From: Pedobacter sp.
GTDB taxonomy: Bacteria; Bacteroidota; Bacteroidia; Sphingobacteriales; Sphingobacteriaceae
Reading direction: 5' to 3'
NCBI GenBank assembly: GCA_014378705.1
Contig: JACMND010000066.1
Span: 91,260-125,716, forward strand
Length of the DNA: 34,457 bases
The position numbers and the translations under genes were made by a program. Below the pieces are notes generated by a model. That model was not told the origin of the DNA. It did not search any database and saw only the letters and a list, made by a program, of their open reading frames with translations. This document shows, piece by piece, positions 1-34,457 of this stretch (position 1 is the first letter of the stretch; each line of letters opens with the position of its first letter).

Positions 1-90
1 TTCGGTATCTGAAAGTTTGTTAGAACCTTTGTTCTGACATCCTGAGCATACAAGTATTAAACTCAACCATAGTAAATTATTAAGCTTCAT
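1..90 (-). CDS. N-terminus of a lipoprotein, cut by the window edge
   Basis: On the minus strand an ATG at 90 opens 30 codons that run off the left edge without a stop. The peptide starts MKLNNLLWLSLILVCSGC, a short basic N-region, a hydrophobic core and a lipobox with Cys18 as the predicted lipidated residue, followed by a polar stretch (QNKGSNKLSDTE). That is a complete lipoprotein signal, so a real gene start is likely. It begins 57 bases after the stop of the VCBS-repeat lipoprotein on the same strand, so it is probably the next gene of the same susCD-linked cluster. The mature protein lies outside the window. A second VCBS-repeat protein or a vanadium-dependent haloperoxidase would fit what usually follows in such clusters, but nothing visible decides this. 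Confidence 0.72.
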   Translation of the reverse strand, partial: MKLNNLLWLSLILVCSGCQNKGSNKLSDTE

Positions 91-147
91 ATTTAGATTT
101 GTCTTGCTGATAGGTAAACATTTGTTTACTTGTAAAGCGCAATTTAG

Positions 148-3100
148 TTATAATATTTTACGGGTTTGATTTTTTGAATTTGTAACTAAAATAGTGGATA
201 CCTGATCACTGGCATTAATGGTCCGGCTTGATTGAGACAAGAAGGAATATCCATAGTACATTTCCTGCTTTCGCGATTTTCCATTTTTAAACTTCAATAT
301 TATACTTTCATCGTCAGATTTTAAGGAGAAAACCCGCATTGGTTTCTTTAACTCAAAAATCTTTAAAGGACCTCTATTTTGACTTGCAGCAATTAACGTT
401 TTGCCGGATTTCCCTTTCAAATTTACTAAGGCTTTTCCGTTGCCCGGAACAAATATCCCGCTTTCTAATATAGACAGAGGTTTAAAATTTCCCTTTCCAT
501 CGCCTTTGAGCATTAGTCCGTTTAACGCATCATACCGTCCTACCGAAACTTCGGTACCATAATCGTTGCCGTTAATTACCAGATCAAGGTTACCGTCCCC
601 GTCAAAATCCTCTACAACTATTCCGTTTAACATGGAAACCTGAGCTGCAAAAGGTAATGGAATGATACTGAACTTTCCATTTCCGTTATTCTGAAAATAA
701 CTTGAAAGTACATAATTGGCACTCAAACGCATTGCGCCTTTCATTTGCTCAGAAGAGAATAGCTGATCCATCGTAGCCTGGGCAAATGATTTATAGTTTT
801 GAAATTTGTTTCTCAAACCAATTACCTGCTTTATTAAATCATCACGGGTTTGAGCAGGAAACTCCTTCTTATCCCCATTTTCATCCGGCAGATATAAAGA
901 AGGAATCGCATCATAACTACCATTATTATCAAAATCTTTTGCCGTAATAAATGCCGGAAATTTTTCTGTGGCTCTGTAAAATGAATTGCTTCCCTGGTTG
1001 CCTACTATGTAATCTATATCGCCATCGTTATCAAAATCCCCTGGTGCGATGGTATTCCACCACCCGGTTTTATTGTTAACTCCTGAATTGAGACTGGAAT
1101 TTTTGAAAACTCCTTTGTCATTTTTCAGGAATGTTACCGGCATCCACTCCCCGGCCAAAATTAAATCCTCCCATCCATCGTTATCAAAATCTGTAAAAAC
1201 AGCATCACATACTAAACCAATATTAAGCAGTTCTTTAGCAACAGATTTGGTAACATCTGTAAATTTTGCTTTGCCGCCTTTTGAATCGTTTCTAAAGATA
1301 AAACTCGAAACTGGTTTTGGATAATTCCAGGGTTCAACCCTTCCGGATACAAATAAATCCAGGTCGCCGTCCCTATCATAGTCATTGGCCCTGACACAAA
1401 GTTTACTCACATAGTTTTGAGGTAAAGCAGAGGAGTCAATCTTAAAATTTGCCTTGCCATCATTTAAATAAAGTTTGTCCTGGTAAATAGAATTATTTTT
1501 ATCATTTTCATACCCTCCGCTTGCGATATAGATGTCTAAATCGTTATCATTATCGGCATCAAACAGTAAAACACCCAAGTCTTCCCAACGCTTGTTGTTC
1601 ATATCCGCATTTGATAAAATACTGCCTTGTATAAACTTGCCATTAGCTTGTTGTAAAAACATTTGGGCGCTATATGAGGTCGATCCACCGCTTATTATAT
1701 CATCTAAGCCGTTACCGTCTAAATCACCAACAGCTAAGGCCGGCCCGTATTCGGAGAATTTATGAGGCAGCAGTTTTTGGATATTAAAGTCTATAAAATC
1801 ATTTTCCTCATGTGTATAATTGATACCAACGGATTGAGTTACATCCCGGAACAGGTTGTTGTTTAAAATAGGTTTATTAAGTGTATAAGAATCTTTCGCA
1901 TTTTTTATGTTAAGCTCAATTACCTGATTTCCTTTCACGTTTTGAAGAATCTGTCTTTTTTCGTTAGGCCAACTGATTATTAAGGAATCAATTGTGGAAC
2001 TTTTTCCCAAACCAAAATGTGCTATGTTTTGCATGGATGATAAATATCCACGGTAAGGATTATTCTCCCAAATTTGATGTTTACCATTATTGAAATATAT
2101 CTCAACCCATGCTCCAAATCCATTCTGGTTTGGTTTCTCGCCTTTAAGCCTTACCTGTATATAATTGTTCCCTTCTTTATCGTTTTCACGGGTTGTATTT
2201 TTATAAATAAAGGCTTTATCGTTAATATTGTTAACGACAACATCCATGTCGCCATCATTATCCAGATCCGCATATACAGCTCCGTTTGAAAAGGACGGTT
2301 CTGTTAATCCCCAACTTTTAGAAACATTACTAAATGTCATGTCTCCATTGTTTTTATAAGCGTAATTGGGAATTTTTACTGCAGGTATTTGTTCCAGCAG
2401 GTATTGTTTTGTAGCAATTGCATAAGCCCCGTTTCTGAATGTTATAAAGTCGTGATCAGTTACATCTTTTGGAAAACCATTGGTGATAATTAAATCCCTT
2501 AACCCGTCATTATCAAAATCTGTAGCTAAAGGTGTCCAACTCCAGTCGGTTTCGGCAACCCCGGCATAAAATGAAACATCACTAAAAATGGGGTCTTTAA
2601 TAGAATCGTTATTCCCTATCGTAGGCCCCTGATTTATCTGGAGCATATTTCTGACATACTGATATTGATATTTAAAATGTTCAATATTCTGATAGGTTTG
2701 GTAGCTATTTCCGTTGGTCATCATCTTTTTGCGATAATTATTTTCCGGGTTCATATCCAACTCAATCAGATCTGATAACCCGTCATTATTCATATCAACA
2801 AAATCACTACCCATCGCATTAGCGGCCGCATGCTTAAAATAAGTGCTCACCTTATCGGTAAAAGTTCCATCGCGATTATTAATGTAAAGTATATTGCCTG
2901 ACAAATAATCATTGGAAACATAAATATCTTTCCACCCGTCTTTATTAAAATCTGCTGTTATGGCGTTATGGCCATACCCTTCAATTAGAATCCCTGCTTC
3001 TCTTGATACATCCGTAAAGAAGGCATGATTGAGATTTTGATCCAACTCGTTACGGTACAACCTACCCGTGCTGGGATGTTCACCATTTAAATTACGGGGT

Positions 3101-3750
3101 CGGAAACGGTTGGGGAAATCACCGTCAACAATATCGTTTACAGTTATATAACAATCAAGGTCTCCATCGTTATCGTAATCAAAAAAACTGGCCATGGTAG
3201 AGTATGTGGTATCGTTTAAACCATATTCTTTTGCCATTTCTTTAAAAACAGGGTTCTTGTCTTTGTCTAAACCCTGGTTAACATATAAAAGGTTCTGACG
3301 TTCTGATGCTTTTTCTTTAATAGAAGCACAAACATACATGTCCTGCCAGCCATCGTTGTTTATATCGACTACAGCAACACCCCTGCACCATCTGTCATTA
3401 CCAGTAACACCAGCATTTTTGGTTATATCCTCAAACTTAAAATCGCCCTTATTAAGATAGAGTTTGTTAGAAACCATGTTACCTGCAAAGTAGATGTCCT
3501 GTAGGCTGTCATTGTTAAAATCCCCTATTCCAACTCCTCCTCCATTGTAAATGTTTGCAAAATCAAGTACATTGATGGAATCAGATTCTGTGATCAAATT
3601 ATTAAAATTAATCCCCGAATGTTCAGATGAAATAGCCTTAAAAACCTCCTTCTTTGTGCAGGAGCTTAAAAAAATAAAAAAGCAACCTATTATAAAACAA
3701 ACCTGATTTAAGAAAAATATTTTTGCAAAGTTAAAGGTGTATAAATGCAT
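148..3750 (-). CDS. VCBS/FG-GAP repeat lipoprotein with ASPIC/UnbV domain (1200 aa)
   Basis: Large surface lipoprotein of the kind that accompanies SusC/SusD pairs in Bacteroidota. The signal ends in the lipobox LSSC with Cys31 lipidated. I count 14 calcium-loop motifs of the form DxDxDGxxD (for example DYDNDGDLD, DFDNDGWED, DFDGDGNLD). Seven lie before about residue 510 and seven between about 670 and 1060. Between them, at roughly 530-620, is an ASPIC/UnbV-type segment (NGFGAWVEIYF, NIAHFGLGKSSTIDSLIISWP). FG-GAP repeats normally build beta-propeller blades, so two propellers around a central domain is a reasonable inference. The role is probably binding or presenting a ligand at the cell surface; the ligand is unknown. 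It lies 89 bases downstream of susD on the same strand, past a strong hairpin, so it is likely expressed at a lower level than susCD or by read-through. Confidence 0.9.
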   Translation of the reverse strand: MHLYTFNFAKIFFLNQVCFIIGCFFIFLSSCTKKEVFKAISSEHSGINFNNLITESDSINVLDFANIYNGGGVGIGDFNNDSLQDIYFAGNMVSNKLYLNKGDFKFEDITKNAGVTGNDRWCRGVAVVDINNDGWQDMYVCASIKEKASERQNLLYVNQGLDKDKNPVFKEMAKEYGLNDTTYSTMASFFDYDNDGDLDCYITVNDIVDGDFPNRFRPRNLNGEHPSTGRLYRNELDQNLNHAFFTDVSREAGILIEGYGHNAITADFNKDGWKDIYVSNDYLSGNILYINNRDGTFTDKVSTYFKHAAANAMGSDFVDMNNDGLSDLIELDMNPENNYRKKMMTNGNSYQTYQNIEHFKYQYQYVRNMLQINQGPTIGNNDSIKDPIFSDVSFYAGVAETDWSWTPLATDFDNDGLRDLIITNGFPKDVTDHDFITFRNGAYAIATKQYLLEQIPAVKIPNYAYKNNGDMTFSNVSKSWGLTEPSFSNGAVYADLDNDGDMDVVVNNINDKAFIYKNTTRENDKEGNNYIQVRLKGEKPNQNGFGAWVEIYFNNGKHQIWENNPYRGYLSSMQNIAHFGLGKSSTIDSLIISWPNEKRQILQNVKGNQVIELNIKNAKDSYTLNKPILNNNLFRDVTQSVGINYTHEENDFIDFNIQKLLPHKFSEYGPALAVGDLDGNGLDDIISGGSTSYSAQMFLQQANGKFIQGSILSNADMNNKRWEDLGVLLFDADNDNDLDIYIASGGYENDKNNSIYQDKLYLNDGKANFKIDSSALPQNYVSKLCVRANDYDRDGDLDLFVSGRVEPWNYPKPVSSFIFRNDSKGGKAKFTDVTKSVAKELLNIGLVCDAVFTDFDNDGWEDLILAGEWMPVTFLKNDKGVFKNSSLNSGVNNKTGWWNTIAPGDFDNDGDIDYIVGNQGSNSFYRATEKFPAFITAKDFDNNGSYDAIPSLYLPDENGDKKEFPAQTRDDLIKQVIGLRNKFQNYKSFAQATMDQLFSSEQMKGAMRLSANYVLSSYFQNNGNGKFSIIPLPFAAQVSMLNGIVVEDFDGDGNLDLVINGNDYGTEVSVGRYDALNGLMLKGDGKGNFKPLSILESGIFVPGNGKALVNLKGKSGKTLIAASQNRGPLKIFELKKPMRVFSLKSDDESIILKFKNGKSRKQEMYYGYSFLSQSSRTINASDQVSTILVTNSKNQTRKIL

Positions 3751-3773
3751 AATTCTGTTATTTCTAAAATATA

Positions 3774-3805
3774 AAAAGAGGTAGAAATTTCTTTCTACCT
3801 CTTTT
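3774..3805 (-). terminator. Intrinsic terminator between susD and the VCBS gene
   Basis: A perfect 14-bp stem (3774-3787 against 3792-3805) closes a 4-base loop. Read on the minus strand it is followed by a T-rich tail (TTTTTAT), the form of a Rho-independent terminator. It sits between the susD stop at 3840 and the start of the VCBS lipoprotein at 3750, where it could end or attenuate the susCD transcript. Confidence 0.75.
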
Positions 3806-3810
3806 CAAAG

Positions 3811-3828
3811 CTTAAGCTTTAGCTTAAG
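3811..3828 (-). other. Second hairpin just after susD
   Basis: CTTAAGC (3811-3817) pairs perfectly with GCTTAAG (3822-3828) around a TTTA loop. It begins 12 bases after the susD stop and 5 bases before the stronger terminator stem on the minus strand. It has no T-tail of its own; it may stabilise the 3' end of the susCD message or assist termination. Confidence 0.5.
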
Positions 3829-3839
3829 ATAAACTAAAA

Positions 3840-5582
3840 TTAATATCCAGGATTTTGTGTAAGCGTTGGTACCCCATCAACCTGGCTCTGATCAATCTCT
3901 CCCTGTGGAATAGGAAAATATTCACTTTTGCCTGCTACGAATGTCGCTGACTGCAGGTATTGGCGCAAAGATTTCTCTTTAGCAATATATGCGTTTAAAG
4001 TTGTGGCAGCAACACCCCAGCGAACAAGATCAAAAAAGCGGTGGCCTTCCATAGCCAGTTCTAATCTTCTTTCGAATCTAACAGCTGTACGTGCCACATC
4101 TTGTGAAGGGAAAGAAGCGTACAAACCAACACTATAGGTGGCAGGTGAACCAGGAACCCAGCTTGCTGGATTAGCAGCTCTTGCCCTTACCAAATTTACA
4201 AGGGTTCTGGCTTTTTCTAAACTTCCTACTTCAACTTCAGCTTCCGCAGACCATAATAACACATCCGCAAAACGGATCATGCTGTAGTTACTAGCCACAA
4301 CACCGTTGGTCCAGAATGAAGCATCAGTCAAACTTTTTTCCTGGCGTTTGTAATAAACGTTTTTCAATGGGCTGTAAGGACCTCCATTACTTTGATCTCT
4401 GGTCCATTTCTGTCCTGGGTGAGGACCCCAATCAAGATAAGGAATACCTCTTCTACCTGCAGTATAATCTAAGCGTGAATCAACAGGCTCGGTAGATGGT
4501 GTAAACGCATCTGTGGATTTTAATCCCTGGTCACTTTTTAAGCTTACATCATTAAACGTTGTTAAAAATGGTAGGCCTGCTGCATCTACCCTGTAAGCAT
4601 TTACAAGGTTTTGAGTTGGCTGATAAAAACCACAGCATCCTCCGGGCATATCGTTACTTCCATTGTTGTATGGAAAGTTTAATACATCTCCCCAAGCTGA
4701 TTTGTTTCCACCACTACCATCATTTACAGAATACTGAACCTGGAATACAGATTCAGAATTATTTTCCGTTTCCGCATTAAAGTTGTCAGCAAACTTAGGA
4801 ACTAATGCATATTTGATCCCTTTGGTATTGACTCCATTTGTGATTACATCATCTAAAACAACTTTAGCTTCAGCGAATTTTTTCTGAAACATTAAAGTCT
4901 TGGCCAAATAAGATTTGGCTGCCCATTGATTTGCACGTCCAGCTTCAGGGAAGGTGGCGGGTAAATTATCAGCGGCAAACTGAAAATCTGCCTGGATGTT
5001 AGACCAGATATCCTTATCATTGGGCACCTTGTAATTACCTGCACCATAGGTAATTGTTTCGTCTACATAAGGCACCATATTGAATATCTTCTTTAATTCA
5101 AAATGATAAAGTCCACGAAGGAATCTGGCTTGACCTAATATATTTTTTGCGTCAACTTCAGAAATATCAGTCGCTAACGCCAGCACGCGGATAGTTGAAT
5201 TAGTCCTCGCTATTCCATCATACATAGCAGCCCATTTTGATGCAACAGGAGAATTTGTTGAGGTAACGGTATGATTCTCTATCGGGTTGGCTTCAACAGA
5301 CTGGTCACCAGCATCTGATCCTTTATATGCATCATCAGACGCAACACCACCAAACGCCCAGTTAGAGGGAGTTGAATAAAACCCCCCGTTAGCACCCCCA
5401 AAACCATTCAACTGGCTGTAGGCACCGATCAATAATCCCTCTACGCCAGCTTTGCTAGCAAGAGTGCTTTCATCCAGTGAACCGAGAGGTGCTTTTTCAA
5501 GAAAGCTCTTCTGGCAGGCATACAAAACAGATGTTAATGTTAAACATCCGATTAGCATATATTTAAAATTTATTTTTCTCAT
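3840..5582 (-). CDS. RagB/SusD family nutrient-uptake lipoprotein (580 aa)
   Basis: Surface lipoprotein that caps the SusC transporter and captures its substrate. The signal ends LYAC with Cys23 as the lipid anchor. The mature N-terminus (SFLEKAPLGSLDESTLASKAGVEG) is the typical SusD opening, and a TPR-like helical region follows (ILGQARFLRGLYHFEL; GRANQWAAKSYLAKTL). Near the C-terminus RFERRLELAMEGHRFFDLVRWG is the strongly conserved SusD motif, and the protein ends in the usual YFPIPQGEID...LTQNPGY. Length is normal for the family. It starts 53 bases after the susC stop, so the two genes are co-transcribed. The substrate cannot be read from the sequence because no glycoside hydrolase, peptidase or regulator is linked to the pair inside this window. 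Confidence 0.96.
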   Translation of the reverse strand: MRKINFKYMLIGCLTLTSVLYACQKSFLEKAPLGSLDESTLASKAGVEGLLIGAYSQLNGFGGANGGFYSTPSNWAFGGVASDDAYKGSDAGDQSVEANPIENHTVTSTNSPVASKWAAMYDGIARTNSTIRVLALATDISEVDAKNILGQARFLRGLYHFELKKIFNMVPYVDETITYGAGNYKVPNDKDIWSNIQADFQFAADNLPATFPEAGRANQWAAKSYLAKTLMFQKKFAEAKVVLDDVITNGVNTKGIKYALVPKFADNFNAETENNSESVFQVQYSVNDGSGGNKSAWGDVLNFPYNNGSNDMPGGCCGFYQPTQNLVNAYRVDAAGLPFLTTFNDVSLKSDQGLKSTDAFTPSTEPVDSRLDYTAGRRGIPYLDWGPHPGQKWTRDQSNGGPYSPLKNVYYKRQEKSLTDASFWTNGVVASNYSMIRFADVLLWSAEAEVEVGSLEKARTLVNLVRARAANPASWVPGSPATYSVGLYASFPSQDVARTAVRFERRLELAMEGHRFFDLVRWGVAATTLNAYIAKEKSLRQYLQSATFVAGKSEYFPIPQGEIDQSQVDGVPTLTQNPGY

Positions 5583-5635
5583 TTTATTAGCTTTTTTATT
5601 AGTTTCTATATAACAAGGTTACAACAACTCCCATG

Positions 5636-8600
5636 TTAGAATGTTGCTTGAATCCCAAAATTATAATTTGGCTGGCTGTTTGGGTAATTTCCATAGTCAA
5701 TACCAAAAGAAGTGTTGTTTCCTGATAACTCCGGATCTAATCCGGTATATTTTGTGATGGTAAACAAATTAGCTCCCTGAGCATATATTCTTAACCTATT
5801 GATGCCGTAACGGTTTAACAACGCCGGTTTTAAAGTATATCCTAAAATTAAAGATTTTAATCTTAAATAAGAACCATCTTCTTTATAATAACTATTAGGC
5901 ACACCATTGTTACTGAAATTACTATTGTTCTCCGCTATCGGCGTAGTACCTGAAGTATTGGTAGTTGACCAAGAATTATATAAAGCATCTTTACTTTTCG
6001 CTCCCTGAAAGGATGGGAAAAAATCAGTCCACCAGCGCACGTAATTGATTACGTCGTTACCCTGGGAACCATAAAGAAAGGTACTAAAATCGAAACTTTT
6101 ATAACTCGCACCTAAGTTAAGCCCATAAGTAAAGTCCGGGTTCGGGTTACCAAAAAAAGTACGGTCTTTGTCGGTAATGGTTCCGCTTCCGTCTACATCC
6201 CTGTACTTAAAGCGCCCAGGTGCTGCTGCATCCTGAGTAGGTGAAGCCGTTACTTCGGCTGCATTTTGAAAAATTCCAGCAACTTCGTATCCGTAAAAAG
6301 CTCCGATAGGATTTCCAATTTGATTCCGGGCGAAGTTGCCGATGCGGGTTCCGCCTGCATCAAAATAATCACCGGGTATATTTGTAATGTTACTGTTGTA
6401 AGTGGTTAAGATAACACCCAGATCATACGAAAAATCAGAGTTTACTTTTCCGCGATAATTGGTAGTCAAATCAATCCCTTTGTTTTCAACGTTACCAACG
6501 TTAACTGTGGGCCTTGAGGCACCACCTACTGTAGCCGGTAAAGGCAAAGCAAATAATAATCCTTTAATGGATTTTTTATATAATTCAACAGAAATATCAA
6601 ATTTATTATTGAACAAAGTTGCGTCAAAGCCTAAGTTGCCGATTTTATTTTCTTCCCAACTTGTTGCAGGGTTACCAATTGAAGCTGCATTAAATCCAAT
6701 GATAGAACTATTATTGACACCATTGATATCATAATAAGAGCCACCAGGGCTTCCGCCAAACAGGGTGAACGCATTAGTTGGATTAACATTCGCTTGTGCT
6801 CCTAAAATACCGTATCCACCTCTAATTTTCATATCATTAATCCAGGAAATGCCTTTCATAAAAGGTTCATTGGATATTCTCCATCCGGCAGTAACAGAAG
6901 GGAATATACCATATCTACTTTCTGGTCCAAATACCGAAGATCCATCTCTTCGAATAGTTGCACTGAATAAATACTTGTCATTAAACTGATAATCCAGACG
7001 GCCGATTAAAGAAAAAAGAGAGTTTTGATACGCATAACTGTAATTGGTCTGACCTGTAGGGCTACCGTTTGACAAGTTTCTAAAGTTTGGATCATTGCTG
7101 AACAAGTTAAAACGTTGACCTCCTACTCCGCGGCCATAATAATCAACTGCCTCGGTAGCCGCAAAGACTTTAAGTACATGTTTTTCTGCAAAGGTATCTG
7201 AATAGGTCAAACTGTTTGTCCAGGTATAGTTCCTGTTATAACTTGAATTTTCGGTGTAGTTATTCTGGCCAATGTTTTCTGCATTTTCATATGTGCGGAA
7301 CCCAAAGCCATAATTATAACCAAGGTTTAAAACACCTCCAAAACTTGTTCTTGCAACTACTTTTTTAAATAAATCAGTTTCCAAAAATACATTTCCCTGT
7401 ACATCCCATTGATTCCCCTTATTATCTTTTACCCTTGTTCTGGCAGCTACCGGGTTTGTACCCTGGCCTAACCTGGCACCTGCACCACCACCGAAGTTGC
7501 CATTTATATCATAAACAGGAACAATTGGTTGTGTACGGTAAGCATTAGAAATCTCATTTCCCTCGCCTTGATTTCCAATCTGCGGGTTATCCCGATTGAA
7601 TACAAATAGGTTTTCGCCTATCCTGATTTTGTCTTTTACGTTAAATTGAGTGTTTATCCTTGCTGAATAACGCTTTAAATAAGTATTTAAAAGCGTACCC
7701 TGCTGATTAAAATAAGCGCCTGAGAATAAATAAGAAGATTGGTCACTTCCTCCGCTTGCGGTAACCGAATGGCTCTGTATAGGCGCAGGATTAAAGATTT
7801 CATGAAACCAATCTGTTCCCTCCTTGTTGGCCTTTACAATTTGATAAGATGGTTTTGTAAAATCAATATTGTACAAAGCCGGGTTTACCGACGGATCACC
7901 TTCTTTAGCTCCACTTGGCAAAATGTAATCAGGCAAAACCGGATCTATCCCACTTCCATACTGTGGATGCTCGGGGTTACCGGTAACCGCGTTAACCTGA
8001 CCGGAATTGCGATACGACAACCAGGTAAGATCAGCCATTTCCTGTGGTTTTAGAAGAGGAAATCCCTCTTTTAATGGAAGCTGAGTTCCATAATAAGCAT
8101 CGTAAGTAATTGTTGGTTTACCACTACCTTTTTTAGTGGTAACAACTATAACGCCATTCGAACCACGTACACCATATACAGCTGCCGCACCGGCATCCTT
8201 TAAAACCTGAATGGATTCAATGTCATTTGAATTTAAATTGGTTAAACTACCCTGTACACCGTCTACCATTACCAATGGATCTGTGTTACCAAATGAAGTA
8301 ATACCCCTGATACGCACATTACTTCCTGAACCAGGGTTACCTGAGGTAATAATGTTTAAACCTGCTGCACGGCCCTGTAACATTTGTTCCGGGCTTCCTG
8401 CAGGTACTGCTTTCAGATCTTTTACGTTTACGACAGAAACAGAGCCTGTAATATCCTTTTTCCGTTGTGAAGAATAACCAGTTACTACAACTTCGTTCAA
8501 ATCATTTGCAGAAGGATTTAAAACAATGTTGTAATTTGTTTGAGAGCCAATATTGATCTCTCTGGTTACATAACCCAGATAAGTGATCGTTAATACATCG

Positions 8601-8818
8601 CCCGTGTTGGCCATAAGAGTAAAGGTACCGTCTGTACCTGTTACTGCGCCTGTAGAAGTTCCCTTTAATGTTACAGAAGCACCAATTACGGGCTGCTGAT
8701 CATCACTTGAGGTTACCTTTCCGGTGATTTTAGTCTGAGCGGATACAATGAACGCACTAAGCATACATAAGACCGTCAGAAATACCATCCGTTTTTGAAT
8801 GTGTAAAAAGTTAAACAT
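5636..8818 (-). CDS. SusC/RagA family TonB-linked outer membrane protein (1060 aa)
   Basis: TonB-dependent importer forming the barrel under SusD. A signal peptide (about 1-28, ending IVSAQ) is followed by a carboxypeptidase-regulatory-like domain (about 30-100, ITGKVTSSDDQQPVIGASV ... ITYLGYVTREINIG). A TonB-box-like NEVVVTGY lies at 108-115. The plug domain carries the family marks LQGRAAGLNI, VRIRG (168-172), PLVMVDGV and LKDAGAAAVYGVRGSNGVI. The rest is a beta-barrel ending in an aromatic residue (NFGIQATF). Length is normal and there is no frameshift. A second Met at position 11 could also serve as start; the longer form was kept because the signal core is intact either way. No FecI/FecR or hybrid two-component regulator lies next to it. 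Confidence 0.97.
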   Translation of the reverse strand: MFNFLHIQKRMVFLTVLCMLSAFIVSAQTKITGKVTSSDDQQPVIGASVTLKGTSTGAVTGTDGTFTLMANTGDVLTITYLGYVTREINIGSQTNYNIVLNPSANDLNEVVVTGYSSQRKKDITGSVSVVNVKDLKAVPAGSPEQMLQGRAAGLNIITSGNPGSGSNVRIRGITSFGNTDPLVMVDGVQGSLTNLNSNDIESIQVLKDAGAAAVYGVRGSNGVIVVTTKKGSGKPTITYDAYYGTQLPLKEGFPLLKPQEMADLTWLSYRNSGQVNAVTGNPEHPQYGSGIDPVLPDYILPSGAKEGDPSVNPALYNIDFTKPSYQIVKANKEGTDWFHEIFNPAPIQSHSVTASGGSDQSSYLFSGAYFNQQGTLLNTYLKRYSARINTQFNVKDKIRIGENLFVFNRDNPQIGNQGEGNEISNAYRTQPIVPVYDINGNFGGGAGARLGQGTNPVAARTRVKDNKGNQWDVQGNVFLETDLFKKVVARTSFGGVLNLGYNYGFGFRTYENAENIGQNNYTENSSYNRNYTWTNSLTYSDTFAEKHVLKVFAATEAVDYYGRGVGGQRFNLFSNDPNFRNLSNGSPTGQTNYSYAYQNSLFSLIGRLDYQFNDKYLFSATIRRDGSSVFGPESRYGIFPSVTAGWRISNEPFMKGISWINDMKIRGGYGILGAQANVNPTNAFTLFGGSPGGSYYDINGVNNSSIIGFNAASIGNPATSWEENKIGNLGFDATLFNNKFDISVELYKKSIKGLLFALPLPATVGGASRPTVNVGNVENKGIDLTTNYRGKVNSDFSYDLGVILTTYNSNITNIPGDYFDAGGTRIGNFARNQIGNPIGAFYGYEVAGIFQNAAEVTASPTQDAAAPGRFKYRDVDGSGTITDKDRTFFGNPNPDFTYGLNLGASYKSFDFSTFLYGSQGNDVINYVRWWTDFFPSFQGAKSKDALYNSWSTTNTSGTTPIAENNSNFSNNGVPNSYYKEDGSYLRLKSLILGYTLKPALLNRYGINRLRIYAQGANLFTITKYTGLDPELSGNNTSFGIDYGNYPNSQPNYNFGIQATF

Positions 8819-9003
8819 AATTGATTTTTTTTAGTGGTTAATTAGCTGGTTTGATTATAAATTTTACTTTGTGTTTTAATTCTTTGGTGATTTCCCTCCT
8901 TTTTTAACCTCTGTGAGCAACTTAATTATGCTCTTTAAACAAATTGTTAACTGCTTGTAAATTCAAAATTGTCCCATTTAAAACATTCAGCGCACTTTTC
9001 TAA

Positions 9004-9016
9004 CTGCAAATTGCAG
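9004..9016. promoter_or_regulatory. Short inverted repeat CTGCAA-A-TTGCAG
   Basis: Perfect 6-1-6 dyad about 190 bases upstream of susC. The one-base spacer rules out an RNA hairpin, so if functional it would be a protein-binding site. Such a short dyad can arise by chance. Confidence 0.25.
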
Positions 9017-9136
9017 AGAACACCTGTTTTAAATCTTAATTTCTAAGGTCTAATGTAAATATTGTGTTATGATTACACAACAAATATTTTACAAAACTTT
9101 TTTTTTCTAAAAATAGATTTTAAAATTGAAACATGT

Positions 9137-9153
9137 AAGTTTTCTGAAAACTT
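9137..9153. promoter_or_regulatory. Inverted repeat AAGTTTTC-T-GAAAACTT, possible operator
   Basis: Perfect 8-1-8 dyad about 320 bases upstream of susC and 270 upstream of the DUF5916 gene. The geometry fits a dimeric DNA-binding protein rather than a terminator. The sequence is AT-rich, which raises the chance of coincidence, and no regulator gene is adjacent. Confidence 0.35.
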
Positions 9154-9421
9154 TTTGATCAAGCCGTATCGTGTAATTTTTTAGATCAATAAAACAGCAT
9201 AAGTGATAAACGAATTAGTTTTTTATCCCTAATCCAAATTAGTTTAAATGCAATATTTTCATTGAAATAGATAATCTCAATAAATTAATAAAGGTTATAT
9301 AGAATATCCTTAATATTGGCTTCAACCATTTACAATTAGCCAAGCCATGTTGGGTTTGATTTACCTGACTAATTTTTATTAGCAAGCACGGCAAGCTTAC
9401 CAGAAATTACCCTTTCAATCT

Positions 9422-11605
9422 GTGAAAAAACTACATTTTCTACTTTTTTTTATTTTAGGCTTAATTCATTTAACAGCTATCGCACAAAAAAAGAACGAAT
9501 CATACCAATTGAATATTAAGAAAACGCAAACACCTGTAAAGATAGATGGCGTTATGAGTGAGCAAGCCTGGAAGGAAAGTGAAGTTGCAAAAGATTTTTT
9601 CATGGTTCTACCTATGGATACCAGCCGTGCCCGGGTACGCACGGAAGTCCGCATGACCTACGATGATAAGAATTTGTACCTGATCGCACTATGTTACAAA
9701 GCATTACCAGGGCCGTATTATGTAGAATCATTACGCCGTGACTTCAACTTTGGCAAAAACGATAATTTTCTGCTTTTTATGGACCCCTTTAATGACCAAA
9801 CCACCGGATTTTCTTTTGGGGCAAACGCGGCCGGCGCCCAGTGGGATGGCACGATGTTCGGCGGTGGCAGTGTAGACTTAAATTGGGATAACAAATGGCT
9901 TTCTGAGGTTAAAAATGATCCTGAAAAATGGGTTTTTGAAATGGCCATTCCTTTTACAACCATCAGGTATAAAAAAGACGCGAAAAAATGGGGAATTAAT
10001 TTTAGCCGAAACGATTTAAAAACAACAGAAAAATCAAGCTGGACCCCCATTCCAAGACAATTTCCTACCGCTTCCCTTGCCTATACCGGTTCGTTGATAT
10101 GGGATAACCCTCCTCCTGAGCCCGGTCTTAATATTTCTGTTATTCCATATGTTTTGGCAGGCGTGAGCAAAGATTACGAAGCCAATACATCAGCAACTTC
10201 TAAACAAAAGATAGGTACTGATGTAAAAATTGGTCTTACTTCCTCTTTAAACCTGGATCTGACCATAAATCCAGACTTTTCCCAGGTTGAAGTAGACCGG
10301 CAGGTAACAAACCTGGAACGATTTGAATTATTTTTCCCTGAACGCCGACAATTTTTTTTAGAAAACGGTGATTTGTTTGGTAATTTTGGGTATAGCACTA
10401 TCCGGCCCTTTTTTTCGAGGCGTATTGGTTTGGGTGTTCCAATTCAAGCTGGTGCCCGTATCAGCGGAAAGCTAAACAAAGACTGGCGGATTGGTTTAAT
10501 GAATATGCAAACAGCCAGGGATCAGAATAAAAACCTTCCTGCTCAAAATTTTGGGATCGTTTCCCTTCAAAGGCGGGTATTCAGCCGTTCAAATATTGGT
10601 TTACTCATCGTTAACAAGGAATCAGTTAATTATAATCCGGATCCGTTATCCTCCGAACCTGTTTATTCGAAGTATAACCGCAATATAGGAATGGAATACA
10701 ACCTTGCCTCATCCAATAATTTATTTACCGGAAAGACCTTTTTTATGAAATCCATTTCCCCCAACCGCAAAGGAAATGAGATTGCTCAAGCATCGCATCT
10801 GCAATATAACAGCCGCAAATGGAACCTGTTGCTTCAGGAAGAATATGTTGGCAAAAATTATAATGCTGAAGTGGGGTATGTACCCCGCAATTCATACTTT
10901 AAAATTAATCCCGTTGCCGGGAGATTATTTTTTCCAAAAGGAGGAAAAATACTTAGCCATGGTCCTAAATTAAGTGGATCTTATTTTTTTAACGAATTTT
11001 TTCGAAAAACAGACAACCAGAACATGTTGGCTTACGCTATTAATTTTAGAAAGCAAAGTGTGTTTTCCGCAGCGATAATTAATGAATATATAGAACTGTT
11101 GCAACCCTTTGATCCTACAAATTCCGGAAAGGGAACGCTGGCGGCTGGAACGCAACATAACTGGTTTTCTTGGAGAACGGAGTTTGTATCAAAACCCCAA
11201 AGCGTCTTAACGTATGCTCTTAGTACTATGAATGGCGGATACTACGCCAATGGATCACGTCTTAATCTTGCCGGTGAAATTGGCTATCGGTTCCAGCCAT
11301 ATGTAAATTTTTTAATCAATACCAGTTATAACAACATTCAGCTTCCACAACCATGGAACCAAACTAACTTTTGGCTGCTGGGTACCCAGGTTAATGTAAC
11401 CATGACCAATAAATTATTTTTCTCTACCTTTTTGCAATACAACGAGCAAAACCGGAATATAAATTTAAACAGCAGGTTTCAATGGAGATATCAGCCGGCT
11501 TCGGATTTGTTCATCGTTTACACAGACAATTATTTACCTGCTCCCTTTTCTGTTAGAAACCGGGCCCTTGTTTTAAAACTAACCTATTGGTGGAATAAGA
11601 AATAA
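9422..11605 (+). CDS. CBM9-like/DUF5916 family outer membrane protein (727 aa)
   Basis: Secreted, probably outer-membrane beta-barrel protein. The start is GTG, which directly precedes a clean signal peptide (KKLHFLLFF ... LTAIAQ, cleavage near 21). Residues about 35-230 form a carbohydrate-binding-module-9-like domain (KIDGVMSEQAW, YDDKNLYLIAL, WVFEMAIPFTTIRY, WGINFSRND). The remainder is the DUF5916 region, with markers such as DLTINPDFSQVEVDRQVTNL, ERRQFFLENGDLF and PFFSRRIGLG, then many amphipathic strands ending in LKLTYWWNKK. The family is common in Bacteroidota; its substrate is not established. It is transcribed away from susC across a 603-bp gap and has no close downstream partner, so it is probably monocistronic. 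Confidence 0.88.
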   Translation: MKKLHFLLFFILGLIHLTAIAQKKNESYQLNIKKTQTPVKIDGVMSEQAWKESEVAKDFFMVLPMDTSRARVRTEVRMTYDDKNLYLIALCYKALPGPYYVESLRRDFNFGKNDNFLLFMDPFNDQTTGFSFGANAAGAQWDGTMFGGGSVDLNWDNKWLSEVKNDPEKWVFEMAIPFTTIRYKKDAKKWGINFSRNDLKTTEKSSWTPIPRQFPTASLAYTGSLIWDNPPPEPGLNISVIPYVLAGVSKDYEANTSATSKQKIGTDVKIGLTSSLNLDLTINPDFSQVEVDRQVTNLERFELFFPERRQFFLENGDLFGNFGYSTIRPFFSRRIGLGVPIQAGARISGKLNKDWRIGLMNMQTARDQNKNLPAQNFGIVSLQRRVFSRSNIGLLIVNKESVNYNPDPLSSEPVYSKYNRNIGMEYNLASSNNLFTGKTFFMKSISPNRKGNEIAQASHLQYNSRKWNLLLQEEYVGKNYNAEVGYVPRNSYFKINPVAGRLFFPKGGKILSHGPKLSGSYFFNEFFRKTDNQNMLAYAINFRKQSVFSAAIINEYIELLQPFDPTNSGKGTLAAGTQHNWFSWRTEFVSKPQSVLTYALSTMNGGYYANGSRLNLAGEIGYRFQPYVNFLINTSYNNIQLPQPWNQTNFWLLGTQVNVTMTNKLFFSTFLQYNEQNRNINLNSRFQWRYQPASDLFIVYTDNYLPAPFSVRNRALVLKLTYWWNKK

Positions 11606-11773
11606 TAAAGTGCAGATGATGTATGTTTTGTTCCCCGGATTAATTTTTAGACGAAATCGATTTATTTTAACACAGATCGGAAATAAACTTTAATCAAGTT
11701 AATAAAAAATCTAAACGATAATTCCTTCTGTAAAAATGGAATCTGGATTATTATAATTTAATCTAAAAGGATT

Positions 11774-12052
11774 TTAAGAATCTGTGTAGATGCGGTTATT
11801 GTTTGTGTCATCCATATAGTATTTTCGATGATACGTATTAGAAAACACATTTTCGTCTGCAGAGCCTTTTATGTCTGGCATCATTCTGTCTTTAAGCTCA
11901 GCGCTATACCGAACGATTTTATCCCCAAACTCTTTTCCTTTCCCAGATAGCATATCGTACATCGTTGAACCGTCAGCTCTTTTCCGGGTTAAAAGTGCGG
12001 CGGCGCCTACAGCTCCGGCGATAATCGCAATAATCTTAACTAAATCTTTCAT
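11774..12052 (-). CDS. Small YtxH-like membrane protein (92 aa)
   Basis: A short basic N-terminus is followed by one transmembrane helix (about 4-22, VKIIAIIAGAVGAAALLT). Then comes a basic stop (RKRADGS) and a polar tail with amphipathic character (GKEFGDKIVRYSAELKDRM). This matches the general plan of YtxH-type envelope or stress proteins, but similarity is by pattern only. The C-terminal tail (KYYMDDTNNNRIYTDS) is polar and probably unstructured. The gene stands alone, 105 bases after the gpsA stop on the same strand. A hypothetical membrane protein is the safe description. Confidence 0.6.
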   Translation of the reverse strand: MKDLVKIIAIIAGAVGAAALLTRKRADGSTMYDMLSGKGKEFGDKIVRYSAELKDRMMPDIKGSADENVFSNTYHRKYYMDDTNNNRIYTDS

Positions 12053-12157
12053 TGTTAGTTAGGTTTAAGTTTAAAATATAATTTCCAATCAATCGCGAGA
12101 AAGCAAAAGAACGTATTATTAACAATCACTTCAAAACTTAGTTTTATATAATTTGTA

Positions 12158-13165
12158 TCAGGAAAGCTGTTCAGCAAGAAGTTTCATTTCTATAACAGGC
12201 GAATTCTTTTCATATATAATGGCATAAACAGCCCTGCAAATAGGCATATTTACCTTGTAAATCTTATTAATCTGATGAATAGAGTTTGCGGCATAATACC
12301 CCTCGGCAATCATGTTCATTTCTAACTGGGCAGATTTTACTGTAAAACCTTTGCCTATCATGTTTCCAAAAGTGCGATTACGGCTGTATTGAGAATATGC
12401 TGTAACAAGCAAATCGCCTAAGTATGCCGATTCTTTGATATCCCTGGTGATCGGATGGACCACATCAACAAACCTTTCTATCTCACGGATAGCATTTGAT
12501 ATGAGCACAGATTGAAAGTTATCTCCGTAACCAACTCCATGGCAAATTCCGCTGGCTACGGCATAAATGTTTTTTAATACAGCGGCATACTCAGTGCCAT
12601 AAATGTCATCCGAAATATTGGTTTTCAAATACCTTGTATTCAGCATTCTGGCAAAACAGCAGGCCGCAGCCTGGTCTTGAGATGCAATTGTAAGGTAGGA
12701 TAACTTTTCAAGCGATACTTCTTCAGCGTGGCAGGGTCCACTAATTACAAGTACATCTTTTAACGGTATGCCAAATTTTTGATTCATAAACTCACCGATT
12801 ATCAGATTTTCATCGGGCACAATACCTTTGATCGCGGAAATAATTTTTTTTCCTTTCAGATCATCGGCGGAAATTCCCGATAATGATTGTTTAAGAAATG
12901 CAGCAGGTACATTTAACAGGATTGTATCAGCATGACTGATGACCTTTTTTATATCAGAACTAATGTTTTCCGGAGGAACCCTTATTTCAATAGCACTTAA
13001 ATAATTTGGATTGTGACCAAATTTTTGAATATGATTTATTGCCGTATCGTTACGCATCCACCAAAAAATCTCTTTTGGAACTATATTATCTGTCAGGATT
13101 TTAATTATAGCCGTGGCCCAACTTCCGCCACCTATAACTGCAATCTTTTGTATGATCTCCGGCAT
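12158..13165 (-). CDS. gpsA: NAD(P)H-dependent glycerol-3-phosphate dehydrogenase
   Basis: Cytoplasmic enzyme that reduces dihydroxyacetone phosphate to sn-glycerol 3-phosphate for phospholipid synthesis. The Rossmann loop is IGGGSWATA (11-19). Further family motifs are SAIKG (110-114), SGPCHAEE (142-149), and the catalytic-lysine region YAAVLKNIYAVASGI with Lys198, followed by GVGYGDN (211-217) and NAIREIERF. The SGPCHAEE form and the lack of the enterobacterial TRG motif are what I expect for Bacteroidota GpsA. Length (335 aa) is normal. The ATG start puts the nucleotide-binding strand at residues 7-12, as usual. It follows the efflux adaptor by 129 bases, so co-transcription is possible but not assured. 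Confidence 0.95.
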   Translation of the reverse strand: MPEIIQKIAVIGGGSWATAIIKILTDNIVPKEIFWWMRNDTAINHIQKFGHNPNYLSAIEIRVPPENISSDIKKVISHADTILLNVPAAFLKQSLSGISADDLKGKKIISAIKGIVPDENLIIGEFMNQKFGIPLKDVLVISGPCHAEEVSLEKLSYLTIASQDQAAACCFARMLNTRYLKTNISDDIYGTEYAAVLKNIYAVASGICHGVGYGDNFQSVLISNAIREIERFVDVVHPITRDIKESAYLGDLLVTAYSQYSRNRTFGNMIGKGFTVKSAQLEMNMIAEGYYAANSIHQINKIYKVNMPICRAVYAIIYEKNSPVIEMKLLAEQLS

Positions 13166-13294
13166 CCCTAAAATTCCCTTAGTTTATATCGGGAACAAGT
13201 TAGTATAATTCGGGATTTGATCCTTTAGAATAATATATTGGTTTTATTCCTGGTGGCCCTTCCGCCTGCAATATCCCTCTCCAAACTTTAACAT

Positions 13295-14653
13295 TTAATC
13301 CTTCTTGTCACTGGAAAAAAGCTTTTCTTTATCCACTTTTTCAACCTCAATACCGTCTTTAAGAGTTTTTGAAATAGCGGTAAAAGGACCTGAAATAACT
13401 TCGTCACCTCTTTTTAAACCACTTAACACTTGAATGTAAGTATCATCCTGAATACCTGTTGTTACCAAAACCTGCTTCGCTTTACCTTTCAGAAGAATGA
13501 AAACATACTCTTTACTTGGTTCAGTGGATTTATCTTTTTCCTTATCGTTGGTCCCAGCAGGTTCTGGCTTATCCGTTTTAGTCTTACCTTTTTTCTCTTC
13601 CCGTGTAGTAACCGATTGAAGTGGTACGCTGAAACCGGTAAATCGTTCAGTCTGAATATCAACAGTAGCAGATAATCCCGGCCTGAATGGCGATGGGTTC
13701 GACGCGTTTTCTTTGACGAGTTTGGCATAAGAATCAGCAAGTATCCTTACTTTAACTGTAAAATTAGTCACCTGGTCTGCACTTGCCCCTACTACGTTAG
13801 CCGAGCTGGCAATCTCCGTCACAATTCCTTTAAACTTTTTACCCTGAAAAGCATCTACCTCAATTTCAGCGGTGTCATTTAAAGAAACCCTGTTTATATC
13901 CGTCTCATTAACATCAACACTAACTTCCATTGTATTCAGGTTAGAAATTCTCATGAGTTCTGTTCCAGCCATTTGTGAAGTCCCTAAGATACGGTCACCA
14001 AGTTCAACAGAAAGTTTAGATATTACGCCATCATTAGGTGCGTAAATAGTAGTTTTAGCCAGATTGGCACCGGCTTCTTTAACAACCGCGTTTGATTGTT
14101 CTACACCAAACCGGGAACCAATTACATTCTGACGAACCGATTCAAGGTTGGCCCGTGCAGACTCAAATTCAGCTTTGGCGGCATCAAACTCGGCCGCGGA
14201 AATTACCTTTTTAGTAAAAAGTTCCTGGTTCCGTTTGTACCTGGAATTAATATTCGTAAAATTTGCTTCAGCCTGTTTTAATTGTTGCTGCGTGCTGGCA
14301 AGGGAAGCCCGCTGGCTATTTAATGAAGCTACCGAGCGGTCATAACCGGATTGAAGCACATCCGGGCGCACTTTGCAAAGCAACTGGCCTTTCTTAACCG
14401 CGTCGCCTTCTTTAACCAAAAGCTGTACGATCTCACCAGAAACTTCAGAACTTAACTTTACCTCTACCTCAGGCTGAACTTTTCCACTGGCAGAAACGGT
14501 TTCTATGATGGCTCTTTTTTCAACTTTCTCAACCGCTACTTTGGTGATGTTGCCCTTGCCAAACCAACCCAGTTTATTGCCTGCAACAGCGATAGCTACT
14601 AATATACCAGCTCCTATAAGAACGTATTTAAGGGTATTTTTTTTCTTTGCCAT
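13295..14653 (-). CDS. Efflux periplasmic adaptor subunit, MacA/HlyD type (452 aa)
   Basis: Membrane-fusion protein that links an inner-membrane pump to a TolC-like channel. One N-terminal transmembrane helix (about 9-24) anchors it. The lipoyl half-motif is SGEIVQLLVKEGDAVKKGQLLC (split across about 71-92) and its partner is TTIYAPNDGVISKLSVELGDRI. Between them lies a long helical hairpin rich in Gln, Ala and Ser (about 100-195). A beta-barrel domain (VSVDVNETDINRVSLNDTAEIEV) and a membrane-proximal domain (YIQVLSGLKRGDEVISG) follow. A Lys/Asp/Glu-rich insert at about 350-385 interrupts the C-terminal part. The gene lies 24 bases after the TolC gene on the same strand. No ABC permease/ATPase or RND pump follows; the next gene is gpsA. 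Confidence 0.93.
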   Translation of the reverse strand: MAKKKNTLKYVLIGAGILVAIAVAGNKLGWFGKGNITKVAVEKVEKRAIIETVSASGKVQPEVEVKLSSEVSGEIVQLLVKEGDAVKKGQLLCKVRPDVLQSGYDRSVASLNSQRASLASTQQQLKQAEANFTNINSRYKRNQELFTKKVISAAEFDAAKAEFESARANLESVRQNVIGSRFGVEQSNAVVKEAGANLAKTTIYAPNDGVISKLSVELGDRILGTSQMAGTELMRISNLNTMEVSVDVNETDINRVSLNDTAEIEVDAFQGKKFKGIVTEIASSANVVGASADQVTNFTVKVRILADSYAKLVKENASNPSPFRPGLSATVDIQTERFTGFSVPLQSVTTREEKKGKTKTDKPEPAGTNDKEKDKSTEPSKEYVFILLKGKAKQVLVTTGIQDDTYIQVLSGLKRGDEVISGPFTAISKTLKDGIEVEKVDKEKLFSSDKKD

Positions 14654-14677
14654 AACGATAACGAATGTTGTTTGAGA

Positions 14678-16129
14678 TTAAAAATTAATTGGGTTTCCCA
14701 GATAATAATCGATCACTTTACTTCTAAAGATCAGATCGTATCGGGCCTGGATCAGATCAAACTGTGCCTGATTTAAATTAGTTTGTGATTGGGTATAATC
14801 AAGAGAGTTCACTAAACCCACATCGTACCGCTGCTGATTTACATTAAAAGCATCTTTGGAAGAGTTAAAGGCGGTTTCAGCAGAATAAAACCTGCGCTCC
14901 GCAGCTCTCAGATCAAAAACAGCCTGGTTAATTACTTTATTGAGATTGTTTTTTGATAACTGCACATTTATTTCAGAATTACGAAGGTTTAATTTAGCAG
15001 TGCGAACAGAACTTCTGGCCGAAAAATTATTAAATAACGGTATGCTTAAATTAAAGCCCAGACTTTGATTTATATTCTCATCGATTTGTGTACGGAAAGG
15101 TGTTTTTTCAAATGTTGTAATAAAATTAGGAGTTAAAACCACCTGGTTAGTGCCTTGTACGAAGCCTATTGTGGAGTTGGTTCCGTCAGCGCGTCTGTCA
15201 AGAAACCGCTGCCTTCCATTAGAAAATCCCGTTCCTGCACTTCCCTGCAAAGTTAACCTGGGGTAATAGTTTCCCCTAGCCACGTCAACCGCTTTGTCTA
15301 AAGCAAGTCTTTGAAATTCTGCCAGCTTAATATCCGGAAAGGTATTCATTGCCTTGCGTAAAACCTCTACCGCGGTATAAGCGGTATTTACCTGTTTTAT
15401 CTCATCTATTAAAGGTTCTTCTACCATAAACGGAACTGCAGGATCACGCTCCATTAATTGGGCAAGGCTTAAAAAACTCAGGTCCAGTTGGTTCTGCGAA
15501 TTGGTTACATTTAGCTCGGCGGTTGCCGTTTGTGCTTTAACCTGCGATATATCAGCCAGGGTATTGTTACCAACATCAAACAGTTTTTGTGTACGGTCAA
15601 GCTGTTGTTGCGTTAAAGCCAATTGCTGGTTTGAAGCTTTAAGAAGATCCTGATTGTTTAAAACCTGCAGGTAAGATGTTACAACCGATAAGAGTAAATC
15701 ATTTTTTGCTTTTTGCGTATTACTTTTGTCTGCTTCAAGTGAATATTTATTCTGAACGATCAGGTTAATCTTTTGAAATCCCTGGAAAAGAGTAACGCCG
15801 GAAAATAAATTCGCATTGGTAGAAGTAACCGCCTGGTTTACAAACTGATTAGTTAGCGGATCAATGCTTCTTCCAAAATTAAAATTAACATTATTGCTTG
15901 CGTTCAACGTGGGAAGCAAAGAATATTTAGCCTGGCTAAGGTTCTCAGCTGATAATGCTTCGAAAATTTGCGCTTGCCTGATCTGCAAATTGCTTTTTAA
16001 GGCAATTTCTGTTGCTTGCTGTAATGTAATTTTTTCCTGGGCCTGTATAACTCCCGAAAAGGATGATGTAGTCAGGATGGACACCAAAATAATTCTTATA
16101 ATTGAAGTATCCTGAAATAAAAAGTTCAT
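14678..16129 (-). CDS. TolC family outer membrane efflux channel (483 aa)
   Basis: Outer-membrane channel of a tripartite efflux or secretion complex. A signal peptide (about 1-30, ending VIQAQ) precedes two related halves of long helices. Each half carries the family's repeat marks: ITLQQATEIALKSNLQIRQA near the start, then AVDVARGNYYPRLTLQGSAG, SLGFNLSIPLFNNFSARS and RYDVGLVNSLDYTQSQTNLNQAQ. The last is the usual C-terminal helix motif. Length is normal. It is the first gene of the pair with the MacA-type adaptor and starts 72 bases from a divergent deacetylase gene. A perfect 21-bp inverted repeat lies 22 bases upstream of this start and is the best candidate for its control site. Confidence 0.94.
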   Translation of the reverse strand: MNFLFQDTSIIRIILVSILTTSSFSGVIQAQEKITLQQATEIALKSNLQIRQAQIFEALSAENLSQAKYSLLPTLNASNNVNFNFGRSIDPLTNQFVNQAVTSTNANLFSGVTLFQGFQKINLIVQNKYSLEADKSNTQKAKNDLLLSVVTSYLQVLNNQDLLKASNQQLALTQQQLDRTQKLFDVGNNTLADISQVKAQTATAELNVTNSQNQLDLSFLSLAQLMERDPAVPFMVEEPLIDEIKQVNTAYTAVEVLRKAMNTFPDIKLAEFQRLALDKAVDVARGNYYPRLTLQGSAGTGFSNGRQRFLDRRADGTNSTIGFVQGTNQVVLTPNFITTFEKTPFRTQIDENINQSLGFNLSIPLFNNFSARSSVRTAKLNLRNSEINVQLSKNNLNKVINQAVFDLRAAERRFYSAETAFNSSKDAFNVNQQRYDVGLVNSLDYTQSQTNLNQAQFDLIQARYDLIFRSKVIDYYLGNPINF

Positions 16130-16150
16130 AAATTAATTGTCCTCAATTTA

Positions 16151-16171
16151 ATTTATAGCCAGGCTATAAAT
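16151..16171. promoter_or_regulatory. Perfect 21-bp inverted repeat, likely operator
   Basis: ATTTATAGCC-A-GGCTATAAAT is a perfect 10-1-10 dyad at the centre of the 72-bp gap between the divergent tolC-like and deacetylase genes. The one-base spacer excludes a hairpin terminator and fits a homodimeric repressor of TetR or MarR type, or similar. Its ends are TATA-like in both directions, so it may overlap promoters. No regulator gene is adjacent. Confidence 0.55.
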
Positions 16172-16201
16172 AGTCGTAATTAGATATAACTTCCAAAAAA
16201 T

Positions 16202-16810
16202 ATGTATCTGCCCTACTCTCCATTTTGGCTGCAATGGTTTTATCCGTCATTACTATGGCACAAAAGCCGTAAAGAAAAATCAATATTTTTAACTTTTGAC
16301 GATGGACCTGTACCCGTTGTTACACCTTTTGTACTAAATACATTAAAAACTTTTAATGCTAAAGCAACATTTTTTTGTATTGGCGAAAATATTAAAAAGC
16401 ACCCGGATATTTTTAAACGAATAACCGACGAAGGCCATGCGGTAGGAAACCATACATATAACCATTTAAAAGGCTGGGAAACAGCGGATAAAATTTACCT
16501 AGACAATGTTTCCCAATGCGCAAAACTAACTAAGTCCAATTTATTCAGGCCACCTTATGGTAGAATAAAAAAATCTCAAATCTGTCACCTTAAATCTCGG
16601 TACTCTATAATAATGTGGGATGTTCTAAGTGGTGATTTTGACGATAAAATAACATCGGAAAAATGTTTGCAGAACGTTAAGAAATTTTCTAAAAACGGAT
16701 CAATAATAGTATTTCACGATAGTTTAAAAGCGTTTCCACGCATGAAAGATGCTTTACCAAAATCCTTGGATTTTCTTATCAGTGAAGGTTATAATTTTTT
16801 ACCTTTATAA
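16202..16810 (+). CDS. NodB-type polysaccharide deacetylase family protein (202 aa)
   Basis: Metal-dependent deacetylase of carbohydrate esterase family 4, acting on N-acetylated sugars of a polysaccharide or peptidoglycan. All main motifs are present. TFDDGP (31-36) has the catalytic base and a metal ligand, and HTYNH supplies metal ligands His84 and His88. RPPYGR is at 116-121, WDVLSGDFD starts at 139, and FHDS with the second catalytic His is at 171-174. At 202 residues it is a minimal single-domain form. There is no clear cleavable signal; the N-terminus (YSPFWLQWFYPSLLWH) is aromatic and may associate with the membrane. The true substrate is unknown. It is divergent from the TolC gene, sharing the region with the 21-bp dyad, and stands alone before aconitase. 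Confidence 0.9.
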   Translation: MYLPYSPFWLQWFYPSLLWHKSRKEKSIFLTFDDGPVPVVTPFVLNTLKTFNAKATFFCIGENIKKHPDIFKRITDEGHAVGNHTYNHLKGWETADKIYLDNVSQCAKLTKSNLFRPPYGRIKKSQICHLKSRYSIIMWDVLSGDFDDKITSEKCLQNVKKFSKNGSIIVFHDSLKAFPRMKDALPKSLDFLISEGYNFLPL

Positions 16811-16872
16811 ACCTTAATTTAATATGTAAATATTTTTAAATATGAATAGAATTAGCTAACACATACATGCCG

Positions 16873-16880
16873 TAATTTTG
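16873..16880 (+). promoter_or_regulatory. Possible -7 element (TAATTTTG) upstream of aconitase
   Basis: Exact match to the Bacteroidota -7 consensus TAnnTTTG, 115 bases before the aconitase start. No good -33 TTG is found 19-20 bases upstream (only TTAG near 16852), so this is a weak assignment. Confidence 0.3.
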
Positions 16881-16995
16881 TATTTACAATGCAGCTATAA
16901 ATTGAAGTAATTGTAATTCCTATAGAGAATAAGGCCGTTTTTTATAACTTCGCAACAAGTCAGTATATTAAATTAATTTAAAATCAAACTCAATT

Positions 16996-19263
16996 ATGGC
17001 ATTTGATTTAGACATGATCAAAAAGGTTTATGAAAACTACGGAACCCGCCTTGAAGCGGCACGCAGAGTTGTTAACAAACCTTTAACACTTACCGAGAAA
17101 ATATTATACGCCCATTTATGGGAAGGCAAGGCCTCTCAAATGTATGAGCGTGGCATTACGTACGTTGATTTTGCTCCTGATCGGGTTGCGATGCAGGATG
17201 CTACGGCGCAAATGGCGCTTTTGCAGTTTATGCAGGCAGGCAGGCCAACGGTCGCGGTTCCTTCAACCGTACATTGCGATCACCTGATACAGGCCAAAGT
17301 TGGTGCTACAGAAGACCTCGCTACCTCAAATACTCAGAATAAAGAAGTTTTCGATTTTCTTTCTTCTGTATCCAATAAATATGGTATTGGTTTCTGGAAA
17401 CCGGGAGCGGGCATTATCCACCAGGTAGTACTAGAAAATTATGCTTTCCCCGGTGGGATGATGATCGGCACGGACTCTCATACGCCGAATGCCGGCGGTT
17501 TGGGAATGCTTGCCATTGGTGTGGGCGGTGCCGATGCCTGCGATGTAATGGCGGGACTAGCATGGGAATTAAAATTTCCGAAGTTAATAGGGATCAAACT
17601 AACCGGGAAACTTTCCGGATGGACATCTGCAAAAGACGTTATCTTAAAGGTAGCCGGAATTTTAACCGTTAAAGGCGGAACCGGTTATATCGTTGAATAT
17701 TTTGGCGAAGGTGCACGTTCGTTATCGGCAACCGGAAAAGGAACTATCTGTAATATGGGCGCTGAAATTGGTGCCACCACTTCGGTTTTTGGTTACGACG
17801 AAAAAATTTCTGTTTACCTCAAAGGTACTGGCCGTGAGGAAATAGCTCACCTGGCAGATGAAGTTAAAGAACATTTAACCGGCGACGATGAAGTTTACAA
17901 CAATCCACAGGAATATTTTAACCAGGTAATTGAGATCGATCTTTCAACCCTTGAACCACACATTAACGGACCATATACTCCGGATATGGCATGGCCGATT
18001 TCAAAATTCGGCGATGCTGTACGTGAGCATGGCTGGCCACAGGTTCTTGAAGTTGGGCTAATCGGTTCATGTACCAATTCATCTTACGAAGATATTTCAC
18101 GTGCCGCCTCCATCGCTAAACAGGCGGTGGATAAAAATCTGAAAGTGCAAACTGAATTCATCATTACTCCAGGATCTGAGTTAGTGCGCTACACAGTAGA
18201 GCGTGATGGCTTTTTAAATACCTTCGAACAAATGGGCGGTTTAGTATTAGCAAATGCCTGTGGTCCTTGCATTGGGCAATGGGCCAGGCACAGCGATGAT
18301 CCCAACCGTAAAAATTCCATCTTAACATCGTACAACCGTAACTTTAAAAACCGTAACGACGGTAACCCAAATACGCATGCTTTTGTGGCATCCCCAGAAG
18401 TGGTAACCGCATTAACTATTGCCGGCAACCTGGGTTTTAACCCGATGACAGATACACTTACTAATGAAAAAGGGGAACCAGTTATGCTGGATGAACCACA
18501 GGGTTTAGAAATGCCTATAAAAGGTTACGCAGTTGAAGATGCAGGCTACCAGGAACCGGCCGAAGACGGAAGCATCGTTTCTGTTGTAGTTGATCCAAAC
18601 TCAGCCCGCCTACAACTTCTTGATCCTTTTAAGGCTTGGGAGGGTACCGATATTACCGGTTTAAAGTTATTAATTAAGGCAAAAGGTAAATGTACCACCG
18701 ATCATATTTCTATGGCTGGCCCATGGTTAAAGTTCCGCGGTCATTTGGATAATATTTCCAATAACATGCTTATTGGTGCTACCAATTTTTTCAACGAAAA
18801 AGCGGATCATGTTAAAAATCAATTGACTGGCATATATGGACCCGTTCCGGCTACGGCCCGTGATTATAAAGCTGCTGGTCTGGGAAGTATTGTGGTAGGT
18901 GATGAAAATTATGGTGAAGGTTCTTCACGTGAACATGCGGCTATGGAACCTCGTCACTTAGGTGTTCGGGCTATCCTTGTCAAGTCGTTTGCACGTATCC
19001 ATGAAACCAATCTTAAAAAACAAGGTATGTTAGGTCTGATATTTTCGGATCCGCAGGATTATGACCGCGTGAAGGAAGATGATGTGATTGACATTACTGG
19101 TTTAAATACTTTTTCTCCTGGGCAACCGCTAACGATTGTCTTGCATCATGCTGATGGAAATTCAGAATCGTTTGATGTAAACCATACCTATAATGAACAG
19201 CAAATTGAATGGTTTAAGGCAGGCGGAGCTTTAAATATTATCCGAATGAAACAAAACGTTTAG
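16996..19263 (+). CDS. acn: Aconitate hydratase, mitochondrial type (755 aa)
   Basis: TCA-cycle enzyme that interconverts citrate and isocitrate through cis-aconitate with a [4Fe-4S] cluster. The three cluster ligands are Cys359 (GSCTNSS), Cys422 and Cys425 ([11 protein letters not shown]). The spacing of 63 and 3 residues equals that of mitochondrial aconitase. Other family marks are HCDHLIQA near residue 93, [33 protein letters not shown], and [19 protein letters not shown] with the active-site Ser and Arg. The length and the order of domains also match the mitochondrial (ACO2-like) branch rather than the longer AcnA/IRP branch. It is monocistronic: a strong terminator begins 17 bases after the stop. 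Confidence 0.97.
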
Positions 19264-19280
19264 AAATTTAAACTTTCACA

Positions 19281-19316
19281 AAGCCCTGCTTATAAAAATG
19301 AGCGGGGCTTTTTTGT
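19281..19316 (+). terminator. Intrinsic terminator of the aconitase gene
   Basis: AAGCCCTGCT (19281-19290) pairs with AGCGGGGCTT (19301-19310), ten base pairs with one G-U, around a 10-base loop. A run of six T (19309-19314) overlaps the end of the stem. It stands between aconitase and the next plus-strand gene. Confidence 0.85.
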
Positions 19317-19441
19317 TTATTTAGTTTAGGTATTGATGTTTAGAAAATTATTAAATAAAAAATCACAATTCGTAAAACGCAGATAGGTGTCCGTTTATAG
19401 AAACCAGGGAATTTTGTATTTTTAAACCTATTAAAAAGTGA

Positions 19442-21946
19442 ATGTGGTTAAAAACCCTGTTATTTATTTCTGCGGTTCTAATTAACTTGCCTGCATGGGC
19501 GCAGCCACCGAATGATGATTGTGCGCAGGCCAAAGTCATAGAAGATGTTGCCAATTATTGCTCTGCTGATCAGGAATTCAGCACATTAAACGCAATAGAT
19601 GGCGATGCCTGGTTTGCATTTACTGCAAGGTCATTTGATGTGAATATTTCTATAAGCGGAAATACAGACGGTACTGGTAATTTGGGCGGAACCCTTCAAA
19701 ACCCAATAGTGGAGATTTTTACGAATTGCAATACCGCAAACATTGTTGCCTCAACCATCAGTTCTGATAACGTCACCACTTTATATAAAGGTGGTTTAAT
19801 TATTGGAAACGTTTATAATGTTCGCGTAAGCGGATCCAATAAAGGTTCATTTAAACTATGTATTAACAATTATACCCCTGTTTTTAAACCTGGCCAGGAT
19901 TGTTCATCAGCTTCTGTTTTGTGCAGCAAACAGTCCTTTACCCAGACTGACGTATCAGGTGGAGGTTTAAATTCTGACGAAGCCGCCGGAACATGTTTGG
20001 CGGCCTTCGGAGTAAATTCTGAACAAAATAGCGCATGGTATAAGTGGACAGCAGCGAATAGCGGTACCTTAACTTTCACCATAACACCTACCGCAAATGA
20101 CGATACAGACTGGGTTTTGTATGATTTGGGAACAAGCGATAATTGTCTTACCTCATCAGCAACAGCAATCAGGTGTAATGCTGGCCGTGGTGTAGATTGT
20201 TTTGGTCCCGGGCAACAAAGATTTACAAAAACCGGTTTAAACCTCACTTCTGTAGATTTAAACGAAAATGGCGGATGCATGGAAGGGCAGGATGGATTTG
20301 TTCGGTTTGTGAGTATGCAGCAAGATCATATTTATGCATTGCTTGTGAATAATTTTGACCGGGGGAACAATGGTTTTACAATAGAGTTTGGCGGAACCGG
20401 CGAATTTGTAGGGCCACAGGCCGTTATTGATTTTAAACAAAACAACGCCTGCACACCCGAACAGGATTTCACTTTTACCAGTATCTCAAAAAATTACAAC
20501 CGCCTAAAATGGACTTTCGGTGAAAGTGCCAATATTGATTCTTCAAACTCAGAAGATCCGGTTACGGTACGATACACAACATCTGGAGTTAAAACAGTTG
20601 TATTACAGGCATTTGGCGATAAAGATTGTTCTGTTGTAAGCACTAAAACTTTTACAGTTAGCTTAAAGCCGGATGTACCGGTAATTAATGCCAATCAATT
20701 GTCTTTTTGTTTAAATCAAACTATCACCCTTTCAACTGAAAGTATGGAAGGTGCTACATACAATTGGAACGGTCCAAATGGTTTTACATCCAACAAACCA
20801 ATAGCCAATATATTGGTTAGCGATTATAATGTGGCAGGCAATTACAATTTGTTAGTTACGATTAACGGATGCACGAGCGATGCGGCTGAAATAACAATTG
20901 ATCCCATACAAACAACGCCTGTAATAACTCTTGAAGTAACAGAAAATAACCCCTGCACAAAAAACACGACTTTCAATATTGATTATAAAGTGAAAGATTT
21001 TCAGGAGGTGACAACCAACTTTGGGAATGGCGCCCGGATAAATTCTGGATCCGGAAACGGGCCATTTGTAGTTTCTTATGATACGCCCGGCAGCCGTACG
21101 ATTATAATCTCCGCAAGGGGCGAAACCGGCTGCGAGGTAACTGCAACAAAAATTATTGACGTTCCGGTACTTCCTTTACAACCTACCATTCAAATTAACA
21201 AAGATATATTTTGCGTTAGTGATACCATCGTTTTAACTACGCCCCAACTGCCAAACACCACTTATTTTTGGCAAGGCCCCAATAATTTTTCATCCGCGGA
21301 AGCAACTGTAAGGATACCAATTACTAATCTGAACCAGGCAGGAGCTTATTTTTTAGTTGCCACATTAGGAAAGTGCACTTCAGAGGCAGTTCAGATTGTA
21401 ATTCCTGAAATTTTCAAAAACCCGGTCGCCGCCTTTACCACCGAACCCGAAATACCAAACAGGTTAACGGCTCCGGTTTCTGTTAAATTTACCAACAATT
21501 CTACGGATGCTGATGCTTTTAGTTGGGATTTTGGCGACGGAGCCACCTCTACGGAAGTTAACCCGGAGCATGTATATTCAACGTTCGGAACTTTTACCAT
21601 AAGGCTAAATGCTTCAAAAAATCAAGTCTGCAATAATTCTGTAACCCGCGGAACATTTATTATTACCGCTGACAACACCATTTTTATACCAAATACATTT
21701 ACCCCGAACGCCGATCTGTTTAATGATGAATTCGTGGTCACCATAAGCAATATAAGTACGTACAATATCAAAATATTTAATCGTTACGGAAGTCCGTTAT
21801 ATCAATCGAATGATGCTTTTGATCACTGGAAAGGAATTTATAATGATGAACTTTTACCTGTTGGCACGTATTTTTACATCATTAACGCAACAAGTCTAAG
21901 CGGGGAAAAAATACTGGAATCCGGCTCCATCAGCATCATTAAATAA
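19442..21946 (+). CDS. Secreted PKD/Ig-like adhesin with type B T9SS sorting domain (834 aa)
   Basis: Large surface or released protein exported by Sec and then by the type IX secretion system. A signal peptide (1-20, ending AWAQ) is followed by two N-terminal modules that each open with a Cys pattern (PPNDDCAQA near 21; GQDCSSASVLC near 152). A PKD-like unit (about 324-409) and an Ig-like unit (410-492) are then repeated as a second PKD-like (494-576) and Ig-like unit (577-660). A classic PKD domain with WDFGDG (695-700) comes next. Residues about 745-834 are the gliding-motility-associated C-terminal domain (IFIPNTFTPNADLFNDEF, YNIKIFNRYG, LPVGTYFYII). The domains indicate adhesion or matrix binding; the ligand is unknown. 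Its stop overlaps the rlmH start by one base. Confidence 0.92.
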   Translation: MWLKTLLFISAVLINLPAWAQPPNDDCAQAKVIEDVANYCSADQEFSTLNAIDGDAWFAFTARSFDVNISISGNTDGTGNLGGTLQNPIVEIFTNCNTANIVASTISSDNVTTLYKGGLIIGNVYNVRVSGSNKGSFKLCINNYTPVFKPGQDCSSASVLCSKQSFTQTDVSGGGLNSDEAAGTCLAAFGVNSEQNSAWYKWTAANSGTLTFTITPTANDDTDWVLYDLGTSDNCLTSSATAIRCNAGRGVDCFGPGQQRFTKTGLNLTSVDLNENGGCMEGQDGFVRFVSMQQDHIYALLVNNFDRGNNGFTIEFGGTGEFVGPQAVIDFKQNNACTPEQDFTFTSISKNYNRLKWTFGESANIDSSNSEDPVTVRYTTSGVKTVVLQAFGDKDCSVVSTKTFTVSLKPDVPVINANQLSFCLNQTITLSTESMEGATYNWNGPNGFTSNKPIANILVSDYNVAGNYNLLVTINGCTSDAAEITIDPIQTTPVITLEVTENNPCTKNTTFNIDYKVKDFQEVTTNFGNGARINSGSGNGPFVVSYDTPGSRTIIISARGETGCEVTATKIIDVPVLPLQPTIQINKDIFCVSDTIVLTTPQLPNTTYFWQGPNNFSSAEATVRIPITNLNQAGAYFLVATLGKCTSEAVQIVIPEIFKNPVAAFTTEPEIPNRLTAPVSVKFTNNSTDADAFSWDFGDGATSTEVNPEHVYSTFGTFTIRLNASKNQVCNNSVTRGTFIITADNTIFIPNTFTPNADLFNDEFVVTISNISTYNIKIFNRYGSPLYQSNDAFDHWKGIYNDELLPVGTYFYIINATSLSGEKILESGSISIIK

Positions 21947-22419
21947 TGAAAATAACATTGCTAACCATTGGTAAAACAGAAGATAAATATTTGCTGGAAG
22001 GAATGGAAAAATATTTGAAACGCTTAAAGCACTATGTTACTTTCGCGGTTATGGAGTTACCTGAACTTAAAAACACGAAAAGCTTATCCCAGGATCAGCA
22101 GAAAAGCCGCGAGGCAGAGTTAATTTTAAAAAACATTTCTGCAACCGATCAACTTATTCTGCTGGATGAAAACGGAATGACTCTTTCATCAACAGAATTT
22201 TCCGGTTTTTTAAATAAGAAAATGTCTGCCAGCGTTCAGCAATTGATTTTTATAGTTGGCGGTCCGTATGGTTTTAGCGATGATATTTATAAACGGGCAA
22301 CTGAAAAAATCTCACTTTCGCGGATGACTTTTTCTCACCAGATGGTGCGGTTATTTTTTATTGAACAAGTTTACAGGGCGTTTACCATTATAAAAGGCGA
22401 ACCTTACCATCACCAATAA
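21946..22419 (+). CDS. rlmH: 23S rRNA pseudouridine-1915 N3-methyltransferase
   Basis: SPOUT-class methyltransferase that uses S-adenosylmethionine to methylate pseudouridine 1915 in helix 69 of 23S rRNA on the assembled ribosome. The opening MKITLLTIGKTEDKYL, the SAM-binding loop IVGGPYGF (103-110), the knot segment LSRMTFSHQMVR (124-135), EQVYRA (140-145) and the C-terminal GEPYHHQ (151-157) are diagnostic. Length (157 aa) is exactly that of the family. Its ATG shares a base with the TAA of the adhesin gene (TAATG), so translation is probably coupled. A 40-codon gene follows after 15 bases. The coupling to a secreted adhesin is unusual for a ribosome-modifying enzyme. Confidence 0.97.
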   Translation: MKITLLTIGKTEDKYLLEGMEKYLKRLKHYVTFAVMELPELKNTKSLSQDQQKSREAELILKNISATDQLILLDENGMTLSSTEFSGFLNKKMSASVQQLIFIVGGPYGFSDDIYKRATEKISLSRMTFSHQMVRLFFIEQVYRAFTIIKGEPYHHQ

Positions 22420-22434
22420 TTTAAATTAAAAACT

Positions 22435-22557
22435 ATGGATTTTGGCAAACGAAATTACCGGTATAAAGGGGCAAACCCTGATAAGGAACAAAAAAATTTC
22501 TGGATTTTAATCTTTGCGGCTTTGCTTATTGGTGCCGCCATTATATATTTTTTTTAA
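22435..22557 (+). CDS. Small single-pass membrane peptide (40 aa)
   Basis: ATG at 22435 and TAA at 22555-22557 enclose 40 codons. The peptide begins MDFGKRNYRYKGANPDKEQK, a basic and polar N-terminus, and then has one hydrophobic helix (about 22-40, FWILIFAALLIGAAIIYFF) that runs to the C-terminus. This is the plan of a small tail-anchored inner-membrane protein with its N-terminus in the cytoplasm. It starts 15 bases after rlmH on the same strand, and its stop codon lies within the first arm of a strong terminator. Both facts argue for a genuine last gene of the operon. I do not recognise a family; function unknown. Confidence 0.65.
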   Translation: MDFGKRNYRYKGANPDKEQKNFWILIFAALLIGAAIIYFF

Positions 22558-22597
22558 GATCCGAAAAAATAAACCATGCTTCGGATCTTAAAAAAAA
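22548..22597. terminator. Bidirectional terminator between convergent operons
   Basis: TTAAGATCCGAA (22554-22565) pairs perfectly with TTCGGATCTTAA (22580-22591). The stem is lengthened by T-runs before and A-runs after, about 18 bp in all, with a 14-base loop. It has a T-tail on either strand and lies directly between the stop of the 40-aa gene (22557) and that of the DUF5606 gene (22598), so it ends transcription from both sides. Confidence 0.88.
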
Positions 22598-23125
22598 TTA
22601 CTTAGATTTTTGCGAAACCCTGGTAGCACTCTTTGCAGGCGCATTCGTTACTTTAGGTTTATCCAGCATTTGTATGTGTTCAGGTTTTTTGATTGCGACG
22701 TTATCACCCATTACACTCCCTTCGGCCAAAGGTTCAGGCGCATCTTCGTTAAACAAAGGCAGTTCCTTTATTATAGAAAACCAGTTGATTATCTTTTTCA
22801 TGTCAGAGACATAAACCCGCTCTTCGTCATGATTAGGTGCAACTTCCCTAAAATAATTGCGCAGGGAATCTCCATTGGCTGTTTTGGTATCGGGTATGTC
22901 TGTAGATGCCTTAATATTTTCAAAAATATTCACCAATTTTAAATCTCCATCTTCACCAAATACGGTAATATCTTCTAGTGATGCCATCTTGGAGGTTGAC
23001 ATATTAACTACGGTTTTCGTTTTTTGATCGTCAAGGCTTTCCAAAATAAACCCTGCTTTGTTCTGACCGATCAGTTTAAATAATCCAGGTTTACCGGATA
23101 CGGATACGAGAGCTCTTAAATTCAT
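22598..23125 (-). CDS. DUF5606 family protein (175 aa)
   Basis: Conserved Bacteroidota protein of unknown function. The opening MNLRALVSVSGKPGLFKLI, then GQNKAGFILESLDDQKTKT, is the DUF5606 signature. I chose the ATG at 23125 because it places that signature at residue 1; an upstream in-frame ATG at 23182 would add 19 residues (ending SHLKSKKN) without family character. A middle region with acidic and helical character (LRNYFREVAPNHDEERVYVSDMKKIINWFSII, in two parts) is followed by a basic, proline- and alanine-rich tail that is probably disordered. It has no signal peptide and is presumably cytoplasmic. It lies 80 bases downstream of the cyclophilin gene on the same strand, and a bidirectional terminator starts at its stop codon. 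Confidence 0.85.
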   Translation of the reverse strand: MNLRALVSVSGKPGLFKLIGQNKAGFILESLDDQKTKTVVNMSTSKMASLEDITVFGEDGDLKLVNIFENIKASTDIPDTKTANGDSLRNYFREVAPNHDEERVYVSDMKKIINWFSIIKELPLFNEDAPEPLAEGSVMGDNVAIKKPEHIQMLDKPKVTNAPAKSATRVSQKSK

Positions 23126-23205
23126 ATTTTTTTTAGATTTAAGATGTGAGAATAGAGATGTGAGATTGAAAACATGTCTCAAATCACATATCTAAAATCT
23201 ACCAT

Positions 23206-23643
23206 CTATTCCTCAATAACTTCTACACTTAATATTTTATCGCCCTGTCTGATAGCGTCAACTACATCTACATTTTCCACTACTTTACCAAATACGGTAT
23301 GATTGCGATCTAAATGTGCGGTATTGCTACGGCTATGGCAGATAAAGAACTGAGAGCCTCCAGTATCACGTCCGGCATGGGCCATCGACAACACTCCGCG
23401 GTCGTGGTATTGATTTTCACCGGTAAGTTCACAATCAATTTTATAACCTGGGCCACCGGCACCTGTACCGGTAGGATCTCCTCCCTGAATAACAAAATCT
23501 GGAATTACCCTATGAAAAGTTACCCCATTATAAAATCCTTCTTTAGAAAGTTTCAAAAAATTCTCTACTGTATTTGGTGCATCTTTATCATAAAACTGAA
23601 CCGTCATATCCCCTTTTTCCGTTTTTATAATTGCTTTACTCAT
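23206..23643 (-). CDS. Cyclophilin-type peptidyl-prolyl cis-trans isomerase (145 aa)
   Basis: Catalyses cis-trans isomerisation of peptide bonds before proline. The active-site segment [15 protein letters not shown] (43-57) supplies Arg45, Phe50 and Gln53, and GSQFFI (96-101) and VFGKV (117-121) complete the pocket. The position equivalent to human CypA Trp121 is His110 (AHLDRNH), a replacement that in other bacterial cyclophilins goes with weak cyclosporin binding. No signal peptide is present, so the protein is cytoplasmic, unlike the longer periplasmic forms. It is a short, single-domain enzyme of PpiB size. It is the first gene of a probable two-gene unit with the DUF5606 gene. Confidence 0.95.
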
Positions 23644-23800
23644 TTTGTTAAATTAAAGATTTCTTAATTAGATAATTTGCACATTGTTCTTTCAATTGGT
23701 AAAGTTAATTATTTCATGCAATTATGTAAATGGAAGTAAAATTCTATCCTTTAAGCAATTCAATTACATAACTTTAAATTTCAAATAGCGTTACAAACAT

Positions 23801-25057
23801 ATGCTTCGTTGGCGGTTAACCATTTTATCTTTACTTTTTTCTGGCCTTTGTCATGCTGCTTCTATCCTTATCCCAATGGATGAGGAACAGAAAAACCATT
23901 TAAAAGCTTACGGTATCGCATTTTGGACACTTAAAAATAACCAGGAAGCAGACTGGCTGCTAAATTACCGTGGCGGGAGTTTTTTGATCAAATATTCGCA
24001 AACACTTGAGAGTGAATGTAAGATAAGAGATGTTTCATACGATGTGATTGCCGACGCGAAGGTAAACTCCATCCTTAACGAAATCAGTGATCCTTCGGTA
24101 AATATGGACCTTGTTAAATTAGAAAAACCACCGAAAATTGCAGTTTACTCCCCTAAAAATAAACTGCCCTGGGACGATGCCGTTACCATGGTTTTATCTT
24201 ATGCGGAAATCCCGTATGACATTGTATATGACGATGAGGTGTTAAAAGGTGATCTTCCTAAATATGACTGGCTCCATTTGCATCACGAAGATTTTACCGG
24301 TCAATACGGTCGATTTTTTAGCGCTTTTAGAAATGCCGGCTGGTATATCGAAGATGTAAAACTTCAGGAAGCGACTGCAAAAAAAAACGGTTTTAAGAAG
24401 GTATCTGAAATGAAGCTGATGGTTTCAAAAAACATACGAGATTTTTGTGCGGGCGGTGGATTCATGTTTGCGATGTGTTCCGGGCCTGAAACTTTTGATA
24501 TCGCTTTGTCGGCGGCAGGAATTGATATTTGCGAAAGTATGTTTGATGGTGATGGCGCCGACCCCAAAGCGCAGTCTAAATTAGATTTTACTCAAACCTT
24601 CGCGTTTCAAAACTTTCAGCTGGATATGAACCCGGGCAATTATGAATTTTCAAGCATTGATGTAACCCCCAACCGGACAGTTGAACGTAGCGCCGATTTT
24701 TTTACACTTTTTGATTTTTCAGCCAAATGGGACGTTGTTCCTACTATGCTGACTCAAAATCATGAAAAAGTTGTAAAAGGCTTCATGGGGCAGACTACCG
24801 CATTCAAAAAAGACCTAATTAAACCTGAAGTTTTAATTATGGGCGAAACCAAAATTAATAACGAGGCCCGCTACATTCACGGCGAGTTTGGCAAAGGGCA
24901 ATGGACTTTTTATGGAGGCCATGACCCCGAAGATTATCAGCATGCTGTAGGTGATCCGCCAACTGACCTAAGCCTTCACCCCAACTCCCCAGGCTACAGG
25001 CTGATATTAAATAACGTGTTATTCCCCGCAGCGAAGAAAAAGAAACAAAAAACGTAG
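23801..25057 (+). CDS. Secreted class-I amidotransferase-like protein ('asparagine synthetase B' family, 418 aa)
   Basis: Exported protein: a signal peptide (about 1-19, RWRLTILSLLFSGLCHA) precedes the mature part. The central region resembles a class-I glutamine amidotransferase (flavodoxin-like) fold. KIAVYSPKNKLPWDD starts it, YDWLHLHHEDF follows, and GGGFMFAMCSGPETF (about 219-233) has the form of the nucleophile elbow with Cys226. The C-terminal part contains a motif YIHGEFGKGQWTFYGGHDPED of the kind found in secreted ThuA/GATase-like proteins. I recall this Bacteroidota family being labelled asparagine synthetase B. The protein has no Cys2 N-terminal nucleophile and no ATP-pyrophosphatase SGGxDS motif, so that label is doubtful. 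Function unknown, perhaps periplasmic hydrolase or sugar binding. Confidence 0.7.
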   Translation: MLRWRLTILSLLFSGLCHAASILIPMDEEQKNHLKAYGIAFWTLKNNQEADWLLNYRGGSFLIKYSQTLESECKIRDVSYDVIADAKVNSILNEISDPSVNMDLVKLEKPPKIAVYSPKNKLPWDDAVTMVLSYAEIPYDIVYDDEVLKGDLPKYDWLHLHHEDFTGQYGRFFSAFRNAGWYIEDVKLQEATAKKNGFKKVSEMKLMVSKNIRDFCAGGGFMFAMCSGPETFDIALSAAGIDICESMFDGDGADPKAQSKLDFTQTFAFQNFQLDMNPGNYEFSSIDVTPNRTVERSADFFTLFDFSAKWDVVPTMLTQNHEKVVKGFMGQTTAFKKDLIKPEVLIMGETKINNEARYIHGEFGKGQWTFYGGHDPEDYQHAVGDPPTDLSLHPNSPGYRLILNNVLFPAAKKKKQKT

Positions 25058-25083
25058 GTAGAAACGGGATGACGGATGTGCCT

Positions 25084-25112
25084 CCCGCTAAACATGCCAT
25101 GCTTGACCCGGC
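25084..25112. repeat. Possible REP-like intergenic element
   Basis: The segment containing CATGCCATGCTTGACCCGGC resembles the partly palindromic TGCCGGGCTTGACCCGGCA repeats scattered between genes in many bacteria. It lies in the 159-base gap between convergent genes, a usual site for such elements, and is richer in GC than its surroundings. Only one copy is visible in this window. Confidence 0.3.
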
Positions 25113-25216
25113 AGCTTCAAAATAGAAAGCATTGTATTTAATCAGGTTGCAGATCAAGTCCATAAAGACATCACTTCCTTTTTGCAATTTGCACAGCCAT
25201 TCATTCTGCACATTTT

Positions 25217-27184
25217 TCAGTTATAAAACTTCCAGCTTAAACCAAATTTTAATAAAGCATCCTGCATCGGATAACGGTTTACTGTATAAAAACCTTCTGA
25301 CGGAAAACCCTGATTCGCATAATCGTATTTTAAAAACAAGCTGGTCCGTTTTAAATTCGCTTTAATCCAAAGGTCTACGACCGGTACCGTGGGATACTCA
25401 ATCGCGGCATTGTTGTTATAAAACTGGCTGGTATTTAAGGAGTAAGCCGGATTTTGATACGGGGTATTAAACCGAACGTCAAATCCCAAATTAGTGCGAA
25501 GCACTTTAAATAAGTTAACCGCAAAATATAAACTGTTATATGTATATATTTCAGGTGTACGCAAAACATTCTGGTAGTCTGTCTTTTGATAAACGACGTA
25601 ATTTTCAAGATTAAATTTACCCACTTTAAAATTTTTACCTACGCTTATTTTTATTAAGTTAATTCCCTTTTCAAGCTGGGCGGGTTGTATCTGCCGGTTT
25701 ATCGCCGTTTCTTGATAGTACAGGTAATTATCAACTAAATAATATTCCGCTTTAGCAGATAGACGAAATTTCGGATTTTCATATAAAAAAGAAAGGTTAT
25801 TGATCTTCGTTCGCTTTAAGCTTTGATCCCAGTTATGGAACTGATAATTTACTCTTTCATACATCTGTTCCGGGGATTTATTTTGGGAATACGCCCCTAA
25901 AACAATCCGGCCAACAGATTTACTTAGCAGGATACTGGTATTGGCCTGATATAAAAAATCGCCTGCATTTCTTCCCTGGGCAATTTGTTGTAAGTCAGCT
26001 TCAATATTAACCCGGTCACTAAAGCGGTACCCGATTCCGGCTTTTAAGGTAATATTTTGAAAATTGATTTTATAAGCCATTTGCTCATAATGATACAGGT
26101 CATGCTGAAGCCCAAGGTCTAACTTCACTTCGTTCTTAAGAAAGCCAACCGTTTTTCCTCGCAGGTAAAAGCTGTAGGCAAATTCATTTCGCAGGTTTTT
26201 AACAAGTGTGGAATCATTTGTAAACGCAGAATCTTGTGCAGCAATATCGGGCAAAGCTCCTAAATTATCATCCTCATTCCTAAAAAAACGATACCGGTTT
26301 GTGTTATAAGATATCGAGTGCGATACCCTTTGAGTTGGGAGAATGAGCCCGCCCGAATTTTCAGACTTTAGCGTGTCTATCCTGCCGATGTAATAGTATT
26401 GCTTCAGAAAAAAACTTTTTTGCTTCCATATCTGCTGCGGCCTGTTCAACCCGGTTGCATCAAACCTCACTATTTCCGCATCTTTTCTTAACGTAACGGA
26501 ATCCGTAAAAATATTATCGTTTGTTGTTGATCCATTTTCCCCTGCTTTTATTGTATTAAACAGCACATTGGCCAGCAGATTATATCGTTTATTTGGTGAT
26601 TCAAACCAGCTAAATACCGAAGCATTTAAATGATCTGCATTCTGGTTATTGTAAAACCCTTCAGATCCGATACGGAAATAATTGGCGCCCACGTTAAAAT
26701 TCGGCTTCACGTTTTGGGTGTGCGTTACCCTGAAAATTTGTTCCTGAAAGCTGCCATTAACATAATACAATTCGGTATAGGGAGAACGGGCCCGGTAATA
26801 ACGTATATCATTTTGAGTTAGCAGATAAGGGTCGAGTGCATGAAAACCGGCGTCAAACCCTATATTTTTTGACGGCGTAAATAATAGGTCACGAACCGAG
26901 ATGCCTAAACTTCCTAACCCAATAGTTGGCCTTTGCGGCTGATATAACGGGCTATAATTTTGAAAATTAACTAAAGAGGTATCAATCTGCCTGGTTTCGG
27001 TAGACTTATTCAAAATATCACGGGTGGTATAACGGATGTATTTTGCAGTATAAATTATTGAATCTTCGGAGCCTTCTTCTTTACTCCGCAGAGAATCCAG
27101 AGACCCGGTATTTTGCTGGGCGTATAAATTACCACCCGCTGTTATCAAGATAAGTGAATATAAAATATATAAAAGGCTCTTCAT
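25217..27184 (-). CDS. Putative porin, outer membrane beta-barrel (655 aa)
   Basis: A signal peptide (about 1-22, ending GNLYAQ) is followed by a polar N-terminal stretch. Then comes a marked segment (YQPQRPTIGLGSLGISVRDLLF ... GFDAGFHALDPY) that is typical of the Bacteroidota 'putative porin' family. The rest consists of alternating amphipathic strands with abundant Tyr, Asn and Phe, ending in LKFGLSWKFYN with a C-terminal aromatic girdle strand, as expected of an outer-membrane barrel. No plug domain or TonB box is present, so transport would be passive. Its ATG overlaps the purine nucleoside phosphorylase stop by one base, making it the last gene of the lpxK operon. A nucleoside channel is an attractive idea from context only. 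Confidence 0.82.
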   Translation of the reverse strand: MKSLLYILYSLILITAGGNLYAQQNTGSLDSLRSKEEGSEDSIIYTAKYIRYTTRDILNKSTETRQIDTSLVNFQNYSPLYQPQRPTIGLGSLGISVRDLLFTPSKNIGFDAGFHALDPYLLTQNDIRYYRARSPYTELYYVNGSFQEQIFRVTHTQNVKPNFNVGANYFRIGSEGFYNNQNADHLNASVFSWFESPNKRYNLLANVLFNTIKAGENGSTTNDNIFTDSVTLRKDAEIVRFDATGLNRPQQIWKQKSFFLKQYYYIGRIDTLKSENSGGLILPTQRVSHSISYNTNRYRFFRNEDDNLGALPDIAAQDSAFTNDSTLVKNLRNEFAYSFYLRGKTVGFLKNEVKLDLGLQHDLYHYEQMAYKINFQNITLKAGIGYRFSDRVNIEADLQQIAQGRNAGDFLYQANTSILLSKSVGRIVLGAYSQNKSPEQMYERVNYQFHNWDQSLKRTKINNLSFLYENPKFRLSAKAEYYLVDNYLYYQETAINRQIQPAQLEKGINLIKISVGKNFKVGKFNLENYVVYQKTDYQNVLRTPEIYTYNSLYFAVNLFKVLRTNLGFDVRFNTPYQNPAYSLNTSQFYNNNAAIEYPTVPVVDLWIKANLKRTSLFLKYDYANQGFPSEGFYTVNRYPMQDALLKFGLSWKFYN

Positions 27185-27999
27185 TACAAGGTGTTGATCA
27201 ATTTTTTTAGGATCAGGGTCATTTTTGGTTCGGCTTGTATTGCGATCTTAATAATTTCTTCTACAGAAACCGGTTTAAGCGTTTCCGGAAACCCCTCATC
27301 CGTTATAACAGAGATGGCGAAAACAGGTAAACCCATGTGATTGGCAACGATTACTTCTGGCACGGTACTCATACCAACGGCGTCCGCGCCAATTATCCTC
27401 AAAAACCGATACTCTGCTTTTGTTTCCAAATTAGGCCCGCTTACAGAAACGTAAACTCCTTTATGGCAAGTAATATTATTTTGGCTGGCAATGTCCATCC
27501 CCAACCGGATCATCTCAGGATTATAAGGCTCGCTCATATCCGGGAACCTGGGGCCCAGCGTTTCAGAATTTCGTCCCCGCAAAGGGTTATCCGGAAGCAT
27601 GTTGATGTGATCTTCGATAATCATCAGGTCGCCTTTGAGGTAATCCGGGTTTAGAGCGCCGCTTGCGTTTGAAACCAACAATTGTTTAATTCCCAACATT
27701 TTCATTACTCTTACGGGGAAGGTTATCTGCTTCATATCATACCCTTCATAATAATGCAACCGCCCCTGCATGGCTACTACGCGTTTGCCACTTAACATTC
27801 CAAAAATTAGCTTACCGGAATGAAATTCAAGTGTAGAAATTGGAAAATTAGGGATGTTAGAATACATTAGTTTATGATGTACCTCAATCTCATTTACCAA
27901 TCCGCCCAAACCTGTGCCTAAAATAACTCCAATCTCAGGTTCAAATTCACCTGTTTTACGCTTTATGTATTCTGTTGTTAATTGAATGTTCTCTAACAT
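27184..27999 (-). CDS. punA: Purine nucleoside phosphorylase, trimeric class
   Basis: Phosphorolysis of purine nucleosides to the free base and (deoxy)ribose 1-phosphate, for salvage. The phosphate loop GTGLGG (28-33), His60 (EFHSGKL), GRLHYYEGY (79-87), NASGALNP (111-118), EDHINML (129-135) and the base/sugar site SVSGPNLETKAEYR (185-198) with Met210 match the PNP/MTAP family. The base-recognition position that is Asn243 in human PNP (ITN) appears here within VITDEG. The Asp may affect preference between 6-oxo and 6-amino purines, but the alignment is by eye. Length (271 aa) is normal. Its first 44 bases overlap the end of lpxK, and its stop overlaps the porin start. Confidence 0.94.
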   Translation of the reverse strand: MLENIQLTTEYIKRKTGEFEPEIGVILGTGLGGLVNEIEVHHKLMYSNIPNFPISTLEFHSGKLIFGMLSGKRVVAMQGRLHYYEGYDMKQITFPVRVMKMLGIKQLLVSNASGALNPDYLKGDLMIIEDHINMLPDNPLRGRNSETLGPRFPDMSEPYNPEMIRLGMDIASQNNITCHKGVYVSVSGPNLETKAEYRFLRIIGADAVGMSTVPEVIVANHMGLPVFAISVITDEGFPETLKPVSVEEIIKIAIQAEPKMTLILKKLINTL

Positions 28000-29035
28000 A
28001 TTTTTTAATCAAGTCATTAAACCGCTTCTCATCCTCCTGATGAAAACATGCTTTAACCGGAAGGTAATAAACAGGAAGTAATTTCAATAGTTCTTTAAAA
28101 GCAGAACTTTTTAGCCGTTGTGCGTCTTTTTCTGTTGTAATAATTAGCTTATTAACAGCTGTTTCGTTTTTAAATTCTGAGGCAAGTTTAATAATATTTT
28201 TTTTGCTGAACTGATGGTGGTCCGGATAGGTATGATGGGTGATTCGTTGAGTGTACCTTCTCAAGTGATCAACAAACGGTTCGGTACTGGCAATTCCGGT
28301 AAGCAAAAATAAGTGCGTTTCTGGATTGATTGTTTCTAATGGAAGCCTGCTGCCGGTTAAATATAAGCTGATGAGGTCATGATATTTTAAATACGAAAAG
28401 AAAAGCTGCTGCTGAGATAAAGGATTTACCCGGTCCTTGATTCGTTGCCTTTCTGAATCAATTAAATTAAAAGGTGTTTTGGTTACCACGATAATTTCAG
28501 CCCGTTTTCTTGAGCTTAGAGGTTCGCGTAAATCACCACTTGGCAAAAACCATTGAGGCTTAAATAACTTATAATAGTCAAATAACAATAAGCTCAAACC
28601 GGGCTTAACGCCCCGATGCTGAAAAGCATCGTCAAGAACAATTACCTGATGATGCTGTTTTAATTGCTTAATTCCTTCAACCCGGTCTTCACAAACCGCA
28701 ACCGTAACGTCTGGAAATTTTCTCTTAAATTGCAAAGGTTCATCCCCTACATCTTCTATTTGTGAAATCGTTTTTACTGTAAAATAACCTTTTGACCGCC
28801 GCCCATAACCACGGCTTAGTATCGCAATTTTATATTCTTCTTTTAAAAGAGAAACCAGGTATTCGGTCATGGGGCTTTTGCCCGAACCGCCAGCCGCCAG
28901 ATTACCAACGGATATAACGGGTATCTTAAACCTTCTCGATTTTAATATTTGCAAGTCATAAGCCCTGTTCCTTAAAAATACACCCAAGGCATAAGCAAAA
29001 GACAAAGGGAACAAAAGCAAACGAAGAAAACGCAT
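27956..29035 (-). CDS. lpxK: Tetraacyldisaccharide 4'-kinase (lipid A synthesis)
   Basis: Inner-membrane enzyme that phosphorylates the 4' position of the lipid A disaccharide precursor with ATP. The N-terminal hydrophobic helix (LRLLLFPLSFAYALGVF) anchors it. The P-loop is NLAAGGSGKSP (45-55, Lys53). SRGYGR (74-79), GDEP (97-100) and DDAFQHR (135-141) are the further LpxK motifs, and FFSYLKYHDL and a C-terminal TTEKDAQRL segment complete the pattern. Length (359 aa) is normal. It is the first gene of an operon with punA and the porin, and its 3' end overlaps punA by 44 bases. It shows that the organism makes lipid A. Confidence 0.95.
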   Translation of the reverse strand: MRFLRLLLFPLSFAYALGVFLRNRAYDLQILKSRRFKIPVISVGNLAAGGSGKSPMTEYLVSLLKEEYKIAILSRGYGRRSKGYFTVKTISQIEDVGDEPLQFKRKFPDVTVAVCEDRVEGIKQLKQHHQVIVLDDAFQHRGVKPGLSLLLFDYYKLFKPQWFLPSGDLREPLSSRKRAEIIVVTKTPFNLIDSERQRIKDRVNPLSQQQLFFSYLKYHDLISLYLTGSRLPLETINPETHLFLLTGIASTEPFVDHLRRYTQRITHHTYPDHHQFSKKNIIKLASEFKNETAVNKLIITTEKDAQRLKSSAFKELLKLLPVYYLPVKACFHQEDEKRFNDLIKKYVREHSINNRIHKA

Positions 29036-29114
29036 TGTTGGTTTTGGAGTAAAAATACGTTTTTGATTCGTTGTTCTCTTTCTATTAATTACTTTGCTAT
29101 CTCAAACGCATCCC

Positions 29115-30020
29115 ATGAAAACTGCCCTAATTATAATCTTCCTCGTTTTAAATTACACTTTTGCATCTGCGCAGGCAATTGATAAAAAATTAAACGCAAA
29201 ACTTCAAATTTTAGTTAAAGGCTTTAGCGGCAAGGCCGGTATTTATGTGCTGAATTTAAAAACCGGAAAAACAGCTTCAATAAATGCCGATACTCTATTT
29301 CCAACCGCCAGCATGATCAAAATTCCGATTATGTGCGGCGTAATGAGCGAGATAGAAAAAGGAAATTTGAGTTATCAGCAACCTCTGATCTATCGAGATA
29401 GCTTACTGTATGAAGGTGAAGATATTTTAGGGTCTTTTAAAGACGGTGAAAAAATAAGTTTAAGCAAAGTGCAAATGCTTAGCATCACAACCAGCGATAA
29501 CACAGGCAGTTTGTGGTTGCAAAAATTAGCTGGCGGCGAGAACATAAATAATTGGCTGAGATTAAATGGTTTTGAAAAAACACGTGTTAATTCCCGAATC
29601 CCGTCAAGGATAGCGGACCGTGAAATTTATGGCTGGGGACAAACATCACCTAAAGAAATGGCGAATTTAATGGTGATGATCCGAAACGGAAAGGCCGTTA
29701 ATCCCGCAGCCAGCGAGCGGATGTACCGAAACCTGATTCGCATTTATTGGGATGGTGAGGCATTATCACAGATTCCACCATACGTACAGGCCGCGTCTAA
29801 ACAGGGCGCCGTTGATCAATCGCGTTCTGAAGTGGTTCTGGTAAATGCGCCACATGGAGATTATGTTTTTTGTGTGATCACTAAAAACCAATCTGACACG
29901 AGTTGGGAAGACAGCAACGAGGGCTTTGTGCTAATTAGAAATCTCTCTACATTGTTGTGGAGTTATTATGAACCGAAATCAGATTGGAAACGGGCAAAAG
30001 GAATTGAAAAGTATCATTAA
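29115..30020 (+). CDS. Class-A beta-lactamase-related serine hydrolase (301 aa)
   Basis: Exported penicillin-recognising fold. I chose the ATG at 29115, which opens directly on a signal peptide (MKTALIIIFLVLNYTFASAQ); the longer frame relies on a TTG at 29094. The nucleophile motif is SMIK (Ser66, Lys69), the SDN loop is at 127-129, and the third motif is KQG (229-231) in place of the usual KTG. The omega-loop region before TSPKEMANLM shows no ExxLN motif, so the general-base Glu of true class A beta-lactamases appears to be absent. A role as a carboxypeptidase, esterase or weak lactamase is more likely than strong drug resistance. It is divergent from lpxK and precedes the glycosyltransferase gene by 41 bases. 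Confidence 0.87.
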   Translation: MKTALIIIFLVLNYTFASAQAIDKKLNAKLQILVKGFSGKAGIYVLNLKTGKTASINADTLFPTASMIKIPIMCGVMSEIEKGNLSYQQPLIYRDSLLYEGEDILGSFKDGEKISLSKVQMLSITTSDNTGSLWLQKLAGGENINNWLRLNGFEKTRVNSRIPSRIADREIYGWGQTSPKEMANLMVMIRNGKAVNPAASERMYRNLIRIYWDGEALSQIPPYVQAASKQGAVDQSRSEVVLVNAPHGDYVFCVITKNQSDTSWEDSNEGFVLIRNLSTLLWSYYEPKSDWKRAKGIEKYH

Positions 30021-30061
30021 AAGATAATTAGGTATTAAAAAATACTTGGCCAAAAAAAGAA

Positions 30062-30763
30062 ATGATCAGTGTAATTATTCCAACACTCAACGAAGAAGAT
30101 TATGTAGCCAACATCATTTATTTTTTGAGAGAATGCGAAAATGAAAGTATACCGCTTGAAATAATAATCAGCGATGGCGGAAGTACTGATCAAACCATTT
30201 CAATAGCTGAAAAGGCCGGTGCTGATTTGGTATTAAGATCTGGGAAAAAAGGAAGGTCAGCTCAAATGAATTTTGGGGCTTTCTATGCCAAAGGCGATAT
30301 TCTTTATTTTCTACACGCCGATACTTTTCCTCCAGCTAATTTTGCCATGCAAATTAACCATGCGGTAAAAAACAAATGTAGTTCAGGTTGCTTCACATTG
30401 AGATTTGATCATACGCATTGGTTTTTAAAAACCAATTGCTGGTTTACCCGTTTTAATGTGAATGCTTTCCGCTTTGGTGATCAAAGCCTTTTTGTTAACC
30501 GGAAGCTCTTTAACTTTGTTCATGGTTTTTCTGAAAAACATTTTTTATTGGAAGATCAGGAAATAATCACCCGGTTAAAGAAAAATAGCCGGTTTGCGGT
30601 TATACAGGAACCAGTCACCACTTCGGCACGCAAATATCTGCAAAACGGTATCTATAAAACACAGGGAATTTTCTTTTTGATTTATTTGATGTACAGGTTG
30701 GGAGTTGGGCAGCAAAATTTACTTAACACCTATCGAAAACTGATCTGCCAGGACAAACTTTAA
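30062..30763 (+). CDS. GT2 glycosyltransferase, TIGR04283 (arsenosugar-type) family (233 aa)
   Basis: GT-A fold glycosyltransferase. SVIIPTLNEE (3-12), SDGGSTD (37-43), GRSAQMN (64-70), the metal site variant HADT (85-88), FGDQ (138-141) and EDQE (164-167) match the small TIGR04283 group. That group was named after a proposed role in arsenosugar synthesis. The C-terminus carries an aromatic, hydrophobic stretch (GIFFLIYLMYRLGVG) that may touch the membrane. No arsenic methyltransferase or ArsS-type radical SAM gene is in the window, so the arsenosugar link is not supported here. It ends 4 bases before the flavoprotein gene and is the likely first member of a three-gene unit with it and a fatty acid hydroxylase. 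Confidence 0.88.
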   Translation: MISVIIPTLNEEDYVANIIYFLRECENESIPLEIIISDGGSTDQTISIAEKAGADLVLRSGKKGRSAQMNFGAFYAKGDILYFLHADTFPPANFAMQINHAVKNKCSSGCFTLRFDHTHWFLKTNCWFTRFNVNAFRFGDQSLFVNRKLFNFVHGFSEKHFLLEDQEIITRLKKNSRFAVIQEPVTTSARKYLQNGIYKTQGIFFLIYLMYRLGVGQQNLLNTYRKLICQDKL

Positions 30764-30767
30764 GCCG

Positions 30768-31838
30768 ATGAAACCAAATGACGAAAATGCAAAACTTCCA
30801 CCCGGACAACGCCCTTTCCGGATACTGCTTATTTCGGGCTCTGCCAGACGACAGTACAACTGCCCGGGCGTTGATTCAAAATCACGTACGCTGATGCTCC
30901 GTATGGCCGAAATGCTGCCGCCCGACTGGGAAATTGATTATGAAGACCTGGGAAACGTTTACGGTCGTGAAAAGATACAGAGCTGCAATGCTTGTGTTTC
31001 TTCATCCATGGCATTGTGTGTCTGGCCCTGCAACTGTTACGCCAAAAACGATAAAAAAGAGCCCGACCTGATGTGGAACCTGGATATGTATGCCCGGCTG
31101 GATATGGCAGATGCCTGGGCAATTATAGGCCCGGTTAACTGGTATAGCTGCTCATCAAATTTAAAGCTGATGTTTGACCGCCTGGTTTGTATGAACGGCG
31201 GTAACCCGGACGAAAAAACCATTAACCATAAAAATCCTGAAAAAGCGATGGCGCTGGAACATGCCCCGCAATGGAAGGAAATGAGCTTAAACCATCTTGA
31301 AGGAAGAACGGCCGGCTTTTTTTGTTACGGAGACGAAGGTGGTGATGAACTGGATGTAAGCGGCCGCCCGAAGATACTGGAAAATCCAAATTATTTTGAT
31401 CCGGAAAACGAACCCTTTGAAAATGTACGCGATGCCTATGCTCCGCTGGTGTGGCAATGCCGGTATGGCGGCGTAGAAGTTCCGGACAAGCTATGGCTTT
31501 ATTGTACCAGTGGGAAAAACAAAAAATACAGCGATAACCAGGCGGAAGACATGATCGGCGAGGATCAGTTTATGCAAACTTTTGATAACTGGGCGCACGA
31601 ATTTGAAGCTTTTGTTGTTAAAAAAGGAAAAACAAAACCCAATAAATACCGGGCTTACGGTTTTAAAGCGCCATCACATTTTTTGGCCAATATCCAGGAT
31701 GGCATGCGGTATTTCAGGATGATGATTGGCAAAGCACCAAAAGGTTCATCACCACGGCAACAGCACCGGCTAAACCTGAATAAAGATGCTACCTGGCAAA
31801 CCAAAAAAGGCGAAGGGAAAAAGTTAAGAAAAGAGTAA
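30768..31838 (+). CDS. Flavodoxin-fold NAD(P)H-dependent oxidoreductase, Cys-rich (356 aa)
   Basis: FMN-dependent reductase. The FMN phosphate loop is ISGSARRQYN (22-31), and GPVNWYSCSSNLKLMFDR (121-138) is the second flavin contact, as in NADPH-dependent FMN reductases. Residues 73-90 hold five cysteines in the order C73-x2-C76-x7-C84-x3-C88-x-C90, a density suggesting a metal or iron-sulfur site like that of iron-sulfur flavoproteins, though the spacing is not theirs. The protein is longer than usual (356 aa). Its C-terminal third (from about 265) carries DNWAHEFEAFV and a basic tail without known motifs. No signal peptide; cytoplasmic. Its stop overlaps the start of the hydroxylase gene by one base, so the two products may act together. 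Confidence 0.85.
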   Translation: MKPNDENAKLPPGQRPFRILLISGSARRQYNCPGVDSKSRTLMLRMAEMLPPDWEIDYEDLGNVYGREKIQSCNACVSSSMALCVWPCNCYAKNDKKEPDLMWNLDMYARLDMADAWAIIGPVNWYSCSSNLKLMFDRLVCMNGGNPDEKTINHKNPEKAMALEHAPQWKEMSLNHLEGRTAGFFCYGDEGGDELDVSGRPKILENPNYFDPENEPFENVRDAYAPLVWQCRYGGVEVPDKLWLYCTSGKNKKYSDNQAEDMIGEDQFMQTFDNWAHEFEAFVVKKGKTKPNKYRAYGFKAPSHFLANIQDGMRYFRMMIGKAPKGSSPRQQHRLNLNKDATWQTKKGEGKKLRKE

Positions 31839-32695
31839 TGGAAATAATCACCGAGGTATTTGATAAAGCGGGTGCAGCAATTTTAGCCACATTTTTCATC
31901 CTGTTTTATTTCGCCGAAAGCCAGTGGCCGTTGCGGCATCGCGTGCAAAAGCGCTGGCAACGAATCTTAATTAATGTCGCGGTAGCCATTCCTTCTTTTG
32001 CTTTATTACGGCTGCTGCTGATAACCACCTTGGTTTGGCTGGCCATAATAAATCAAGACATTCAGTTTGGCCTCAATTATTTATACGATGCCCCAGCATG
32101 GATAAAAGGTTTTATTGCATTTCTGGTTTTAGATTATAGCAACTATTTATGGCACGTCGTGAACCATAAAATCCCGTTTCTCTGGCGTTTCCACCTGGTA
32201 CACCATACCGATCACGATCTGGATCTCAGCACCGCTATCCGGTTTCATTTTGGCGAGTTAATTCTTTCGGTTTTCTTTCGAGGTCTGGCGGTTTTTTTAA
32301 TCGGCGCTTCTCCCCTAACCGTTTTAGTTTACGAAATTGTTTTCGAAACCGCCACCCAGTTCCATCACACCAACATGCGGTTGCCTCTGCGTTTCGAAAA
32401 AACACTGAACAAACTGCTGGTTACGCCCCGCATGCACGGAATCCACCATTCGGTTATACGCCACGAAACAGACAGTAACTACGCTGTTATCTTTTCCTTT
32501 TGGGATCGCATGCACCGAACTGTCCGCTTAAATATCCCCCAAAACGATGTAAAAATTGGTGTTGCGGTTTACCCGGATAAAAAAGAATTAACCACTTGGT
32601 ATTTACTTAAACTGCCTTTTACGGCGGTGAGGGGATGGAAGGATGAGGAAAGGAAGGTAGGCTTGAAAGGTGAGAAAAAGGAAATGAAATTTTAA
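31838..32695 (+). CDS. Fatty acid hydroxylase / sterol desaturase family membrane protein (285 aa)
   Basis: Integral membrane di-iron oxygenase of the FA hydroxylase superfamily, which hydroxylates or desaturates lipids using oxygen and electrons. Four or so hydrophobic helices (about 13-28, 45-70, 90-106 and 140-168) flank the His clusters. These are HVVNH (His106, His110), HLVHH (His119, His122, His123), HH at 176-177, and HGIHH (His200, His203, His204), the full set of iron ligands. The last 25 residues are rich in Lys and Glu, from a purine-rich stretch of DNA. The ATG overlaps the stop of the preceding flavoprotein gene (TAATG), suggesting translational coupling and perhaps a redox partnership. 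The substrate is unknown. Confidence 0.92.
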   Translation: MEIITEVFDKAGAAILATFFILFYFAESQWPLRHRVQKRWQRILINVAVAIPSFALLRLLLITTLVWLAIINQDIQFGLNYLYDAPAWIKGFIAFLVLDYSNYLWHVVNHKIPFLWRFHLVHHTDHDLDLSTAIRFHFGELILSVFFRGLAVFLIGASPLTVLVYEIVFETATQFHHTNMRLPLRFEKTLNKLLVTPRMHGIHHSVIRHETDSNYAVIFSFWDRMHRTVRLNIPQNDVKIGVAVYPDKKELTTWYLLKLPFTAVRGWKDEERKVGLKGEKKEMKF

Positions 32696-32804
32696 AAAAA
32701 AAGGCGGGTTCCCGGTCTAAATATTTTCACGCAGGAGCAATCCTTATGATGATTTGCATTTTAAAGAAAATAAATTGCCGCATTCTTCAGTTCATGTTTT
32801 ATTA

Positions 32805-32821
32805 AGAATAAATCTAAATAA
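32805..32821. promoter_or_regulatory. Upstream operator-like repeat AGAATAAATCTAAATAA
   Basis: Seventeen-base element differing from the copy at 32864 by a single base, and lying 3 bases before the -33 TTG of the receptor promoter. Identity of 16 in 17 over two sites 59 bases apart suggests repeated binding of one regulator. Confidence 0.5.
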
Positions 32822-32824
32822 TAA

Positions 32825-32854
32825 TTGCTTTTCATAAATGGATGATTAGTTTTG
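32825..32854 (+). promoter_or_regulatory. Bacteroidota-type promoter of the TonB-dependent receptor
   Basis: TTG at 32825-32827, a 19-base spacer, and TAGTTTTG at 32847-32854 match the Bacteroidota sigma consensus (TTG, about 19 bp, TAnnTTTG) exactly. Transcription should start near 32860, giving a leader of roughly 35 bases before the ATG at 32895. Confidence 0.7.
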
Positions 32855-32859
32855 CGACA

Positions 32860-32880
32860 GATTAGAATTAATCTAAATAA
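32860..32880. promoter_or_regulatory. Operator-like dyad at the receptor's transcription start, possibly a Fur site
   Basis: The core AGAATTAATCTAAATAA (32864-32880) repeats the upstream element. It contains two overlapping dyads, TTAGA-ATTAA-TCTAA (32862-32876) and GATTA-GAAT-TAATC (32860-32873). Overlapping dyads of AT-rich sequence are typical of ferric uptake regulator sites. The position on the predicted start site suits repression. Assignment to Fur is inference from the gene it controls. Confidence 0.5.
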
Positions 32881-32894
32881 GATACTTGTCGTAT

Positions 32895-34457
32895 ATGAAA
32901 AACCTTTTTACCATTCTATTTTTTTTCCCTTGTTTCGTTTATGCGCAAAAAACAGATACTGCAAAAATTAAGTCCGTTATATTAAAGGAAGTAACTGTTA
33001 CAGATGTCCGGGCAATTACCGGAATGGGCTATTTAGGAGAACAAAGTGGTCATATTATTTATTCGGGTAAGAAAACAGAAGTAATTCTATTGGATAGTTT
33101 AGATGCCAATACCGCTCAGAATAATCCCCGTCAGGTTTTAGGAAGAGTTCCCGGAGCAAATTATTCAGAGACTGAAGGAGGAGGATTCCCCTCTAACGGA
33201 ATTGGTTTTAGAGGCCTAAATCCCACACAATCAATTGAAACTAACACCAGACAAAACGGATACAACATTACTGCTGATCTTTTTGGATATCCCGAAACAT
33301 ATTACTTACCTCCATTAGAAGCGGTAGAACGGATAGAAGTTATCAGAGGTTCTTCTTCGCTTCAATTCGGTTCGCAGTTTGGCGGCGTGATCAATTACGT
33401 TTTGAAGAAGGGAAACCCAAATAAGCCTTTTGAATTTAGTACTCAGCAAACCGGGGGCGGCTATGGTTTGTTCAGTTCTTATAATTCTATCGGAGGCCAG
33501 CTAGGTAAAGTAAATTATTTTGGATTTGCCCAGTATAAAAGAAGTGACGGCTGGCGCCCAAACTCGTATTTAAAGCAACTATCCGGTTTTGGAGGGCTAG
33601 AATATAAGGCAACAAATCGTTTAAAATTTGGATTAGAATATTCCTTGTTACGAAATCGGATTCAAATGGCCGGAGGTTTAAGTGATGCTCAATTCAAAAC
33701 TGACAGCCGGGCATCCTTCCGGGGGCGTAACTGGATCAGCTCCCCATGGAATATAATTACGGGTAAAGCGGAATATAAATTAACGGATCATACGTTTATT
33801 TCTTTAACGTCTGCACTTAATAACAGCAATCGAAGTTTAGTATGGCGGAACGAAGACGGAGGTCCTGCTTCTGCCGATGGAATAGATCCTGAAACCAATG
33901 ATTTTGTAAACAGGGAGGTAGAAAACGAAACGTTTAAAAACAATACCACCGAATTACGATTGTTTACCAAATACCAAACCGGCAATGTAGAAGGGTCTCT
34001 AGCAGCCGGTGTGCGGGGTTATTTTGGTAAGCTTCATCGTCAGGGTGGCGGAGAAGGAACAACGGGAACTGATTACGATTTAACATTGCTGGACCCGAAT
34101 TATGAATACGACTTAATTTTTTCTACTATAAATATTGCACCTTTTATAGAAAATACGTTTAAGCTGGGCATGCTTTCTATAACTCCGGGATTAAGATATG
34201 AATACATCCAATCAAAAGTTAAGGGTTATAATCCCTCTGAAGATGACGAGGAAATTCTGAAGAGCAACTATTCACAAAGCAGAAGTTTTTTATTAGCCGG
34301 TTTAGGCCTTCAGTATAACCTCAACTACAGCAATAATTTATATGGAAACCTTACGCAAGCTTACCGACCAATTGACTATTCGAGCTTAACGCCTTTAGGC
34401 AGCATCGTTCAGGTAAATCCAGACCTGAAAGATTCACAAGGATATAACATGGACGCA
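32895..34457 (+). CDS. FecA-like TonB-dependent receptor, 5' part (521 codons, cut by window edge)
   Basis: Outer-membrane importer, probably for a ferric siderophore or ferric citrate. ATG at 32895 opens a frame that stays open for 521 codons to the last base. The signal peptide ends near FVYAQ (residue 18). A TonB box (KEVTVTD, 31-37) is followed by the plug: RQVLGRVPGANYSE, GIGFRGLNP, LEAVERIEVIRGSSSLQFGSQ (two parts) and FGGVINYVLKKG. The barrel begins after about residue 175, with strands such as GLRYEY-like PGLRYEYIQ and GNLTQAYRPIDYSSLTP. There is no carboxypeptidase-like N-terminal domain, unlike SusC, and no N-terminal signalling domain, so it does not seem to drive a FecR/FecI cascade. 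The last part of the barrel is missing. A clean promoter with two repeated operator-like sites lies just upstream. Confidence 0.93.
   Translation, partial: MKNLFTILFFFPCFVYAQKTDTAKIKSVILKEVTVTDVRAITGMGYLGEQSGHIIYSGKKTEVILLDSLDANTAQNNPRQVLGRVPGANYSETEGGGFPSNGIGFRGLNPTQSIETNTRQNGYNITADLFGYPETYYLPPLEAVERIEVIRGSSSLQFGSQFGGVINYVLKKGNPNKPFEFSTQQTGGGYGLFSSYNSIGGQLGKVNYFGFAQYKRSDGWRPNSYLKQLSGFGGLEYKATNRLKFGLEYSLLRNRIQMAGGLSDAQFKTDSRASFRGRNWISSPWNIITGKAEYKLTDHTFISLTSALNNSNRSLVWRNEDGGPASADGIDPETNDFVNREVENETFKNNTTELRLFTKYQTGNVEGSLAAGVRGYFGKLHRQGGGEGTTGTDYDLTLLDPNYEYDLIFSTINIAPFIENTFKLGMLSITPGLRYEYIQSKVKGYNPSEDDEEILKSNYSQSRSFLLAGLGLQYNLNYSNNLYGNLTQAYRPIDYSSLTPLGSIVQVNPDLKDSQGYNMDA

Follow-up and report, generated by a model that had tools for sequence, protein, structure and literature searches.

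As described in the accessible parts of the respective papers, SsArsS works together with SsArsM at the start of the arsenosugar pathway of Synechocystis (PMC8552651), and a radical SAM enzyme adenosylates arsenic in this pathway (PMC12159101). Knowledge of arsenolipid metabolism is called limited in the accessible text of an arsenolipid study (PMC7345539), and that of a study on an alga refers to several pathways as still unknown (PMC11009773). PMC13077682 is the one paper found in which arsenosugar, biosynthesis, gene cluster and glycosyltransferase occur as terms together. In the literature searched, no paper was found that names the TIGR04283 family or treats arsenosugars together with a fatty acid hydroxylase.

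Here we analyze a 34,457-nucleotide stretch of DNA (the window) in which a TIGR04283 glycosyltransferase, a Cys-rich flavoprotein and a membrane hydroxylase are encoded by three closely spaced genes. No such operon is named in the accessible parts of PMC13171826, PMC8787705 and PMC8801600.

The operon and the arsenosugar genes of its genome

The first gene (30062..30763, + strand) encodes a GT2 glycosyltransferase of 233 aa, which scores 227.2 bits against the curated TIGR04283 HMM (cut-off 182) and belongs to clade A of the family as defined below. Four bases downstream begins the gene of the flavoprotein, an FMN_red-type protein (PF03358) of 356 aa and an exchangeable redox partner (30768..31838, + strand). 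Its reading frame overlaps by one base (TAATG) with that of a di-iron membrane hydroxylase of 285 aa (31838..32695, + strand), a member of the FA_hydroxylase family (PF04116) in a subfamily that co-occurs with ArsS. These coordinates bear out the three reading frames and the gaps of +4 and -1 bases given in a preliminary description of the locus. The hydroxylase scores 86.5 bits against PF04116 (gathering cut-off 31), and the full histidine motif is present in all 16 aligned homologues. The flavoprotein match to FMN_red (30.7 bits) is just above the gathering cut-off of 24 and lies in the N-terminal part (residues 18-147); G24, S25 and R27 are invariant in 12 aligned rows, and 7 of its 11 Cys are invariant across 14 aligned homologues.

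A class A beta-lactamase-like gene (29115..30020, + strand) lies 41 bases upstream of the glycosyltransferase gene, an arrangement that is kept in G012, a genome of the same genus. It is possibly co-transcribed with the operon; membership in the pathway is not claimed. The window also contains a purine nucleoside phosphorylase (PNP) gene (27184..27999, - strand), of the same kind as one inside the arsenosugar cluster of genome G806. The window PNP is probably a housekeeping gene, and a role in the arsenosugar pathway is only possible.

Apart from the glycosyltransferase, no arsenic gene was seen in the window. The statement in the preliminary description that arsenic genes are absent therefore holds for the window, but was rejected for the genome (G000), as another contig, C146, carries four of them, consecutively and on one strand: aCMD (TIGR04169, 194 bits), ArsS (TIGR04167, 455 bits, cut-off 300), TIGR04282 (209 bits) and an arsenosugar-type ArsM (NF038099, 521 bits, cut-off 400), with aCMD and TIGR04282 likewise above their curated cut-offs. 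Since these genes are present, the arsenosugar name of the glycosyltransferase most likely applies, and the doubt that had been raised about it was not borne out. A model search found the window glycosyltransferase as the only TIGR04283 protein of G000, so that the known arsenosugar set is complete only if this protein is counted. Compared by eye, the ArsS region of G012 matches that of G000 in gene order apart from ArsM.

Co-occurrence, gene order and glycosyltransferase clades

The distribution of the genes was determined in a family sample of 399 genomes; the ArsS, flavoprotein and hydroxylase searches were taken as covering the same set, as handles and counts agree. ArsS was found in 40 genomes, the flavoprotein in 5 and the hydroxylase subfamily in 7, and all genomes with either of the latter also carry ArsS (5/5 and 7/7). 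With shared ancestry ignored, the hypergeometric probabilities of this co-occurrence are 8e-6 for the flavoprotein and 6e-8 for the hydroxylase, or 8e-5 and 6e-7, likewise with shared ancestry ignored, when G000 is left out. By genus, with ArsS in 8 of 25 genera, the values are 0.0055 (4/4) and 0.001 (5/5), respectively. The hydroxylase subfamily was delimited at E ~1e-100, a cut set after a gap between 4e-100 and 3e-49 had been seen; nine weaker matches (3e-49 to 9e-46) lie in genomes outside the 40 with ArsS. The subfamily is absent from 33 of the 40 ArsS genomes, and TIGR04283, whose model was run on these 40 genomes and five others, is absent from 15 of them, including 10 of the 12 same-genus genomes with ArsS, so that both are dispensable for ArsS.

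A close copy of the glycosyltransferase was found among 60 relatives only in G012. A close flavoprotein was found in ten genomes over all searches (G000, G088, G115, G133, G169, G691 and G803-G806). Nine of these ten have TIGR04283, seven have ArsS above the cut-off, and eight have the hydroxylase subfamily, the two genes adjoining or lying one gene apart in seven. The three without ArsS above the cut-off (G691, G803, G805) are draft genomes, but an arsenic-independent use is possible; G805 keeps the order hydroxylase-flavoprotein and has no TIGR04283 match. The flavoprotein occurs in 2 of 395 genomes of a phylum-wide sample (G000 and G691), and a search of 117 genomes from the phylum of locus L004 (a MAG titled Cyanobacteria) returned G805 itself and one distant match.

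The preliminary description had suggested an electron-donor/oxygenase pair for the flavoprotein and hydroxylase. While their adjacency does recur, an obligate pairing is weakened by genomes that have one without the other. G691 and G169 (contamination 7%) have the flavoprotein but not this hydroxylase, and G169 carries two flavoprotein copies as well as ArsS. Conversely, G128, G162 and G062 have the hydroxylase and lack the flavoprotein. A strict electron-transfer pair was therefore rejected.

A single cluster with the order aCMD-ArsS-TIGR04282-TIGR04283-flavoprotein-hydroxylase is present in G133 and G115, which belong to one genus, and in G088. The three genes are contiguous in these genomes and separated by one extra gene in L002, a Chitinophagaceae MAG with the order PNP-DUF547-TIGR04282-TIGR04283-flavoprotein-CMD protein-hydroxylase. 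The order thus extends over three of the family's genera (g1, g4 and g7) and L002, and its recurrence in these four genomes indicates that the association is not due to chance. A search for the three families side by side in other genomes, which had been proposed as a check, hence has a positive outcome. In L004, the hydroxylase and flavoprotein genes overlap in reversed order.

Other clusters vary in what follows the glycosyltransferase. The order in L005/G806 is ArsS-PiT-like transporter-ArsM-PNP-TIGR04282-TIGR04283-disulphide oxidoreductase-109 aa membrane protein; ~11 kb from the glycosyltransferase, the hydroxylase gene comes after a broken copy of the flavoprotein gene. G162 has aCMD-ArsS-TIGR04282-TIGR04283-disulphide oxidoreductase-108 aa membrane protein-hydroxylase, and G062 shows an order of this type across two contig ends (L154 and L155) rather than in one sequence, where the cluster also includes a MIP channel and ArsM. 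The oxidoreductase directly follows the glycosyltransferase in G367 and G199; in G367 it is followed by a membrane protein and a divergent hydroxylase, which G199 does not have. A MerA/lipoamide-dehydrogenase-like enzyme occupies the flavoprotein slot in G162, G199, G367 and G806. G128 has TIGR04282-TIGR04283-hydroxylase without the flavoprotein, and ArsS on a separate contig, while in G804 the flavoprotein, hydroxylase, ArsS and TIGR04283 are each on different contigs.

In a maximum-likelihood tree of 30 TIGR04283 proteins, from which the second copies of G199, G238, G367 and G691 were left out, 16 rows (clade B) split from the other 14 at 99/97. Clade A was defined as these 14 rows minus the long-branched G691, which enters neither clade count. 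Of the 13 clade-A genomes, 10 carry the hydroxylase subfamily, against none of the 15 genomes with clade B only (Fisher 2e-5, shared ancestry ignored), which supports the earlier proposal that the glycosyltransferase is coupled to a membrane hydroxylase. Because G803, G804 and G806 had entered through the flavoprotein search, a separate count was made without them; in the family sample alone, the figures are 7/10 and 0/15 (Fisher 2.5e-4), and without G000 the hydroxylase is present in 6 of 9 clade-A genomes (Fisher 6e-4). The exceptions in clade A are G012 and G199, where the hydroxylase was not found, and G367 with its divergent neighbouring hydroxylase.

The gene next to the 13 clade-A glycosyltransferases encodes the flavoprotein in five cases, the disulphide oxidoreductase in four, the hydroxylase in one and none of these in two, with a contig end in the remaining one (G062). 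Flavoprotein presence is unclustered on the tree of the ten hydroxylase-labelled glycosyltransferases (254 of 500 shuffles gave a value as low). The hydroxylase thus follows one type of glycosyltransferase, whereas different redox proteins can take each other's place.

The third-position GC contents (GC3) of the flavoprotein (0.479) and hydroxylase (0.490) differ from that of the glycosyltransferase (0.355), and the other window genes range from 0.266 to 0.438. In G012, the glycosyltransferase is found in the equivalent place without the pair. Both observations suggest that the pair was recently acquired behind a glycosyltransferase already in place, or was lost from G012, two histories that the poorly resolved flavoprotein and hydroxylase trees do not separate. 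The draft genome G000 has a contamination of 3.13%. It is unlikely that the glycosyltransferase is a contaminant, since the gene order up to and including it matches that of G012. The flavoprotein and hydroxylase genes lie near the contig end and have no G012 counterpart, so that for them the recurring order in other genomes alone argues against an assembly error. The operon is best read as an accessory and apparently mobile extension of the arsenosugar cluster.

A proposed pathway and alternative readings

The assignment to the arsenosugar pathway is well supported. The analysis itself establishes which genes are present, how the operon is built, the co-occurrence and clade coupling, and the conserved motifs. 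We consider it probable that the operon is a distal accessory part of this pathway, whose core is encoded on another contig, and that the hydroxylase introduces oxygen into an arsenoribosyl product, at its lipid or aglycone. While others have described the steps of ArsM and ArsS, we infer every step past ArsS, together with the substrate, product, acceptor, hydroxylation target and partner of the flavoprotein.

In the proposed sequence, ArsM yields dimethylated arsenic, to which ArsS adds a 5'-deoxyadenosyl group. A nucleoside phosphorylase may then remove the base from the arsenonucleoside; the PNP of G806, which sits inside the cluster between ArsM and TIGR04282, suggests such a phosphorolysis. 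Alternatively, PNP might serve to reduce arsenate, as mammalian PNP is reported to do in vitro in the accessible text of PMC12608789; the match of the G806 PNP to an inosine/guanosine-type model likewise speaks against the proposed step. The resulting arsenoribose-1-phosphate would be activated as a nucleotide sugar by the CofC-like TIGR04282 protein. That of G133 scores 35 bits against Pfam CofC (cut-off 22) and 118 bits against DUF2064, and its CofC match points to the coupling of a sugar phosphate to a nucleotide rather than to the transfer of a glycosyl group. The TIGR04283 GT2 of the window may transfer arsenoribose to an acceptor of the glycerol or lipid type, after which the hydroxylase would oxygenate the lipid or aglycone in this product; its membrane location is in keeping with a lipid-linked product. 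The flavoprotein is a putative redox helper, which might deliver electrons to the di-iron site or set the redox state of arsenic.

A more specific version, which we put forward tentatively, is a bacterial arsenolipid pathway in which PNP, TIGR04282 and clade-A TIGR04283 convert the ArsS product to an activated arsenoribose and link this to an isoprenoid or membrane lipid, while a dedicated di-iron hydroxylase and an exchangeable flavoenzyme give rise to an undescribed hydroxylated arsenoribosyl lipid. The analysis provides candidates for the later arsenosugar steps in a definite gene order (PNP, TIGR04282, clade-A TIGR04283, the hydroxylase and exchangeable flavoenzymes), and leads to the testable prediction that the products are arsenoribosyl lipids or aglycones bearing a hydroxyl group.

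It is conceivable, albeit with less than even weight, that the flavoprotein acts on arsenic and not on the hydroxylase, as an NAD(P)H-dependent oxidoreductase of methylated or ribosylated arsenicals with a role like that of ArsH. The Cys cluster would then bind arsenic or a metal centre. Such a reading keeps the distal arsenosugar pathway and changes only the role of the flavoprotein. The seven invariant Cys are consistent with it, as are the flavoprotein in G169 and G691 without this hydroxylase, the hydroxylase in G128, G162 and G062 without the flavoprotein, and the MerA/lipoamide-dehydrogenase-like enzyme in the same slot of four genomes. However, the flavoprotein gene lies beside the hydroxylase or one gene off in 7/10 genomes, including the reversed L004. 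ArsH belongs to PF03358 and an NCBIfam model for it exists; the flavoprotein matches no NCBIfam family at E <= 0.001, and thus no ArsH model.

With respect to the pathway as a whole, the preliminary description favoured a glycolipid or hydroxylipid route without arsenic, in which the name of the glycosyltransferase would be a misnomer. Members of the FA_hydroxylase family act on ordinary lipids, G803 and G805 carry the flavoprotein and hydroxylase without ArsS above the cut-off, and the TIGR04283 gene of G691 adjoins other radical SAM-looking genes. We nevertheless regard such a route as unlikely and an arsenic-related one as more likely, given ArsS, ArsM, aCMD and TIGR04282 in G000, the single cluster of G133, G115 and G088 that unites ArsS, aCMD and TIGR04282 with the operon genes, and the complete co-occurrence with ArsS in the family sample. 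Still far less probable is that the pair is a mobile hitchhiker behind the glycosyltransferase and shares no function with it: the deviating GC3, the G012 locus without the pair and the patchy distribution of both genes would fit, but the identical order after the glycosyltransferase in three genera and L002, the overlapping or touching reading frames and, among the genomes compared, the restriction of the hydroxylase to those with clade A argue against it.

Comparison with known enzymes and clusters

Searches with the flavoprotein against PDB sequences returned one weak match (E 0.96), and a 12-row profile three weak matches, the best being 1t0i (E 0.0039); AlphaFold2 run on four similar flavoproteins gave a model with a mean pLDDT of 31. 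The protein shares the N-terminal FMN_red match with the NADPH-dependent FMN reductases of PF03358, but differs from them in its length of 356 aa, its Cys-rich composition, its long C-terminal region and its position outside the NCBIfam families. A 'flavodoxin family protein' of rhizobia and Polaromonas is 37-38% identical to it and has the seven invariant Cys in common, whereas the N- and C-termini differ. No hydroxylase or glycosyltransferase is annotated in two of its neighbourhoods (regions of 12.5-12.8 kb with incomplete gene tables). Plasmid searches yielded only relatives of <60% identity, and those two annotated regions show no such operon.

A profile of the hydroxylase had no match among PDB sequences, and the sole NCBIfam match of the window protein is OlsE (NF052566), with 56.2 bits far under the cut-off of 475. 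Superfamily, histidine motif and hydrophobic segments are common to the window hydroxylase, OlsE and other PF04116 enzymes, while its location among arsenosugar genes sets it apart from OlsE.

The known arsenosugar set consists of ArsM (NF038099), ArsS (TIGR04167), TIGR04169, TIGR04282 and TIGR04283. All five are found above their cut-offs in G000, where they are split over two contigs. Given the lack of an NCBIfam match for the flavoprotein and the OlsE score below the cut-off for the hydroxylase, both lie outside this set. We describe the locus as an arsenosugar cluster variant with a proposed hydroxylation branch, in which the flavoprotein and the hydroxylase are additions to the named set.

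Genes around and in place of the operon members

A class A beta-lactamase-like gene (window 29115-30020) lies just upstream of the glycosyltransferase (GT) gene and scores above the Pfam Beta-lactamase2 cut-off and below the cut-offs of 25 NCBIfam models among the matches listed. The same-genus genome G012 retains a class A beta-lactamase-like gene before its GT gene. Where other loci carry the flavoprotein, four encode a MerA/lipoamide-dehydrogenase-like disulphide oxidoreductase, each on the minus strand (L151 6125-7887; L154, at a contig end, 7818-9574; L199 1173-2941; L200 4952-6388), followed in three of the four by a membrane protein of 106-111 aa. About 5.6 kb upstream of one of the two flavoprotein copies of genome G169, a lone one, lies a 201 aa histidine-rich membrane protein (L077 1869-2474), by eye fatty-acid-hydroxylase-like and of another subfamily.

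Methyltransferase and phosphorylase genes at arsenosugar loci

In G169, ArsS is followed by an ArsM-related methyltransferase (L129 8681-9751), which is below the ArsM cut-offs among the matches listed and is flanked by TIGR04282 relatives, also below cut-off. A purine nucleoside phosphorylase gene is flanked by ArsM and TIGR04282 in genome G806 (L127 2213-3031, minus strand) and is located upstream of DUF547-TIGR04282 in a Chitinophagaceae MAG (L002 1-501, plus strand); its product is a candidate for base removal from the ArsS product.

Other TIGR04283 loci and the DUF547 neighbour

A TIGR04283 gene of genome G691 (locus at L197 234-5263) is adjoined by two proteins resembling other radical SAM enzymes, together with weak relatives of TIGR04282 and DUF547. 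No ArsS over the cut-off was found in the G691 genome, and this locus perhaps serves a different product.

Clade-B TIGR04283 is followed by a 352 aa protein, with a divergent DUF547 gene on the opposite side. This protein, read in sequence in L198 only (7276-8334), appears glyoxalase/VOC-like by eye; ORFs of equal size occur in L169, L171, L174, L175, and L177. DUF547 proteins are encoded at L002 498-1175, L128 2462-3247, and L151 1806-2600 and at 11 of 34 ArsS loci, and both aCMD-ArsS and clade-B TIGR04283 repeatedly have such a neighbour.
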